NCBI GenBank assembly: GCA_005954745.1
Contig: CP040680.1
Coordinates: forward strand, 186,001 to 250,000
From: Halostella pelagica
GTDB taxonomy: Archaea; Halobacteriota; Halobacteria; Halobacteriales; Natronoarchaeaceae
Reading direction: 5' to 3'
DNA: 64,000 nucleotides
In this document: in pieces, positions 1 to 64,000 of the stretch
Position numbering within the stretch: position 1 is the stretch's first letter
Layout: each line of letters opens with the position of its first letter
Translations under genes and position numbers: made by a program
Notes under the pieces: model-generated
What the model was told of the DNA's origin: nothing
Databases searched by the model: none
What the model saw: the letters and a program-made list of their open reading frames with translations, nothing else

Positions 1-2
1 GT

Positions 3-218
3 AACTCGTCAGAGCAATCCACGGTATCGGGTGGCCTATCACCAGAGCAGCGGCTTGAGCCACCAAATACAGGACTTCTCAACGCCGGTATCGTGACGAT
101 CCACGACATGGAGACACTACGGGCTTGCGTTGCCTACGAGAACGCAAATCAGAAGCGAGTCCAGATTCTTTGGCGACTCGAACACCGGGCCAACGAAATC
201 CGCGCTGAGGAGGATTGA
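3..218 (+). CDS. 3' end of an unrecognised haloarchaeal protein (cut by window edge)
   Basis: An open frame runs in from the window start and ends at TGA 216-218. The visible 71 residues include NAGIVTIHDMETLRACVAY followed by a charged tail (HRANEIRAEED). I do not recognise the family. A decayed paralogous copy lies at 18188-18354 with the same core, so this is a repeated plasmid gene rather than chance coding. The 5' end is outside the window. The next gene at 275 follows after a T-run/hairpin leader. Confidence 0.6.
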   Translation, partial: NSSEQSTVSGGLSPEQRLEPPNTGLLNAGIVTIHDMETLRACVAYENANQKRVQILWRLEHRANEIRAEED

Positions 219-236
219 GACGACATTCGTAGGGCA

Positions 237-269
237 GTTTTTCGGAGCCTCCAATGGGTGGAGGCTCGA
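237..269 (+). promoter_or_regulatory. T-run plus GC hairpin leader, copy 1
   Basis: GTTTTTC is followed by a perfect 8-bp stem (GAGCCTCC/GGAGGCTC) just upstream of the ATG at 275. It has the same layout as the leaders at 1943, 2758, 3840, 4264, 5337, 19947 and 20208. Function unknown. Confidence 0.5.
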
Positions 270-274
270 TTCAT

Positions 275-574
275 ATGAGCGACCGACCAGAAATAGATAT
301 TCAACAGCAGACCGCGTTGGGCGAGGATGGCCAGCTCGAAGTGACCGAGACGAGCGTCGAAACCTCGCTCGAGGACTTCGGTGTGGACGTAGATCACCGT
401 GACCGGGACTCGCGCCTCGATCAGCCGGAGGCGAGTGAGTTCGGCGTCGACGGCCGGCCGGAGGTAGAACGGTCATCTGAGGGAGATCAGTCTAACCTCT
501 TCGCCGATACTGCCGAGGATCAGCAGACGCTCGCCGGCGATGATGCAGCGGATCGCTGTCTCTTCAAGGAGTAA
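275..574 (+). CDS. small acidic hypothetical protein
   Basis: This 99-residue, very acidic protein begins MSDRPEIDIQQQ and shows no recognisable domain, signal peptide or membrane segment. I chose ATG 275 rather than the upstream start at 254 because the intervening codons are part of the hairpin leader. Its stop codon TAA (572-574) is also the beginning of the left arm of the first palindrome, so the palindrome is tied to the 3' end of this gene. The composition is typical of plasmid-borne haloarchaeal small genes; no function is inferred. Confidence 0.55.
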   Translation: MSDRPEIDIQQQTALGEDGQLEVTETSVETSLEDFGVDVDHRDRDSRLDQPEASEFGVDGRPEVERSSEGDQSNLFADTAEDQQTLAGDDAADRCLFKE

Positions 575-611
575 CCAACAACCAGTTCGTTTGACTGGCT
601 GTGTTGGTTAA
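571..611. repeat. dispersed palindrome, copy 1
   Basis: Arms TAACCAACA (572-580) and TGTTGGTTA (602-610) flank an inner stem CCAGT/ACTGG. It is one of seven full copies in the window and overlaps the stop codon of the preceding gene. Confidence 0.8.
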
Positions 612-704
612 GTGTCGGTGAGGTGCGCGCTATCGACTCGCGAGACCACTCAATACAGGAACCAAGCGACTGCGGGCCTCCCGAACGCGGAGGTACCAGT
701 ACCC

Positions 705-1059
705 ATGCCACGAATCACAAATTGGACGCGTGAGAGCCGTACCCCGAAGCTAGCGTATCGGAATACAGAGACCAACGCGCACCCGAGCGCCGGACTCGTA
801 CATCCACAAGTGGCGGGCCGCGGTTCTCGTCGACGGCTACCCGGTGTGGTCGCGCGGATTCGCAACGAAGGAAGCAAAATCGTTTCGCGACGAACTCCGA
901 AAGCGCCCCCAGCCTGACCTACCCTGTCCAGAGTGTCCGAACGGCGATGTTGTCGTCGGCCAGAAGAGTGCCGACGGCGCGAAGGAAGAACGGTGGTTCG
1001 AGTGTCGGGAGTGCGGCTACGAAAGCCGGTCAGCAATCGTCTACGGCCCTGAATGCTGA
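705..1059 (+). pseudogene. frameshifted small zinc-finger protein
   Basis: Two frames together make one protein. The first reads MPRITNWTRESRTPKLAYRN from ATG 705. About position 775-790 the reading must move to the next frame to continue APDSYIHKWRAAVLVDGYP and then a C-terminal zinc ribbon (CPECPNGD ... CRECGY), ending at 1059. The join is smooth in sense and the second frame has no convincing start of its own before the join. It is either an inactive copy or a base-call error. I recognise the general haloarchaeal family pattern but no function. Confidence 0.65.
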
Positions 1060-1215
1060 ACGAGAATTGGAGTACACTTGCTCGGTAGCGGACGGTGTCA
1101 TAGAATAGTCCCTACGAGATGAATTCCGGGAAGACGCCGATGTCGTTCGCTGTGAGGAAGTCGACGAAGTGTGCAGAGAGGACATAGCACCAGCTCCAGA
1201 TAAGGGCGGATCTGA

Positions 1216-1836
1216 TCAAACGGTTTCGAGCGCGCTCTCAATTGGTTCGTCGCCTTCGATCATCTCGAAGGTCTTCCCGTAGGTATTCTCGGTGTCGAGT
1301 GCGGTAACAAGCGTGCGGGCAACGTCGGCGCGGGTGACTTGGCCACGTTCGACCCGACGGGCTGCCTCGATCCGCCCGGTTGCGGATTCGTTGGTCAACT
1401 CCCCTGGTCGGACGATCGTATACGTTAGATCGCTTTCTTGGAGATGCTCGTCAGCCGCCAGTTTGGCTTCGAGATACGGCCGAAGTGCGTCGGGGCTCTC
1501 CTCAGGTTTGTCGGCGTTAATCGCACTGAGCATGACAAAGCGCGGTACCCCTTGCTTTTCGGCTTCGTCGATTAGCCTGATTGCACCATCTCGATCGACG
1601 CCTTCGACATCCTCGCCACCAGACCCCGCCGCGAAGATGATCGCGTCGCTTACGTCAACGGCATGGGATACGTCCTCTGTGAGATCCGCGACGACCACCT
1701 CGACGCCAAAGGCCTCCATCTCCGAGACCTGTGACTTCTCGCGCACCATTGCTTGGGCTGTGTGATCGCTTTCGCTCAGCACCTCAGTAATATGCTGTCC
1801 GACCCCGCCGTGTGATCCAGCGATGAGTACGTTCAT
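1216..1836 (-). CDS. NAD(P)H-binding atypical SDR family protein
   Basis: This 206-residue protein starts MNVLIAGSHGGVGQHI, a Rossmann dinucleotide-binding loop of the atypical short-chain dehydrogenase type (GxxGxxG) used by NAD(P)H-binding sugar-epimerase-like proteins. Further marks are FAAGSGG at the third strand, an MLSAIN segment, and IVRPGELTNE late in the fold. ATG 1836 is preferred to the 10-codon-longer start because the nucleotide-binding strand begins directly after it. Such proteins often act as redox sensors or quinone/flavin-related reductases; the substrate cannot be read from sequence. It stands alone, opposite in strand to its neighbours. Confidence 0.8.
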   Translation of the reverse strand: MNVLIAGSHGGVGQHITEVLSESDHTAQAMVREKSQVSEMEAFGVEVVVADLTEDVSHAVDVSDAIIFAAGSGGEDVEGVDRDGAIRLIDEAEKQGVPRFVMLSAINADKPEESPDALRPYLEAKLAADEHLQESDLTYTIVRPGELTNESATGRIEAARRVERGQVTRADVARTLVTALDTENTYGKTFEMIEGDEPIESALETV

Positions 1837-1942
1837 GGCGTAGTAACGGACGTGCGATAGCTCCAAAAGAATTCGTACGTAGGGGAAACTCCTGATCCGG
1901 TAGAGTGGTCAGCAGAGGCCACTGTTGGTTCTTCACGAGATA

Positions 1943-1972
1943 GTTTTTGAGCGCCCGAGAGGGGCGCGGGCG
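1943..1972 (+). promoter_or_regulatory. T-run plus GC hairpin leader, copy 2
   Basis: GTTTTTGA is followed by GCGCCCG ... CGGGCGC, a 7-bp stem, about 30 nt before ATG 2004. The whole leader, including the downstream CCCCCAGAGGTGACC-like stretch, is repeated at 19947-20004. Confidence 0.55.
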
Positions 1973-2003
1973 CAAGCGAACGTGCCCCCAGAGGTGACCA
2001 AAA

Positions 2004-2323
2004 TGGACGATACAACCCAGACGACAGCGTACCGGCTGACGATAACCGCCGACGGCGTTGTGCTACCCGTCGATGAGGAAATGCACCATGTACTCCTCGG
2101 CGATCTCAGGGCAGCGATCCGAGACCGACTCGTGGAGTACCACGGCGTCGGGGTGGACCAGGACGACATCACCGTCGCGACGGGCTATCGGTATGTACAG
2201 GTTCCGGCAGAGTGTCCGCTTCTGCAGCGAGCGTCTCGACCTCCTGAGTGTTTATATGAACAACGAGAACGGCGCGTACGCAAGCGCGGAGTGTTCCAGC
2301 GACCACTGCGAGTGGAGCGGTGA
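2004..2323 (+). CDS. hypothetical plasmid protein, C-terminus uncertain
   Basis: ATG 2004 begins MDDTTQTTAYRLTITADGV and stays protein-like through VGVDQDDITVATGYRYVQV (about residue 70). After that the frame turns arginine-rich and unlike its start, so the last third may be a frameshift artefact. A truncated duplicate (MKDSNETTAYRIMTTLDSAE) with the same leader lies at 20005-20085, which supports the N-terminus as a real gene start. No known domain. It overlaps the next small ORF at 2256 in another frame. Confidence 0.5.
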
Positions 2324-2423
2324 TGCCGTCTATCGAATCGTCGATCTCGAGGGTAGCGAGAGCAATGCTGTCGAGAGCAGCGTCCTGACCGGCGATATCA
2401 TCCCGAATTATTCTCCCTACTGA
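2256..2423 (+). CDS. possible 55-residue acidic ORF
   Basis: The ORF begins MNNENGAYASAECSSDHCEW and ends at TGA 2421-2423, whose last base is the A of the next ATG (TGATG overlap, as in translationally coupled pairs). The protein is acidic, as expected for a haloarchaeon, and has two cysteines and a histidine spaced like a partial metal site. It overlaps the tail of the preceding ORF in another frame, so one of the two readings is wrong there. Unrecognised. Confidence 0.35.
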   Translation: MNNENGAYASAECSSDHCEWSGDAVYRIVDLEGSESNAVESSVLTGDIIPNYSPY

Positions 2424-2697
2424 TGAATTCGATGGAAGACACGCCCACGTTCACGCGTATCGAGCCGATCTGCCCACCTGACGACTGCGACTCTCGCCTT
2501 GGCATCGGGAATCCCATCTACCTGGTGAGCAGACCGACATTGCCTACGCCGATGTCTGGTGTCTCGACGAGGAATGCTCGTTCACAGCCTGCGCGCAGTT
2601 CGCACTCGTCGATCTTCTTCACGAAGAGGCAGACTCACAGACGAGTCTCGTCCACGCCGGAGAGATCGAACCACTTGAGGCACGATATCAGCGGTGA
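2423..2697 (+). pseudogene. frameshifted small hypothetical protein
   Basis: ATG 2423 reads MNSMEDTPTFTRIEPICPPD up to about 2520. The sensible continuation is then in a different frame (EQTDIAYADVWCLDEECSFT ... LEARYQR) and stops at TGA 2695-2697. The continued frame is acidic and carries paired cysteines. A one- or two-base shift near 2520-2530 explains both halves. The family was not recognised. The palindrome at 2699 starts directly after the stop. Confidence 0.55.
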
Positions 2698-2698
2698 G

Positions 2699-2740
2699 TT
2701 AACCAACATCAGGAGCGGCAAAGCTGCTGTTGTTGGTTAA
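2699..2740. repeat. dispersed palindrome, copy 2
   Basis: TTAACCAACA (2699-2708) and TGTTGGTTAA (2731-2740) flank an inner AGCGGC ... GCTGCT stem. It lies between the broken gene at 2423-2697 and the leader of the gene at 2821. Confidence 0.85.
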
Positions 2741-2757
2741 TATTAGGGTCTACTGCT

Positions 2758-2791
2758 GGTTTTTCTCGCCCCGAGAGCGGGCGCGGGGCGA
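2758..2791 (+). promoter_or_regulatory. T-run plus GC hairpin leader, copy 3
   Basis: GGTTTTTC is followed by TCGCCCC ... GGGGCGA, a perfect 7-bp stem, about 30 nt upstream of ATG 2821. Confidence 0.55.
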
Positions 2792-2820
2792 TCAACCCTG
2801 CATCTTCTGGGTGATTCGAG

Positions 2821-3822
2821 ATGGCACTCTCAGCACGTCCGACCAGCAGCATCGCCGACGAAATTACAGCCGCTCGGCAGGCCGACCACGTAGCGTTCCT
2901 TCATCGCGTCCCCTTCGCGCTTGATGCGTTCCGACTTGGTTTTCTTACCGGCTTTCGTGAGGACTGTACCTACCAACAGCACCAGTACACGGACTTGGAG
3001 TTGCCAGTCGGAATGCTGGACAACGACTTTCGCAATCCCGATTTGGATCGGTACGTCGAGCGCTTTTTCGAGTACGAACCGCAGGTCGGCGTGATCGGTG
3101 ACGCCTACGACATCGACGACGTCGACGAGTACGTGGCCGCCGCACGCGAGATTCAGGCGAGCATCCCAGATGTCGACCTCGTGATCGTCCCAAAGTGCCG
3201 TGCCGCGATTCACGCTGTCCCGGATGACCTCATCGTCGGCTATTCGCGAGGATACGCTGATCGATTAGCCCACGAGTTTTCTGAGCCACGCGATTGGCGT
3301 GGACGTCGTGTCCATATTCTCGGTGGCAGTCCACCCAAGCAGCTCGATGTAATCGACCAGCTCACCCGACCGACGCTGACGGGTGACCCACCTGCCGACA
3401 TCGTCGGCCTCGACTGGAACGGTGTCCATCGCGGGGCGCAGTTCGGTGAGTTCTGGACGCCGGACGGCTGGGACGACAGCGGTCGCGACGCCGAGCACAT
3501 GACGATTCGAAAGATCGTGCGCCATGGCCTTGCCCGGATTCGCGAGTTCTGGCAGGCACACGGTGTCTGGCCCGAGTCGACGCCCCAAGAGGATGGACTC
3601 GAACTCGAGTATCATGGTCCGTCACCGACCGATCTCGATGGTGCTGCATGTACTGAATGTGGGGTGAACGTCTGGATGACCCGGCGCAGCCCCTACATCG
3701 CTGAGTACGACACGGGCAAGATCTGTGGCTACTGCAGCTATGGTTGCTACTTCGCGCATCGTCATCGGAACAATCTTGAGGAGTTCGCCGGCGAGCAGAG
3801 CGTGTACCTCCCGCCCGCGTGA
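2821..3822 (+). CDS. DUF6610-like protein with possible TGT-type barrel and C-terminal zinc finger
   Basis: The product has 333 residues. The central part has the run of motifs expected of a TIM-barrel guanine-transglycosylase relative: PQVGVIGDAYD (~88-98), DLVIVPKC and VGYSRGY (~120-142), RVHILGGSPPKQLDVIDQL (~160-178), and DIVGLDWNGVHRGAQFGEF (~187-205). The tail has four or more cysteines (CTECG ... CGYCSYGC, ~278-310), probably a zinc site. I associate it with the halobacterial DUF6610 family. The resemblance to tRNA-guanine transglycosylase/DpdA proteins is my inference from motif order, not a database result. It stands in a row of plasmid genes with ArdC and SWIM proteins. Confidence 0.6.
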   Translation: MALSARPTSSIADEITAARQADHVAFLHRVPFALDAFRLGFLTGFREDCTYQQHQYTDLELPVGMLDNDFRNPDLDRYVERFFEYEPQVGVIGDAYDIDDVDEYVAAAREIQASIPDVDLVIVPKCRAAIHAVPDDLIVGYSRGYADRLAHEFSEPRDWRGRRVHILGGSPPKQLDVIDQLTRPTLTGDPPADIVGLDWNGVHRGAQFGEFWTPDGWDDSGRDAEHMTIRKIVRHGLARIREFWQAHGVWPESTPQEDGLELEYHGPSPTDLDGAACTECGVNVWMTRRSPYIAEYDTGKICGYCSYGCYFAHRHRNNLEEFAGEQSVYLPPA

Positions 3823-3839
3823 CGCCATGAACCACGAAC

Positions 3840-3876
3840 GGTTTTTCATGCCCCCGGAGAGGGCGAGGGCTCGATG
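3840..3876 (+). promoter_or_regulatory. T-run plus GC hairpin leader, copy 4
   Basis: GGTTTTTCATG is followed by GCCC ... GGGC-type pairing with a GGAGAGGG loop, some 30 nt before GTG 3905. Confidence 0.5.
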
Positions 3877-3904
3877 GAGAGCCTTCACACTGAGGTGAAC
3901 TCCT

Positions 3905-4252
3905 GTGAGTCAACAACAGAGTACGAACGATGTCTCGATTGATGAGATTCCAGTCGATGTCGCGAACACGCAATCAGGGGAGGTCGATTCCGGCGAGGTT
4001 CCCGAGGAGATCCGGACGATCACTCGTGGGCTCGCGAGCGAACAGCCACCGACGAATCCACTCGTGGTTCTAAAAGCGGGTCGGTGGTGGTACATCCACG
4101 GGAAGGGCGGGACCGACCCTGCGTTCCAATGGGCTATCGAGTGGGCGCGACACATCGCGACCGACACCCCCAGCGACGTTGATCACTTCGACGCGTTCCT
4201 CGAGTATCTCGTCGCGGTCGGCTTCGCTGACGAGAAAGCAGCCTTGCGGTGA
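3905..4252 (+). CDS. hypothetical plasmid protein (GTG start)
   Basis: A 115-residue acidic protein starting at GTG 3905. No earlier in-frame start lies between the hairpin leader and this codon. The N-terminal 40 residues look disordered (MSQQQSTNDVSIDEIPVDVA). A conserved-looking core follows, with LKAGRWWYIHGKGG and then FQWAIEWARHIATDTP. No domain recognised and no membrane segment. It sits between the DUF6610-like and ArdC-like genes, each with its own leader hairpin. Confidence 0.6.
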   Translation: MSQQQSTNDVSIDEIPVDVANTQSGEVDSGEVPEEIRTITRGLASEQPPTNPLVVLKAGRWWYIHGKGGTDPAFQWAIEWARHIATDTPSDVDHFDAFLEYLVAVGFADEKAALR

Positions 4253-4263
4253 CCGCCAGCGCG

Positions 4264-4297
4264 AGTTTTTTGTGCGCCCCCAAGGGGTGCGGCGCGA
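4264..4297 (+). promoter_or_regulatory. T-run plus GC hairpin leader, copy 5
   Basis: GTTTTTTGT is followed by GCGCC ... GGCGC pairing around CCCAAGGGG, about 44 nt before ATG 4341. Confidence 0.5.
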
Positions 4298-4340
4298 TCT
4301 GAACTGACGCAGTCGCCGTGAGCTCGGTTTGCTGAAAATT

Positions 4341-5267
4341 ATGGCTACGACCAGTGACTCGTCGGTCTCCTTCGAGGAAACCGATACACGACACGACGAA
4401 ATGCACAGTACCATCGAAGAGTGGATCGACGACCTCGTCGACCACGTTGACGATGCACAAGCGAGTGAGGAGTTCCAGGAGTGGTTGGACGTCCAGAGTC
4501 GCTTCCACGACTATTCGCACCGAAATACACTCCTCATCAAACTGCAGTATCCAGAGGCAACGAAGGTTACTGGCTACAACACATGGCGGAACGACTTCGA
4601 TCGGCACGTCCAGGAAGGTGAACAGGCCATCTGGATCTGGGCTCCGATTATCTCCAAGCGATGTCCCGAGTGTGAGAATTCGCCTAGCTACCACGAGAAC
4701 ATCGGTTGTGAGTACGACGAGACGCCAACGGACGAATGGTCGAAAGGCCTCGTCGGGTTCAAACCAGCACCAGTCTTCGACGTCTCCCAGACGGACGGAG
4801 AACCGCTCCCCGAACTGGAGACAGCAGCGATGGGCGACGCCGACGGCCTAGTGTCAGCGCTCAAAGGGGCAGCTGATGAACTTGGTGTGACGGTACGCAT
4901 CGTCGATGCCAACGACTGGGAACATGGCGACGCAAAGGGGGTCTGTAAGTACCGGAGTCTACACGACCTCCAGCCAGTCGTCGAAGCGAAAGCCCGAACG
5001 AATCAGGCAGATCTCGCTGTCACGCTGATCCACGAGTACGCCCACGCGTTGCTCCACTTCGATATCGAGGATGAGCCCGAACGGGCGAAGCGCGAGGTCG
5101 AAGCAGAAGCCGTCGCGTACATCGTCGGTCGGTATTTCGGACTCGACACGAGCGGATCTGCATTCTATCTCGCTGCATGGCAAGGCGATGACCTGGAAGC
5201 GATTCAAGAGCGCCTCGGTCGAATCAGTTCCACCGCTCAGGAGATCGTTGGATCACTCGAGGAGTAA
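4341..5267 (+). CDS. ArdC-type antirestriction protein with metallopeptidase domain
   Basis: The 308-residue protein has two parts. The first (~20-110) matches the ArdC single-strand-DNA-binding domain pattern (WLDVQSRFHDYSHRNTLLI, ATKVTGYNTWRN, AIWIWAPI). It is followed by a cysteine pair (CPEC, ~108-111) and a zincin-like peptidase domain with HEYAH at 231-235 and downstream acidic residues in REVEAEAVAYIV (~251-262). ArdC proteins protect incoming plasmid DNA from host restriction. ATG 4341 is preferred to TTG 4329, since the leader hairpin and spacer end just before it. The plasmid-type neighbours fit an establishment or anti-defence role. Whether the peptidase part is active cannot be told. 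Confidence 0.85.
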   Translation: MATTSDSSVSFEETDTRHDEMHSTIEEWIDDLVDHVDDAQASEEFQEWLDVQSRFHDYSHRNTLLIKLQYPEATKVTGYNTWRNDFDRHVQEGEQAIWIWAPIISKRCPECENSPSYHENIGCEYDETPTDEWSKGLVGFKPAPVFDVSQTDGEPLPELETAAMGDADGLVSALKGAADELGVTVRIVDANDWEHGDAKGVCKYRSLHDLQPVVEAKARTNQADLAVTLIHEYAHALLHFDIEDEPERAKREVEAEAVAYIVGRYFGLDTSGSAFYLAAWQGDDLEAIQERLGRISSTAQEIVGSLEE

Positions 5268-5336
5268 CGATTCAGACAACCTCTGGAACAGTAGTCACAG
5301 TCGAAACTAGTCCAGTTCTGGGTGCGTTGAAAAACG

Positions 5337-5368
5337 GTTTTTCACGCCGTCGAAGGGCGACGGCGTGC
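5337..5368 (+). promoter_or_regulatory. T-run plus GC hairpin leader, copy 6
   Basis: GGTTTTT is followed by a perfect 10-bp stem (CACGCCGTCG/CGACGGCGTG) with loop AAGGG, about 31 nt before ATG 5400. This is the strongest hairpin of the family. Confidence 0.6.
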
Positions 5369-5399
5369 GCGAACTCGTCACGTCGATTCAGGCCAAATC

Positions 5400-5939
5400 A
5401 TGACCGAACGAACTGACGACGTCGAGACACAGGACGAAGACGAAACAGAACTCGAAGAGCGGGTGTACTCTCCTGATGGTGGAGTTGTAGCATCAGCTCC
5501 TGCAGCTTCGACACCTACTGAAGCTGTCCAACAGCCCACCATTGGCGAAGACCCGTCTCAGGAGGAACTCGAGCCCCGCACAAAGCGAGCGCGAACCGAA
5601 GAGATGGATGTCTCGTTACTCCGGAAAGGAGGAATCTACGAGGTACAATCGGAATCAGGGAACATCTACGAGGTCGATATCGCGAGTAAGACGTGTACGT
5701 GTCCAGATTTCACGAAGCGGAATCCACACGGTGGGTGTAAGCATCTACGGCGAGCCGATCTCGAAGTTCGAAGTGGAAACGTCCCTCGTCCTGATGGCCG
5801 TCTCCCGGAAACGTCAGACGTAGTTGAACAGCTTTCATCGGAAATTCGTAAGCTGAGGCAAGAGATCGAAGAACGCGAGGAGCGACGACGGAAACTCAAA
5901 GCTACGGTTGGGGTTATCGAGGAGTTCTCGATTGAGTAG
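5400..5939 (+). CDS. SWIM zinc-finger protein with C-terminal coiled coil
   Basis: This protein has 179 residues. After an acidic, low-complexity N-terminus (1-65) comes a SWIM-type zinc finger: CTC at 99-101, then CKH at 113-115 (CxC...CxH), preceded by the strand pair GIYEVQSESGNIYEVDI. Residues ~140-175 are heptad-like and charged (SSEIRKLRQEIEEREERRRK), a likely coiled coil. SWIM domains bind nucleic acid or protein partners; several haloarchaeal plasmid SWIM proteins have no assigned role. It follows the ArdC gene with its own leader, and the third palindrome comes directly after it. Confidence 0.8.
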   Translation: MTERTDDVETQDEDETELEERVYSPDGGVVASAPAASTPTEAVQQPTIGEDPSQEELEPRTKRARTEEMDVSLLRKGGIYEVQSESGNIYEVDIASKTCTCPDFTKRNPHGGCKHLRRADLEVRSGNVPRPDGRLPETSDVVEQLSSEIRKLRQEIEEREERRRKLKATVGVIEEFSIE

Positions 5940-5948
5940 ACGAGAGGA

Positions 5949-5990
5949 TTAACCAACAATTCTAAGATATCGCCCAACAACGTTGGTTAA
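5949..5990. repeat. dispersed palindrome, copy 3
   Basis: TTAACCAACA and CGTTGGTTAA (one arm change) lie in the gap between the SWIM gene and the DUF6788-like gene. The 13-nt link to ATG 6004 is also similar at 34201-34214. Confidence 0.85.
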
Positions 5991-6003
5991 CAGAGCCTGC
6001 CCC

Positions 6004-6318
6004 ATGTCCTATTCTCCACCAGACCCACCTCGAGAAGTCCCAGCAGACATTGCTTCCAAGCTTGATGAGCAATCCCCGGAGGTACTCCGACAAGTCGCTC
6101 GATTCGCCGAGGAGCTTGCTGAGCATCGCGAGCGGGGGGCACGGCTAGCTGAAAACGAGGAGGAGAAGGAGGTCGAAGAGCGACCAGAGGATCTTCCTGA
6201 TGGCGTTCCGGCGAAGGCGACGATTAAGGAGATCAACGACAACCGCTACTACTGGCAGTGGCGAGAAGGAGAGAAGGTGCGTTCCCAGTATAAAGGTCCC
6301 GTCAGTCCCGATGAATAG
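6004..6318 (+). CDS. DUF6788-like small protein
   Basis: The protein is 104 residues, starting at ATG 6004 (MSYSPPDPPREVPADI). The upstream in-frame start at 5983 lies inside the palindrome arm and is unlikely. The N-terminal half is helical and acidic; the C-terminal half ends with ATIKEINDNRYYWQWREG and YKGPVSPDE, the pattern I associate with DUF6788 proteins of haloarchaea. Function unknown. Two decayed copies occur at 34215-34280 (start only) and 51430-51626, each again just downstream of the palindrome. Confidence 0.7.
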   Translation: MSYSPPDPPREVPADIASKLDEQSPEVLRQVARFAEELAEHRERGARLAENEEEKEVEERPEDLPDGVPAKATIKEINDNRYYWQWREGEKVRSQYKGPVSPDE

Positions 6319-6381
6319 ACGAAGGTGGACCGTAGCCGGGTGTTTGGGACAGCTCATTTAGCAGCATAGCAGAGGACACCC

Positions 6382-7353
6382 CACACCCCGCAGTGTGAAC
6401 GGGTCCAACCGACGCAGACTGATAAAACTCGGAGAGTGAAGATGCCCACTCTTACGTTTCCGACGTAACTCAATGTCGGTGGAGAGAATGAAGCCACGGT
6501 TGAGGAAATCACACCCCCCACGTTTCCGTCGTTTCGTGACCCGGTCCGGGTTGATAGTTGGAGGGGAGTACAAGGAAGCCTCGGATCACCCACCCCACGT
6601 TTCCGTCGTTTCTCCACGACATCCACATCCCAATGCAATGGCATTAACGACGAGAATATCATATATCACACCCCGTGTGCGATGTGAATTTGGTGATGGC
6701 GTTGAGTCAGTACCTCCCGTGTGCGAGATGATTTCGATCTCACCTCGAGGGAGGCCCCGTGTGAGAGATGAATTCACTGATGATTCGATGGGAGACACCC
6801 CGTGTGCGATATGAAATCTCGGAACGCCCATCGAACAGCCGTCGATGCCGAGGCAGTTCAGAGGAGCTAGCTGGAGGTACCCCCCGTGTGCAAGATGAAA
6901 AATCAGACGTAGTCTCTATCAGGATAGTACCGAACAAATTCCTTCGACAATCTCGTGTGGGACGAGATCTCGCCGGTAGGTCACCCCCACACCCCGTGTG
7001 CGATATGAATTTGACGAGAGGGTAGGTAGAAGTGAATCACTCGGGAAACGCGGGATTCAGCCAGAGAGTACACGAGAAGCCGTAGAACAGACGATGAAAT
7101 CCAACCTCGAGGTGGCAAAGGACCGGTCGTATCACGAAACGTACTGTTTCGTTTCGACCGGCTCCAGTTCTAGTGCGGCTTTGGTTGACAGAGTGGCTAT
7201 ATAAAGGTTCCCTCGAAGCATAGCTTATCTCGATATTGTTGTCCTTGCGTTCTCTTCTCCGTGATATCGTGGATTTCTGGTGTCTCGTGGACTCTCTTCC
7301 TCACCACTCCCTCCCGTCGTCTTCCTGATTTCATCTCGCACACGGGGTGTGGG
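6382..7353. other. ORB-like repeat cluster, candidate replication origin without adjacent initiator gene
   Basis: Within the 1.2-kb gap 6319-7518 a motif close to CACCCCGTGTGCGATATGAA recurs. Clear copies lie near 6667, 6712, 6752, 6795, 6879 and 6988, all in one orientation, with one inverted copy at 7328-7353. Two further units (near 6510 and 6588) read CCACGTTTCCGTCGTTTC. The form (CCCCGTG, then GA..TGAA) resembles the ORBs beside the Orc1/Cdc6 gene at 51923 but is a distinct family. The opposed copies bracket 7013-7327, which includes an AT-rich stretch near 7195-7235. No orc/cdc6 or rep gene is adjacent. No convincing protein gene lies in this gap. Confidence 0.6.
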
Positions 7354-7377
7354 GGTTCGGCCTTGTGGGGATCGTGG

Positions 7378-7419
7378 TTAACCAACAAATCCACTCCGAA
7401 CAACTGTTGTGTTGGTTAA
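7378..7419. repeat. dispersed palindrome, copy 4
   Basis: TTAACCAACA and TGTTGGTTAA lie 100 nt downstream (in minus-strand terms) of the stop of the gene at 7519, between it and the inverted ORB-like copy. Confidence 0.85.
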
Positions 7420-7518
7420 CCGTTCTCCGTGTTCACGAATGCCGTCAATTCCTACATCAACCTGCGAGTATCTCTTCAGCGGCCGAATCGGTAGGTGAGT
7501 TATCGAGGTTGAGCTGAA

Positions 7519-7815
7519 CTAGTCAATCCAGTAGACAGCAAGCGCTTTCAGGAAATTGTCGGCACAGTAGCGAATCCGGCACCGTATGCAGCAGCCTCGA
7601 TGAAGCTCGTGCAGACCCGGATCGATGAACACGCGTGCATCTTGGACTTGACTACGCGAGTAGACTGCGACGGCTTCTTCTCCACCGTTTTCACTTGCTG
7701 GGGTCTGGATATAAATTTCGATCATCTCGCCACGACTGAAGTACTCGCGAAGATCTCGCTGTTGTGCCTCACGATGAGCTCTTGCCTTAGATCCTCGGGT
7801 GGTACCTGTAGACAT
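7519..7815 (-). CDS. hypothetical protein, second gene of a two-gene unit
   Basis: A 98-residue protein starting MSTGTTRGSKARAHREAQQR at ATG 7815. It has a basic, helical N-terminus, an acidic middle (ENGGEEAVAVYSRSQVQDAR) and a cysteine-rich stretch (CCIRCRIRYC) near the end. No family recognised. It lies 28 nt downstream of the gene at 7844-8209 on the same strand, so the two are likely co-transcribed. Their place beside the ORB-like cluster could mean a plasmid maintenance role, but nothing in the sequence proves it. Confidence 0.5.
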   Translation of the reverse strand: MSTGTTRGSKARAHREAQQRDLREYFSRGEMIEIYIQTPASENGGEEAVAVYSRSQVQDARVFIDPGLHELHRGCCIRCRIRYCADNFLKALAVYWID

Positions 7816-7843
7816 AATTATGCTATTGGGCGTTGAGATGGCT

Positions 7844-8209
7844 CTAGTAAGCCTGTTCTATGGCCTCGAGATCCTCCTCGAACAGCTCTTGAGCTGACTT
7901 TCGGCCAGCCTTAGCAGCATATACATCTCGGACTTTACCTTGGACCGCCGAGAGCTTCTTACCGCTCTGTTCGGCGACTTTCTTCTGCGCGAACTTCCGC
8001 CGTCGTGATTCCCACCCCCTGATTTCGAACGCTAAGTACCACCGGGCAGTTTGCCGGATGTCAGTGAACTCAACTGATGCCTCTACAGGACGAAGGCCAT
8101 CAACCTGACTCACAAGTAATGTGGTCAAGAGGTTCTCATCTACCGCACGACAGTCCTCTTTGTCCGGTTCGTCCCACGGGTCGAAGTCTACGAGGTCGCC
8201 AAGTCCCAT
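7844..8209 (-). CDS. hypothetical protein, first gene of a two-gene unit
   Basis: The product has 121 residues from ATG 8209 (MGLGDLVDFDPWDEPDKEDC). A TATA-like TTTATA lies about 25 nt upstream on the minus strand (near 8231-8236), fitting a leaderless transcript and excluding the 10-codon-longer start at 8239. The N-terminal half is acidic; the C-terminal half is basic and helical (WESRRRKFAQKKVAEQSGKK). No known domain was recognised. The gene leads the unit with 7519-7815. Confidence 0.55.
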   Translation of the reverse strand: MGLGDLVDFDPWDEPDKEDCRAVDENLLTTLLVSQVDGLRPVEASVEFTDIRQTARWYLAFEIRGWESRRRKFAQKKVAEQSGKKLSAVQGKVRDVYAAKAGRKSAQELFEEDLEAIEQAY

Positions 8210-8404
8210 ATATACCCATTTGACGGGGTGTATAAACAACCCCCATGAGCGGCTTTACGTTTACTTGAGTCATTTTGAATGAAGCTGAGCGAAGAATTTT
8301 AATATTATTCCTCTTATGCCCGACTCCTCCAGCCAAGATGCCAAAATCTCAGAGTATGAGTCTTTTAGAGAGGATTCCAGCTCACAATATGTCTTTTCGA
8401 TTAT

Positions 8405-9955
8405 TTACCTCGAGTCTGTGTTCGTGTACGCCGTCAACTCCCGCACCTGCGTCTCCGTGAGTTCTCGACGAATCTCTGTCCGATCCCAGCCAAGCGGTGC
8501 CAGCAAACTCTCGACAGCTCTGACGAGTTGCATCTCGTAGTACGAGGTATCGTACGACTCGATCTCTTCGTGAGCCAACGCGACTCATTCTCGCGAGGTC
8601 TTCTCGTCATCGACGATCTCGTACTCGATGTCCTGTCCCGGGAGGACAGCGAGGTCCTGGTCTCGAGCCCGCTTTAGCGCCGCCACGTTATGGGTGTACT
8701 GCGTGTACGCCTCGACAGGCTTGGAAACACGGTTCCGTTCGACAAGTCGGTCAGGATCAACGTCGCCAGCGTGAAGCTCCGAAATCGCCCGTTTCAACCG
8801 ATTGATGACCCCATCCGGAGAGTGTGTTCGTCCGATAATCTCGAGACAGTCGTGCTGGATGTCTTTGATGAACTCGGGCGTGGACCGTTGTCGGGCTTCG
8901 ATGCTGCGTATCTTGAACTCATCCTCGCCCGCAATCTTCCCGAAATATTTCGTCAACGCGCCGGCGTCGCTCTCGTGCTGGGGCACGAACGCTACCCACT
9001 CGTACTCGGTTTCATATTCGAGACGTATCTCGACGGTGTCAGTGATTGCAGTGACCAACGACTCCAGTGATTCTCGTTTGCCGTCGGCAACGTCTGGATC
9101 TGGGGTCACCCAGATGGAGTCGACGATCCCGTGGACGACGCGCCAGCCGTCAGCTTCCGGCCGCTGCTTCGCCGTCAACAGAATCTCGCGAGCGAACACG
9201 TTGATTGCCTCGTGGCACTCGATGCGGCCAAACTTCGCGTTGCTGAACCCTTGATAGCCGAAGCAGGCGACGAGAATCCACTTCAGCGCTCCCGACCGCC
9301 CCTCGAGTTCCGCGAGTCTGTCTTCGTCGGGATCGTCCCGTTCCTTCTCGCGACGGATAGCCGCCTTGATCTCATCGCGAGCGTCGATGATCGGCTGTAG
9401 GATGTCGACGAGGTAGCCGCAGTCGTCGCAGATCGAGTATCCGAGCCCAGGAACGTCCTCGCGGTCGCTGTGGCAGTCACACCGGATGACGTCGGGTGAG
9501 ACATTCCGCGTACAGATGATATTCGGATACAACGAGGAGAAGTCGAGTTCGTGGAAGTTCTCGTGGAGGCCGACCTCGGGCGCGAAGATGAAGCCGCCAC
9601 GGTCGGCGTCGTGGAGCGTCCCCATCGGCTGGTAGAACTCGTGGCGCCAGAAGTTCCACGGGACGAGGACGCCGCGGTCGTGGGCCTCGCAGATCTGGAT
9701 CGCCGTGAGGACGTTCCCGATCGACGCCCACGCGAACTCCTGGACCGGCTTTTTCGAGCGCGACACGAGGTCGAGGACGCCGTCGAGGTTCGTCTCTCCG
9801 TAGAAGAATGTGTTCGACTCGTCGATGATCGCTCGGCCGGGCACGTTGTACCGCGCCGGCGAGTGACCGACGCGGCCGTAGCTCGAGTACGTCGACCGGC
9901 TCGCGAGCTGCTGGTAGTCGACGTCCGGCCACCGATTCAGCGAGAAGTCGTCGAC
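8405..9955 (-). pseudogene. truncated and frameshifted family-B DNA polymerase
   Basis: The minus strand from about 9955 encodes the palm and C-terminal parts of a family-B polymerase: motif A as LDFSSLYPNII, the motif-B region LKWILVACFGYQGFSNAKFG, and a deviating motif C, HGIVDSIWV, in place of the usual DTDS core. At 8585 the frame stops after DDEKTSRE, yet the next frame continues directly with VALAHEEIESYDTSYYEMQL and ends at 8405-8407, so a frameshift splits the end. The exonuclease domain and most of the N-terminus are missing; upstream of about 9955 the DNA belongs to an MFS fragment on the other strand. It therefore cannot be a working replicase. Confidence 0.8.
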
Positions 9956-10153
9956 GCCGGCTACGGCTTCGGCGCCATCCTCATCGGCGTGACCGCCGAC
10001 CTCATCTCGACGACCGCCGCGTTCTACGTCGTGGCCGCGGCGATGTTCGTCTCGGGCACCAACACGCTCGTCTGGATGCGAGAGACCCACCCCGAACTCA
10101 GGGCGAACGCGAGGGATGACCCGCAGGTGACGGCGCCGTCCCGCGACGGCTGA
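9950..10153 (+). pseudogene. 3' remnant of an MFS transporter gene
   Basis: From about 9950 the plus strand reads AGYGFGAILIGVTADLISTT then AAFYVVAAAMFVSGTNTLVW, the last two helices typical of a major-facilitator transporter, and ends with a polar tail at TGA 10151-10153. No start or earlier helices are present: the gene is cut at the junction with the truncated polymerase. The plus-strand open frame upstream of 9950 is only the antisense of the polymerase. Confidence 0.6.
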
Positions 10154-10222
10154 GCCGAGAAGGGACACGTCGAGTGATGACCAAAACATCCTTCAGACGA
10201 CTACGGGTACTATTGTATACCA

Positions 10223-10966
10223 ATGGATGAGGAGGACAAGAGCGTAACACGGCGAGCACTCCTTGCCGGTAGCGTGACACTCGCGTTCGGCGGCGGCGTC
10301 GCCTATCTGGCGACCGATTCAGGTGGCTCCGAGGATGACTACCGGCCCGCGTCGTTCTACACGAGCGATAAGACAACTGACTTCGGCAACGGCGTCGACC
10401 TCACCGGCCGGCCGATCGTTGGCGAGCGCGACGCGCCCCTCGACATCTACTACTGGACGGACTATCTCTGTCCGTTCTGTAAGGAGTTCGAGACGAAAAC
10501 GCTCCCGGAGGTCGGACGTAACTACCTCGACACCGGGGACGCTAGGCTCGTGATGCTTGGCTATCCTAACATCGGCGAGTACTCCGAACCAGCGGCTGTG
10601 TGGGGGCGCTGCGTCTGGGCGCAGGTCGCCGAGTCCGACCCGATGGCGTTCTGGAACTGGAACGGCGCCGCCTTCGATGCACAGGTAGCCGGCGGCAACG
10701 ACTGGGCCGACGAGGAGACGTTCCGGGAGATCACCGAACAGACGTCAGGGGTCAACCTGAATAGCGTCGAGGAGTGCAGGGCGTCCCGGGGTGAGGCAAT
10801 TCGGAGGAACCTCGACGCCGACGTCGATGTCGCACTCTCAGCCGGTATCCAGGGGACGCCCGGATTCGTCATCTACAACCGAGAGAGCGGTGCGGCCGGG
10901 AAGTTGGTCGGCGCCCACCCGTACGAGAACTTCGCGGACGCACTCGACCAGGTGCGTGAAGCGTGA
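10223..10966 (+). CDS. DsbA-family thioredoxin-fold protein, exported
   Basis: The 247-residue protein has an N-terminal twin-arginine-like signal/anchor (RRALLAGSVTLAFGGGVAYL, ~10-30), then a thioredoxin-fold DsbA domain with the active-site motif CPFC at 83-86 and the cis-proline segment QGTPGFVIY near 215. Such proteins form or transfer disulfides, or deliver reductant, outside the membrane. ATG 10223 puts the arginine pair at residues 10-11, as expected. The membrane protein with a CASCG motif follows 25 nt later and may be its partner. Confidence 0.85.
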   Translation: MDEEDKSVTRRALLAGSVTLAFGGGVAYLATDSGGSEDDYRPASFYTSDKTTDFGNGVDLTGRPIVGERDAPLDIYYWTDYLCPFCKEFETKTLPEVGRNYLDTGDARLVMLGYPNIGEYSEPAAVWGRCVWAQVAESDPMAFWNWNGAAFDAQVAGGNDWADEETFREITEQTSGVNLNSVEECRASRGEAIRRNLDADVDVALSAGIQGTPGFVIYNRESGAAGKLVGAHPYENFADALDQVREA

Positions 10967-10991
10967 CCGACCCACGAAACCGGGGACAACG

Positions 10992-11525
10992 ATGAACGAT
11001 CGACTATCCGACGTGCGTGCGTGGAGCCGTGACCTCCGCGACGCACTCGCGTACCCGCTCACGTCGAATCGTCGACTGCTGATGGCTGGAATAGCCACAA
11101 GTCTCACCTACGTCGTCCTGGTGTTGAGCACGTTCCCGCAGTTCTCGATGCAGGTGCTGTCGAGAGACGTCACCGATCTCGGGTTCGCCGTCGCGACGCT
11201 CACCCGAGAGACGTACCTGAGTACGGGGTGGCTCGGCCTCGGACTCGTCACCGCGTACGCGCTCCTGACCGGCGTTGCACTGGTCAGTACCGTCACACTC
11301 GTTCGACGTGCCCGCCGTCAGAGTGCGTCCACAATCGTCGGCATCATCCCCGGCCTGCTCGCCGCGGGCTGTGCGAGCTGTGGCGCGGGCGTCCTCGGCG
11401 CGCTCGGCTTCGTCAGTGCAATGGCGATGCTTCCTTTCGAGGGGAACCTCCTCCGTCTCGGCGGTATCGTCCTGCTCGCATACTTCCTCGGGCAAACCGG
11501 TGACCCGCGAACCTGCACTATCTAA
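10992..11525 (+). CDS. multi-pass membrane protein with CASCG motif, next to DsbA-like gene
   Basis: This protein has 177 residues starting at ATG 10992 (MNDRLSDVRAWSRDL). Four hydrophobic helices are visible: TSLTYVVLVLSTF (~37-50), GWLGLGLVTAYALLTGVAL (~77-97), TIVGIIPGLLAAGCASCGAG (~113-132, holding CASCG) and the C-terminal LLRLGGIVLLAYFL. The cysteine pair in a membrane helix, 25 nt behind a DsbA-like gene, suggests electron or thiol transfer across the membrane. I do not know the family name, and a metal-related role is equally possible. Confidence 0.65.
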   Translation: MNDRLSDVRAWSRDLRDALAYPLTSNRRLLMAGIATSLTYVVLVLSTFPQFSMQVLSRDVTDLGFAVATLTRETYLSTGWLGLGLVTAYALLTGVALVSTVTLVRRARRQSASTIVGIIPGLLAAGCASCGAGVLGALGFVSAMAMLPFEGNLLRLGGIVLLAYFLGQTGDPRTCTI

Positions 11526-11607
11526 CCATGCACAATATCACGCCACAGACCATGAATGCGTACGAATCGTGCAGAACAGCTCCTGGCGACAGACTAACGA
11601 GAGAGGT

Positions 11608-11811
11608 GTGAGTGATGAGCGCGTTCCGAAGCCGATTGCTCAAGAGTGTGGGCGTTGCCGTCGGGCTCTAGCTCAGTACACCGAGTTCAAGAATGAGATC
11701 GTGAGTCAACTGGACTGCACGGGTCCCGATCGGCGCTGGCGACTCACCGGCTGTGACATCGACGCCGCCCTTCATGAAACGGCCGAGAAAGCGGTTGAAC
11801 CGTCCATCTGA
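11608..11811 (+). CDS. possible small cysteine-containing protein
   Basis: From GTG 11608 the frame reads VSDERVPKPIAQECGRCRRA and then QYTEFKNEIVSQLDCTGPDR, 67 residues in all, with CGRC early and single cysteines later. No homologue comes to mind. Another short ORF starts at 11615 in a different frame and stops after 18 codons, so coding here is not certain. Confidence 0.35.
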   Translation: MSDERVPKPIAQECGRCRRALAQYTEFKNEIVSQLDCTGPDRRWRLTGCDIDAALHETAEKAVEPSI

Positions 11812-11834
11812 GTAACAATCACCGAGAGCCATAC

Positions 11835-12071
11835 ATGTCCGAACACAAGCAGCCGTCATCAACGGAGTTCGTCAAGCATACTGACGTCGGTGTCTCGCTG
11901 ACCGTGAAGTTCAAACGCGGAACCGGGACACGAGATGAAGATCAGATCAAGGCCAAGGTGAAAGCGAAGACGCTCGAAGACGCCCGGGAAGACATGGAGA
12001 CACTTCGAACAGACATCCATGTGCTCGCCGAGAATACCCGCCAAATCCAACCCGAGGAGGAAGACAAGTAA
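11835..12071 (+). CDS. small conserved-looking haloarchaeal protein
   Basis: The protein has 78 residues and starts MSEHKQPSSTEFVKHTDVGV. Its core (VSLTVKFKRGTGTRDEDQIK, then AKTLEDAREDMETLRTDIHV) alternates strand and helix and looks like a single small domain of the DUF7389 kind; that name is from memory and not checked. It has no signal peptide or cysteines. It stands alone between the DsbA group and an AT-richer segment. Confidence 0.55.
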   Translation: MSEHKQPSSTEFVKHTDVGVSLTVKFKRGTGTRDEDQIKAKVKAKTLEDAREDMETLRTDIHVLAENTRQIQPEEEDK

Positions 12072-12267
12072 GCAGTCTAGAAGGTGCCAGAGAACGATTT
12101 GCCAGGACATAAATTTCGACTCGTTTTGACTGGCTCATCTGTTCAGTATATGTGCGAATCTCACGAGGACAAAGAGTGAACCCGAGGTTGTCGGGTCGCT
12201 CAGCAAAGGTATTTCAGGCAGGTCGAGTCAAAATGAATTTATAGCGATCCGTTCTCTAAATATAACA

Positions 12268-12813
12268 ATGAGAGATCCAACAGAAGATGAAGAGATCGAA
12301 CGAGCTATTCAATATCTAGTGCATTCGTTCGAATCTTCGGGAGATAATCCGAAACCGGTGATACTCCACAGTACAAGAGTAGGAATGGATCTTTACGACA
12401 GAGATTACGAAAAGCACATCGTCATTTCTGGCTTTCTCCATGACCTATTAGAGGATACAGATGCGACTTCTGATGAGATTCGTTCGCAGTTCGGAAAAGA
12501 CGTTGCAAATATCGTGGAAGCCACTAGTTTCGACGAGAATATTGACGACTATCTCGAAAAACACTACGATATCTATGAAAGATGCTTTGAACTGGGAAGA
12601 AGTGGGGTGGCTGTAAAAGCTGCGGATATCCTAGATAACAGTGATTACTACGGTTTGGGAGACTCGGAAGAACTACAAAAGAACCTGATCGAAAAAATGG
12701 AATATTTCATCGATAAATCTGAACCATATATCGGAGAGGAAGACATCTATCAGGAACTCAATGACAAGTTCCCCATTGTGAAGGAACGGGTGGAGAAAAG
12801 CATTGAAAGTTGA
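12268..12813 (+). CDS. HD-domain protein (RelA/SpoT-type HD fold)
   Basis: The product has 181 residues. HSTRVGMDLYDRDYEKHIVI (~35-55) gives the first histidine, SGFLHDLLEDTD (~56-67) the HD pair plus following acidic residues, and GVAVKAADILDNSDYY (~112-127) a late aspartate, the order seen in metal-dependent HD phosphohydrolases such as the MESH1/SpoT hydrolase half. No synthetase domain is present. TTTATAG at 12238-12244, 27 nt before ATG, supports a leaderless transcript. Codon use is clearly more AT-rich than the flanking genes, suggesting recent acquisition. The substrate is unknown. Confidence 0.7.
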   Translation: MRDPTEDEEIERAIQYLVHSFESSGDNPKPVILHSTRVGMDLYDRDYEKHIVISGFLHDLLEDTDATSDEIRSQFGKDVANIVEATSFDENIDDYLEKHYDIYERCFELGRSGVAVKAADILDNSDYYGLGDSEELQKNLIEKMEYFIDKSEPYIGEEDIYQELNDKFPIVKERVEKSIES

Positions 12814-12879
12814 TGTTTGGCTTAACTCCGGAATGTGTTCCGGCTGACAATCGAGTCAGGAGTGTTGAGTTGCTGTTCT

Positions 12880-13430
12880 GTACTGAGCGTTCAGCCTATT
12901 CGCCACACGACGCAAAACGAGGGTGCATGAACGACTCTCTGACATTCTCAGTCTGGCGTGGTTTTTCGTCGCCTCAGCAGGAGCAGGGTTCTCGGTGTTG
13001 TGCCGAGCGACCTGCGGACCAATCTTGGCGCCGTGTTTCTTTGTGGTCGTGCAGCGAACATCGAAGATGTACAGCGTTTTCCCGTCCACGAGGACGGTGG
13101 CTTTCAGCGACCGAACGCGGTAGTGCGCTCGCTGAGCGTAGTGGCGTGAAGGCTGATGCGCCGAGAATCGCTCGGTAGATCTCCATCGGGATTTTCTCGA
13201 ACCAATCACGCAACACCATGTAATGGGGAAGTCGTGTGAGACCGAGTTCTTCAAGAATGCCGGGCATCTCGCTTAGGAGATCAATCGTCTGATGGTAGGA
13301 CTTCCCCAGTTCGATACGGATGGCTTGGAGGGCTAGCATCACCCATTCGGCGGACCCGCCACCCCCTTCGGGGTCGGCGGGTTCGTCTGGGTTCTCGACA
13401 ATGATTTTAGCCTTCGTCGCCGAATTACGG
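12880..13430 (-). pseudogene. remnant of an IS5-type transposase
   Basis: Minus-strand frames join into a haloarchaeal IS5-type transposase N-terminal and middle part: NPDEPADPEGGGGSAEWVML, then SYHQTIDLLSEMPGILEELG and TRLPHYMVLRDWFEKIP. After a shift and an internal loss near 13130-13160 it continues HYAQRAHYRVRSLKATVLVD and TTTKKHGAKIGPQVARHNT. The C-terminal catalytic part is missing. The far N-terminus overlaps, antisense, the broken membrane gene at 13440. Terminal inverted repeats were not identified. Confidence 0.75.
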
Positions 13431-13439
13431 GTGAAGAGG

Positions 13440-13751
13440 CGGAATTCAGATATTAGAACAATCTGTCTCTTCGGTTTCTACGAAGATAACGAGATCGTAG
13501 CGTCGCCGTCTAGCGATCCTACAGAACAGAAGATATTTTATAGCACAATTCAAGATAGTAGAAATGTGGAACGCCGTCATATTTATGGGAATTTGATCAC
13601 AGCTATTTCATTATTAGTAATGGCGATATCTATGGTGATTATAGATAGCCCATCTCCAGATATACTCGGAATCGATCTAATTATGTGGATATCTGTAATT
13701 GGTATAATAGGAATAGCAATTAATATATTTAGATCTATTAGCCTTGAGTAG
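13440..13751 (+). pseudogene. 5'-truncated small membrane protein, AT-rich
   Basis: An open frame reads RRNSDIRTICLFGFYEDNEI and ends with two hydrophobic helices (LITAISLLVMAISMVII and MWISVIGIIGIAINIF). It has no believable start: its upstream part is antisense to the IS5 remnant, which seems to have removed the 5' end. Codon use is AT-rich like the HD gene at 12268, so the two may come from the same imported piece that the IS split. Unrecognised. Confidence 0.4.
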
Positions 13752-13827
13752 ATTCGGCAGAGTGTACTGATGGGATGAAAGCCTGCCCAGTCCCCAAAGA
13801 TCGACCGCCGCGGTCCGAGTGAAGCGT

Positions 13828-13911
13828 GGTCGAAAAAACTGCCGCGACAGCAATGAGCGCAAAGCCCAGTTGTCCGAGAAGTGGTTCCGCAGCGATTGTC
13901 AGCGCCGTCTC
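13828..13911 (-). pseudogene. short fragment of an amino-acid-permease-like gene
   Basis: The minus strand reads ETALTIAAEPLLGQLGFALI then AVAAVFSTT, a helix pattern like one internal segment of APC-superfamily permeases. It is cut on both sides, abutting the copZ remnant at 13919. Only about 28 residues remain, so the assignment is tentative. Confidence 0.35.
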
Positions 13912-13918
13912 GGAATGA

Positions 13919-14069
13919 GAGCAGACAGTCGAAGAAGCGCTTCGAGAGGAGCGGCGTGACCGACGCGACTGCCGATCGAGAGGCCGAACAGGTGAGCGTC
14001 GATGGTGATGCCGACACCACAGCACTCGTTCAAGCCGTCGAAGACGCTGGATACACGGCATACGCCTGA
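13919..14069 (+). pseudogene. remnant of a CopZ-like heavy-metal-binding protein
   Basis: The sequence EQTVEEALRE (from 13919), followed after a frameshift near 13945-13955 by SGVTDATADREAEQVSVDGD and LVQAVEDAGYTAYA, is a heavy-metal-associated domain minus its first strand. The metal loop (GMxCxxC) is absent, so it cannot bind copper in the usual way. It stands 86 nt before the copper ATPase, the usual place for its chaperone. Confidence 0.65.
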
Positions 14070-14155
14070 AGCACTGTAGTTACACGTCACACCTGATTCC
14101 CTGTCCCCTACATCCATCACGATCCGACGCATACTCCCAGAGACACCGATGAGCT

Positions 14156-16387
14156 ATGGACGACCACGAACACTCAGACGACGTCGACCACACCCATCAC
14201 GATCACTCCGACCCCGGCGCGAGTGACGAACCGAATGAGATAGCCGACGACCGGGTCGAACAGGGAATACTCGAGGAGGAAGGGGAGGACGCCGAAAAAG
14301 CCGAAGAGGAGATCCACGAACGAACCGAGCACGAGATGGGTCACGGAGACGGTCACGACGGCCACGGCGGGATGCACGAGGGACACGAGCAGATGTTCCG
14401 TCGGCGTTTCTTCGTCTCGACGCTTCTCTCAATCCCGGTCCTTCTGTACAGCGAAACCCTTCAGGGGTGGCTTGGATTTACGGTGCCGGCGTTCCCGGGC
14501 AGCGAGTGGATAAACCCCGTCTTCGCTGTGATTGTCTTCGCCTACGGGGGCGTGCCGTTCCTCCGGATGGCTCGTCCAGAACTAGAGGATCGCTCGCCAG
14601 GAATGATGACGCTCATCTCGATGGCGATCACGGTCGCATTCGTCTACAGCCTCGTGAGCGTCGTCTTCCCGACGACGTCTGCCTTCTTCTGGGAGTTGGT
14701 GACGCTGATCGACATCATGCTGCTGGGACACTGGATCGAAATGCGCTCCGTGCGCCGAGCGTCGAGCGCACTCGACGAGTTGGCGAAGCTCATGCCCGAC
14801 ACGGCGGAGCGGATCACTGAAAGTGGGGATGCCGAGGAGGTACCGGTGAGCGAACTGTCGGAGGGCGATCTCGTCCTCGTTCGGCCCGGCGGAAGTGTCC
14901 CGGCTGACGGCGTCATCGAGGAAGGTGACTCCGACGTGGACGAGTCGATGATCACCGGCGAGTCCAGACCTGTCACAAAAGATCCCGGCGACGAGGTCAT
15001 CGGCGGTACGGTCAACGGCGACGGAAGTCTTCGTGTTCGGATCGGTGCCACAGGTGACGAGACGACGCTGGCAGGCATCATGCGCCTAGTCGAAGAGGCC
15101 CAGGAGAGTAAGTCGAAGACGCAGGTCCTCGCCGACCGCGCCGCGGGCTGGCTGTTCTACGTCGCCGTGGCGGCCGCAGCCGTGACCGCTGTTGCATGGA
15201 CTGTCGCAGTCTCGTTCGATGCAGAGGTAATCGAGCGCGTCGTGACCGTTCTGGTTATAGCGTGCCCCCACGCACTCGGGCTTGCGATCCCGCTTGTCGT
15301 TGCGATCAACACGTCGCTTGCGGCCCGGAACGGCATGCTCGTCCGAGACCGGATCGCCATGGAGGAGGCACGTAATCTTGACGCGATCATCTTCGACAAG
15401 ACCGGGACGCTCACCGAAGGCGAACACGGCGTGGTCGGGACGGTGACCGTTGACGGTGTCGACGAGGACGAGGCCCTGGCGCTGGCCGCCGCCGTCGAAA
15501 GTGACTCCGAGCACATGATCGCGCGGGCGATCCGGCAGGCGGCCGACGAGTGGGGGATCGACGCGCCCGATGCTGATGACTTCGAGGCGATGAAAGGGCG
15601 GGGCGTCCGGGCGATGATAGACGATGACGAGATATACGTCGGCGGTCCGAACCTCCTGAATCATCTCGACAGCGACGTTCCGGCTACGATCCAGACCTTT
15701 GCCAAAGAGGCCGGTGAGAACGCACAGACGGTCGTGTACCTGGTTCGTGAGGGTGAACTGATCGCCGCGTTCGCTATGGCGGACGTGATCCGCGAAGAGA
15801 GTTACCGGGTCGTCGACGCGCTCCACGAACTCGGCATCGAAGTGGCGATGCTAACTGGCGATTCCCAGGACGTGGCCGACGCGGTGGCCGACGAGTTGGG
15901 CATCGACACGGTGTTCGCCGAGGTACTGCCCGAGGATAAGGACGAGAAGGTTCAGGAACTCCAGAATCAGGGAAAACTCGTCGCGATGGTCGGCGACGGC
16001 GTCAACGACGCGCCGGCGCTGACTCGGGCGGACGTCGGCATCGCCATCGGGAGCGGGACCGACGTCGCCGTCCAGTCCGCAGACGTCATTCTCGTCCAGA
16101 ACAACCCCATGGACGTCGTCCGCCTCGTTAAACTGAGCAAGGCGAGTTACCGGAAAATGCAGGAGAACATCGTTTGGGCCGCTGGCTACAACGTCTTCGC
16201 CATCCCGCTGGCAGCCGGCGTCCTTGCGCCGATCGGGGTTCTACTGTCGCCTGCAGTGGGTGCACTCCTGATGTCGCTAAGTACGGTGATCGTCGCGATT
16301 AACGCGCAATTGCTCCGGCGCGTCGATCTGTCGTTCCCAAACCTCCCAGAAGTATCACCACCTACTGATGCGCAAACTGCAGATTGA
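14156..16387 (+). CDS. copB: CopB-type copper-translocating P-type ATPase (CPH motif)
   Basis: The 743-residue integral membrane pump carries a His/Asp/Glu-rich N-terminus ([16 protein letters not shown] and [16 protein letters not shown], 1-80) in place of HMA domains. It then has the actuator motif TGES at 267-270, the membrane metal motif CPH at 370-372, the phosphorylation motif DKTGT at 414-418, TGDS, and [10 protein letters not shown] in the P-domain. CPH defines the P1B-3 group, linked to Cu(II)/Ag(I) export. The nucleotide-domain HP motif reads SEHMIARAI, i.e. the His is kept and the Pro replaced. It likely confers copper tolerance. The chaperone gene just upstream is decayed. Confidence 0.93.
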
Positions 16388-16817
16388 GATTTCCCCTTCT
16401 GCTCACGTCAGGAAGGATGCTTTTTCGCGGACACCGGTTTCTGGGCGCAAGATACCGTTTAATTACTCACAATCGGCTAACCGGAGCACCGTCTATCGTG
16501 AAGAGGGTCAGTTAGTCGGCAGCCTGCTCAGCTTGGCGGTTCTTTGCAACCTCTAATGGGTCTGCTGTCGATGTCGCTGTAACCAGTCGCAGGAACTGTC
16601 CCGCGTTCGTGAGAAGGCAGTTCCGGGCGCTGAAGGACGGTTGGCGATATGGTCGACAAGGGTGTGTTCACCCAGTCGACGACTCTCCGGTACTTCAAGC
16701 AGACGCTCGGCGAGCGGGTCGGGAAGCGCCAGGAGTTGCGTATCCCGAGCGGCGAGTCAGCGGTATTGCCAGGCAAGCGGACGTAGCGATACAGTCGTGA
16801 GAAGCGTGTGCCGGCTG
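16388..16817. other. 430-bp gap with no convincing gene
   Basis: Only a 45-codon ORF (16649-16786, MVDKGVFTQSTTLRYFKQTL ...) is worth naming; it reads plausibly but has no recognised relative and no promoter. The rest shows no coding or repeat signal. Confidence 0.3.
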
Positions 16818-17213
16818 CTACGCCGTTTCGTCTCGAATGACCATCACCTTCACACGCCGAACGCCGTCGAAGTCCCGGAGTCGGTAGGTGAGGTCACGAA
16901 CCCGCTCAGCTGACCCGCGACAGAAGAGCGACTCGAGACACCACTCCCCTTGGTGCGTGTGGCTCGTATTGAGAATCACGTCCTGGTAGTCGTGTTGGAC
17001 GGCGTGGAGTTCCTGGATAACGTTGTGGTGTCGATAATCGAATCCGACGAGTGCGACGATCTCGCCAGACGTGTTCTCGAGCCGAGAGTGGGCCTCGATA
17101 TATTCGAGCATCGCCTCTCGAACGGCTCGGGAGCGATTCTCGAGTCCCTCGTCCTGCCAGACGCGATCGAACTCTGCGACGACCTCGTCAGGAATGTTGA
17201 AACTCGTTCGCAT
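16818..17213 (-). CDS. nikR: NikR nickel-responsive regulator
   Basis: A 131-residue protein from ATG 17213 (MRTSFNIPDEVVAEFDRVWQ). Residues 1-45 form a ribbon-helix-helix DNA-binding domain; the rest is an ACT-like tetramerisation domain with the metal ligands of NikR in place: H74, then H85, H87 and C92 in SHTHQGEWC. NikR represses nickel uptake genes when nickel is plentiful. It is divergent from the nickel transporter at 17292, with a 78-bp intergenic region that should hold its operator. The longer start at 17240 would add nine residues ahead of the DNA-binding strand and is unlikely. Confidence 0.92.
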   Translation of the reverse strand: MRTSFNIPDEVVAEFDRVWQDEGLENRSRAVREAMLEYIEAHSRLENTSGEIVALVGFDYRHHNVIQELHAVQHDYQDVILNTSHTHQGEWCLESLFCRGSAERVRDLTYRLRDFDGVRRVKVMVIRDETA

Positions 17214-17249
17214 ACGTTCTACCTCGCCGCCAGTCCACAATAGTCCCCC

Positions 17250-17291
17250 GTCCCGTATGACGAATCCCCGGGTACGGTATTAACAACCGTT
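17250..17291 (+). promoter_or_regulatory. candidate NikR operator/promoter between nikR and the transporter
   Basis: The intergenic stretch contains the imperfect palindrome CGGTATTAACAACCG directly before ATG 17292. Position and symmetry fit a repressor site; the TATA element is unclear. Confidence 0.4.
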
Positions 17292-18137
17292 ATGCACCTC
17301 GTTAGTCGAGTATCTCCTACGATGTTACACGGTGAAGCGCTCGGGCTCCTGATCGGGGCAGTTCTCCTCGGTGCAGTCCACGGAATCGAGCCGGGCCACG
17401 GCTGGCCCGTGGCCGCATCGTATGCTCTCGATCAGACGAACAAGTGGGTCTACGGGTTTGCGGCGAGTTTCATTCTCGGCCTGGGCCACCTCATCAGTAG
17501 TATAGCGATGGTGGCGGTGTTTTTCTACGCGAAGGGATACTTCAATCTCACACAGGTCAACGAACCGATCCCAATCGATCTGTTCTTGACGACGATCTTC
17601 ATTGGCGGGCCGGTTAGTCTCGTCGCTGGCGTGTTGCTGATCGCGCTCGGAATCCGCGAATACGTCCACGGTCACTCACACGGCACCCACGGAGAGGACC
17701 ACGAACATAACCACGACCACGATCACGATCACTCGCACGAGCACGATCATTCGCATACCCACGGAGAAAGTGGCCTTCTCACCCGAGTGAAGGGCGTGAT
17801 TCCGTTCGTAGGAGGTCACTCCCATTCACACGACGACGTAAATCAGGCTGCGGAACGTGGGCTCTTCGGCATCGCATGGTTCGCGTTCGTACTTGGGTTC
17901 GCCCACGAGGAAGAGTTCGAGATCATCGCGCTGTGTACCGGGTCGAACTACTGTCTCGAACTGATGAGCGCCTACGCAATCACCGTCATCATCGGCATCG
18001 TCGGGCTGACGATGCTGTTGATCACCGGCTATCAGCATTACGAAGAGAAACTCGAACGGTACACCCCGTACCTGCCGGCGTTCTCTGCGGCCGTACTCAT
18101 CATTATGGGCCTCGGATTTATCATCGGATTGTTCTGA
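17292..18137 (+). CDS. NicO/RcnA-like nickel (or cobalt) transporter with His-rich loop
   Basis: The 281-residue membrane protein has about six hydrophobic segments. The first helices carry AVHGIEPGHGWPVAASYAL and GLGHLISS, the HX4-type metal signature of NicO/RcnA and UreH-like transporters. Between helices 3 and 4 (~120-180) lies a loop with more than 20 histidines (HGHSHGTHGEDHEHNHDHDH ...). AHEEEFEIIALC gives a further metal-facing helix. The divergent nikR argues for nickel. Family members may export or import; the long His loop is more usual in exporters. ATG 17322 (MLHGEALGLL) is an alternative start. Confidence 0.85.
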   Translation: MHLVSRVSPTMLHGEALGLLIGAVLLGAVHGIEPGHGWPVAASYALDQTNKWVYGFAASFILGLGHLISSIAMVAVFFYAKGYFNLTQVNEPIPIDLFLTTIFIGGPVSLVAGVLLIALGIREYVHGHSHGTHGEDHEHNHDHDHDHSHEHDHSHTHGESGLLTRVKGVIPFVGGHSHSHDDVNQAAERGLFGIAWFAFVLGFAHEEEFEIIALCTGSNYCLELMSAYAITVIIGIVGLTMLLITGYQHYEEKLERYTPYLPAFSAAVLIIMGLGFIIGLF

Positions 18138-18187
18138 CCGTTCCCGGTAAGAAGATCGCTATTCCGCAGGCAGACATTCAGTCTGCT

Positions 18188-18354
18188 CCCTCGAAACCAC
18201 CAAACACCCGACTCATCAACGCTGGTATTGCGACGATTCACGACATGGAGACGCTCCGAGCCTGCGTCGACTACGAGAACGCGAATCAGCAGTGCATCCA
18301 GATCCTCCACCCGCTTGAAAGCGGGCCAGCGAAATCCGCTCACAGGACGACTGA
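18188..18354 (+). pseudogene. decayed copy of the gene at the window start
   Basis: The frame reads PPNTRLINAGIATIHDMETL and RACVDYENANQQ, matching 66-160 of the window. A frameshift near 18325 is needed to reach RASEIRSQDD and the TGA at 18352-18354, parallel to RANEIRAEED in the first copy. It has no start. Confidence 0.65.
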
Positions 18355-18417
18355 CGGAACATTCGGGGATGTCTGTCGGAGCCTTAGTAGATGAAGGATC
18401 GAATTAGAGATCCGTCG

Positions 18418-18470
18418 TATTAGGGAGTAGAATATTATAGTTCAGACTATTATAGTCTGGTTCCTAACTT
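18418..18470. promoter_or_regulatory. AT-rich palindrome upstream of the ATPase gene
   Basis: AGACTATTATAGTCT is a 15-nt palindrome, and a second partial TATTATAGTTCAG lies just before it. It sits 45-60 nt upstream of ATG 18507 and could be a promoter/operator for that gene. Confidence 0.4.
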
Positions 18471-18506
18471 CGGAGCACATATGTATCTCCCGCACGACCT
18501 GGAGGT

Positions 18507-19922
18507 ATGGACCAGTTCGTCGATCGTATCGAGGAACTCGATCGGTTGCAGACCCTCTATGAGAGTGACACTGCAGAACTCGCAATCATCTATGGCCGCC
18601 GCCAGATCGGCAAGAGCGGACTCGTCCGCCGATCGATTGCCGACCGCGACGATGCCGTGTACTATCAGGCAGTCCAAGGAACAGCGACGACACAGCTCAG
18701 GCGGTTCGTCGAGGCCGCAGCGACGACCTATCCAGACATCACGGCCGTCAAAGAAGAGTGGGAACCGCTCTTAACGTACCTCACCGACAGAGACGCCGTC
18801 ATCGTCATCGACGAATTCCCGTACCTCATCGAATCGAACGAGGGGCTTCCCTCGGTCATCCAACACCTGTGGGATACAGCTGTCGGCGAGAGTCAGGCAA
18901 CACTCGTACTCACAGGCTCTGCAATCGGCATGATTCATACCCACGTCCTCGATGGCGGTGCGCCACTCTACGGCCGGGTATCCCAGACACCGAATGGCCG
19001 CCTCGAACTCACCCAGCTGCCGTTTCGCTCCATCCAAGAGTTCGTGCCGACGTACGATCCCGAAGAACGGGTGTTCGTCTATGGCGTCTTCGGCGGCACA
19101 CCCCGATATCTCAGCCCTCTCGATCCATCACAGAGCCTCGGAGCAAACATCACGCGGCTGCTGTGTGACCCAGATGGCCCACTCCACGACGAGCCCGAAA
19201 CCGTCCTCCAGATGGAGCTCAACGAGGTGAACACGTATTTTTCGGTTCTGGAGTCGATAGCCAGCGGGAACCGCAGTCGAAACGAGATCGCTCAGGGAGC
19301 CGGCATCGAGAGCACCAACACGTCGTACTACTTCGACCGGCTAGACACCCTCCAGATCATCGAGAAACATCATCCGGCACTCGCCGATCCGGCGCGTAGC
19401 AAGCGGACGCGGTACCAGATTCGAGATCCCGTATTCCGGTTTTACTTCCGGTATCTCTACGGCCGCGGGGGACAGTACGAACTCTACGGCGAGAACGCCT
19501 ACACGGATCTCATCGAACCGGAATTGCCCGACTTCGTCAGTGAAACGTTCGAATCGCTCTGTCACCAGGCGGTGCCGACGCTCTATGCAGACTACCAGCT
19601 CACACAGATGCCAAGCCAGTGGTGGTACAAGGGCCAAGAAGTAGATGTCGTCGCACCAACTGACGAGTCAACGCTGATCGCTGGCGAAGCGAAATTCACC
19701 AACACTCCCCTCGGCTATGACGTGCTCGCGGACCTCGAAGACGACGTGGAGCAAATCGATTGGACACCAACCGGAGGTGGCGAGCCGACGTATGAATTCG
19801 CCTTGTTCAGCCGCTCTGGGTTCAAACGCTCCGTCGAGGAAGCTGCAGACGAGCGTGATGATCTCCGCCTATTCGATCTCTCCGATATCGTTGCTGTTCT
19901 CGAGAGTAGAACCACCCATTAA
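18507..19922 (+). CDS. archaeal ATPase with C-terminal DUF234-type region
   Basis: This is a 471-residue STAND/MNS-clade archaeal ATPase. It opens MDQFVDRIEELDRL, the usual ExxxL start of the group, followed by Walker A as YGRRQIGKSGL (~29-39), Walker B as AVIVIDEFPYL (~97-107) and a sensor strand TLVLTGSAIG. The middle has a winged helix (SRNEIAQGAGIESTNTSYYF). The end carries YKGQEVDVVA and IAGEAKFTN, a restriction-nuclease-like D...ExK arrangement as in DUF234 proteins. These are often found in mobile regions; the true role is unknown. Confidence 0.85.
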   Translation: MDQFVDRIEELDRLQTLYESDTAELAIIYGRRQIGKSGLVRRSIADRDDAVYYQAVQGTATTQLRRFVEAAATTYPDITAVKEEWEPLLTYLTDRDAVIVIDEFPYLIESNEGLPSVIQHLWDTAVGESQATLVLTGSAIGMIHTHVLDGGAPLYGRVSQTPNGRLELTQLPFRSIQEFVPTYDPEERVFVYGVFGGTPRYLSPLDPSQSLGANITRLLCDPDGPLHDEPETVLQMELNEVNTYFSVLESIASGNRSRNEIAQGAGIESTNTSYYFDRLDTLQIIEKHHPALADPARSKRTRYQIRDPVFRFYFRYLYGRGGQYELYGENAYTDLIEPELPDFVSETFESLCHQAVPTLYADYQLTQMPSQWWYKGQEVDVVAPTDESTLIAGEAKFTNTPLGYDVLADLEDDVEQIDWTPTGGGEPTYEFALFSRSGFKRSVEEAADERDDLRLFDLSDIVAVLESRTTH

Positions 19923-19946
19923 CGCCGGAGGGTAACAGCCGGGGAT

Positions 19947-19976
19947 AGTTGTTCGCCCCCAAAGGGGTGCGGGGGA
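19947..19976 (+). promoter_or_regulatory. T-run plus GC hairpin leader, copy 7
   Basis: GTTGTTCGCCCCC is followed by AAAGGGGTGCGGGGG, before ATG 20005. The stretch to ATG closely follows that of 1943-2003, so leader and gene start were copied together. Confidence 0.5.
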
Positions 19977-20004
19977 ATCGAACGTACCCCCAGAGGTGAA
20001 CCAG

Positions 20005-20085
20005 ATGAAAGACTCCAACGAGACGACAGCATATCGAATAATGACCACTCTCGATAGCGCCGAGCTACCACCCGTACTGAACTGA
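20005..20085 (+). pseudogene. truncated copy of the gene at 2004
   Basis: The 26 codons MKDSNETTAYRIMTTLDSAE ... match the first 20 residues of the protein at 2004, then stop. Only the start and leader survive. Confidence 0.55.
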
Positions 20086-20146
20086 GATCTGTGAGGTATC
20101 CGTGCTGAGCCGACAACGTAGCAACCCTCACAGGGAACCAGCCTGA

Positions 20147-20189
20147 TTAACCAACATGACCCCATACGGTAGCAACCGATGTTGGTTAA
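20147..20189. repeat. dispersed palindrome, copy 5
   Basis: TTAACCAACA and TGTTGGTTAA flank an inner CGGT/ACCG stem, between two truncated plasmid-gene remnants. Confidence 0.85.
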
Positions 20190-20207
20190 CGGCTAGCCGC
20201 CGGTAGC

Positions 20208-20235
20208 AGTTTTTCTCCCCCAGAAGAGGGTGCGA
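20208..20235 (+). promoter_or_regulatory. T-run plus GC hairpin leader, copy 8
   Basis: GTTTTTCTCCCCC is followed by AGAAGAGGGTGCG, upstream of the TFB-like fragment; pairing is weaker than in other copies. Confidence 0.4.
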
Positions 20236-20245
20236 ACAGGGCCGG

Positions 20246-20338
20246 TTGCTCACACAGTCAGACGACGCAGAGGTGGCGAACGTCTCACCGGTAACCGTCC
20301 GAACTCACCGAGAGGCGCTGGACGAACTGGCTGTCTAA
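20246..20338 (+). pseudogene. C-terminal fragment resembling a TFB (TFIIB) factor
   Basis: The frame reads SDDAEVANVSPVTVRTHREA LDELAV and stops at TAA 20336-20338. The pattern (acidic helix, ANVS.VTVR, then an acidic helix at the end) is that of the last cyclin-repeat helices of archaeal TFB proteins. No upstream domain survives. Confidence 0.4.
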
Positions 20339-20433
20339 CGACGCTCCTGCTGTTGGTTTGCGTGTCTGTAGAGGAATTGGCGTGAGAGCCAGCCTTTAAA
20401 CCGAAGATGAAGCATGCTGCTATAGAGCCGCAA

Positions 20434-21502
20434 GTTTCAGTCCCGGTGTGGGTTTCTACCGCCTTGCGACGATCGAGGTTGCCGTCTAGCTCGTCCTCCA
20501 GGTCGATGTTTCAATCCCGATGTGGGTTTCTACCGCCTTGCGACGGTTTTCCGACGGTAAGAACCCGCGGGTCGTCGTCGTGTTTCAATCCCGGTGTGGG
20601 TTTCTACCGCATCGCGACAGCGCGAGCAGTTCGGTCGCGTGGGACATCACTCGTGTTTCAATCCCGGTGTGGGTTTCTACCGCATCGCGACTATCCTGTT
20701 CACCGTTCTGTTCGAAGCGGATGTGGAAGTTTCAATCCCGGTGTGGGTTTCTACCGCATCGCGACACGAGCTGGTCGAAGACCCGCGCGACGACTAACCC
20801 ATTCGTTTCAATCCCGGTGTGGGTTTCTACCGCATCGCGACGGACGGTTTGTCGGCGTCGGCGAAGCCGAGGTACAGGTTTCAATCCCGGTGTGGGTTTC
20901 TACCGCATCGCGACCCGTCGGTCGGAGTCGGGCGGTCGCTCACTTCCGCTGTTTCAATCCCGGTGTGGGTTTCTACCGCATCGCGACCGACCGGGCGATC
21001 GACCTTGACGGAGTCGACCGGGAGTTTCAATCCCGGTGTGGGTTTCTACCGCATCGCGACCTGACCATGTCTGGTGACTTTTACGCCGTCCCCGGCGAGT
21101 TTCAATCCCGGTGTGGGTTTCTACCGCATCGCGACGTGCGTGGCCCCGAACACGAGATACAACTCCAGAAGTTTCAATCCCGGTGTGGGTTTCTACCGCA
21201 TCGCGACAACTGGAATTATTCGACCAGTAGCATTGTGCGCGCTTGTTTCAATCCCGGTGTGGGTTTCTACCGCATCGCGACGTGAGCAGCGTGGGTTTGA
21301 GGAAACTGCCGTTGAAGTTTCAATCCCGGTGTGGGTTTCTACCGCATCGCGACGACCGAGAACGGGAACTGGGAAACGAGCGTCCCATCAAGTTTCAATC
21401 CCGGTGTGGGTTTCTACCGCATCGCGACACAACGACCAGCCGACAAACGAGAGCGAGGCAACGACGTTTCAATCCCGGTGTGGGTTTCTACCGCATCGCG
21501 AC
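20434..21502 (-). CRISPR. CRISPR array 1, 15 repeats of 37 bp, transcribed on the minus strand
   Basis: Fifteen 37-nt repeats begin at 20434, 20508, 20582, 20655, 20729, 20805, 20878, 20951, 21024, 21099, 21171, 21245, 21317, 21392 and 21466, with 14 spacers of 35-39 nt. Read on the minus strand the repeat starts GTCGCGATGCGGTAGAAACC and ends CCGGGATTGAAAC; the ATTGAAAC end is the expected crRNA handle, which sets the direction. The leader is therefore on the right (21503 onward). At the old, left end the first two repeats carry the other array's variant (GCCTTGCGAC), and repeat 1 also has a mutation (TTTCAGTCCC). Confidence 0.97.
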
Positions 21503-21615
21503 AGGGGGTGTTTTCTCGGGGAGAGCACCTATAGTTTTCTCTGGAGACGCGAGAGCGTGGGAGTCATTCATGGACCCCACCTATACACGGCTTTGAAAAG
21601 GGTCGACGAAGATTA
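21503..21615 (-). promoter_or_regulatory. leader of CRISPR array 1
   Basis: On the minus strand a 44-nt block (21567-21610, TTCGTCGACCCTTTTCAAAG ...) matches 38 of 44 positions of the array 2 leader. A TATA-like AACTATAGG lies about 35 nt before the first repeat, and both leaders end ACACCCCCT directly at the repeat. Confidence 0.8.
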
Positions 21616-21619
21616 GCAC

Positions 21620-22252
21620 TCACGCGCGGAGTCGGCCAGCAAGTGTCGGTGCGACGTGGCGGGTTTTGCCCTCCATCCACGTCTCGATGGCGCCATCGGA
21701 TTCGAGCGCGTCGAGGTGTCGACCGACAGTACTCCTCGATTTCCCTGTCTCGTCGGAAATTCTAGGAAGTGTCGTACTCTCGTCGATAGAGACGAGATAC
21801 CGGAGCGTGTCGAGGGTCGCGTCGGACGGGCGACTCATCAGGTTCGGGAGGCCGATCTCTTCGATCTCCTCGTCGATGTCCCTGAACTGGAGTGCGAGGT
21901 CCACGACGTCCGGCCGGGCGATCGCGGCGACGGTTAGCGGGAGGAAGATCTCTCGCGGACCCCCGTCGAAGTTGAGTACCACCGTTCCCTTAGCAGCTTC
22001 GAGGACGTCGATGCATTCTAGAACAGCGGCTTCGAATGCCTCGTAGCTGACCTCCTCGACGACGATGTCCGATCCTGGACCGAGTTCGTTGACAGTCTGG
22101 TCGACGTCCTGAATCGCGCTCTTTGCCCTATCGCTCGTGTCGCCGTGTGGTCGGAGGAGAACGATGACGTCGTCGGCGTCGAGGCCGTTATCAAGTATCG
22201 GGCGCATCACCCGCGGGCTGTAGTGCCCGATCGTAGAGACGTACGTGCGCAT
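21620..22252 (-). CDS. csa3: Csa3-type CARF/HTH CRISPR regulator
   Basis: The protein has 210 residues. Residues 1-130 form a Rossmann-like CARF domain (MRTYVSTIGHYSPRVMRPIL; later VVLNFDGGPREIFLPLTVAA). The end (~145-210) is a winged helix-turn-helix of the ArsR/MarR kind (LDTLRYLVSIDESTTLPRIS, TGKSRSTVGRHLDALESDGA). Csa3 proteins sense cyclic oligoadenylate or other signals and control cas or adaptation genes. It is divergent from cas6 across 174 bp that hold several inverted repeats, and its 3' end faces the array 1 leader. Confidence 0.88.
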   Translation of the reverse strand: MRTYVSTIGHYSPRVMRPILDNGLDADDVIVLLRPHGDTSDRAKSAIQDVDQTVNELGPGSDIVVEEVSYEAFEAAVLECIDVLEAAKGTVVLNFDGGPREIFLPLTVAAIARPDVVDLALQFRDIDEEIEEIGLPNLMSRPSDATLDTLRYLVSIDESTTLPRISDETGKSRSTVGRHLDALESDGAIETWMEGKTRHVAPTLAGRLRA

Positions 22253-22426
22253 ACGTCCGGTTGCAACCGAGTGCGACTAAACGGTTTGGTTTCGTGATCG
22301 TGTAATCGTACGGTTACGATCCCGCATAACTGAATACGTTTTCAGAATCGCAAAAAGATTCAAGGGGGTGACCGATCCAGATATTGTCGTGAATCGACAT
22401 ACAATCGCCTCCCGTCATGAGGTGCC
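22253..22426. promoter_or_regulatory. csa3/cas6 divergent control region with inverted repeats
   Basis: Three inverted repeats stand out: ATCGTACGGTTACGAT (near 22306-22322), GAATCGCAAAAAGATTC (near 22345-22362), and TGTCGTGAATCGACA (22385-22399). A Shine-Dalgarno-like GAGGTG lies just before ATG 22427. These are candidates for Csa3 binding. Confidence 0.5.
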
Positions 22427-23275
22427 ATGCGTCGGGTCGACTTAACGCTCGAGCCGGAGGGCTCGTTCCCGGTGCCGACTGCGAACGGCTACCAGATCTA
22501 CGGCGCAGTCCTCTCGGCGCTCGACGGCGTCGACGAGGACGTCAGTATGCGGGTCCATGACTCCTCGATCGGGAGCCTGACGAACAGCGGCCTCCTCGGG
22601 ACGTTCGACGGGAGCCAACGTGACCACCATAAACGCGTAATCCGCGATGAGACGTACGACCTCAGGTTGGGCATCGCCGACCCTCGCGACCAAGAGGTCT
22701 TCCAAGCGCTCGCGAACGCCTTTGTCTTCGAGGGCGACACCATCGAACTCGCGGACGGCGACTTCCACGTGCGCGACTTCGCGAGTACGAATACGACCCA
22801 CGAGGACCTCCTCACCGAAGCCTCAGAGATCGTCGCCCGGCGCCACGACACCTTCGAGATCGAAGTTCGCTTCGAGACGCTGACGTGCGTCAAGGAGAAT
22901 AGCGATATAACAAACATGTTTCCAGCGAGGCAACATGTGTTCGCCTCTATATTGCGCAAGTGGAACGCGACGATACCGGACGAGCGGGCGGACGAGTTCG
23001 AGATCGCGATGACCCGCGAAGACTTCGGGACGAACCTCATCGAGAAACCCGACGCGGATACCTACGAGACGGACAGTATCCTCGTCAACCGCGGCGAGGA
23101 CGGCGGTCCGATCCTCCGCCAGGGGTTCACCGCCGACTGCACGTACAAGTTCAAGGACGCGAGCGAAGCCATCCGGACCGCGGTGACGGCGCTCGCGCTC
23201 TTCAGCGAGTACGCCGGCATCGGCGCGTTTGTCTCGCGCGGCTGTGGAACGGTTGCTGTGGAGGTAAAAGAATGA
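22427..23275 (+). CDS. cas6: Cas6 CRISPR RNA endonuclease
   Basis: This 282-residue protein is the first gene of the cas operon. It has the paired ferredoxin-like layout of Cas6 and ends with the glycine-rich loop GIGAFVSRGCGTVAVEV (~262-278), the RAMP signature of the family. Cas6 cuts the array transcript in each repeat, leaving an 8-nt handle (here ATTGAAAC). ATG 22427 has a GAGGTG ribosome-binding site. It is followed, unlike the rest of the operon, by a 262-bp gap before cas10d that carries a degenerate repeat. Confidence 0.92.
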   Translation: MRRVDLTLEPEGSFPVPTANGYQIYGAVLSALDGVDEDVSMRVHDSSIGSLTNSGLLGTFDGSQRDHHKRVIRDETYDLRLGIADPRDQEVFQALANAFVFEGDTIELADGDFHVRDFASTNTTHEDLLTEASEIVARRHDTFEIEVRFETLTCVKENSDITNMFPARQHVFASILRKWNATIPDERADEFEIAMTREDFGTNLIEKPDADTYETDSILVNRGEDGGPILRQGFTADCTYKFKDASEAIRTAVTALALFSEYAGIGAFVSRGCGTVAVEVKE

Positions 23276-23295
23276 GGGTCCAGAATGGGTTTTTA

Positions 23296-23345
23296 GGTAA
23301 CAGGATCGGCACTGCCACTATTTCAATCCCGTCTTGGGCCCTGAT
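23296..23345 (-). ncRNA. candidate crRNA-like guide (degenerate CRISPR repeat plus spacer-like stretch)
   Basis: On the minus strand 23345-23320 reads CCCAAGACGGGATTGAAAT at its end. It shares CGGGATTGAAA and an aligned CCCA with the array repeat; the handle is ATTGAAAT instead of ATTGAAAC. The next 19 nt (AGTGGCAGTGCCGATCCTG, 23319 downward) match the site at 23392-23410 at 15 of 19 positions. A second repeat-like AAACCCA at 23292-23286 could be a degenerate downstream repeat, giving an unusually short spacer. CreA and CreR guides known from other type I systems look like this and lie among cas genes; that this one is expressed is inference. Confidence 0.6.
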
Positions 23346-23390
23346 GGGAAATGATGGGGCACACCCATATGGGAGTTATGATAGGCAACT

Positions 23391-23424
23391 GCAGGTTGTG
23401 CACTTCCACTCACCTAAACTATAT
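23391..23424. promoter_or_regulatory. predicted guide target and cas10d promoter
   Basis: On the minus strand GTG (23413-23411, a PAM of the GTN form reported for type I-D) precedes AGTGGAAGTGCACAACCTG. This matches the guide at positions 1-5, 7-11, 14 and 16-19; the mismatches at 6 and 12 are bases normally flipped out in type I guides. Immediately to the right CTATAT (23419-23424) is centred 26 nt before ATG 23448, in frame with cas10d, so the effector would sit on the promoter. Confidence 0.6.
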
Positions 23425-23537
23425 GTGGATCCAGTGCTACAGTCTTTATGGACCAATGGTCAATCCAGCTCGCGCACGATACGAGCGGAGCAGGATCATA
23501 CACTGGATTCACGTCTATCGACCAAGGAGAAGCTGAA

Positions 23538-25991
23538 ATGACCCACGACACACCCGCCTCAGCGGCCCGTTATGCACACAAGTATATCGTAGACACGCCG
23601 CTCGTCGGAAACGTCCTCAAGCACGCGGGCGAGTACGACGCGAAGACGGATCCGGAGGAGACGACGTCACTCGCGGCCCACATCATCAACGCGATGACGG
23701 TCGGAGTGAACACCTTCGTGTACAACGCCGTCGACGGCGGCCGCGACATCATGGAACTCGAAGAGGAACTCTCGGTGCTCACGGCAGCGCTCGCGCTCCA
23801 CGACACGAACAAGTACGTCCGCGAGGCGTACGGTGTCGAAACGGACGGGAACACGAGCGAGGCCTTCGACGCCTACTTCGAGAACGGCGACGACTTCGGC
23901 ATTGAGGAATTCCTTGGCGAGGGCTACCGCGACGACCTCCACTATCTCGTCCAGCGGACGGAGGTGAACGAGGACAGCCGTGAAACCCGCGGAACGGAGA
24001 CAGAGTTCGCCGGTCTCGATCGTTACTGTCAGATTGGCGACCAAGTTGCGTCAGTTATCCTTCGAGACGGTATCAAGGGTGGGTCCGCCAAACTGTGCAA
24101 GAAACTCGACGCCGACGAGGTCCACCTCATCGAGCTGACGCAGGTCGAGCAGCCGATCCTCAACGATGAACTCCTCGGCGCGACGAAGGAAGTCATTTCG
24201 GGAGAGGACGATGGTGAAGAGTACGGCGTCGTCGTCGGGAGTACGCCCGATCGCGTGCTGTATCTCGGTGACGAGGTCGACCGCGACGTGCTTCGAGAAC
24301 GTGTCGGGAGCCACCTGAGTGAGCAACTCGTCGAGACCGAGCGGTATTCGTTCTCGTGTAAGCTGAACTGGAACTCGTTCGACTACGACATCCTCTCCGA
24401 GTTTGCGCTCGACCCGGAGAAGAAAGAGGAGATCATCGCGACGACGTTCCGAGACCTCCTCTCAGACGGGACCGCCGGCGTCGAAGGATTTGAACACATC
24501 CGGGACGACTTCGATCCGTACTTCTCGGTCCTCGCGAAGGCGGTCTACATCGACGGCCAATCGGAGTTCGACGACGAAGACGTGCAGGCCGCGTACGACG
24601 AAATATACGAGGAACAAGGCCCGCAGAAGGTCAAGATCCACTTCGTCGCGTACCTCCTCCGGAACTTCGAGGAACACCGTGAGTTCCTCGAGAAACTTCG
24701 AGAGAACGTTCGGCCCCGTCTGCACGATGACCTCGAAGCGGAATCGGACGCGATCGGTTCCGTCGTGGACCGGTTCTTCGACGCGACGACGTCCGCGCCA
24801 CTTGGCTCGAAGGGGGAGATGTGCTTCCTCTGCGGGACCGAGGCGGAGACGGACTACCAGAAGGGGCTATCGGCGGTCTATCGAACCCAGGAGTTCTCGC
24901 GACGTGTCCGCCCACACGCGAAGTACAAGAAGATCTGCGAGGTGTGTAACCTCGAGTACGCGCTCCTCGCGGACACGTGCGAACGCGCCGACGTCAACCT
25001 GAACTCGAACGTCGGCGTTGCGTACTACTACTTCGACGAGTTCCTGGGGGACATCCGTCTCCGTGGTGGACGCGTCGGCCTCCAGCAGGGCGAGACGATC
25101 GACCTCAGCGACACGGAGGTAGAAACGAATCTTCTCAAACCCCAGTACTATATCCAGCCGTTCAATTTCGGTGGACATCCCGCGATGGGCGAAAAAAACC
25201 ACCGGATGGTCATCGTTCGACAGCTAATGCAGGCGGCACAGGACGCCGGCATGAAGATCGTCCTCGGCCGCCCGTTCACGCGCTTCGAGAGCTCTAATGC
25301 GGCGTTCGTCGACGAGGACGCGATCCGCCAGCAGGAACTGCTCGATCTGGATGTAGCTGATCGGTTCGGACCGCTCCCGCCGTTCGCCGACCGTGACGAC
25401 GGACACGAGCAGTCGCACCTCCGACGTGCGCTCGCGCTTTGCAAGATCATCGCTACCGTCGGACAGGAGGCGGGGATGCGGAATTCCTATCTCCAACTCG
25501 ACCGAGACACGTTTCACCACCTCGCTAACTTCGCCGTACAGAACCACGAGAACGCGACTCACCTCTCCGACCTCGAGTCGTATCTCGAAACCTACCACAT
25601 GGACCAACTCATGGACATGAAAACCGTCGCCGAACGAGGAGTCGATCTCTTCGGCGAACAGTACGACAGCAAGTACAAGAAGACGAAGATCTTCCGCGAG
25701 GCGATCGACGCGTTCCTCAGCGGGAAGAACCAGCGGATGTCCGATGACGACCTCCGCGAACACGTAGCGGCACAAGTGTACGACGCGGCGGACCGCGAAG
25801 ACTACGCCGGCTACGTTACCGTAGAAGAGGCGGAGGCGTTCGTTGACGCCCTACAGGCGTATCTCGTCGAGAACGATCTCAACTCACTCAAGAAACTCTC
25901 CGACTGGGAGAACGCGCTCGTCAACTCGTACCTGTACGCCTACGAGCAGGTTCTGTACGAGGACGACGACACCGAATCGTCCGATAACTAA
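23538..25991 (+). CDS. cas10d: Cas10d (Csc3) large subunit with HD nuclease domain, type I-D
   Basis: The protein has 817 residues from ATG 23538, which has a GGAG site nearby. The N-terminus holds an HD nuclease domain: H48 in SLAAHIINAM and the HD pair at 88-89 in ALALHDTNKY. The centre has a zinc finger (MCFLCGTE ... CEVCN, ~425-470), and the C-terminal part is the palm-like region without a GGDD cyclase motif, as in Cas10d. HD fused to the large subunit, with a separate HD-less Cas3 helicase, is the hallmark of type I-D. An in-frame ATG at 23448 with a TATA box 26 nt upstream could add 30 less acidic residues; I prefer 23538, but the transcript probably starts near 23448. Confidence 0.9.
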   Translation: MTHDTPASAARYAHKYIVDTPLVGNVLKHAGEYDAKTDPEETTSLAAHIINAMTVGVNTFVYNAVDGGRDIMELEEELSVLTAALALHDTNKYVREAYGVETDGNTSEAFDAYFENGDDFGIEEFLGEGYRDDLHYLVQRTEVNEDSRETRGTETEFAGLDRYCQIGDQVASVILRDGIKGGSAKLCKKLDADEVHLIELTQVEQPILNDELLGATKEVISGEDDGEEYGVVVGSTPDRVLYLGDEVDRDVLRERVGSHLSEQLVETERYSFSCKLNWNSFDYDILSEFALDPEKKEEIIATTFRDLLSDGTAGVEGFEHIRDDFDPYFSVLAKAVYIDGQSEFDDEDVQAAYDEIYEEQGPQKVKIHFVAYLLRNFEEHREFLEKLRENVRPRLHDDLEAESDAIGSVVDRFFDATTSAPLGSKGEMCFLCGTEAETDYQKGLSAVYRTQEFSRRVRPHAKYKKICEVCNLEYALLADTCERADVNLNSNVGVAYYYFDEFLGDIRLRGGRVGLQQGETIDLSDTEVETNLLKPQYYIQPFNFGGHPAMGEKNHRMVIVRQLMQAAQDAGMKIVLGRPFTRFESSNAAFVDEDAIRQQELLDLDVADRFGPLPPFADRDDGHEQSHLRRALALCKIIATVGQEAGMRNSYLQLDRDTFHHLANFAVQNHENATHLSDLESYLETYHMDQLMDMKTVAERGVDLFGEQYDSKYKKTKIFREAIDAFLSGKNQRMSDDDLREHVAAQVYDAADREDYAGYVTVEEAEAFVDALQAYLVENDLNSLKKLSDWENALVNSYLYAYEQVLYEDDDTESSDN

Positions 25992-26010
25992 TCCCCTTAA
26001 CTGATCCACA

Positions 26011-26952
26011 ATGACTCTCACGTACCCCGAATCCGGCCTCGTCGACTCGTTCGAAATCTACCGCACGGAGAAGCCGAGCGTCACGCTCGTCGTCGAACGC
26101 GAGATCACCGAACCGACGCTGTTCCGCAACTCCAACAACGACCGTGCGGAGACCCAGCAGTTCGGTGACCAGTTGCACGCACAGGTGAACGGCGAGAAGT
26201 TCACGAGCAAGGAGCGGCTCAGCGGTCTCGACCTGCTCCGGTCGCTCGACGACGAACTCGTCGGCGACGAATACACGTATAACGAACCCGCGACGCTCGA
26301 CGAATCGATCAACGTCGGAACGATCACGTACGGCCTCGCCGGCACCGGCGACCAGGACTTCGCGATCAAGTCCCGCGTCATCGAGGGCTACACGTACACG
26401 ACCGACGAGTACGACCTGATGAACAAGGAGACCCGGAACGCGGTGTACGAGTCCGGGACGATGCGTACCGACGAGAACGAACAGTCCGAAGCGCTGTTCG
26501 ACTACGTCAAAGTCCAACCAGGGAACTCGCTCGTCCACTTCATCACGCTCGAAGCCGCGACGGGTCCGATGCTCCTCTACGCGCTCCACAACGTTCTCAA
26601 CACGGGACGGTACGGAGCCCGCGAGACGCGGACCGGGCGTAATGTCCGCAACTCGATCCGTGGCGTTATCCTCGGCGAGCACGACACATCGCTTTCGACG
26701 GGGGAGCTCCTGATGGAATACCACGAGGAGGACGACGCGGTCGGGGACAGTATTGCTGAATATGTCGAGGACGTCCGCCGAACCGATTGGGAGGTTTACG
26801 GCGACTTCGACGGTGCGGACGCATTCCCTGAGTGGTACGAGGAGATGCGGGCCGTTGCGTCGCGGGAGACTGACGACGCCGACGAGATCCTCCTAGAGGA
26901 ATTCGGTCGTCTTACCGAAGCGGCGACGGACGTGTTCAGTTCCGATGATTGA
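26011..26952 (+). CDS. csc2: Csc2 (type I-D Cas7 backbone subunit)
   Basis: The product has 313 residues. Its position between cas10d and csc1 and its content fit Csc2: LVDSFEIYRTEKPSVTLVVE at the start, a thumb-like region with SGTMRTDENEQSEALFDYVK (~150-170), and RYGARETRTGRNVRNSIRGV (~205-225), the last typical of Cas7-like RNA-binding folds. It would polymerise along the crRNA spacer. It starts 19 nt after cas10d and its end overlaps csc1 by 8 nt. Confidence 0.85.
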   Translation: MTLTYPESGLVDSFEIYRTEKPSVTLVVEREITEPTLFRNSNNDRAETQQFGDQLHAQVNGEKFTSKERLSGLDLLRSLDDELVGDEYTYNEPATLDESINVGTITYGLAGTGDQDFAIKSRVIEGYTYTTDEYDLMNKETRNAVYESGTMRTDENEQSEALFDYVKVQPGNSLVHFITLEAATGPMLLYALHNVLNTGRYGARETRTGRNVRNSIRGVILGEHDTSLSTGELLMEYHEEDDAVGDSIAEYVEDVRRTDWEVYGDFDGADAFPEWYEEMRAVASRETDDADEILLEEFGRLTEAATDVFSSDD

Positions 26953-27646
26953 GCAGACGTACGAGGCACAGCTGTACGCTCCGCTGTTCTACTCGAGCGC
27001 GGAGGGGAGATCCGTACGGACCCAGCCGTTGCTATCCGCGACCGCACTTATGCACGCGATCGGCTACCGGTACTGCGGGCTCGAGAAGCGGTACGCGCTC
27101 GTTGGCGACGACGCGACATCTCCCTCGTACGATCACCTCCGCGAGCTACCGCTGTTCGTGAGCGACATGCGTCCAGTCGCTGTCAAGGCCGATGAACGGA
27201 CGTTCCGGAGTACCGACTACCGCTCCGAACGGCACTTCACGACGGCGGATCCGGACGTTGCCGAACAGGTGACCGGTGGGAAGTCAGTCCCGGAGGTTCT
27301 CGAACGCTCGGGTGCTGGCTGGCAGACCATCCGCCGATATCACGGCCTCTCGCCCGGATCAACCTTTGAATTCACCGTCTGGAGTGACGAACCGCTTCCA
27401 GAGCGGCCGTCGTTTCGAATGGGTATCGGACAAACAGGGGAGTTCCGCGCGAGCGAAACCGACCTCAACCAGCTCGTGCTGAACGAGTTCCTCCTTGAGG
27501 AAGTCTACGACCTCCCGACCGAGACGCTAAGCGAACTCTTGGAGCGGAGCGACTCGTTCAAGCGCGGTAACGACCCTCGACTCCAGCACTTCGTCGGCGT
27601 TGATCCGAAGTACGCACGTGAGACAATCATCCCGGAGGTGAGCTAG
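26945..27646 (+). CDS. csc1: Csc1 (type I-D Cas5 subunit)
   Basis: The 233-residue protein starts with the strand pattern of Cas5-like RAMPs (EQTYEAQLYAPLFYSSAEGR), then TQPLLSATALMHAIGYRYC, equivalent to the conserved second helix of Csc1. Cas5-type subunits cap the 5' handle of the crRNA. The gene overlaps the end of csc2 by 8 nt and stops (TAG 27644-27646) directly before the ATG of cas3, so translation is coupled throughout. Confidence 0.82.
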   Translation: MIEQTYEAQLYAPLFYSSAEGRSVRTQPLLSATALMHAIGYRYCGLEKRYALVGDDATSPSYDHLRELPLFVSDMRPVAVKADERTFRSTDYRSERHFTTADPDVAEQVTGGKSVPEVLERSGAGWQTIRRYHGLSPGSTFEFTVWSDEPLPERPSFRMGIGQTGEFRASETDLNQLVLNEFLLEEVYDLPTETLSELLERSDSFKRGNDPRLQHFVGVDPKYARETIIPEVS

Positions 27647-29530
27647 ATGCGTGTGCAGAGCGCCGCTATTGCGACCGAACCGCCCGCAGAGGGGTTCGCT
27701 GAACGGGACTTCGACCACGCCCGGGCGTTCCAGAACCGCATCGCCGAGTGGGCGCACGACGACGCCGCGGAACCGGTCGGCGTCCTCCGAGCACCGACCG
27801 GTGCGGGGAAGACCGCGACGTTTTACGAGGTGGTTGAGAAGAACGCCCTGACGCTCGTCGTCTACCCAACGAACGCGCTCCTTGACCAACAGCTCGAACG
27901 GTTCCGCGAGTGGGAGGACGTCAGCGCTGAACCGCTCAACGCCGACACGCTCACCGGTCACGGAGACGAACGCGTCGAGAACCTCCTACAGCATGCCGAC
28001 CGCTTCGAAGGCCACGATGTTGTCGTCACAAACCCCGATATCCTGCAGGCGATCATTCAGAACATGTATCAGGGTTCGACGAAGCCGATGGCGTTCTTCA
28101 ACCGTTTCGACGCAGTTGTCTACGACGAGTTTCACTTCTACGACGATATCGCCGCAAGCGGGCTCCTCCTGCAGATGCACGTCATGCACGACCGACGCGA
28201 AACGAACATCCTCCTCGCGTCCGCAACGCCGAACGAGTCGTTCGTCGAATTCGTCGAAGACGAGCTCTCGATCCCAGTCCGGGACGTCACCGCCGAGTAC
28301 GTCTCTGACGGCGATCAGTTCCGCCAGCCGGTGACCGTGGACAGACACGAGGTGCGTACGATCGGCGAGGAGCGGGAAGCCGTCGCGGAGCGTCTCCAAG
28401 AACTTGTCAACGACGCCAACGACCCTGACGAACCGCAGGTCGCGCTCGTATTCAACAGCGTTGCCGCGAGCAACGACTTCCACGCGTACCTTGCTGAGGA
28501 GTTCTCCGAAGTATTCGAACACGCCGTGAAGGACAACGGGTTCGACACGAACGATCCGGACGCGGATCTCGAGTCCGGGGATTTCTTCGTTCTCAACACG
28601 ACAAGCAAGGGCGAAGTCGGATTGGACTACGACATTCAGACGCTGTTCATGGAGACTCCGGCAACGCCGAGCGCGTTCCTCCAGCGGTTCGGACGTGCCG
28701 GCCGGGAGCACGAAGCAATCGTCCACCTGTTCGGCCTTGACGATATGGCGTGGCCGGACGAAATGAGCTATCTCGACTTTGTCGACTCGATTTACGACGC
28801 GCTCGGAGCGCATCGAAGCCGAGACGAGGAGATCGCGACCCTCCGAAGTCTCGTCGGGATGCGTGGGGCGTACGCGATTCACTCTCGGATGGCCGATGAC
28901 GAGTGGTTTGGACCGGAACTGTTCGAGGACTTCGAGTCGGTCTCCGAGTACGGAAAGTGGCGCGCGTTCTTCCGCGCCGTTGACTCGACCTTAGAGAGTG
29001 CCGGCGAATTCGGGTCCCCAATCATGCAGAACAGTTCCACCCGGAAGATACTTGACTTCGCACGACACTGCTTTGGGACCTTCGAGAGCCTCCGTGGCCG
29101 CTCGTTACCGGTTGACATTCGGTATCCACGGGGTGACAGAGAGGCGCTCACGTCATACGACCTCTTGACGACGCTTCGATACTATGACATCGAGAATATC
29201 GAGTCTGACGGGACACTCGTCGTCGAGCGTCGAAACTCGGAGCAACCGGTCGCGATCACCGCTCGATTCCCCGGATACAATAATCGACCGCGTGACTACA
29301 GTGGTTCCAACAGCGAGATCGAGGAGATGTTCTCCCGGTGGATCTACCCGGAGATCGAGGAGTCAGACCTCACCGAGACAGAAGTCGACGAAGGTGTACT
29401 CCGCCAGTTTTTCTCCGATCTCTCGCTACCGAAGGCGGTGGTGCCGATCGAAGTCCGATACGGCCAGTACGTCGCATATATCCAACAGGATCGGGTCACG
29501 TCCGTAGACGTCGAGCGCCGCCAAATATGA
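27647..29530 (+). CDS. cas3: Cas3' helicase without HD domain, type I-D
   Basis: The protein is 627 residues. Helicase motifs are complete: Walker A APTGAGKT (~49-56), DEFH box VVYDEFHFYDD (~158-168), LASATP motif III (~190) and QRFGRAGR motif VI (~345-352). There is no HD nuclease, which here is on Cas10d; this division of labour marks type I-D. It unwinds the target for degradation. ATG 27647 immediately follows the csc1 stop, and its own stop overlaps cas4 (ATGA at 29527). Confidence 0.92.
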   Translation: MRVQSAAIATEPPAEGFAERDFDHARAFQNRIAEWAHDDAAEPVGVLRAPTGAGKTATFYEVVEKNALTLVVYPTNALLDQQLERFREWEDVSAEPLNADTLTGHGDERVENLLQHADRFEGHDVVVTNPDILQAIIQNMYQGSTKPMAFFNRFDAVVYDEFHFYDDIAASGLLLQMHVMHDRRETNILLASATPNESFVEFVEDELSIPVRDVTAEYVSDGDQFRQPVTVDRHEVRTIGEEREAVAERLQELVNDANDPDEPQVALVFNSVAASNDFHAYLAEEFSEVFEHAVKDNGFDTNDPDADLESGDFFVLNTTSKGEVGLDYDIQTLFMETPATPSAFLQRFGRAGREHEAIVHLFGLDDMAWPDEMSYLDFVDSIYDALGAHRSRDEEIATLRSLVGMRGAYAIHSRMADDEWFGPELFEDFESVSEYGKWRAFFRAVDSTLESAGEFGSPIMQNSSTRKILDFARHCFGTFESLRGRSLPVDIRYPRGDREALTSYDLLTTLRYYDIENIESDGTLVVERRNSEQPVAITARFPGYNNRPRDYSGSNSEIEEMFSRWIYPEIEESDLTETEVDEGVLRQFFSDLSLPKAVVPIEVRYGQYVAYIQQDRVTSVDVERRQI

Positions 29531-30117
29531 CCGAGGAACTGATCAACGTCTCCGACCTGAATCAGTACAGTTACTGCCCTCGTCGCTACTGGTATCTCCA
29601 CTTCTTTGACACGCAGGGAGACAACTACGAGCGTACTGAGGGGACATCTCTCCACGGATCGAAGTCGGAGCGCGGGGGGTGGGTCGACGAACTCTACCTC
29701 GAAGACGAGGATCTTGGACTTAAAGGGAGGATAGACATCCTTGAACTCCATGACGACCTGATCCCGATCGAGCGTAAACGCGCAGAAGGAGGAGACTACT
29801 ACTGGAGCGACGAACTCCAGCTCGCTGGGTACTGTCTCCTGTTGGAATCGTATCTGGGAGAGCCGGTTCGAGAGGGGGCGATTTACCTCTATGAGACTGA
29901 CCAGCGCATGCACGTACGAATTACCGAGGATCACCGGGACGCGGTTCGCGAACGGGTTGAGGAGATGCGTTCAATGTCTCCAGACGATGTTCCATCGATA
30001 ACGGATAATCCGCAAAAGTGTACCGCATGTTCGGTTCGGTCGTACTGTCTCCCCAAGGAGACGTTGGAGCTTGAACCCGGACGCATGCCGAGTCCAGAGT
30101 GGGAGGAATACGTATGA
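29527..30117 (+). CDS. cas4: Cas4 RecB-like exonuclease (adaptation)
   Basis: This is a 196-residue protein. The first iron-sulfur cysteine is C17 (YSYCPRRYWY); the RecB nuclease core has D70 in GRIDILEL and E82/K84 in IERKRAEG; the remaining cluster cysteines are C165, C168 and C174 (CTACSVRSYC). Cas4 trims prespacers and selects the PAM with Cas1-Cas2. ATG 29527 overlaps the cas3 stop as ATGA, and the cas1 start overlaps its end in the same way, so the longer reading from 29338 is wrong. Confidence 0.93.
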   Translation: MTEELINVSDLNQYSYCPRRYWYLHFFDTQGDNYERTEGTSLHGSKSERGGWVDELYLEDEDLGLKGRIDILELHDDLIPIERKRAEGGDYYWSDELQLAGYCLLLESYLGEPVREGAIYLYETDQRMHVRITEDHRDAVRERVEEMRSMSPDDVPSITDNPQKCTACSVRSYCLPKETLELEPGRMPSPEWEEYV

Positions 30118-31109
30118 AGGCAAGCGAAGGGATGTTCGAGGACTCGGTCGTCTACGTCACGACGCAGGGTTCGCAGGTGCGTATCGACGGCGGTCAGGTC
30201 GTCATCTACGACGTGGACGGTGACGACGGTGAACTCGGATCGTTCCCCGTCGAGAAACTCGACACGATCAACGTCTTCGGTGGCGTGAACTTCTCGACGC
30301 CGTTCGTTGCGACGGCGAACGAGCACGGGATCGTGCTCAACTACTTCACACAGAACGGGAAGTATCGGGGGAGCTTTGTCCCGGAGCGTAACACGATCGC
30401 CGAAGTCCGCCGGGCGCAGTACGCGCTCGAGGACTGCGACGAGCTGGCGATCGCGAAGGCGATGATCGCGGCGAAGATCCGGAACGCGCGGACGATCCTC
30501 TCGCGGAAAGGCGTCCGAGGGACGACCGTCCTCAAGGATCTCGGTGAACGCGTTTCGAACGCGTCGAACAAGGACGATCTTCGCGGGATAGAGGGCGAGG
30601 CCGCAGAACGGTACTTCGGCCGACTCGACGAGACGCTCGTCGACGGCTGGACGTTCGAAACGCGCAGCAAACGACCGCCCGAAGACCACATCAACTCGCT
30701 GCTGTCGCTGACCTATGTGATGATGAAGAACGAGGTGTTGAGCGCGCTACGCTGCTACAACCTCGACCCCTTCCTGGGCGTACTCCACGCCGATCGGCAC
30801 GGACGACCATCGCTCGCGCTCGACCTCCAAGAGGAGTTTCGGCCGCTGTTCTGTGACGCATTCGTCACGCGCCTAATCAACCGTGGGACGATCACGCACG
30901 ATCAGTTCGGAAACGACAACCGACTCACCGACGACGGCTTCCAAACGTACTTGGACAAGTTCGACGGCTACATGGGCGAAGAGTTGACACACCCGCACTT
31001 CGAGTACCGCGTGAGTCGCCGAAAGGCGATCCGACAGCAAGTGATCCTCCTGCGGAAAGCGATCACGGGTGAGCTCGATGACTACCACGCGCTGGAGGTA
31101 TCGCGATGA
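30114..31109 (+). CDS. cas1: Cas1 integrase
   Basis: The product has 331 residues from ATG 30114 (overlap ATGA with cas4). Catalytic residues are visible: E160 in RGIEGEAAERYF, H225 in LGVLHADRHGRPSLALDL, and the acidic E240 in LQEEFRP. A beta-rich N-terminal domain is followed by the helical catalytic domain at normal length. Together with Cas2 it inserts spacers at the leader-repeat junctions; two arrays with near-identical repeats and leaders are available as targets. Confidence 0.95.
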   Translation: MKASEGMFEDSVVYVTTQGSQVRIDGGQVVIYDVDGDDGELGSFPVEKLDTINVFGGVNFSTPFVATANEHGIVLNYFTQNGKYRGSFVPERNTIAEVRRAQYALEDCDELAIAKAMIAAKIRNARTILSRKGVRGTTVLKDLGERVSNASNKDDLRGIEGEAAERYFGRLDETLVDGWTFETRSKRPPEDHINSLLSLTYVMMKNEVLSALRCYNLDPFLGVLHADRHGRPSLALDLQEEFRPLFCDAFVTRLINRGTITHDQFGNDNRLTDDGFQTYLDKFDGYMGEELTHPHFEYRVSRRKAIRQQVILLRKAITGELDDYHALEVSR

Positions 31110-31378
31110 GACTCGCAGTGACGTACGACGTCAGCGACGACACGAATCGTCGGCGCGTGTACCGGACGCTAGAACGATATGGAGCGTGGCGACAGTACAG
31201 CGTCTTCGAACTCAACGTGTCGAAGAGCGAGCGGGTCGAACTCGAAGATGAACTCGAAGGACACATCGAACCGGCGGACGGTGATCGAATCCGGCTGTAT
31301 CGGCTCTGCGAAGCCTGCCAAGAGGCGACGACAGATATCGGGAGCGAACCACCGGACGAGCAATCGAACGTCATCTGA
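31106..31378 (+). CDS. cas2: Cas2
   Basis: A 90-residue ferredoxin-like protein: MRLAVTYDVSDDTNRRRVYR with the conserved Asp near residue 8, then GAWRQYSVFELNVSKSERVE and RIRLYRLCEAC, the strand order of Cas2. It is the last gene of the cas operon, with ATG overlapping the cas1 stop (ATGA, 31106). The leader of array 2 starts within 10 nt of its stop. Confidence 0.95.
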   Translation: MRLAVTYDVSDDTNRRRVYRTLERYGAWRQYSVFELNVSKSERVELEDELEGHIEPADGDRIRLYRLCEACQEATTDIGSEPPDEQSNVI

Positions 31379-31386
31379 CGTCAACC

Positions 31387-31494
31387 TTCGTCGACCTTTT
31401 TCAAAGCTGTGTACAGCGGGGGTCCACGAAAGCGAGCGTCGCCCTCGTAGGTGGAGAAAGGTTTATGGACCGGCTCAAGCAAATTACACCCCCT
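31387..31494 (+). promoter_or_regulatory. leader of CRISPR array 2
   Basis: Block 31387-31430 (TTCGTCGACCTTTTTCAAAG ...) matches 38 of 44 positions of the array 1 leader. GTTTATGG at 31471-31478 is a likely TATA box, and the leader ends ACACCCCCT at the first repeat (31495). Confidence 0.8.
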
Positions 31495-34073
31495 GTCGCA
31501 AGGCGGTAGAAACCCACATCGGGATTGAAACACGAAGAAGCGTCTGGCGCTGCTCGGGGCTCCAGAACGTCGCAAGGCGGTAGAAACCCACATCGGGATT
31601 GAAACAGGATTGCTCGGTAGTCGTCGTCAGCCATTGCTGGCGGGTCGCAAGGCGGTAGAAACCCACATCGGGATTGAAACGACGAATCCGAACAGCAACT
31701 CCCGCGTCGCGATGTCGTCGCAAGGCGGTAGAAACCCACATCGGGATTGAAACAAGCAGACTCGCACTACTCGCTAGATTACTTCAAGGGTCGCAAGGCG
31801 GTAGAAACCCACATCGGGATTGAAACTTCGCGATTGTCTGGCGGTTGCTGCCGCGACCGTACCGGGTCGCAAGGCGGTAGAAACCCACATCGGGATTGAA
31901 ACATCTTGCAGACGGCGTACTCACCGGCCACGAGCGGTCGCAAGGCGGTAGAAACCCACATCGGGATTGAAACAGGAGTGTGGGGAACTCGTCCAGCGTG
32001 AACGCGGGTCGCAAGGCGGTAGAAACCCACATCGGGATTGAAACAATGTCCTCGTAGTCGAACAGTAGAGTTCCCGAACCTGTCGCAAGGCGGTAGAAAC
32101 CCACATCGGGATTGAAACATGACGGATGACGGCGACCCCGGACGAGTTCGTCGGCCAGTACGCCAGTCGCGCGTCGCAAGGCGGTAGAAACCCACATCGG
32201 GATTGAAACCCTGTCTCCGGGTCGATGTCGTGGCCGTTTATCATGTCGCAAGGCGGTAGAAACCCACATCGGGATTGAAACCGTGACGTGCTTGGCGACC
32301 GGGTGGGTGATCGCGATGGTCGCAAGGCGGTAGAAACCCACATCGGGATTGAAACGTCCCGTCCGGGCTTCGCGACCGGATCGACCAGGACCGTCGCAAG
32401 GCGGTAGAAACCCACATCGGGATTGAAACGCTACTCCGATGAGGCGCAAAAGAAGCTCTCCGACTTCTTCGACCCGGAAGCTGAGTCGCAAGGCGGTAGA
32501 AACCCACATCGGGATTGAAACATGCACGGGTATATTTCTGATAGGTTCGGAGGTTTCACTTCCGGTGTGGTCGCAAGGCGGTAGAAACCCACATCGGGAT
32601 TGAAACACGAACCGATACGTCAGAGAGGAGACCTCGATGCCAGGTCGCAAGGCGGTAGAAACCCACATCGGGATTGAAACACGGTGCAGAAGGTGTGTCG
32701 CGGCCTGTACGTCCGTTGTCGCAAGGCGGTAGAAACCCACATCGGGATTGAAACAGATCCTCAGCCATGATCAGTTTGCCTCCGTGGTCTCGTCGCAAGG
32801 CGGTAGAAACCCACATCGGGATTGAAACTGTCGGTGGCGACCGCTCCGACCAGTCCGACCACGTCGCAAGGCGGTAGAAACCCACATCGGGATTGAAACA
32901 AAGAGGAGACCGGATCAAAAACGAACTACTACGGCGTCGCAAGGCGGTAGAAACCCACATCGGGATTGAAACAAAGAGGAGACCGGATCAAAAACGAACT
33001 ACTACGGCGTCGCAAGGCGGTAGAAACCCACATCGGGATTGAAACACTTGCCCCCGGAGAGGTCGGTTGTCCCGTTGTCGAGTCGCAAGGCGGTAGAAAC
33101 CCACATCGGGATTGAAACGGGACCGCCCGTGTATCCTACCTTCACGACCCGACGGGTCGCAAGGCGGTAGAAACCCACATCGGGATTGAAACTGTAGCCT
33201 CGACCGTGAGAGACGGAGGGACGGGAGGTCGCAAGGCGGTAGAAACCCACATCGGGATTGAAACCTCGGATTCAGCAGCGGGACGACCGAGTGCGGGACT
33301 GACCGTCGCAAGGCGGTAGAAACCCACACCGGGATTGAAACCCGACGTCGACGAACTCGTCGGGACGTGGGCCGAGCGTCGCAAGGCGGTAGAAACCCAC
33401 ATCGGGATTGAAACTCTGCTCCCTGCCCCCACGTCTCGGCACCGTAGCCCTTGTCGCAAGGCGGTAGAAACCCACATCGGGATTGAAACCTTGTAGCGGG
33501 GACTCACTCTTTCGTCATGCTGGCCCGTCGCAAGGCGGTAGAAACCCACATCGGGATTGAAACGTTGATCTCTGTTCCATCGGGGTACCCGCGGAATAAG
33601 TCGCAAGGCGGTAGAAACCCACATCGGGATTGAAACACATCGGCGATCGCCTCAGTTTGGGTGCTACTCGTCGCAAGGCGGTAGAAACCCACATCGGGAT
33701 TGAAACCCTGCGCCGATAATTTACATCTACGGAGAGCCGGGGTCGCAAGGCGGTAGAAACCCACATCGGGATTGAAACCTCAAACGAGTACTCGCCGCTC
33801 AGGTCGTGGTCTTTAGTCGCAAGGCGGTAGAAACCCACATCGGGATTGAAACGGGAGTAATGACCGCCACGACCTACACTGACGACGAAGTCGCAAGGCG
33901 GTAGAAACCCACATCGGGATTGAAACTTCCATGTCTTCGGATTCGGCCAGTTGCATGGCGTTTTGTCGCGATGCGGTAGAAACCCACACCGGGATTGAAA
34001 CAAGCATTCGCTCCGGGCGGCGTCCCTGGAGATCCGGTCACGATGCAGTAGAAACCCAAACCGGGATTGAAAC
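31495..34073 (+). CRISPR. CRISPR array 2, 35 repeats of 37 bp, transcribed on the plus strand
   Basis: The repeat starts GTCGCAAGGCGGTAGAAACC and ends ATCGGGATTGAAAC. There are 35 copies from 31495 to 34037 and 34 spacers, mostly 33-40 nt. A cut-off repeat start (GTCGCAAGGCG) follows at 34100. Three spacers are long: 32119-32172 (54 nt), 32430-32484 (55 nt) and 32522-32569 (48 nt). One spacer-repeat unit is duplicated in tandem (spacers 32900-32935 and 32973-33008). Repeat 25 (33305) has CACACCG; the last two repeats (33965, 34037) carry the array 1 variant, the last with further mutations, as expected for the old end. Confidence 0.97.
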
Positions 34074-34159
34074 GCCGCGGCGACCGACTCGACGGCCTCG
34101 TCGCAAGGCGATATTTCGAGTAGTGTTACAGTGAGCAGGCACGAGAGTTGTCCATCGTC

Positions 34160-34200
34160 TTAACCAACAAATCTATAGATTAGCGGGGAATGTTGGTTAA
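34160..34200. repeat. dispersed palindrome, copy 6
   Basis: TTAACCAACA and TGTTGGTTAA flank an inner AATCTATAGATT stem. It lies directly beyond the trailer of array 2 and before a DUF6788-like start. Confidence 0.85.
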
Positions 34201-34214
34201 CACAAGAGCAGCCC

Positions 34215-34280
34215 ATGTCCTACAAACCCACGACTCCACCGGCGAGCCTCCTCAAGAGATGGATTTCTAACGGCGATTAA
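34215..34280 (+). pseudogene. start fragment of a DUF6788-like gene
   Basis: ATG 34215 reads MSYKPTTPPASLLKRWISNG, whose first residues parallel MSYSPPDPPREV of the intact gene at 6004, then stops. Its leader (palindrome plus 14 nt) is also like that at 5949-6003. A lone left arm TTAACCAACA begins at 34277. Confidence 0.5.
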
Positions 34281-34432
34281 CCAACATATCCCCAATCCAC
34301 ACAATCTATTGGGTAGGTCTGCTATCCTTCCAGCAGATGTCTAAGCAACCATTCATCCTCGTTAATACTAGAACTACAGCCACGCCTGTCACTGGCATTG
34401 ACACCGTCGATGAAATCACCGACCGATAACGG

Positions 34433-34455
34433 ATTGCGGACACACCCGGGGGGTT
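34433..34455 (+). promoter_or_regulatory. ORB element behind orc1 A
   Basis: ATTGCGGACACACCCGGGG matches the ORBs at 36255 and 36450; it ends at the stop of the initiator gene. Confidence 0.65.
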
Positions 34456-35838
34456 CTACCCCAACGTCTGCTGTTCGGTCAGCCAGTTTTTCACGAGATC
34501 GTCGAAGTCAACCGAGTCAAAGCGCGAAACCGCTTCCAGCACGTCGATAGCCGTCGACGGCTCGACGCGGAGTTTGAACGTGTATGCCTCACCCCCCACT
34601 GAGCCGGATGCAGATTTGCGCGCACGGATGATGCTCAGCATGTCGAGTTCGATCAGGTGATCTCGCATCCGACGTTGCGCCAACTGATCGGCGTCGATGT
34701 GGTCGGAAAGGGCCTTGTAGACATCGTAGACGTCGCGGGTTCGAATTCCGGAGTGACCAGCGAGTTCGAGGATTGTCACTGCAGCCAGGGCCAGATGGCC
34801 TTGAGTCGTGAGCTGCTCCATTCCCTCGATGATGAGTTCACGTTCAGCCTCCCCCTTAGCGGTCCGGACGTGCTCTTCCTCTACTCGGGTATCGCCTTCA
34901 GACTCGGCGATAGCTGCAGCCTTGCGAAGGTACTTGATCGCCTGCCGGGCACTCCCTTTGTCCTGTGCAGCGTAGGCAGCACAGAGCGGGATGACGTCAT
35001 CAGAGAGGACATCTGACTCGACCCGGACGAGCGTGCAGTCGTCTCGGTCGGCGTCGACGCTCTCGAAGCACTCAGTAAGCGATGCATCGTCATCGTCATC
35101 GAGGTCGACGCTGATCTCGAACTCCTCGCCGTCGGGGTTCTGGTAGACAAGCGTCGTTTCGCGAAACGCCTTGCTTGCACGACGGGAAAGGATGTCTCGG
35201 AGTTCGTTGGCGTCGTAGGGAGCGAAGAAAATCGAGTCGTCGTAGAGGCTGTCCTTCGCTGCCGGGTCGAGGTTGTCCCGCCACTGGAGATCGTTGCTGA
35301 TCCCGATGATCGACGGGTAGACATCGTCGTTGACGTAGTCCTTATCGCGCGCTCGCGGGAGCGAGTAGAGTATCTTGTCGTCAGTCCCCAGGTTGTCGAT
35401 CTCGTCGAGGACGATAATGATCGTCCCGCCGATGTCGTTCATCGCATCCCAGAGATGATCGAGCACCTTCTGCATCGGGTGGCCGTTCGGGTTCTCGCCA
35501 CCGAGTTTCTCACAGAGCCCGCAAGCGAGCGTGTAGCTCGAGGAGATACCCTCACAGGAGAAAAATACGGTCGTGAGGTCGAGAGCTTGGGCTTCAGCGA
35601 ACGCCTCTAGCTCCGAGAGCTCTGCTTTCGCTGCTGCGGTCTTTCCCTGGCCGGCCTTACCGGAGAGAAACGTGTTCTCGGCGCCGGCACCACGAGCCGC
35701 AGGCTTCAGTGACCGCCGAAGCTTCAGGATCTCCTCCTGTCGCTCGGGGAGTGTCGTTGGGGTGTGGCCCTCCTTGAGGTAGTCCTCGCCGCCGACCGCG
35801 AAGATCTCGGAGGTAGTCGAGTACGGGGACGAGTCCAT
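34456..35838 (-). CDS. orc1: Orc1/Cdc6 replication initiator A
   Basis: The 460-residue AAA+ protein has Walker A GKAGQGKT (60-67), Walker B IIIVLDEIDNL (~140-150), an ORC-type lid region with ALQ-like repeats replaced by DKGSARQAIKYLRKAAAIAE (~295-315), and a C-terminal winged helix (~375-460). ATG 35838 is preferred to GTG 35865 because TTTATG lies about 30 nt upstream, fitting a leaderless message. ORB-type repeats flank it on both sides (34433 and 35918-36550), one starting just behind its stop, so it most likely serves this origin. It differs clearly from the initiator at 51923. Confidence 0.92.
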   Translation of the reverse strand: MDSSPYSTTSEIFAVGGEDYLKEGHTPTTLPERQEEILKLRRSLKPAARGAGAENTFLSGKAGQGKTAAAKAELSELEAFAEAQALDLTTVFFSCEGISSSYTLACGLCEKLGGENPNGHPMQKVLDHLWDAMNDIGGTIIIVLDEIDNLGTDDKILYSLPRARDKDYVNDDVYPSIIGISNDLQWRDNLDPAAKDSLYDDSIFFAPYDANELRDILSRRASKAFRETTLVYQNPDGEEFEISVDLDDDDDASLTECFESVDADRDDCTLVRVESDVLSDDVIPLCAAYAAQDKGSARQAIKYLRKAAAIAESEGDTRVEEEHVRTAKGEAERELIIEGMEQLTTQGHLALAAVTILELAGHSGIRTRDVYDVYKALSDHIDADQLAQRRMRDHLIELDMLSIIRARKSASGSVGGEAYTFKLRVEPSTAIDVLEAVSRFDSVDFDDLVKNWLTEQQTLG

Positions 35839-35868
35839 CGTGTATAGGCCGTGTTCTCTATCCACATA

Positions 35869-36560
35869 AACCCCCTCTGTCCGGGATGTCCGGCTTGTCC
35901 GAATAACCCCCCACCCTGTCCGGAATAGGCGTTACCCGGCCGACAAACGTGAGACGTTGGCACGAACGAAAAGTGACTCGGGGGTCCCCCACCCGGGCCC
36001 CCGGGGTTGTCCGCAATTATCTGAAAAACGGTGGGGGTAGGGATAGCGAGGTCAACGTGGTTGTTGCACGCGGAATTCACGGAATCGACGTGGTAATCGT
36101 CGATCCCGCTTGGTAACGCATATAATAAATTTTTCTATTAATAGTAGTAAGTAGTAGGTAATAGATCTAATGAAGGAGTTTAGAGATTATATCGAACGGG
36201 TTTAAGTAAAAACTCGCTGACGGCAGTCGGAAGGGAGTAGACATCTGCCGTGGTATTGCGGACGCACCCGGGGGGAGTCATACGTCCATCAATCCATCTG
36301 TCCACCCCAGATGGTAGTACTCTCGAACTGGAATGGCGCGTACTTACCGCTACTAACGGCTGAGACCACGTGTTTCGACTACTCCCGACTCCTCTATTGC
36401 TTCAACTACTCTACCAACTGCGTTATCAGCATATCCTTTACTGTCGAGGAATTGCGGACAACCCCGGGGGCCCGGGTGTATGTGAGATCCTATCGAGTAC
36501 GCTGAAAAGTGTATGAGGATACAAACCACGATATTCCGGACAACTCCGCTCGGACGAGGC
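35869..36560. other. replication origin A: ORB repeats around an AT-rich unwinding region
   Basis: The gap upstream of orc1 A holds an AT-rich stretch (36117-36190, AATTTTTCTATTAATAGTAG ...) flanked by G-rich ORBs. A 29-nt unit beginning AATTGCGGACAACCCCGGGG occurs inverted at 35990-36018 and, identical, direct at 36450-36478. Related units are at 35918 (inverted), 36255 and 36532. Inverted outer ORBs around an AT-rich core is the known layout of haloarchaeal origins. No protein gene is convincing here. Confidence 0.85.
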
Positions 36561-36567
36561 CGTTAAC

Positions 36568-36828
36568 TCAGAGTTCGCCGTTGAAAACGCGGGGTAGTGG
36601 AATCGGAGATAGACAGACGGAAGCCGATTCTGCCGCGACGTCGTAGCCGGTCGCTTCGACCGCCGTAGTCACGGCCCCGTCGGACACGTCATCGTCAACG
36701 AGAACGTCGACCGTGTCGCCCTCGTGGTCGGTTTCAATGCGACTTACCCCGTCGAGGCGCATTCTCTGTGTAAAGAGAAAGGCCGTACTCACGACGAGTA
36801 CAATCAAGTCAATCAGAAACTTTATCAT
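36568..36828 (-). CDS. small membrane-anchored protein with a degenerate heavy-metal-associated domain
   Basis: The protein has 86 residues with an N-terminal hydrophobic helix (MIKFLIDLIVLVVSTAFLF). Then comes DGVSRIETDHEGDTVDVLVD and VTTAVEATGYDV, the strand-helix-strand pattern of an HMA domain but without the CxxC metal loop. It cannot bind metal in the normal way; perhaps it is the remnant of a larger transporter or a structural relative. It is divergent from the lipoprotein at 36851 with only 22 bp between starts. Confidence 0.5.
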   Translation of the reverse strand: MIKFLIDLIVLVVSTAFLFTQRMRLDGVSRIETDHEGDTVDVLVDDDVSDGAVTTAVEATGYDVAAESASVCLSPIPLPRVFNGEL

Positions 36829-36850
36829 TTTAAATTGTCAACGTCGCAGT

Positions 36851-37285
36851 ATGGCCCCCGACCATACGCCCTCCAGCGAAGCGTTGTCACGTCGAAAAAT
36901 CCTCACATCCAGTGCAGTGATTGGAGCGATTGGGCTTGCAGGGTGTTCAGGTGATGCCAGTTCTGATTCCCCCGACTGTACGACGACCGCTCTCGAACAC
37001 GGTGACGGAGATGTCTTACAGCAAGCGAGTGCTATGATATCCGATGAATCAGTTGTGCTGCTGATTTCGTTGCAGGAATCTGGTGATACATCCCCTATCG
37101 AGTCAGTTCTACTCGAGAACTCTGAAGGCGATCTCCTAAACGAAATCCCCACAACCGATGCTCGTGAATACCGTCTCACTATTGGCTCACCACCACACCA
37201 TGGCCGCCTCACACTACTCGCTGAAAACGACCAAAGCGACGCAATCGACTCGATGGAAATCGAATACCACTGCACAGATGAGTAA
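36851..37285 (+). CDS. Tat-exported lipoprotein, hypothetical
   Basis: The 144-residue protein starts at ATG 36851 (MAPDHTPSSEALSRRKILTS). It has a twin-arginine motif (SRRKIL), a short hydrophobic stretch and the lipobox LAGC, so it should be exported folded and anchored by a lipid on the cell surface. The mature part is beta-rich and acidic with a cysteine near the end (EYHCTDE); no domain recognised. The longer upstream frame is antisense to the neighbour and not used. Confidence 0.7.
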   Translation: MAPDHTPSSEALSRRKILTSSAVIGAIGLAGCSGDASSDSPDCTTTALEHGDGDVLQQASAMISDESVVLLISLQESGDTSPIESVLLENSEGDLLNEIPTTDAREYRLTIGSPPHHGRLTLLAENDQSDAIDSMEIEYHCTDE

Positions 37286-37334
37286 CTGATTCGGCTGATC
37301 TCGACGTTCTTTGAACTCCACGTCAGAGTAACTG

Positions 37335-37435
37335 GTAGAGGTTCTTACAATACACTCGAGAGCGAGTTCACGAAACTGCTGCCACCAGCTTCGTGAATGG
37401 ACCGTATTTTCGATCGAGTCGAGACACACGGTTTG
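37335..37435 (-). pseudogene. fragment of an IS5-type transposase C-terminus
   Basis: Minus-strand frames give RKYGPF and then SRSWWQQFRELALECIV, the conserved end of haloarchaeal IS5-type transposases (compare RKYGAFVRSRHWWKQFRELA at 47055). Two frames are needed and the rest of the gene is absent. Confidence 0.6.
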
Positions 37436-37495
37436 ATGCGTGGACGAATATCGTTCTCGCGGGGTGGTTGATTCGCAATGGTGCGATGTAGTTGG

Positions 37496-39937
37496 TCACG
37501 TATTGTCCGTTGCGGGTAGTGAGAACCAAAACGTCGTCCCAGCATCCGGCTCCGAGTCGACCCAAATATCGCCGTCATGCCGCTCTACGATTCGCTTGCA
37601 CAGTGCGAGCCCAATGCCCATTCCGGCGTGCTCGTCACGAGTGTGAAGGGATTGGAAGATCTCGAAAATACGGTCTTGGTCATCGGGGTCAATTCCTATT
37701 CCCTCGTCGCTAACCGATACGATCCACTCTTCGCCCGATCGTTCGGCCGAGACGTGAATTCGAGGCGGCGCATCACCGCTATATTCGATCGCATTCTTCA
37801 GTAGGTTCTGAAACACTTGTCGGAGTTGGGTATCGTCGCCCTCGACCGTAGGCAACTCCTCAACCGTGATTTCAGCATCACATTCTTCGATCTGCAACTG
37901 GAGATCAGCTAAGACCTCTTCAAGGACGGTATCTAGAATAACTGGTTCGAAGGGGTCACCCTCAGTTTCAACCCGGGAGTATTCGAGCAAAGCGTCGATC
38001 ATCTCTCGCATTCTGTCGGCACCATCCACAGCGAATTCGATGAATTCTCGACCGTCGTCGTCGAGTTCGTCACCGTAGCGGTCTTCGAGCAACTGCAGAT
38101 AGCTCGACACCATCCGGAGTGGCTCTTGGAGATCATGAGAGGCCGCATACGCGAACTGTTCGAGGCGCTCGTTCGACTCCTGTAACTTGCGCTCGAATAT
38201 CTTCCGTTCAGTGATGTCCCGCGCCACGCCGACCAGCCTCGTCGATCCGTCCTCGTCTTGGATTGGCCGACCCGGGGCTTCGATCCACCGCCTTTCCCCG
38301 TTCCGATCGATGCGGATCTCATCGGACTTCGGCTCGTCGGTTTCCAGTGATTCCTTGATCCTCTCTTCGACCTGCTCTCGATCGTCGGGATGGACGATTT
38401 CGATGAAATCATCCCAGTCCTCGACCGTGGTCCCATATAACGACTCAGCCGAGGGATAGAACGACGTCTGATCCTCGTCGACGTTCCAGTCCCAGACGAT
38501 CGCATCCGTGGCGTTGAGGGCAAACTCCATCCGATTCCGGACACGTTGGAGTTCCTCTTCGCGCTCTTTCTGCTCGGTGATGTCTTGGACGGCTCCGCGG
38601 AGCGAAACGACCTCTCCGTCCTCGATGTCGGGCTCACCGATGATTCGGAGCCAGCGCACCTCACCGCTGGTCGTTTGGAACCGACTTTCAATGTCGAAAG
38701 ACTCGCCGGATCGAAGCGCCGCTTCGACAGCACGTTCGACGATCGGTTGGTCCTCGTCGTGGTACACATCAAGGGCTTCGTTCAGATGCGGTTCTTCGTC
38801 GGAGGTGACCTCCAAAATATCGAAGAGGTGGTCGGTCCAGAACACGTCGCGCGTGTCCGGATCAATCTCCCAACCGCCAAGGCCCGCAATGCGTTCCGCC
38901 CGCTCCAAGAGATCGTACACCCGTTCGAGTTCCCGTTCGCGCTCTTTGCGCTGGGTGATATCCTCGAAGTACACTGAGAGACCGGACTCAGAGGGATAGA
39001 TCCTGACCATCGCCCACATGCCGAGCGGCTCCGAGTAGCGTTCGAACCGAATCGGTCCCTGCGTTGCGAATGCCTCTTCGAACCGCTCGAAAATCGGGTC
39101 CGACTCGTCGACGTCAAGCACTTCCCACGGTTTCTGCCCGATGAGGTTCCCCTCCTGCTCGCCGAGGTACTCTTCGGCCTGCTCGTTTACGTATTCGTAG
39201 CGGAATTCGTCGTCGAGGGCGTAGAAGGCATCGTCAATTCGCTCGAAGATGTCGTCGAGTTCCTGTTCGAGTTCGTCCCGCTGGCGTTCGAGCCACTCAG
39301 CCTGTTCTTCAAGTTGTTGCTCGTACTCACGTCGTTCGGTCATATCCCGCGTGACTTTGGTGAATCCCTGGAGCGTGCCGTCGGCGTCGCGGATGGCGGT
39401 GATGACGACGTTCGCCCAGAAGCGCGAACCATCTTTCTTAATCCGCCAGCCTTCGTCTTCGATGCGTCCCTCCTCTGCGGCGGTTTCGAGGTTCGTCTCT
39501 GGGACATCGTTTTCGATATCGTCCTCAGTGTAAAACGTGGAGAAGTGCTCGCCGACGATCTCGTCCTCTGAATAGCCTTTGATTCGCTTTGCCCCCTGGT
39601 TCCAGCTGGCGACGCTGCCGTCGGGGTCAAGCATGAAGATAGCGTAATCCTTGACCGCTCTCACGAATTCTCCGAACTGCTTGTTGTCTGCATCTTCACG
39701 ACCAATACTACTTTCCCCAGCAGCCCACCAAACTCGGGTTGACCCATCGATTTGTTTGGTTCGTAATTCATCTCGTTCCGTGAGTTCCTCTAGGTACTGC
39801 TGTGCCGTCTGCGGTGTACAATCAAGGAACTCGGTGACCTCCGTGATCGATACCGGGGATGTCGGCTGGTTTAATTGGGTAAAAAATCCCCGAATATCAT
39901 CTACACTGATATCTGGGGACGGATCCGATGGTTCCAT
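37496..39937 (-). CDS. multi-PAS sensor histidine kinase with N-terminal winged helix
   Basis: The protein has about 813 residues from ATG 39937; CTTAATAG about 28 nt upstream is a likely TATA box. Order: a winged-helix-like segment (VSITEVTEFLDCTPQTAQQY ... TRVWW, ~30-75), then four PAS/PAC units (~95-220, ~240-370, ~370-500, ~500-625), each ending in DMTERRE- or DITQRKE-like linkers. Next are a HisKA box with the phospho-acceptor His in AASHDLQEPLRM, and a HATPase domain (QNLLKNAIEYSG, DEGIGIDPDD, GMGIGLAL). No transmembrane helix is seen, so it should sense a cytoplasmic signal (redox, light or a ligand). A close paralogue lies at 42150. Confidence 0.9.
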   Translation of the reverse strand: MEPSDPSPDISVDDIRGFFTQLNQPTSPVSITEVTEFLDCTPQTAQQYLEELTERDELRTKQIDGSTRVWWAAGESSIGREDADNKQFGEFVRAVKDYAIFMLDPDGSVASWNQGAKRIKGYSEDEIVGEHFSTFYTEDDIENDVPETNLETAAEEGRIEDEGWRIKKDGSRFWANVVITAIRDADGTLQGFTKVTRDMTERREYEQQLEEQAEWLERQRDELEQELDDIFERIDDAFYALDDEFRYEYVNEQAEEYLGEQEGNLIGQKPWEVLDVDESDPIFERFEEAFATQGPIRFERYSEPLGMWAMVRIYPSESGLSVYFEDITQRKERERELERVYDLLERAERIAGLGGWEIDPDTRDVFWTDHLFDILEVTSDEEPHLNEALDVYHDEDQPIVERAVEAALRSGESFDIESRFQTTSGEVRWLRIIGEPDIEDGEVVSLRGAVQDITEQKEREEELQRVRNRMEFALNATDAIVWDWNVDEDQTSFYPSAESLYGTTVEDWDDFIEIVHPDDREQVEERIKESLETDEPKSDEIRIDRNGERRWIEAPGRPIQDEDGSTRLVGVARDITERKIFERKLQESNERLEQFAYAASHDLQEPLRMVSSYLQLLEDRYGDELDDDGREFIEFAVDGADRMREMIDALLEYSRVETEGDPFEPVILDTVLEEVLADLQLQIEECDAEITVEELPTVEGDDTQLRQVFQNLLKNAIEYSGDAPPRIHVSAERSGEEWIVSVSDEGIGIDPDDQDRIFEIFQSLHTRDEHAGMGIGLALCKRIVERHDGDIWVDSEPDAGTTFWFSLPATDNT

Positions 39938-40704
39938 TGGTCTCCCTTTAAACCACGAGCTATTAAGCACTTGGTGGAAGTAATGTAATACCAGGTATAT
40001 TTCCCTGGCTTCCAAACAAGACACATACGGTGAATCCCGGTTGAATATTTTATCATAATAGTATATTCCCGTAATTATCGGCATTCCCTGTCCTGATCAA
40101 AGTGGCGGGGATCTACCAGCGCCAACAGGGTTCAAGAGGATTCAATGAAAGCATCTGAGAATCGACTCGAGAAACGTGACGGTGTTTATAGTCCGGCAGC
40201 GCTTCGGGAGGTCGTGTCAAATAGTCTCCTGTTCTGGACCGCTCCGACCCCCACAGGTCGGCCGCGGCGAGGAGTTGAGTGGAGGCGGTCCTACCGGTGA
40301 GGGAGAGTCGGATGTGAATGAACCGGAACTGAGAACGGGACGAGCATGTCATGATTCAGTGCCCTCGTCTTAGGCACCAGTATCGCTGATAGAATTGCCT
40401 TACGTGTGTTGCAGGGCGAAAGGAATATGGTAATATGAGAAAAATGCATTTCCTTCCGCTTGCAGACCAGATCCTTTGTTGGACAGCGAAGGGGTCGTGG
40501 CATCACGTTTCCCGGAACTCACTGCCGTAACGGGTGTCTCAATCAGTTAATGTACAGTTAAAGCGGACAATGGAGGAGAAACCGAGGAGGAAATCCGCTC
40601 TATCTTCTGTTCTAGTGATGGAATATATACTATTTCCGCCGAAACGGACGATCCCTTTTTCTGCGTATCTTTGCAACAAACGCCTGCGGAGGGGGGAACT
40701 CAGT
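39938..40704. other. 767-bp gap without a supported gene
   Basis: Beyond the promoter of the histidine kinase (39940-39975) and the ribosome-binding region of the gene at 40705, I see no coding frame, repeat or RNA signal. Short open frames on both strands lack promoters and acidic composition. Confidence 0.4.
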
Positions 40705-41259
40705 ATGACCAATGACAATCTGCTTGAGCGGATAGTAGATGACGAAACGCGGCGTTCGTTTATGAAAAAGAGCGCAGTGGCAACGGCCGGCGCAGGTCTG
40801 GCCGCGTCTGGCACCGTAAGCGCCCAAGAAGGTAGTGGTGGTCTCGACGATAATTGGAAAGCCCTGATACAGGCAAGTAACTTCCATCCGGAAGCGAAGT
40901 TCGCGATAGTGTCCGACGTTGTCAATTGGACGCCAAATTATGGCGACATCCAGGATAGTTTCTTCTCAGAGTATAACACCCGGATGATTCGGTGGCAGAA
41001 CACGGGTGAAGTAGTGCCGCTTTGGGCCGCCCACGAGGCAAACCTCGGGAGCTTCGATGGTAACCGAGGATTCGTCACCGACGCCGATGACGATCAGAAT
41101 CAACCCCAACTCTTCGAGATGAACAAGGAGTGGACGCCGTTCGGCGATAATCCGGAACTGATCACCGTCCAAGTCAGCCCAGTGAACGAGGAGGAGGAGG
41201 ACGGTATCCTCGACGTCGATGACTGGTGGAATAATGATGATGATATGACGATAGACTAG
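40705..41259 (+). CDS. Tat-signal hypothetical secreted protein
   Basis: The 184-residue product starts at ATG 40705, with GGAGGGGGG about 10 nt upstream as ribosome-binding site; the longer frame from 40534 has no such support. The N-terminus (ETRRSFMKKSAVATAGAGLA) is a twin-arginine-type signal ending at a SVSA-like cleavage point (SGTVSAQ). The mature part is aspartate/asparagine- and tryptophan-rich, ends in an acidic tail (DDWWNNDDDMTID) and has no known domain. No lipobox, so it is probably released or retained by other means. Confidence 0.65.
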   Translation: MTNDNLLERIVDDETRRSFMKKSAVATAGAGLAASGTVSAQEGSGGLDDNWKALIQASNFHPEAKFAIVSDVVNWTPNYGDIQDSFFSEYNTRMIRWQNTGEVVPLWAAHEANLGSFDGNRGFVTDADDDQNQPQLFEMNKEWTPFGDNPELITVQVSPVNEEEEDGILDVDDWWNNDDDMTID

Positions 41260-41532
41260 TCGGTATCCCTGAGGAGACCTATTTTCTCTTCTCTGGGAAT
41301 TCGCCTCTGCAGTTCTTGTGTGATTTAGAAGGGGAAAGAGTTCCAGTACTCCCGATCGGCTGAGAGGTATTTCAGAAGCTTTTCATGCTGCATGTAGCAC
41401 TGTTCCTATTGATTATTCCTAGACTGCGCGTAACTATAACGGAGTTTGTTAACTGGTTAGTATGTCTTCGTAGCTAACGCTCAGCGTGCGTGGTTCGATA
41501 ATATTATTCCGGCGATTACATACTCAGTTAGC

Positions 41533-41976
41533 ATGGCCTCCGATCGCCTACTAGCTTCTCTCCAAGACAAACGACCGTCTCGACGACGGTTTCTTGCTAC
41601 TCTTGGGGCCGTGACTTCCGTTTCGACTGCTGGCTGTAGTGACGTTCTCCCCGGGAACGATTCCAATAAGGCCAAGGAATCCAGCGAGGTGATTGTCGAG
41701 AATAGGACTTCTTCGATGGCGGAGATCGCGGTCCGTGTGATAGATAGTGAGGACGGGACGCTTTTCAGTCGCGTGTTCACTCTCGGTTCCAGAAAGATGA
41801 TGTCACGCGGTACTATCGAAACGACCCCCTCGAGAGTGCATGCGTTCACCGCAGATGGCGTCTCCCAGACGTGGCAGTACGATCCTGATTTGCCGGCCGA
41901 TTTCGAATGCGAACTGAAAGATATCGGACTCACGCTGCACCCAGATAACACGATTGAACCGTGGTATGATTGCTAA
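41533..41976 (+). CDS. Tat-exported lipoprotein, hypothetical
   Basis: A 147-residue protein beginning MASDRLLASLQDKRPSRRRF. It has a twin-arginine signal (SRRRFLATLG) and the lipobox TAGC, so a lipid-anchored surface protein. The mature part is a beta-sandwich-like domain (SSEVIVENRTSSMAEIAVRV), a pattern seen in many haloarchaeal small lipoproteins of unknown role. It is flanked by gaps of 270 and 170 bp with no other gene. Confidence 0.7.
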   Translation: MASDRLLASLQDKRPSRRRFLATLGAVTSVSTAGCSDVLPGNDSNKAKESSEVIVENRTSSMAEIAVRVIDSEDGTLFSRVFTLGSRKMMSRGTIETTPSRVHAFTADGVSQTWQYDPDLPADFECELKDIGLTLHPDNTIEPWYDC

Positions 41977-42149
41977 TTCCCCTGTATGAACCGATCCACT
42001 CCATTTCTTCAGTCACTGCTGTCTCGAATAAGCCGATAGGTATAGCCGAGCTACACATCGTCACACGAAGACAATGCCATACCCGGCTATTCTAACAGAA
42101 CAGGTCACCGACCGTCACCCGTTTACGAGTCAACGTCGACACATACACT

Positions 42150-44228
42150 ATGGACCCTAATCGCTCAGAGTCAGATATTTCTATAGAGGATATTAATCGT
42201 CTATTCTCGAACGGAGATACATCGGGTACGCCGTTCACTACAGCTGAGGTTGCCGAGAGGTGGGAGTGTCCAGAACAGATTGCAGAGCAGCAGTTGACAG
42301 CATTCGCAGACCGTGGGAAGTTACAGACCAAGGAACCTGAGACCGGAACTCGCATTTGGTGGCAGCCATCTGACGGGACTCAGGAAGATGATCAACAGGC
42401 CAAATTGCAGGAGTTCGGTGCGTTCGTGAGTGCAGTCAAGGACTACGCGATTTTTATGCTCGATCCCGACGGTACCATCGGCAGTTGGAACCAGGGTGCC
42501 AAGCGAATCAAAGGATATTCCGAAGACGAGATCGTCGGCCAGCACTTCTCAACGTTCTACACCGAGGAAGACAGGGCAGAGGGAGTCCCGGAGACGAACC
42601 TCGAGAAGGCCACCGAGCGGGGCCGCGTCGAGGACGAGGGGTGGCGGGTCCGCGCGGACGGTTCGCGGTTCTGGGCGAACGTCGTAATCACTGCCATCCG
42701 GGACATCGATGGCACACTCCAGGGCTTCACGAAAGTGACCCGCGACATGACCGAACAGCGGGAGTACGAACTCCAACTCCAGCGAGAACGAGACCTCATC
42801 GAGCAGATCTTCGAAACGATCCCGGTCGGCATCTGCGTGCTCGACGCGAACGAAGTGTTCACGCGAGCCAACCAAGAGGCACTCGACCTCCTCAAGATCA
42901 ATGAGACCGACCTTGGCGACCTATCGATAACATCCAGGGAACTGTACGACTCAGAGGACACTCCCATTCCCGGCGACGACAGACCATGGAAAGAGGTCTT
43001 CAAGACCGGACAGTCGGTCTACGACTTCCAGTGTCGTATCGATCAGGCTGGGGTTGATCACGAATGGCTCTCGATAAACGCGGTCCCGCTTGAGGGCGGT
43101 CTCTCTGAGACTGACCGAATCGTTATCTCTATCGAGGATATCACCGATCAAAAACAGCGTCAACAACAACTCGAACAACGCAAGACGGAACTGGAGACTG
43201 AATTAGGGAATATCCTCGGGCGCATCTCTGATGCGTTCTTTGCGCTCGACGAAGACTGGAAGTTCACGCACTACAACGAGTTCGCAGCGGAACTATTTCA
43301 GAAGTCGGAGGACGAATTAGCGGAACGGTCTTTCTGGGAGGTCTTCCCCGATCGAGACGACGGGCAGCTCTCGAACGAGTTCCGTGAGGCGGTGGAGAGA
43401 CAAGAACCAACCAGCTTCGAGTTGTACGATGAAGAAGTCGATGCGTGGCTCCATTACAACGTGTATCCCTCTGAGTCAGGGCTATCGATCTACGTACACG
43501 ATATCACCGATCGCAAAGAGTATCAGCAGAAACTCGAGGAATCGAACGAGCGTCTGGAGCAGTTCGCGTATGCTGCGTCCCACGACCTGGAGGAACCCCT
43601 GCGGATGGTCACAAGTTACCTGCAACTGCTCGAACAACGCTACGCCGATGAACTTGACGAGGACGCGGAGGAGTTCATCGAGTTCGCGGTCGACGGTGCC
43701 GATCGGATGCGAAACATGATCGAGGGGCTGCTCGCGTATTCACGGGTAGAGACGCAGGGGAAGCCGTTGGAATCGACCGATCTCGACGAAGTGCTCACCG
43801 AGGTCCGTGACAATTTGCAGGTGAAAATCGCGGAGACTAACACCGAGATCATGTCGGAATCTCTCCCCCAGGTTGAGGGAGACATCGCTCAGCTACGGCA
43901 AGTGTTTCAGAACCTCTTAGACAACGCTATCGAGTACTCGGGCGACGATCGTCCGCGCATCCGCGTCGAAGCCGAACGTGACGGCGAGGAGTGGATCGTC
44001 TCAGTCAGCGACGAGGGCATTGGTATCGACCCGGACGACACCGACCGCGTGTTCGAAGTGTTCCAGCGTCTCCATACCTACGACGAGTATGAGGGAACGG
44101 GTATCGGACTCGCACTTAGTCAGCGGATCATCGAGCGCCACGGTGGCGAAATCTGGGTCGAGTCTGAGCCCGGCGATGGTTCGACGTTTTACTTCACGCT
44201 TCCTGCTGCAACCCAACCAAACACGTGA
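42150..44228 (+). CDS. PAS sensor histidine kinase with N-terminal winged helix (paralogue of 37496-39937)
   Basis: This 692-residue protein has a winged-helix-like start (TPFTTAEVAERWECPEQIAE ... TRIWW, ~28-70). Then come three PAS units: ~85-205, nearly identical in pattern to the first PAS of the other kinase (NQGAKRIKGYSEDEIVGQHF); ~215-335; and ~345-460. After them are HisKA (AASHDLEEPLRM) and HATPase (QNLLDNAIEYSG, DEGIGIDPDD, GTGIGLAL). It has no membrane helix and no receiver domain or response regulator nearby. It differs from its paralogue mainly by one PAS fewer; the two probably arose by duplication and reassortment of PAS modules. Confidence 0.9.
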   Translation: MDPNRSESDISIEDINRLFSNGDTSGTPFTTAEVAERWECPEQIAEQQLTAFADRGKLQTKEPETGTRIWWQPSDGTQEDDQQAKLQEFGAFVSAVKDYAIFMLDPDGTIGSWNQGAKRIKGYSEDEIVGQHFSTFYTEEDRAEGVPETNLEKATERGRVEDEGWRVRADGSRFWANVVITAIRDIDGTLQGFTKVTRDMTEQREYELQLQRERDLIEQIFETIPVGICVLDANEVFTRANQEALDLLKINETDLGDLSITSRELYDSEDTPIPGDDRPWKEVFKTGQSVYDFQCRIDQAGVDHEWLSINAVPLEGGLSETDRIVISIEDITDQKQRQQQLEQRKTELETELGNILGRISDAFFALDEDWKFTHYNEFAAELFQKSEDELAERSFWEVFPDRDDGQLSNEFREAVERQEPTSFELYDEEVDAWLHYNVYPSESGLSIYVHDITDRKEYQQKLEESNERLEQFAYAASHDLEEPLRMVTSYLQLLEQRYADELDEDAEEFIEFAVDGADRMRNMIEGLLAYSRVETQGKPLESTDLDEVLTEVRDNLQVKIAETNTEIMSESLPQVEGDIAQLRQVFQNLLDNAIEYSGDDRPRIRVEAERDGEEWIVSVSDEGIGIDPDDTDRVFEVFQRLHTYDEYEGTGIGLALSQRIIERHGGEIWVESEPGDGSTFYFTLPAATQPNT

Positions 44229-44644
44229 GGAGAACAACCAAATATTTTACTTATAATTATACAGGACGAAAGAAGCAAAGCTAACATGCTTACCACGTCC
44301 TCTATATTCAGCATCCCATTCTTAACAGAGTTCAAATAGATCGACACTCCTGCCGATACGCTTATCTCCTGTATGAACCGAGCTACTCCGCTTCTTTAAT
44401 CACTGCTATCACATAAGCCGATGAGTATGCCTCGCCTCACGGTCGCGTTCTGTTTGCTTCTACTCCATTCGTTTGATGGTTGGGCACCTAAGAAGACGCA
44501 GGGTTTCGACCGCAGATAACCGCCAGCTCCGATAGCAAGAACACCTCTGATGGCCGCAGGATGCCGAACGAGACCCGGCTCGGTTGTCAGCGGTGGGGTA
44601 TCGGTCAACGTCCGCATCAGATCCTACCATGCGATCTGCTGTCG
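44229..44644. other. 416-bp gap without a supported gene
   Basis: I see nothing coding or repeated here. The short open frames on both strands (e.g. 44396-44617) are not acidic and have no start signals. Confidence 0.4.
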
Positions 44645-44797
44645 TCACTCGTCGGTGGACGGTCCACTCTCTGTCTCGCGCTCTTCCTCCCGTTCTTGGA
44701 CGTACTCGACCGCCTTGATAGGTTCACTAGCCGGCGGCAGGCTAGTGTTTGCTAGTCGTTCGATACCCACCCCTGTGCGTGTGATCTCTCCTTGACG
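44645..44797 (-). pseudogene. unrecognised C-terminal gene fragment
   Basis: The minus strand reads GEITRTGVGIERLANTSLPP and EPIKAVEYVQEREEERETES and stops at 44645. It has the feel of a genuine acidic C-terminus but no start or domain; it lies just downstream (minus strand) of the ABC-ATPase fragment and could belong to a deleted operon. Unidentified. Confidence 0.3.
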
Positions 44798-44814
44798 GTC
44801 CGAACTGGAGGGTT

Positions 44815-44950
44815 CAACTTCCCAGCACCGCTCGGGCAAAGGAAGCTGAATACCTCGCCGGACGTGACCGTGAGATCGAGGTCTTTGACGGCGGCGATGT
44901 CGTCGCCGAAGCGTTTGGTCAGGTCGTTCGTCTCAATAGAAAGCGTTGAA
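44815..44950 (-). pseudogene. N-terminal fragment of an ABC transporter ATPase
   Basis: The minus strand reads LSIETNDLTKRFGDDIAAVK, LDLTVTSGEVFSFLCPSGAG, the first strands and the start of the Walker A loop of an ABC ATPase, with C in place of the first G of GPSGAG. Homology ends right after GK, so the ATPase core is gone. Confidence 0.6.
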
Positions 44951-45001
44951 ATTCAGCAAAGCGGTGAATGGATACTGAGAACCCTTTTCCGGAAACGAAA
45001 G

Positions 45002-45214
45002 TCAGTCAGTGGGGAGAATAGATCGTCCGACACTCCCCAGGAGGTAGAATGCTGCCCCACTGAAAAGGAACAGTGCGATATAGTGAATAGCCGGATTCGT
45101 AGGGATCCCTTGGATAGAGAGATAATGTTCAAAGAGGAGAAGAAATAGCATACTGGAAATCACGAGTACTGCTGAGCACCGGCGTATCGTGCGTCGGAGC
45201 AGAGGGCTTGACAT
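45002..45214 (-). CDS. possible small two-helix membrane protein
   Basis: The product has 70 residues: MSSPLLRRTIRRCSAVLVIS with a first helix (AVLVISSMLFLLLFEHYL) and a second (AIHYIALFLFSGAAFYLLGS). The basic N-terminus and two clean helices look like a real small membrane protein, but nothing else supports it and it has no recognised family. Confidence 0.4.
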   Translation of the reverse strand: MSSPLLRRTIRRCSAVLVISSMLFLLLFEHYLSIQGIPTNPAIHYIALFLFSGAAFYLLGSVGRSILPTD

Positions 45215-45558
45215 CTTCTACTGAGTACCACTCGCCCCAATTATATGGTTTGCATGGATGTCGCTGCACGGGGACTTTCTCGTAATCCGTGACACCTGTA
45301 CGATCCCCGGACGGCAGTCAAATAGTATACACACCCCAAAGCATATGACATTATAGTGATCTTTCATATGTATGCCAACTTGCCAGAGTTGCACGATCAG
45401 TTTTCTTCAGTCCGGGTTCTGCTAATCCCACACCACCTTATTCGCGACTACATGAGATACTACCATCATTGTTCATGATGTATCTGTAGGTGGATTTCAG
45501 TCGTTCTGTGGTGCACACGGGGTATTGCGGACACGTTCAGGAAATCCGGGAGTCGACA
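45215..45558. other. 344-bp gap, nothing supported
   Basis: No gene is visible. A lone ATTGCGGACACG near 45524 resembles the core of an origin A ORB but lacks its G-run. Confidence 0.35.
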
Positions 45559-45963
45559 ATGGTATCAGACAAAACAAAAGGAGAGATAGAAGAGTACCTC
45601 GGGCAAGTTCCAAACTGGCTCGAGGCGCTCTCGGAGCCCGCCGCTGACCACAGTTGGGGAATCGTACGTGACCTTGAGTTCGGAGAGACAGAACTACCAA
45701 ACCGAGAGAAAGCGCTTGCTTCGGTTGCAGCCGCAACTGCAATGGGATGTCCCTACTGTATACACTTCCATAAGGAAGAGGCGAGACTAGAAGGGGTGAC
45801 AGAGGACGGTCTTACCGAAGCCATGAACGTCGCTGCTACCGTTCGGTACTTCTCGACGATTCTCCACGGTGCAGAAACCGACCTCGACGAGTTCAGGGAG
45901 GAAACGACCGAGATCGTTGACTACATCGAAGAACAGGAGGCGGCAGCAGCTGGCGCTGACTGA
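45559..45963 (+). CDS. carboxymuconolactone decarboxylase/AhpD-like protein
   Basis: The protein has 134 residues from ATG 45559 (MVSDKTKGEIEEYLGQVPNW). It has the AhpD-type helix bundle with the redox pair and histidine in TAMGCPYCIHFHKEEARL (~72-90; CxxC followed by H). Proteins of this family act as thiol-dependent peroxide or carbonyl detoxifying enzymes. The longer frame from GTG 45490 adds 23 non-acidic residues and is unlikely. It is a single gene with no obvious partner. Confidence 0.8.
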   Translation: MVSDKTKGEIEEYLGQVPNWLEALSEPAADHSWGIVRDLEFGETELPNREKALASVAAATAMGCPYCIHFHKEEARLEGVTEDGLTEAMNVAATVRYFSTILHGAETDLDEFREETTEIVDYIEEQEAAAAGAD

Positions 45964-46084
45964 TCGTACCGTTTCATTTTTTTATTGTATCGAATCCCGT
46001 TGAGGTTCTATCACGGTCTAAATCGTGTAAGTACATCAGTGAATTCGAACTCGTGTTTATTCTCCATGACCGGCTATCTCTTGT

Positions 46085-46333
46085 GTGAACCCATATCCTT
46101 CATCACCAGAAGAGGATCGGCGGTGCCAAGAAGTACTGCGACTTCAAGAGATGGCAGACCGTCTCGAGAGAAATGAACTACAGATAGACAGGTTAGAAAA
46201 CACCGTAAACGCGCTCGCACGAGAGACTGGGATCTCGATTGGAGGCCCCTGTGGTGAATGTAATCTGGGTCACCTTCTGATCAAGCAGGAGATCATGTAT
46301 TGTCCGAAATGCGGCTATGAGCAGTATTTATAA
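46085..46333 (+). CDS. small coiled-coil zinc-ribbon protein
   Basis: An 82-residue protein with GTG start at 46085. Residues 10-50 are a coiled coil (EVLRLQEMADRLERNELQID RLENTVNALA); the rest has two cysteine pairs, CGEC and CPKC, separated by ~18 residues: a zinc ribbon. Such small proteins are common in haloarchaea and often of unknown function; a DNA- or protein-binding role is plausible. Confidence 0.6.
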   Translation: MNPYPSSPEEDRRCQEVLRLQEMADRLERNELQIDRLENTVNALARETGISIGGPCGECNLGHLLIKQEIMYCPKCGYEQYL

Positions 46334-46375
46334 TTACTGTCTATACCAGTCCTTCTACACATCGTCTCATCTATC

Positions 46376-47149
46376 ATGGAGTCGGTTTACACACGCTTCA
46401 CAGGGTTGCAGTCCGCGCTGCTCGGCTCTTCCCGCGTATGTCTTTCAGGTACATCACCATACTCTGTCTCAAAGTTCGGAAGAACACGACGTATCGGACG
46501 CTTCTCGACGAACTCATCGAGATGCCCCGCGTTCGGAGAGCCATCAACTTGGACGAACTCCCGTCACCCTCAACTTTGTGCAAAGTGTTCAACCGACTCG
46601 ATATGGCTGTCTGGCGTGTTCTTCTTAACCTCTCGGTCACGCTTCTCCCGACTAACGGTATCGTTGGGATCGACGCTTCAGGGTTTGACCGGAGTCACGC
46701 CTCGAAACACTACACGAAGCGAACGAAGCTAACTATTCAGCAGTTGAAGGTGACACTTCTGGTGGACACGAGGTCGAACGCGATTATCGACGTACACGTA
46801 ACGACGACACGAAAGCACGACTCAAAGATTGCGCCGTCGCTCATCAAGCGGAATACCGGCGAAGTAGCGGTTCTCCTTGGCGAGAAAGGATACGACGACC
46901 AGAAGGTTCGCGCGTTAGCTCGTGGTTAGGTGTTCGTCCGCTCATCAAGCACCGCGAGTTTTCGTCGCTTCACAAGGCGTGGAACGCTCGACTGGACGTC
47001 GATCTCTACGGTCAACGTAGTCAGAATGAGACCGTGAACTCACGGCTCAAACGAAAATACGGCGCATTCGTCCGCTCACGACACTGGTGGAAACAGTTCC
47101 GTGAACTCGCTGTTGGCTGTCTCACCTATAACATCGACAAGACACTCTG
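46376..47149 (+). pseudogene. IS5-type transposase, frameshifted
   Basis: The reading begins near 46376. It shifts frame near 46435 to MSFRYITILCLKVRKNTTYR and LPSPSTLCKVFNRLDMAVWR, and contains the catalytic DDE region start (GIVGIDASGFDRSHASKHYT) and LLVDTRSNAIIDVHVTTTRK. It then ends at a stop at 46927-46929 in ALARG, while another frame continues LIKHREFSSLHKAWNARLDV and ETVNSRLKRKYGAFVRSRHW to 47149. At least two shifts make it inactive unless recoding occurs. Related fragments lie at 37335, 48853 and 12880. Terminal repeats were not defined. Confidence 0.8.
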
Positions 47150-47342
47150 AACGTTAGATACAGGCGAACGATGTAACGCTACGGAGCGCAATATCTATAC
47201 ATTTTGTCAAGAACTGTATGCTGAATACAGAGGGTGTAGTCAGCAAAATGTGACTCTACGCTGTTCACCCCTGACGTGGTGTCGCTCGCGTTTCGCTGGG
47301 CCTGCAACACATTCGAGGCACTGGAAACCCAATGGCCGCCAA

Positions 47343-47876
47343 ATGCGGACTATCGTCCAGACTCTCCAACCGGACGTTCCCTACTACGTGAGACAGCGGC
47401 TCGCCCCGTGGATTACCCGGCTCGGGCGAACTCTCGGGCAGCCCGAATACCGCCTTCAGGACACCGAATACGTCGGCACCGTCCAGCAGCCGCTGGACGA
47501 GTTCACAGAGGCGCTCAAGGAACAAGGCTTCGAGTGGGATCCGCTGGCATGGTATCACCAGCCGCCGGTTGGATCGGAGCCAAACGGTAGCTGGACATAT
47601 CGACGGGGCTTGCTGGCCGACAGACAGCTCCACGTCATCCTCATCGCCCACTCGGCGAAGTATATCGACGTTTTCGCCCACGAGGAGTACAACTGGCTGC
47701 GACACCCGATCAAACACCTCCGGCAGGTCGGCATCGAGCGGAAAGCCGGTAGCAGCGAAATGCGGCATTGGCTCAAGAGTCACGGCATGGAGGTCGACGC
47801 CAAATCACGTCCCCGGCGAAAGATCGCACACGCGCTAACTGACCTCTACACATACCTCAAGTCCGCCATCAAGTAG
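47343..47876 (+). CDS. conserved-type haloarchaeal hypothetical protein
   Basis: This protein has 177 residues from ATG 47343 (MRTIVQTLQPDVPYYVRQRL). It reads as a compact domain with LADRQLHVILIAHSAKYIDV and FAHEEYNWLRHPIKHLRQVG in the middle and a basic C-terminal helix (KSRPRRKIAHALTDLYTYLK). I recognise the pattern from haloarchaeal genomes, often beside mobile elements, but no function is known to me. The 31 codons upstream in frame look unlike it and are excluded. Confidence 0.6.
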   Translation: MRTIVQTLQPDVPYYVRQRLAPWITRLGRTLGQPEYRLQDTEYVGTVQQPLDEFTEALKEQGFEWDPLAWYHQPPVGSEPNGSWTYRRGLLADRQLHVILIAHSAKYIDVFAHEEYNWLRHPIKHLRQVGIERKAGSSEMRHWLKSHGMEVDAKSRPRRKIAHALTDLYTYLKSAIK

Positions 47877-48222
47877 CCTGGATACAATCTATCCCTTCGA
47901 AGAGTGCCGAACCGTACGCGGTGTGTTGCGGGAATTACCCTCGATGGCTTGGTGTTCGTAGCCGCCCGTTTGCCGATAAGGATATGCGTTTTGTATCTTG
48001 CACAGCATCAAGAATACATACCTCAACGGGTATGATTGCTGGTGATCAGTTCGCAGTCCTACCTAACGGCTGATTCATCGGGAAAGTATCCCGAAAATAG
48101 GATTTCAACAGAGCCTAACTAACAGATGGTAACATCCCGTGTTCCCCCTCTACGGCTTCCTGCGTAATCACTACGTACATGGATCTCGCTGCTGGTCGGG
48201 TCAACTGCGACGTACCACTTGG
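47877..48222. other. 346-bp gap, nothing supported
   Basis: No coding frame of acidic composition, repeat or RNA is visible. Confidence 0.4.
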
Positions 48223-48618
48223 TTACTCAGCGGGGTCCGGGTTTTTGACCTGAAGCCGTTCCTCGTACTCCTCCCACCGTACACCCTTGTCTGAAAGCGT
48301 CACAATCTCTGTTTCTTGGTCGTATTGAACGATGTTTGCGTCCCGCAATTTCGGGATGTGCGTGTGGTAGAGAGAAATTGAAATCCGCTTCACTTCCTCA
48401 ACAGACACGTCCGAGTTGGCTCCGTCCTTTTCTCGGACACCGACTTCTTTAGCGAGATCAGCCAGCGTCAGAGGATCCTCATATTCCTTCAAACTATGGA
48501 GGACGTAGCGACGACGCTGACTAGACAGTAATCGGAAAATGGCATCTAACTCCGGATCAAGTCCGTATTCGACAGTATTGGATTGTTCTTTATCCTTACT
48601 GGAGAGTCCTCTCGACAT
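48223..48618 (-). CDS. winged-helix protein of the DUF7344 type
   Basis: The 131-residue protein has after residue 20 a winged helix-turn-helix: LDAIFRLLSSQRRRYVLHSL, DPLTLADLAKEVGVRE, ISLYHTHIPKLRDANIVQYD, then a wing (ETEIVTLSDKG). This is the common haloarchaeal DUF7344 domain of predicted transcription regulators. It has no effector domain. The target is unknown; it is separated by 345-700 bp from both neighbours. Confidence 0.75.
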   Translation of the reverse strand: MSRGLSSKDKEQSNTVEYGLDPELDAIFRLLSSQRRRYVLHSLKEYEDPLTLADLAKEVGVREKDGANSDVSVEEVKRISISLYHTHIPKLRDANIVQYDQETEIVTLSDKGVRWEEYEERLQVKNPDPAE

Positions 48619-49290
48619 AATTCTCCAGAAGGGCGTTACGGGGATAACCTCATTGCCAAACTATCTTGAGTCGTTTTGTAAGTCATTTTCACCGATTACT
48701 AGTGCCCATCTCGTTCCCCTAGAATTCGTACTGCACGCTCGAGTCATCGGTCACGAGTACGCTGGTGCGTCAGGCGGGCACTTCACTGCATTCGGCGGGT
48801 TGCACAGGATTAAACGCTGATCATTACCGGTATCGTGGCCAAACGAGACGGAAGTTCCGACTCAAACGAGATGGGAGTCGTTCGTCCACTCTCGCACTGG
48901 TGGAAGTAAGTAGAAAAATATAGAGCCCGACGTTGTTCACTTAGTACCAGTATCATCAGGAAATTTGTCTATTCATATAGCCTATACAGTTTCATATTTG
49001 GTGATTGCCTTGTCCATCTCCCGACACTCACAATAGGAGAGATACCACTTTCTCCTCTGTCCACCGTTATGTGTGATTCTACAAGGGGTAGCTACTACTG
49101 ATCTCAACCCAGCCAGTAGATCCGATTGGAGACGCACAAGTGTAGATATACACACCGTTTCGGTGCGTTCGAAGATATATGTCCTGTTCCCGATAATGAT
49201 CGCAAAGGGAACGAGAAGTAGGCGAGAGCAAGTGGATACCCGGACGTTCCAACCAGATCGCTCGATTGGGAGGCCGGGTTCTACAGGCCG
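48619..49290. other. gap with an IS5 scrap, otherwise empty
   Basis: Positions 48853-48905 (TTCCGACTCAAACGAGATGG ...) parallel the IS5 transposase end at 47038-47095 at DNA level, with indels. The remaining sequence shows no gene. Confidence 0.4.
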
Positions 49291-49318
49291 AAGGCCTCGG
49301 GGCTTGACCCCCGAGGCA
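49291..49318 (-). terminator. strong hairpin behind the monooxygenase gene
   Basis: GCCTCGGGG and CCCCCGAGGC pair around a short loop directly after the stop at 49321 (minus strand). It could end that transcript. The wording GGCCGAAGGCCTCGGGG also resembles right ends of haloarchaeal IS200/IS605 elements, so it may be a transposon scar. Confidence 0.4.
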
Positions 49319-49320
49319 GT

Positions 49321-50343
49321 TCACATGAGTCCAATGCCCTCGGCTATCAGTTCGTGCGAACGGAGCGCGTCGTCGTGTTCCGGAACGATATGTTGAATCA
49401 TCGCCTCGTCGACGCCGACTCGTTCCGTGAGTTGCTCCAGGAGACCGGCGAGCGTCGACGGGCTTCCGGAGATCGTGCGCGGCCACTCGTCGGAATCGAG
49501 TGTGGCAGGCGTCGGTTCCGGCACTCCACCGAGTTCGTCGACTGCTTCCTCGACAGATGGTCTCGTTCCGACCTCGCCGCGTTGCATCCGCTTGTACGAC
49601 GCTTCGGCCACTGCGCGAAGTCGTGCCGCGTCCTCATCGGTCTCGGCAGAGACCGCATTCACTGCGATCATCCCCTGCGGCTCGTCGATACCGCCAGCCA
49701 ACCGTGACGGCTGAAAGTGTTCGCGGTACTGCTCGAACGACTGGGTGGCGAACTGGGGCCGGATGAACGCGGCGAAGCAGTACGGGAGCCCGAGTTCGCC
49801 AGCGAGAGAGGCGCTCGATGGGCTCGATCCGAGGACCCACGGCACGGGGGTCCCTCGACCGGAGCGCGGAATCGTCAGATCACTGTAGGAGTGTCCGTCG
49901 GGGTAGTCGTCGTAGAGGTGAGTGACGACGGCCTCGATCTTCTCCGCGTGGTCCTCGTCGGGATTCTGAACGCGCCGGTCCGTCCCGAGCGCTCGGTCGG
50001 CGGCAGGCGACCCGTTCGCCCGTCCGAGGCCCGCGTCGATACGTCCGGGCGCGAGCGCATCCAACGCACCGAACTCCTCTGCGACCTTGAACGGACTGTA
50101 ATGGTTGAGAAGCACCGCCCCCGATCCCAGTCGAATCGAGTCAGTCTCCGCGGCGAGGTGGCCGAGCAACACCTCGGGAGTCGTGCCGGCGATGGAGTCC
50201 GCCATGCCGTGGTGTTCGGCCACCCAGAAGCGCGAAAATCCGAGCTGTTCGGCCTGCTGTGCGGCTTCGACGGTGTTTGCATAGGCATCACTGGCGGTGC
50301 CGTCGTCGGGGACGGGAGAGAGGTCGACGATAGAGAGATCCAT
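49321..50343 (-). CDS. LLM-class flavin-dependent oxidoreductase (MsnO8-like)
   Basis: This is a 340-residue bacterial-luciferase-like TIM barrel: MDLSIVDLSPVPDDGT, FWVAEHHGMADSIAGTTPEV (~41-60), IRLGSGAVLLNHYSPFKVAE (~71-90), LDALAPGRIDAGLGRANGSP (~95-114) and a late VLGSSPSSASLAGELGLPYC (~170-190) for the flavin phosphate. These F420/FMN-dependent monooxygenases oxidise diverse organic substrates; the true one is unknown. Start ATG 50343 is the first in frame. It is divergent from the pirin pseudogene at 50429, sharing an 85-bp promoter region. Confidence 0.88.
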   Translation of the reverse strand: MDLSIVDLSPVPDDGTASDAYANTVEAAQQAEQLGFSRFWVAEHHGMADSIAGTTPEVLLGHLAAETDSIRLGSGAVLLNHYSPFKVAEEFGALDALAPGRIDAGLGRANGSPAADRALGTDRRVQNPDEDHAEKIEAVVTHLYDDYPDGHSYSDLTIPRSGRGTPVPWVLGSSPSSASLAGELGLPYCFAAFIRPQFATQSFEQYREHFQPSRLAGGIDEPQGMIAVNAVSAETDEDAARLRAVAEASYKRMQRGEVGTRPSVEEAVDELGGVPEPTPATLDSDEWPRTISGSPSTLAGLLEQLTERVGVDEAMIQHIVPEHDDALRSHELIAEGIGLM

Positions 50344-50428
50344 ATCTCTCTTCGGGGTCTGAGAGAGATAACCGTTGGGTTACAGCGACGGCCTAACATT
50401 CTTAGCACCTGCTGACCTACCGGGGGGA

Positions 50429-51197
50429 ATGACCGATTCAACGTCAGCGGGATCGCAACCTCGGATCTATACAGCGGCGCGAACGGACGTTTCGCAGAAC
50501 CAGGGTGGGTTCAGGATCCATCTCGACTTCCCCGGCCGCGCCGTCCCAGGTCACGACGACCACGGATACGGCCCGCTGGCGACTGTCGTCGAGTCGTTCA
50601 TGGATCCGGGGACGCTGATCCGGATGCACCAACACCGCAACGAGGAGATCATCTCGTGGGTGCCGGACGGCGTGATGCGCCACGACGACCGTCAGGGCAA
50701 CGAACTCGTCACGGACTCGAACCACCTGATGGTGATGAACGCCGGTAGCGGGTTCTGGCATGCAGAGGAAACGTACGAGGACGACCCGCCGCTGCGGATG
50801 CTCCAGATCTTCGTCCGGCCGCATAGCCTCGATCTCGAACCGGGCATCCAGCACGAGCCGATACGGGACTCAGTGTCCAACGAGTGGCGGCACCTGTTCG
50901 GCCCTGAGGGCGGCGACGCACCGCTTTACGTCCGGAACGACGTCAACTTCTACGACTGTCGGCTCGACGCCGGCGCGACCGTCACGCTGCCGTCCCGCCC
51001 GGAGTGGGACACCTCTCTACGTGTTCGACGGTGCAGTGACAGCCGGTAAGGAGCAAACCAGGATCGGTTACACCGAAAGCGGACTCGTGACCGACAAGGG
51101 TGACGTGTCCGTGACGGCCACCGAAGACGCGACCATCGTCGCCTTCTGTATCAACCCTGACGCCCCGATCACTCGACAAGGGACGATCGGGCGCTGA
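50429..51197 (+). pseudogene. pirin family protein, frameshifted
   Basis: ATG 50429 (MTDSTSAGSQPRIYTAARTD) reads a pirin cupin domain with the metal residues in LIRMHQHRNEEIISWVPDGV (~68-87), then ENSE-like MNAGSGFWHAEE. Near 51010 the frame breaks (RPEWDTSLRVRRCSDSR stop), while the next frame continues LYVFDGAVTAGKEQTRIGYT to TGA 51195-51197, restoring the full C-terminal cupin. A one-base indel or sequencing error explains it. Pirins are iron proteins with quercetinase-like or regulatory roles. Confidence 0.75.
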
Positions 51198-51388
51198 GCG
51201 AGACACTGGGAGTCGCATTTCTGTAGCTATTCCTTCGCGTCCGTAGAGAGGTAACAGGATAGGGGGAACCGCTGTGTTCGACGAAGATTTCGGTGCCTTC
51301 GAGGCCGTATCTCGACATTACACAGCGACGGGGCCATCCGAGCCGAACTGTCAACTTCTGGATGCAGGGCTCGGAGTCGGACAGTATC

Positions 51389-51429
51389 TTAACCAACAGA
51401 ACTGCGTTTTCAGCGGATGTGTTGGTTAA
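51389..51429. repeat. dispersed palindrome, copy 7
   Basis: TTAACCAACA and TGTTGGTTAA lie before a decayed DUF6788-like gene. Confidence 0.85.
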
Positions 51430-51626
51430 TACGACACACCGAGGACGTTCCCGAGGAAAACGACGAAAACGTGATCGAAAAGCGTTCTGACGGCCTCCCC
51501 CATGACGCCCCTCGAAGGCGATTGTCACAATCAAGGAGACCAATGGCAACCACTACGACTACTGGCAGTGGCGGGAGCGATTCAGTTCGTTCTCCGTACA
51601 TAGGACCGGTCAATTCTGACGAATAG
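51430..51626 (+). pseudogene. decayed DUF6788-like gene
   Basis: Several frames are needed: ENDENVIEKRSDGLPHDAP, then IVTIKETNGNHYDYWQWRE, then IGPVNSDE with TAG at 51624-51626. The order follows the intact protein at 6004 (DLPDGVP, ATIKEINDNRYYWQWRE, GPVSPDE). Confidence 0.6.
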
Positions 51627-51665
51627 AGAGGATGCGGTCGGAAGAGGTCCTATTCTATCGATTCG

Positions 51666-51784
51666 CACCCCGTGATCGAAGTGTAAATGGGCCTCACCCA
51701 CTATTCTTATCGGTGTCAACCGAAGATTTTCACTTCGATCACGGGGGGCGTGCAGGAGAGCGATTACACTTCGATCACGGGGGC
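51666..51784. other. ORB elements upstream of orc1 B
   Basis: CACCCCGTGATCGAAGTGTA at 51666 is opposed by TTCACTTCGATCACGGGGGG at 51729 and TTACACTTCGATCACGGGGG at 51764. Inverted G-rich units next to an initiator gene are standard haloarchaeal ORBs. The remaining gap 51198-51388 has nothing else. Confidence 0.8.
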
Positions 51785-51922
51785 TCGTCTCGTATAGACT
51801 TCGTTGTCGGTCGTATCCCGGAGAATAGGCAACTCGTGAATACGGGGGATAGCCTGGGCGTATTCCCCGGATAAACATCGACGGAGGTGAATCTTTTTAA
51901 CACTCCGGCGTGCAGAAAGCGT

Positions 51923-53383
51923 ATGACCGGTAGTGAGGAGGACGGGACGGGACAATCTACCTTCGACGAAGGGGTTCGTTCTAGAGTTGACGAAACACAG
52001 AGTGAAGCCGCTCGCAATGCAGTTGCCGGAGAGACTGATACAGATGCGGACGGAGAGACTGCTGAGGGCGGCACTCAACGGTCGATCCGTGATATGCTCG
52101 ACGACGAAGGGGAGGCGTCGGTGTTCATCAATCGTGATCTCGTCGAACCCGACACGATCATCGACGAGGAACGAATCGTCGGTCGCGACGACCAACTCGA
52201 ATCCGTCGTCTCGTTTCTGCGTCCGACGCTCCAAGGAAACCGTCCGCCGAATATGCTGCTGTACGGCCCCGCTGGGACGGGGAAATCCCTAATCATCGGA
52301 GCAGTCACGCAACAGATCATCGAACTCTATCAATCGAAAGGCGAGCGCTTCGGCGTGGTCGACGTTAATTGTCAGCCTATCAATACACTCGACCAGGCGG
52401 TGTACGAACTCGTCCAGACCGTCGCGACGGACGTCGATGCGAGGGTCGGAGTCCCCGAGACGGGCGTGTCCACGAAATGCAAGTATCGACGCCTGTACGA
52501 ACTCATCAACGAGCACTACGACTCGGTGATTTTCATCCTCGACGAGATCGACCTCCTGGTCGGCCGGCGAGCGAACGACGAACCCGCCTACTCGAAACTC
52601 CTGTACCAGCTATCGCGAGCGAGTAACACCAACGATATCGAAGGCCGCGTGTCGGTCGCAGCCCTGACGAACGACCCGAAGTTTATGGAAGATATCGACG
52701 GCCGTGCCGAGAGTTCGTTCAATCCGCGAGACGTCTACTTCCCCGACTACGATGCCACGCAACTGCGGGAAATTCTCGAGAATCGCCGAGACGCATTCCG
52801 TCGTGATGCGCTCGAAGACGACGTGATACCGCTCGTAGCGGCGTTTGCGGCACAGAGCCACGGCGACGCCCGGAAGGCGATCGACCTGTTCCGGGGCGCA
52901 GGCGATCTCGCCGACGATCGCCGTGATGGGAGAGTTACCGAAGATCACGTTCGGGAATCCCAGGAGGAAATCGACAAAGACCGGTCGCTGAAACTCGTAG
53001 AGGGATTGACGACGCAGAAAAAGATCTCGCTGTATGCGACAGCTGTCGTTGCCTGTCACTCGAACCGTTCCCGGAGTTCAGTTCCCAGTCCTGTCGGCTT
53101 CAAAGTCTATCAATGGGTGACCGATCAACTCGATGCTGACCAGATGACTCGCGAAACCTACGTCAAGTACGTCAAAGAGCTCTCCACGTACGGTCTCATC
53201 TCGACCTCCCGGAAGAGCCGAGGGCGTGGCGGCGGGATGTACATGGAATTTACGTTCACGGGCGATCCCGAAGCGATGATGGACCGGATAGTCGACGACA
53301 CCAGGTTAGAAGCGATAGCCAGTCAAGATGAACTCCTCCGGACCGTCGTTAACTCCCAACTGAAGGAGTTCCACGATCAATAA
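51923..53383 (+). CDS. orc1: Orc1/Cdc6 replication initiator B
   Basis: The protein has 486 residues from ATG 51923; CTTTTTAACA about 25-30 nt upstream is the likely TATA box, so the longer start at 51887 is not used. After an acidic, low-complexity start (1-60) come Walker A YGPAGTGKS (~114-122), Walker B SVIFILDEIDLLV (~201-213), sensor AALTNDP, the ORC lid with AAFAAQSHGDARKAIDLFRG, and a C-terminal winged helix (~390-486). ORB pairs lie on both sides (51666-51784 and 53617-53998). It should open the DNA at this second origin. Confidence 0.93.
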   Translation: MTGSEEDGTGQSTFDEGVRSRVDETQSEAARNAVAGETDTDADGETAEGGTQRSIRDMLDDEGEASVFINRDLVEPDTIIDEERIVGRDDQLESVVSFLRPTLQGNRPPNMLLYGPAGTGKSLIIGAVTQQIIELYQSKGERFGVVDVNCQPINTLDQAVYELVQTVATDVDARVGVPETGVSTKCKYRRLYELINEHYDSVIFILDEIDLLVGRRANDEPAYSKLLYQLSRASNTNDIEGRVSVAALTNDPKFMEDIDGRAESSFNPRDVYFPDYDATQLREILENRRDAFRRDALEDDVIPLVAAFAAQSHGDARKAIDLFRGAGDLADDRRDGRVTEDHVRESQEEIDKDRSLKLVEGLTTQKKISLYATAVVACHSNRSRSSVPSPVGFKVYQWVTDQLDADQMTRETYVKYVKELSTYGLISTSRKSRGRGGGMYMEFTFTGDPEAMMDRIVDDTRLEAIASQDELLRTVVNSQLKEFHDQ

Positions 53384-53616
53384 GGAAACGGTCGGGTTCG
53401 TGGACCGACGGTTTCGGAGTGAACATCTGGGGACCCCCCGTAGTCGATGTGCAAACTCAGTCTCTAATCAGGTGTAGTCCAAACTCTACCCGATACGAGC
53501 GTCTCTCGAAGCCTGCGAAGCGCAACTGACACAAGAAAAACCGAGAAACGGGACGTATTTGGTCGGACTGCCTAGAAACGTGAGCGAAGACTGGGTCCTG
53601 ACGTTTGTGGGACACC

Positions 53617-53998
53617 CTCCCCCCGTGATCGAAGTGTAAACGCCAAGGTGAGGAGGGTACCCGAAAGCGGTGTGAGAGGTTCGGTTGGAGATAGAGGCCA
53701 CGAAACATGTGAAATCGGAGAGAACGCACGGTAGATGATTTCTATGAAAGGGTAGACAAGCACTCGGGTAGATGGAGTTACCCTCCTTCAACCCTCGCAA
53801 CTAGGTCTACTACGGATTTAATTATTACGCCTGCTACATAAAGCTAGGGCATACTAGAAGCAAGTAAAGTTATGGACGCTATTCTATGGTTTGATAGCTT
53901 GTCCGCCGCGTATACCGGGCTTCTAAGTCTGTATACTGTCTTCGCACTCTGACCCCCACTCTCTCCTCATGGTTTTACACATCGATCACGGGGGGAGG
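53617..53998. other. ORB pair with AT-rich centre downstream of orc1 B (candidate origin B)
   Basis: CCTCCCCCCGTGATCGAAGT (53617) points towards an inverted unit, TTTTACACATCGATCACGGG (53973). Between them 53815-53890 is AT-rich (GGATTTAATTATTACG ...), suitable for unwinding. Gap 53384-53616 holds no gene. Confidence 0.7.
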
Positions 53999-54001
53999 GG
54001 G

Positions 54002-55286
54002 TGAGGTTAGTCTCGAACGATAATTACTCATTCTCGGCAGACCGGTGCAACTCCGTCATGTCCGTCTTCATCGAGACGAGTTCTCCAAGAGTAGCTCCGG
54101 GCTGTAACCACTACCCGGGGATCACTTCTTCTATTACATCACTCCGAGTAAGTACCGACCCTACCACGCGAATGCGACCACCGGGGTAAAGTCTCCGAAG
54201 CGTTCTTTACTCCCGTTTTTGACTACAGCGGTTTTTGACTACGTCGGTGGTATGACCTCAATTCCTCGGAGTTAGTAGACTTTGTCTAAGGTCTCTCGGT
54301 TATGTGGACGCATCAGTTCTTTCTGATACCGCTTAGCAGTACGGATAACTTGCTGTAACGGACTAGCTAATTGTCGGTGAGCAGACCAGAATACTGCAAC
54401 GGCATCTCGTCGATCTCCGTCTCCCTTCAGAAATACAGGAGTCACGATCCCACGTCTGCCTCTAACGTAACTTTCATATGGGTTGCGGTACCATACCGCA
54501 GTGAACGGCGGACAGTAAACCGACTGCCAGTAAGGAGGCCGTCGTTCAAGTGCACCACAACGGCATTGGCGATCCCGTCTGCCATCACCCTGCGTGTCCT
54601 GTCCCGTGCCAAGGTAAGACACGGAGGGTCCCCGGTGCTGCTGACTGGGAGACCAGTGATTCTGATTACAGCAATGTCCGAATAAACTCTGGATACGCGT
54701 CCCAGCGACCATCTGTCCCCTACTCTGGTCTCCGTCTCGGCCGGAAATGTTCACCGATAGTTTCTCCTTCACTTATTCAGCGAACTCCGGAGTTTGGGAT
54801 CGCCCGTCGACGTAATCGTATGTACTTGTGGCTTGCAGTAAATAGCGTAAGTCCCCTACGTCTCTACTGCAGTCACGGAGTACTGTACGTAGGGGAGGCG
54901 GTGCAACTGTCAACGTCGTTGGGGTGCAAACGACGACGATCACTGTGGGTGTGAATGAATCACTGACCGTCGCCAAATGAGTATGACACACTCAACCAAA
55001 TATACGTTGTGATCGCGGAAATGTAGGAACGAGATTCCGCGTCCCATAGTCTCTAACGAGGGTCAACCACGGTGCAGAGTGGGGGAAAAGTCGAGAGTCT
55101 GTGATAGAACCTGCCGGCGTGAGGCCAGATTGCTCTCCTCTCGCTCCACCCCTTGGAACTCTCTTCGTAGAACAGTGGGATGTCCGTGGAAAGTAATAGA
55201 CTGATCCGGTTACTCGTCTCCTCGATCGATCACTACCCGTTCACGAGACCCGAACATTCTTAACGTGATGGATGGTGGTTAGTCTC
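54002..55286. other. 1.3-kb gap without a supported gene
   Basis: Open frames on both strands (e.g. 54272-54772 minus, 54371-54685 plus) overlap each other and are not acidic. One further minus-strand frame (about 54440-54755) reads SDIAVIRITGLPVSSTGDPP and MADGIANAVVVHLNDGLLTG without an early start. It may be the remains of a gene, but I do not recognise it. The start of the next gene has a TTCTTAAC box near 55257. Confidence 0.35.
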
Positions 55287-56069
55287 ATGGCCGACGAGGG
55301 AACACGGGAAATCGGAAGGGTCCTGGAGACAACAGAGCGATCGATTACCGTTCTTCAAGCCGTAAAAGAGATGGATGGGGCGACTATCTCCGACCTGGTT
55401 CAGGAACTGGAAATCGCGAAGAGTACTGTCCATGCCCACCTGTCGACGCTCCAGAAGCACGGTTTACTGGCCAAAGAGAACAACAGGTATCATCTCGGCT
55501 TGCGGTTATTTCATCTTGGACAGCACGTTCGTGGGGATAACGTGAAGTTCGAGTTAGCAGGGGAGACCGTCGAGGACCTGGCCGAAATGGTCAACGAGAA
55601 CGCGGATTTCACCGTCGTGGAGAACGGAAGGCTACTGACGATTCACAATTCCACGAATCCGAACGATCCGTTCAAATCCGGGGGCTACTTTCACATGCAC
55701 AGCACAGCGGCAGGGAAAGCCATCCTCGCGGCTCTCCCGCGCGAGGACGTAGAACTCGTCATCGAGAGGCACGGGACCCCCGAATTCACGGAACAGACGA
55801 TCACGGAGACGGAGGAACTCTACGCCACGCTAGAGGAGGTGCAAAAGCGGGGATACGCGTACAATGACCAGGAAGCGGCGGACTCACTGCGAGGTGTCGG
55901 CACTGTCGTCAATAACCCGGACGGAAGCGTCTTCGGGGCTCTGTCCGTCGGGGGACCTGCGTACCGAATCCAGGGTGATCTGTTGCACGAAAAGATTCCG
56001 ACAGCGCTCAGGGACAAAGCCGCTGAACTCGAAGAAAAGATCGAGGAATACGAACGAACGAATATCTGA
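55287..56069 (+). CDS. IclR-family transcription regulator
   Basis: The protein has 260 residues from ATG 55287. Residues 10-70 hold the IclR winged helix (TTERSITVLQAVKEMDGATI, IAKSTVHAHLSTLQKHGLL), followed by the effector domain (~85-255; FHMHSTAAGKAILAALPRED and GVGTVVNNPDGSVFGALSVG are typical). IclR proteins control catabolic operons in response to a small metabolite. Its position ahead of the methylglycine oxidation and transport genes suggests it controls them. ATG 55287 is chosen over 55272 because a TATA-like TTCTTAAC is 25-30 nt upstream. Confidence 0.9.
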   Translation: MADEGTREIGRVLETTERSITVLQAVKEMDGATISDLVQELEIAKSTVHAHLSTLQKHGLLAKENNRYHLGLRLFHLGQHVRGDNVKFELAGETVEDLAEMVNENADFTVVENGRLLTIHNSTNPNDPFKSGGYFHMHSTAAGKAILAALPREDVELVIERHGTPEFTEQTITETEELYATLEEVQKRGYAYNDQEAADSLRGVGTVVNNPDGSVFGALSVGGPAYRIQGDLLHEKIPTALRDKAAELEEKIEEYERTNI

Positions 56070-56490
56070 GACGATCCCCTGAATGAGATGACTGCTCTGA
56101 ATTACAGCCATAGAAGTGTAAATAAGGCTGCCGCTCTGATCGAAATACACTGCGTGACACAGATACGGAGTGTGCGACGTCGATAAACACGGTCTGAGAT
56201 GACTGTTTGTTACATATGGCTCTCTCACTACTTCCAGGCGTGTTTTGTTCTCGTGAACGAAACCGGTCCGAACCGAAGAAACCGCTATATTAGAGTCTAA
56301 ATCTATGGCCTCGCGTTTACGGTGTTCTGGTGTTCCGAACGAACGTGTGGATCAAGACAAGAACGAACATGAGGCTCAGGACAAGGTAGCCCGATACCGA
56401 GCGGATGGCAGGGAGAAGTAGCGGCAGTAGACGAAACGTAGCCCTGGTGCCACAATTTTTATTGCTACTTCCAAGTTTACTTATGCAGAG
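56070..56490. other. 421-bp intergenic region, promoter of the oxidase at its end
   Basis: No gene is visible. TTTTTATTG near 56456 is the likely TATA box of the oxidase starting at 56491; the rest is unstructured. Confidence 0.4.
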
Positions 56491-57627
56491 ATGAGCCGTC
56501 ACCAAGATAAATTCGAAGTCATCGTTATCGGTATGGGTGGCATGGGAACCGCAACCACGTATCACCTGGCGCGGCGAGGGATCGACGTTCTCGGGCTCGA
56601 ACAGTACGATATACCGCATTCAAAAGGGTCATCACACGGGAGTACGCGAGTGATCCGGAAGGCGTACCACGAGGATGTGTCCTACGTGTCCCTTCTGCAC
56701 CGTGCATACGAACTCTGGGAACAGTTAGAGACGGAATGCGACGAACGCCTGCTGTACAAAACCGGCTCCGTCTCCGCCGGTCCACCGACGTCTGAACTGG
56801 TCACCGGAGCGACCGAGGCCTGTGAGGAACACTCCCTCCCCTACGATAAGCTATCGGCCGGAGAACTGTCCGAACGGTTTCCGGGGTTCGAGCTTCCGGA
56901 CGAATTCGAGGCGGTGTACCAGCCCGACGGTGGGTTCGTCGACGCCCAGAACAGCGTCGTTGCGCACGTCGAACGAGCGCACGCTCACGGCGCAGAAATC
57001 CACGGGAGAGAGGCAGTTGAAGGATGGCAGTCAACCACGGACGGAGTTCGCGTCACGACCGAGAAGGGGTCGTACTCCGCCGACCGTCTCGTCATTAGCG
57101 CTGGTGCATGGACCGGGGAACTGGTCGAGACTGACGACTTCAGCCTCTCTCCGGAGCGCCAGGCACTCGCCTGGATCCAACCCGAAAAGCCCGACTTGTT
57201 TTCGATAGACTCGTTCCCTGCGTTCGGTGTGTCCGACGGGGAGAACCTCCACTACGGGACCCCGGTGTACGGTGTCCCCGGCGTGAAGATCGGTCGCCAT
57301 CACCATTTCGAACAGGACGTCGACCCTGATGAGATGGACCGCGAGCCGACTGACCGCGACGAACGAGTCCTTCGCAACTTCGCGGACAGCTATCTCCGAG
57401 ACGGTGCAGGCCCGACGATGGGTCTAAAGACCTGTATTTACACGAATTCCCCGGATGAGAACTTCGTCATCGACCGACTCCCGAACCACTCCAATGTCGT
57501 CGTGGCTGGTGGTTTCTCCGGACACGGCTACAAGTTTGCGAGCGTCGTCGGTGAGATCGCAGCCGACCTCGCCGCTGACGGGACCACCTCTCACGATATC
57601 GATCTCTTTTCACTGGATCGCTTTTGA
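56491..57627 (+). CDS. sarcosine oxidase/N-methyltryptophan oxidase-like flavoprotein
   Basis: This 378-residue protein of the monomeric sarcosine oxidase (MSOX/SolA) family has the N-terminal FAD motif VIGMGGMGTATTYHLARRG (~12-30), then HSKGSSHGSTRVIRKAYHED (~44-63), a family signature next to the flavin. Late come CIYTNSPDENFVIDRLPNHS and GFSGHGYKFASVVGEIAADL. MSOX has a covalent flavin on a cysteine near residue 315; the C of GLKTCIYTNSP is at the right place. It would oxidise N-methyl amines such as sarcosine, giving formaldehyde and peroxide. Confidence 0.88.
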   Translation: MSRHQDKFEVIVIGMGGMGTATTYHLARRGIDVLGLEQYDIPHSKGSSHGSTRVIRKAYHEDVSYVSLLHRAYELWEQLETECDERLLYKTGSVSAGPPTSELVTGATEACEEHSLPYDKLSAGELSERFPGFELPDEFEAVYQPDGGFVDAQNSVVAHVERAHAHGAEIHGREAVEGWQSTTDGVRVTTEKGSYSADRLVISAGAWTGELVETDDFSLSPERQALAWIQPEKPDLFSIDSFPAFGVSDGENLHYGTPVYGVPGVKIGRHHHFEQDVDPDEMDREPTDRDERVLRNFADSYLRDGAGPTMGLKTCIYTNSPDENFVIDRLPNHSNVVVAGGFSGHGYKFASVVGEIAADLAADGTTSHDIDLFSLDRF

Positions 57628-57743
57628 GCAGGCACTGCGCCGATAGCGACTATCAACTCCGAGTGAAGCCAATTTACAAATGTCGGGGGACCGAACGGAA
57701 CGCGCTAGTTTTATTATCCATACGGGGAAAATAGCTTTCATTC

Positions 57744-60233
57744 ATGAGCGAGCAGAGCGAGCTTCCCGACCGAGCAGAGACCCTCATCGTCGGCGCGGGT
57801 GTTGTCGGTTGTAGCACCGCGTATCACCTGGCGAAGAAAGGGAGTTCGGATGTCGTCGTCGTCGACAAGGGGCCGATCCCGAAAACAGGCGGCTCGACCG
57901 TCCACGCCCCCGCCGGGTTGACCCAGACGAGCCCCGACCGCACCCTGGCTACGATCGCCAAGGAGACCCGCGAGATATACGATGCCGCCGGAGGATGGGA
58001 GGAGAACGGGGCTATCGAAATCGCGACGACTGACGAGTGTTGGGAGTATCTCAACCGTCGGATGGACCAAGCACGTACCAGTGATATCGACGGGGCGGAG
58101 CTGCTGACCCCGGACCAGGTGAAAGAACACGTGCCGATTATCGAGACGGAGGACCTCATCGGCGGGTTTCACGTCCCGACCGACGGTCGTATCGATACAG
58201 TCTCGCTGCTCGACGGGCTCAAAACCGACGCCGAGAACCGGGGAGTATCGTTCCACGAGCGAACGACAGTAACGGATATCGAAACGACGGACGGAGCCGT
58301 CGAGACAGTGGTCACGGACCGGGGACGGGTACGGGTAGACGATATCCTCGTCGCGGGGAACATCTGGGCACCGTTGATCGGCGAGATGGTCGACGTTCCG
58401 ATCCCGCTCGTTCCCTGCGCCCACCAGTATGGAGTAACCGACTCCATCGAAGCACTCGACGGCTGGGAACACGACGTCGAGCAACCCTGGGTTCGCCACT
58501 GGGACGGCGACCTGTACTTCCGACAGCACGGCGATGGCTACGGGATAGGCAACTACAACCACGACCCGATAATCGTCGGTTCGTCTGATATCCCCAGCCT
58601 CGACGACGCGATCGAGACTGAACCGGTGTACGATTACGTTCCGAATCAGGGCTCTCGACACGACCCGTTCAAACAGCCGTCGTCGCGTTCCTTCACCGAG
58701 TCGGATTTCGAAGATGCCTGGCGGGAGGCGACGCGGCTCTTCCCCGATTTCGAGGGGAAGGAGATCGTCAAAGGGTTCAACGGTATGTTCTCGTTCACAC
58801 CCGACCACATGCCTATCATGGGCGAATCCCCCGACGTCGATGGGTTCTGGGTTGCGGCCGCTATCTGGTTGACTCACGGCGGCGGTGCCGGTCGAGTGAT
58901 GGCTGATCTACTGGAGGACGGCGAGACTGACCTCGATATCGACGATATGCATATCACGCGTTTCGGGTCCCACGCCGAAAGCCCCTCGTTCGTTCACGAC
59001 CGCGCGTACGAAGTGTACGACACCGTCTACGATATCCACCATCCCCGCGGGTCTTTCCAGACCCACCGTAATCTCCGGCAGAGCCCGGTCTACCGGCACC
59101 AAAAGGAACTCGGCGCGGAGTTCTACGAGGATGCCGGCTGGGAACGGCCCCGCTGGTACGGTGCGAACGACTCTCTTCTGGATGACTACGCAGTGCCCTC
59201 GCGATCAGGGTGGGAGGCGAAACACTGGTCGCGGATAGAAGGTGCCGAACACCAGGCCGTCAGAGGCCGTGTCGGTATCGCCGACCGAACGAGCGAGACG
59301 ACCGTCACTATCACTGGAGAAGACGCGCTTCCGTTCCTACAGTGGGTCTTCACGAACGATATGGATCTCGAGGTCGGAGGTGTCGCGGAAACCACGATGC
59401 TGAACGAACGTGGCGGTGTAGTCGGATACGGGACGGTTTCGCGAGTAGAACCGGACCGGTTCCGCGTCTCGTTCGACGGTGGCGCTGCAGGCATGTGCCA
59501 GGTCAATCGGCTCCGAAAGCGTGCACCGGACGACAGTTCGGTAACTGTTTCGGACGACGTATCCGGTAGCTGTGTGATCGGAATCTACGGACCGAACGCC
59601 CGAGCGACGCTCGAATCCGTTATGCACGCCGACCTCAGTTCGTTCGCTCGCTCGACAGCGCGCGACATCCACGTGAAGAGCGTCCCCGTCACGGCGGTGC
59701 GGGACTCGGATACGGGTGAGGACGGGTGGGAACTCCACGCTCCGACAGAATACGGCGGGAACCTCTGGAATACTCTCTGGCAGGCCGGCCAAGACCACGG
59801 TATCGTCGCAGTCGGCGATGGCGCGTTGAACACCCTCCGACTCGAAGCGGGGCAACGAGCGTACGGAACTGACGTACACGCGGAGTTCACACCGTTCCAG
59901 GCCGGTCTCGACGACTTAGTGGACTTCGACACCGAGTTCGTCGGTCGTGCGGCGCTGCGTCCGACTGGAGAGACCGATTCGAGTGTCAAACTGACCTGTC
60001 TAACGCTCGATGACCGCGGTGCCGTCGTGATGGACGGAGTTCCGGTGTTTGATGGAACACGTCGGGTCGGTCACGTGACGAGCGCCGGATACGGGTACGA
60101 TATCGACGCCTGTATCGCCTACGCGTACCTGCAACCGGAGCACACTGCGGCCGGAACTAGCGTTACGGTAGAGTACCAAAACGAACGCTTCGACGCGACC
60201 GTACGAAACGAACCGCTAGTGAATCGATCCTGA
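57744..60233 (+). CDS. dimethylglycine/sarcosine dehydrogenase-like FAD-GcvT fusion protein
   Basis: The 829-residue protein has an N-terminal FAD-dependent oxidoreductase (DAO) domain with LIVGAGVVGCSTAYHLAKKG (~14-33), GGSTVHAPAGL for the flavin site, and FSFTPDHMPIMGESPDVDGF (~350-370). A linker and a GcvT-type folate-binding domain follow (~430-829; RVGIADRTSETTVTITGEDA, GGVVGYGTVSRVEPDRFRVS, ending with the GcvT_C barrel). This is the layout of dimethylglycine dehydrogenase, which passes the formaldehyde unit to tetrahydrofolate. TTTTATTAT lies 27 nt before ATG, so it has its own promoter. It likely acts with the oxidase upstream. Confidence 0.9.
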   Translation: MSEQSELPDRAETLIVGAGVVGCSTAYHLAKKGSSDVVVVDKGPIPKTGGSTVHAPAGLTQTSPDRTLATIAKETREIYDAAGGWEENGAIEIATTDECWEYLNRRMDQARTSDIDGAELLTPDQVKEHVPIIETEDLIGGFHVPTDGRIDTVSLLDGLKTDAENRGVSFHERTTVTDIETTDGAVETVVTDRGRVRVDDILVAGNIWAPLIGEMVDVPIPLVPCAHQYGVTDSIEALDGWEHDVEQPWVRHWDGDLYFRQHGDGYGIGNYNHDPIIVGSSDIPSLDDAIETEPVYDYVPNQGSRHDPFKQPSSRSFTESDFEDAWREATRLFPDFEGKEIVKGFNGMFSFTPDHMPIMGESPDVDGFWVAAAIWLTHGGGAGRVMADLLEDGETDLDIDDMHITRFGSHAESPSFVHDRAYEVYDTVYDIHHPRGSFQTHRNLRQSPVYRHQKELGAEFYEDAGWERPRWYGANDSLLDDYAVPSRSGWEAKHWSRIEGAEHQAVRGRVGIADRTSETTVTITGEDALPFLQWVFTNDMDLEVGGVAETTMLNERGGVVGYGTVSRVEPDRFRVSFDGGAAGMCQVNRLRKRAPDDSSVTVSDDVSGSCVIGIYGPNARATLESVMHADLSSFARSTARDIHVKSVPVTAVRDSDTGEDGWELHAPTEYGGNLWNTLWQAGQDHGIVAVGDGALNTLRLEAGQRAYGTDVHAEFTPFQAGLDDLVDFDTEFVGRAALRPTGETDSSVKLTCLTLDDRGAVVMDGVPVFDGTRRVGHVTSAGYGYDIDACIAYAYLQPEHTAAGTSVTVEYQNERFDATVRNEPLVNRS

Positions 60234-60380
60234 CCGACGCCGGCACCGAAAACTCTCGTCGGAAACTCAGGCCGTTTCGGTCGTTCGGGCGGCGGAAGCG
60301 GCGAGCAGCGCTTTTCTTGCAACCGAAAGCGGGGCTCGTCGCCCATTAATTATATATCCCTTCACAGTATCTCATGGGTT

Positions 60381-61601
60381 ATGGTAGCGAATCAGAAGCG
60401 CCGCGAGTTCATAGCCACTGTTGGGGCTGTGAGTGCTTTCGGGGTCGCAGGCTGTTTGAGCGGTGACGAAAACGCTAGCGGAAACACGATCAAAGTCGGA
60501 GTCATGCAACCGCTCACGGGACCACTCGGTTCCGTCGGGGAGCCCGCTCGCGACGCAGCAGTGTTACCCGCTCAACAAGTTAACGACGCCGATATCGAGG
60601 CCGAGATCGATATCCAAACGGAAGACACTCAGACGGACCCGCAAGCGGCAGTCAGCGCCGCACAGTCGCTCGTGGACGCTGACTATCCGGCTATCAGCGG
60701 CCCGCTGTCCACGGCAACGACCCTCCAAGTTCTACAGAACGTCTGCAAGCCGAATCAGATCGCCGAATGTACGCTCGCTACAGCGCCCACGATAACCGAC
60801 GTCGACGACAACGATCTCCTGTTCCGGACATCGGCGAGCGACGCGCTCATGTCCCAGGCCGTCGCCCAACTCGCGAACGAAGGGATGGACGTGTCGTCCA
60901 TATCCACGTTTGCCATTAACGACTCGTACGGGCAGTCACTCGCCAACGCGTTTGCGGACGCGTTCGATGGGAACGTTCTCGAACAGGTCTCCTTCGAGAG
61001 CGGCCAGTCCTCGTACACTTCCAAGTTAACTCAAGCGCTGTCGGGCGACCCAGACGCGCTGTTTATCGTCGCGTTCACTGAAAACGGGATCAAAATACTC
61101 CGCGACTTCTACTCCGATTTCAGTTCCGACACGGAGATCTTAGCGACGAGCGGGATCTACAATCCGGCGATTCCCGAGAACGTCAACGCGGATCTCACCA
61201 ACATCACAGGAGTCACGTCTGTCGGGACCGGTCCCTCGTTAGACCACTTCAATCAGGCTTTCAACGACGAGTACGGGAGCGAACCGGGGCAGTTCACCTG
61301 GCAAGCGTACGATGCGACGGCGACGTTGATGCTCGCGAACGCCGCTGCTGACTCCAACGACGGGGCCGCTATCAAGGACAACATGAGACAGATAGCGAAT
61401 CCCGAGGGGACGGAAGTCACAGCTGATAATCTGGCCGAAGGCGTCGAAATGGCCATGAACGGGGACGATATCAATTATCAGGGCGTGACCAGCGATATCA
61501 CGTTCGACGACAACGGTGACGTGGAATCGGGGACGTATTCGGAGTACTGGTTCACTTCCGACGGTGCCCTCGAAACTGGAGACCAGATCAGTATCGACTG
61601 A
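60381..61601 (+). CDS. branched-chain-type ABC transporter substrate-binding lipoprotein
   Basis: This is a 406-residue protein. Its Tat-like signal (KRREFIATVG) and lipobox VAGC lead into a LivK/Peripla_BP_6 domain (TIKVGVMQPLTGPLGSVGEP, DYPAISGPLSTATTLQVLQN, DPDALFIVAFTENGIKILRD). It is anchored outside the cell and delivers substrate to LivH/LivM encoded next. TTATATAT is 27-30 nt before ATG. Family members bind amino acids, amides and related compounds. The adjoining enzymes suggest an N-methylated glycine or betaine here; this is inference. Confidence 0.9.
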   Translation: MVANQKRREFIATVGAVSAFGVAGCLSGDENASGNTIKVGVMQPLTGPLGSVGEPARDAAVLPAQQVNDADIEAEIDIQTEDTQTDPQAAVSAAQSLVDADYPAISGPLSTATTLQVLQNVCKPNQIAECTLATAPTITDVDDNDLLFRTSASDALMSQAVAQLANEGMDVSSISTFAINDSYGQSLANAFADAFDGNVLEQVSFESGQSSYTSKLTQALSGDPDALFIVAFTENGIKILRDFYSDFSSDTEILATSGIYNPAIPENVNADLTNITGVTSVGTGPSLDHFNQAFNDEYGSEPGQFTWQAYDATATLMLANAAADSNDGAAIKDNMRQIANPEGTEVTADNLAEGVEMAMNGDDINYQGVTSDITFDDNGDVESGTYSEYWFTSDGALETGDQISID

Positions 61602-61759
61602 TTGGTCTGTGCCGGATACCGTATAGATGCTCTCCCCGTACCGACGTCGTTACCACTGGACTAAGTGCCGGGTGCCACGGGATTATTTCACTGCTTGCAA
61701 CATGCCGTGGCCCCAAGTTTTATAGAGATTAAATGAGTGCCTCAGTACAGAGCAAGTAG

Positions 61760-62863
61760 ATGCAGATGAGTGATTTTTACTCCGGCTTACGGGACAGTGT
61801 CGGCGACCGCCCCCTTCTCGTTGTCCTCGGGGTGTGCGTACTCATTCTGCTACTTGATCTGGTCCGGCAACTGAGTAGCGGCGCGTTGCCCGCACGCAAT
61901 CTGGCGATATTTCTCAAAAACGGGATCGTACTCGGGCTCATCGTCGGATTAGCCGGGGTCGGTCTTTCAATGATATACAGTATTCTCGGGTTTGCTAATT
62001 TCGCACACGGGGATTACCTCACGACAGGAGCGTTCGCAGGATGGATGACGTCGTACATGATCGCCGGATTCGGTGCGTTCGGGCTCGGAGACCTCTTTTT
62101 GATCGGTATCGCCGGAGACGCAACTACTGTCGGTGTCGGTGCCGGTGTCGCTACGACGCCCATCGCGATCCTCGCCGGTCTCCTCGTCGCGATCGTATTT
62201 ACCGTGTTCCTTTCGGTGGCGATCGACCGACTGATCTACAGCCGTTTGCGCGACGAAGAGGGGATCACGCTGGTTTTCACGAGTCTCGGCGTGGCGCTTG
62301 TGTTGCGATATCTGATCGCGTTCGTCTGGGGGCAGAATTCGACTGGACTCACTTCGACTGCAGAGCCGAAGTTCAGCGTCTCGAGTATCGGGCTACAGAT
62401 CAATGCTCACGAGATCACGGTCGCCGTGTGCTCTCTGCTGTTGATGTTCGCCGTCCACTACCTGTTGCAGTACACGAAACTCGGGATCGCGATGCGGGCG
62501 ATGGCGGACAATCGCGACCTCGCGTCCGTTACCGGGATACCGACAGACCGAATCGTTCGCTCGACGTGGGTCATCGGCGGTGGACTAACCGGCGCTGCCG
62601 GCTACCTCATGACGCTCGAATCCGGAACGCTCGCCTTCAACACGGGCTGGACGCTGCTGTTGTTGATCTTCGCAGCCGTGATACTCGGCGGGATCGGTTC
62701 GATTTACGGGGCTATTTTCGGCGGGCTACTGATCGGGGTAGCGAGCACCGTCTCGCTCGTTTGGTTGCCCTCCGGGTTCACTCAAGCGGCCGCGTTCGCT
62801 CTCATGATCGTCGTATTGATCGTTCGCCCGAACGGGCTGTTCGGGGGGGTGACCACGGCATGA
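61760..62863 (+). CDS. livH: LivH-type ABC transporter permease
   Basis: The 367-residue membrane protein has about eight helices. It contains GLAGVGLSMIYSILGFANFA HGDYLTTGAF, the conserved first-loop signature of LivH, and GIAMRAMADNRDLASVTGIP, the EAA-like loop contacting the ATPase. TTTTATAG lies about 40 nt before ATG 61760. A second ATG (61766) is possible. Its TGA overlaps the ATG of a small ORF (ATGA at 62860), so translation continues through to LivM. Confidence 0.9.
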   Translation: MQMSDFYSGLRDSVGDRPLLVVLGVCVLILLLDLVRQLSSGALPARNLAIFLKNGIVLGLIVGLAGVGLSMIYSILGFANFAHGDYLTTGAFAGWMTSYMIAGFGAFGLGDLFLIGIAGDATTVGVGAGVATTPIAILAGLLVAIVFTVFLSVAIDRLIYSRLRDEEGITLVFTSLGVALVLRYLIAFVWGQNSTGLTSTAEPKFSVSSIGLQINAHEITVAVCSLLLMFAVHYLLQYTKLGIAMRAMADNRDLASVTGIPTDRIVRSTWVIGGGLTGAAGYLMTLESGTLAFNTGWTLLLLIFAAVILGGIGSIYGAIFGGLLIGVASTVSLVWLPSGFTQAAAFALMIVVLIVRPNGLFGGVTTA

Positions 62864-62988
62864 CGAAACTGCTCCCGGGGTCATCACCGATGGAAAACCA
62901 ACGGAGAGTCAGGCTGAACCGAGCAGCGAGAACTCTCGGCGTCACGCCGGAGCAACCCACCGGAGTTATCCAACGGAGGGCGCTTTAA
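62860..62988 (+). CDS. possible 42-residue ORF between livH and livM
   Basis: ATG 62860 overlaps the livH stop as ATGA, and its own TAA (62986-62988) abuts the livM ATG. The sequence MTKLLPGSSPMENQRRVRLN RAARTLGVTPEQPTGVIQRR is basic, unlike the local acidic proteins. It could be a leader for coupling or a degraded N-terminus rather than a functional protein. Confidence 0.4.
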   Translation: MTKLLPGSSPMENQRRVRLNRAARTLGVTPEQPTGVIQRRAL

Positions 62989-64000
62989 TGTCGTACACTG
63001 ACCGGCTTCGGGACTGGCTCCTCACCGACGATGCCGCATTGATGCTCGGTGTGATGACCGGGTTGTACGCGTTGTTCACCGTCTTCGGCACCGTCCTGGG
63101 TCTCAACTTCGCAGGCATTGTTAGTACCCTTCAGCAGATCACCTTTTTCGCGGCGGTGTACGCCCTGCTTGCGTTGGCTCTCAACTTACAGTGGGGGTAC
63201 GCGGGACTACTCAACATCGGCGTAGCCGGCTTCATGGCGGTCGCAGTGTACACCATGGCGATGCTCACTGCGCCCGTCAATGCGCCTGCTGGCGGTGTCC
63301 CCGGGCTCGGGCTTCCGATATGGGTCGGTATCCTCGGCGGCATGACCGTCGCAGCAGTTGCCGGTGGAGTCGTCGCACTGCCCGCGCTCCGTCTGAAGGC
63401 CGACTACTTCGCTATCGTTACTCTCGCCTTCGCCGAGATCATCCGAATCACGTACAACTCGCAGCTGTTCCAGACGTTTTCGGTAGCCGGATTCGAGATG
63501 GGTACCGGCGCTTCGCGGGGCATTCCCGCTCCGACCAACCCCGTCCTGTCTCTCTACTACACTGATCCCTCCAACTACTCAGCGGGAACGACGGCGTTCG
63601 GAAGCATGGTTTTCGGAGCGTTCGGTGCCATCGGATTAGACGAGGCCCTTGTGGTGGATATCACGTACACGCTGATCCTCATCGGCTTTCTGGTCCTGTA
63701 CTACGTCCTCCTGTCACGGATCGCTAACTCCCCGTTCGGGCGAGTTCTCAAAGCGATCCGAAACGACGAACTCGTCGCGCGCTCGCTCGGGAAAAACACT
63801 CGCTGGTTCAAGATCAAGACGTTCATGCTCGGCTGCGCGTTAATGGGGTTTGCAGGTATTCTGTGGCAGGGTAGTCAGTCGCTGATAACCCCGACCCAGT
63901 TCACGCCGATGCTCACGTTCTATATCTTTATCGCGCTGATTATCGGCGGTGCCGGTTCGAACACCGGCAGTGTCATCGGCGGGGCACTGTTCGCCGGACT
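62989..64000 (+). CDS. livM: LivM-type ABC transporter permease, cut by window end
   Basis: ATG 62989 begins MSYTDRLRDWLLTDDAALML. The visible 337 residues contain the LivM pattern: QWGYAGLLNIGVAGFMAVAV, LRLKADYFAIVTLAFAEIIR, GRVLKAIRNDELVARSLGKN (the ATPase-contact loop) and GGAGSNTGSVIGGALFAG near the edge. No stop is reached. Together with LivH and the binding protein it forms an importer; the ATPase genes should follow outside the window. Confidence 0.9.

Follow-up and report, generated by a model that had tools for sequence, protein, structure and literature searches.

The window, a 64,000-nucleotide stretch of Halostella pelagica contig CP040680.1, is located on a plasmid contig (C3) of 316 kb. 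Near its left end lies a cluster of seven repeat units, six on the + strand at 6668, 6712, 6752, 6795, 6879 and 6989 (spacings of 44, 40 and 43, then 84 and 110) and one inverted at about 7325-7350, which substantiates the cluster described in an earlier sequence-only reading. Five of the units match the 20-mer given there at up to 3 mismatches, with none in 100 shuffles, and the 315 bp at which it placed the inverted unit is close to the 320 nt that we measured between the arms of a facing ORB pair, these arms being 27 nt long and 96% complementary. An ORB matrix was compiled from 31 intact relatives (224 units), with L041, L054 and L060 omitted because they are duplicates or cut short. At a cut-off of 12 bits it returned exactly these seven units from the whole 64 kb (scores 29.4-41.4), and every one bears a run of C, i.e. 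a G-string on the opposite strand. The features discussed below are the following.

6379-6612, no strand assigned: array that apparently derives from the 3′ side of a different orc family, made of CGTTTCCG repeats and one CCCCGCAGTGTGAACGGG unit, 76-79% identical to blocks in plasmids
6668-6777, + strand: three ORB units of a presumed former 3′ array (downstream of orc); 6667/6668-6819 resembles (78-87%) the downstream array of L014, L015, L016 and L019
6795-6820, + strand: hybrid ORB and probable deletion junction, where the left and right matches overlap; orc1/cdc6 (about 1.62 kb) is absent
6879-7014, + strand: two further origin-side ORB units (6879 and 6989), kept in an alignment of 18 origin regions
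7010-7329, no strand assigned: origin core between the facing ORBs and presumed unwinding region by composition, with TATATAAAG near 7199, kept in relatives
7330-7356, - strand: inverted ORB with G-string, its 27-nt arm pairing with 6983-7009 (96%)
7376-7421, no strand assigned: paired element GGTTAACCAACA...TGTTGGTTAACC adjoining the inverted ORB, at the same place in most of the 18 aligned origins
8414-9961, - strand: truncated type B DNA polymerase gene (PF00136), N-terminal part absent and one nonsense codon near the C-terminus, matching residues 255-770 of the L019 polymerase (85%)
51887-53383, + strand: nearest Orc1/Cdc6, 56% identical to the one presumably lost, with its own ORBs at 51668, 51727, 51763, 53436, 53621 and 53974

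Within the core, where TATATAAAG is present, GC falls to 0.42 at 7200-7259, a modest dip similar to one at 6900-6959. At the left edge the ORB cluster stands, but a supposed variant unit at 6382 does not, because it belongs to the 6379-6612 block, which corresponds to the 3′ flank of a different orc family.

The CGTTTCCG repeats of this block are at 6447, 6513 and 6590. Similar blocks end 30-49 bp from the different orc gene in six of the six plasmids fetched, sitting there between a small conserved gene and that orc family. No copy of that family's ORB (CCCCNCGTCCAGAGTGAA) was found in the window at up to 3 mismatches. Because 6379-6612 resembles the flank of this other family, a second origin cassette may have been lost to the left of the array as well. 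In L014 (5554-6201), L019 (6527-7168), L097 (7558-7956, about 250 bp missing internally) and L124 (pNRC200, 2268-2915), an HNH endonuclease gene separates the small conserved gene from the orc cassette or what is left of it; it was recognized by PF01844 in the first three and by annotation in pNRC200. Its product may be a homing enzyme with a part in cassette exchange.

On the right, the 960 bp at 7453-8415 had a sole match in the plasmid collection, Salinibaculum litoreum plasmid CP046867.1. Judged by its likeness to the L019 gene, the broken polymerase gene beyond is the partner, from the same replicon module, of the orphan origin. Next to the inverted ORB, a paired site TTAACCAACA-N(21-23)-TGTTGGTTAA occupies 7378-7419; the genome holds seven copies, all on the window's plasmid, and those at 2699-2740, 20147-20189, 34160-34200 and 51389-51429 also fall in the window. 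The site occurs in 13 of the 14 related plasmid records searched (1-15 copies each); for this plasmid group it may serve as an operator or in partition. Nothing archaeal was among the matches listed in a literature search for TTAACCAACA.

A plasmid search identified haloarchaeal plasmids in which window-like sequence has an orc1/cdc6 gene on one side and a type B DNA polymerase gene on the other. In five relatives from five genera, window-type ORBs flank orc on both sides and polB lies beyond the origin in four; in Haloarcula pHH126, orc is present and no polymerase is listed. The cognate Orc family is 92-99% identical across the five genera, and the facing ORB pair is about 345 bp apart in the relatives' loci read. 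L019, from genome G003 of the window's genus, has four units 3′ of orc, three 5′ of it and one facing those three. On these sequence matches, we assign the seven repeats, as ORBs, to a defined family of haloarchaeal plasmid origins. An Orc of at least 80% identity accompanies 18 of 23 core-matching plasmid records; the five without it are CP046867.1, NZ_CP064790.1, the fragments L098 and L099, and L100, which represents the polymerase edge and not an ORB remnant.

The association extends to whole genomes. The cognate Orc is encoded in 66 of 391 Halobacteria genomes, and 65 of these 66 carry an exact ORB, compared to 15 of the 325 genomes lacking this Orc (Fisher p about 3 × 10−58). This disagrees with the case that the sequence-only reading had named against itself, a regulatory repeat upstream of unrelated genes; since the exact motif goes with the cognate Orc, we rejected a regulatory repeat unrelated to replication. 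Among the 391, the window's genome is the only one with at least three exact units in the absence of the cognate Orc. The Orc threshold (E ≤ 1e-180) may hide truncated genes, and the 14 further genomes with lone units and G000 were rechecked more loosely.

In the window's genome, no Orc of the cognate family was found; the best match is the 56% identical Orc about 45 kb away on the same plasmid, and relocation of the initiator within the genome was thus rejected. A viral origin was also rejected, as no exact match exists in the viral contigs. The window contains two other orc genes, each with ORB-like repeats of its own. The orphan ORBs differ from the repeats of both genes, as claimed previously: the orphan matrix finds just the seven units in 64 kb, and the ORBs that go with the 56% Orc stay under its 12-bit cut-off. 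Near the second orc gene, there is also a CRISPR-like array at 33400-34113 (repeat GTCGCAAGGCGGTAGAAACCCACATCGGGATTGAAAC, spacing 70-75 bp).

Compared with Orc1/Cdc6-associated haloarchaeal origins (PMC3528665), the locus has repeated G-string ORBs with an inverted pair (six direct, one inverted) and an ORB sequence that tracks one Orc family at an identity of at least 80%, with 3 of the 66 Orcs lower at 69-72%. A directly adjacent orc/cdc6 gene is lacking. Because no orc gene adjoins the window ORBs, we filed the locus as an initiator-less derivative of this class, not as a complete member.

Comparison with the relatives locates the missing gene. At 6795-6820 the window passes, within one ORB, from the array that lies 3′ of orc in relatives to the origin that lies 5′ of it. 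The left match (3′ array) ends at 6818/6819 and the right match (origin, to 7452) starts at 6795/6798, such that the overlap is one ORB. What is missing relative to the relatives amounts to about 1.62 kb, including the whole initiator gene. The window spacings equal the two unit groups of L019 joined together, with one unit replacing two L019 units that are 1620 bp apart. In the closest relative, Halobacterium L016 (89% over the origin once its core is turned round), the two junction units are likewise 1620 bp apart and are identical over 22 bp, and the flank switch of the window falls across that stretch. The breakpoint was read from relatives that are 82-92% identical and not from the immediate ancestor. 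A pattern for the exact deletion form of the window, run against all genome contigs, matched CP046867.1 alone.

These data support the earlier suggestion of a former replicon origin with a lost initiator, since the relatives hold orc exactly at the within-ORB junction of the window. We conclude, with a probability of roughly 0.87, that the window contains a replicon origin of the Orc1/Cdc6-type haloarchaeal plasmids, from which recombination between direct ORBs deleted the initiator gene and left a hybrid ORB. With ORBs on both sides, orc would lie between direct repeats, and recombination of a unit 3′ of orc with an origin unit 5′ of orc would remove it. This presumably occurred by homologous or microhomology recombination, with no site-specific enzyme. 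The plasmid would have survived the loss through another working origin, because other initiators were presumably present, and the orphan origin would now seldom or never fire, remaining inert unless a cognate Orc enters.

A second deletion was recovered through the plasmid collection. In the Halapricum desulfuricans HSR-Bgl plasmid NZ_CP064790.1 (L097), orc was lost via another pair of units, with breakpoints also inside an ORB: in coordinates of L014, the unit at 6456 was joined to the unit at 8189, which corresponds to a deletion of 1733 bp with a crossover within 17 bp. The 1733 bp are as measured in the sister strain HSR-Est, which is intact. L097 keeps a full-length polymerase gene and has another orc upstream. 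By these sequence comparisons, ORB-by-ORB excision of the initiator is recurrent and would have occurred at least twice in the window's origin family. In Haloarcula litorea NZ_CP119781.1 (L101), the orc adjoining the origin is split over two frames, and the plasmid has a second, intact copy at another place. Identical sets of the paired site at about 26-45 kb and 177-197 kb in L101 suggest a duplicated replicon region with one frameshifted and one intact orc copy.

The origin core, too, varies among relatives. Among 35 loci examined for core orientation, 23 have that of the window (including a duplicate record, L054 = L014, and L041, whose core is identical to that of L015), 5 are inverted and 7 are unreadable. 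The inverted cores, 5 of 28 readable, are those of L016, L044, L049, L055 and L059 relative to the orc side; for L059 the inversion is weakly supported (68 vs 31 bits), and plasmid-search hit H12 agrees. The core thus appears to flip in this family, which lends independent support to ORBs as recombination sites.

Besides the window's genome, 14 of the 391 have one or two exact ORB units and no cognate Orc. Most hold short remnants or bare units, and G327 alone retains a facing pair, its units 343 bp apart; the 18 kb read there hold no Orc beyond one of 28%. In G318 and G315 (contig C1 of each), single exact units are scattered along one contig away from an origin, those of G318 at 211617, 225547, 402986, 462441 and 3558336.

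A wider interpretation, which we offer tentatively and at somewhat less than even odds, is that ORBs on both sides of orc set control of the initiator against stability. Direct pairs would delete the initiator and the facing pair would flip the core, and plasmids with stacked cassettes would recurrently shed initiators, leaving ORBs behind as inert origins or decoys; the HNH endonuclease, whose gene adjoins the 3′ array in several relatives, could break DNA there. In the open-access full-text literature searched, we found no description of ORB-by-ORB deletion of orc or of core inversion.

We also considered whether the orphan origin is old and whether it is still used. Relative to L016, 3 of 76 ORB columns differ, compared to 68 of 580 elsewhere, and relative-rate tests showed no significant acceleration of the window origin versus relatives. 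The polymerase remnant has a dN/dS of 0.20 against L019, with values of 0.08-0.16 among intact polymerases. A long neutral age was rejected on the basis of these rate tests and of the dN/dS. An origin free of signs of decay fits either a recent loss or an array that is still used, for example as a decoy.

The latter case, in which the array is kept because it titrates the Orc brought in by plasmids of its own family and thereby serves passively in incompatibility or exclusion, is compatible with the deletion reading, and we regard it as doubtful. Seven good ORBs with no initiator would suit it, and an ORB-rich region downstream of cdc6E is described as repressing oriC2 in H. hispanica (PMC3936714), but most other orc-less remnants hold only one or two units, so retention of whole arrays is not apparent as a general pattern.

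An initiator encoded elsewhere was the other option of the sequence-only reading. Continued activity of the orphan origin, with the 56% Orc encoded at 51887-53383 on the same plasmid serving it in trans, is unlikely. The ORB of this Orc (CCCCGTGATCGAAGTGTAAA) shares CCCCGTGnnCGAnnTGnAA with the orphan ORB, in both origins ORBs flank orc (in the orphan ancestrally, as judged from its relatives) and two ORBs face each other at 320 and 333 nt, the orphan ORBs are not decaying, and Cdc6 proteins are reported to be able to act in trans (PMC3936714). Set against this are the sub-threshold scores of the ORBs of the 56% Orc on the orphan matrix and the specificity for their own Cdc6 described for H. 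hispanica origins in the same report (PMC3936714). In addition, four named organisms (Halorarius halobius, Haloarcula sp. CBA1115, Halolamina sp. CBA1230 and Halomicrobium urmianum) each carry the two Orc families on separate plasmids, which suggests compatibility.

Finally, an assembly or database error is very improbable: assemblers can collapse short direct repeats, but reads are usually longer than the repeat of 20-odd bp, the assembly has no cognate orc elsewhere, a like junction occurs in an unrelated assembly (L097), and window positions 6300-7500 are 100% identical to CP046867.1 (1201 bp, across the junction), although these two records may share reads.

Haloarchaeal origins and orc genes are many and mismatched in number, and the deletion that we propose for this locus would be a sequence-level route by which they separate: the initiator would be removed by the very repeats that it binds, with the origin remaining whole. 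Such orphan origins would be false positives in repeat-based origin prediction and might act as natural decoys in plasmid incompatibility. Already described are origin families with linked ORBs, ORBs flanking some cdc6 genes, dormant origins and insertion-broken origins (PMC3528665, PMC4595724, PMC3119063, PMC4441112). New here, as far as the searched literature shows, are the apparent recurrent excision of an initiator by its own ORBs and the apparently flipping core.

The closest known counterparts are the origins of Haloarcula hispanica N601 pHH126, Halomicrobium mukohataei NC_013201.1 and Haloquadratum walsbyi C23 NC_017457.1 (PL100), which resemble the window in ORB sequence, unit order and facing pair; polB adjoins the origin in several of these Orc1/Cdc6-associated plasmid origins. 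All three have an adjacent orc gene, unlike the window, and for PL100 two cdc6 genes preceded by ORB-like repeats have been described (PMC3119063).

In H. hispanica, as reported for three tested origins, autonomous replication did not occur without the origin's own cdc6, and the origin of cdc6E is held in check, probably through titration, by the ORB-rich region 3′ of that gene (PMC3936714). The relatives of the window likewise combine an ORB cluster 3′ of orc with a 5′ origin, as in oriC2-cdc6E/oriC2D. However, oriC2D belongs to another replicon and origin and has 11 downstream ORBs, and the titration that is probable there would apply to the window's family by analogy (PMC3936714).

The dormant oriC4-cdc6H and oriP1-cdc6L of Haloferax mediterranei are similar to the window origin in residing on a replicon with another, active origin. 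They are described as retaining their own cdc6, which can wake them once other origins are removed (PMC4595724), whereas the window origin has neither an intact adjacent cdc6 nor a cognate orc in its genome. In Haloarcula and Haloquadratum, an origin or cdc6 is similarly reported as lost or inactivated in one lineage, with a transposase or insertion as the agent in those accounts (PMC4441112, PMC3119063); at the window, the agent would be recombination between ORBs, which left the origin whole.
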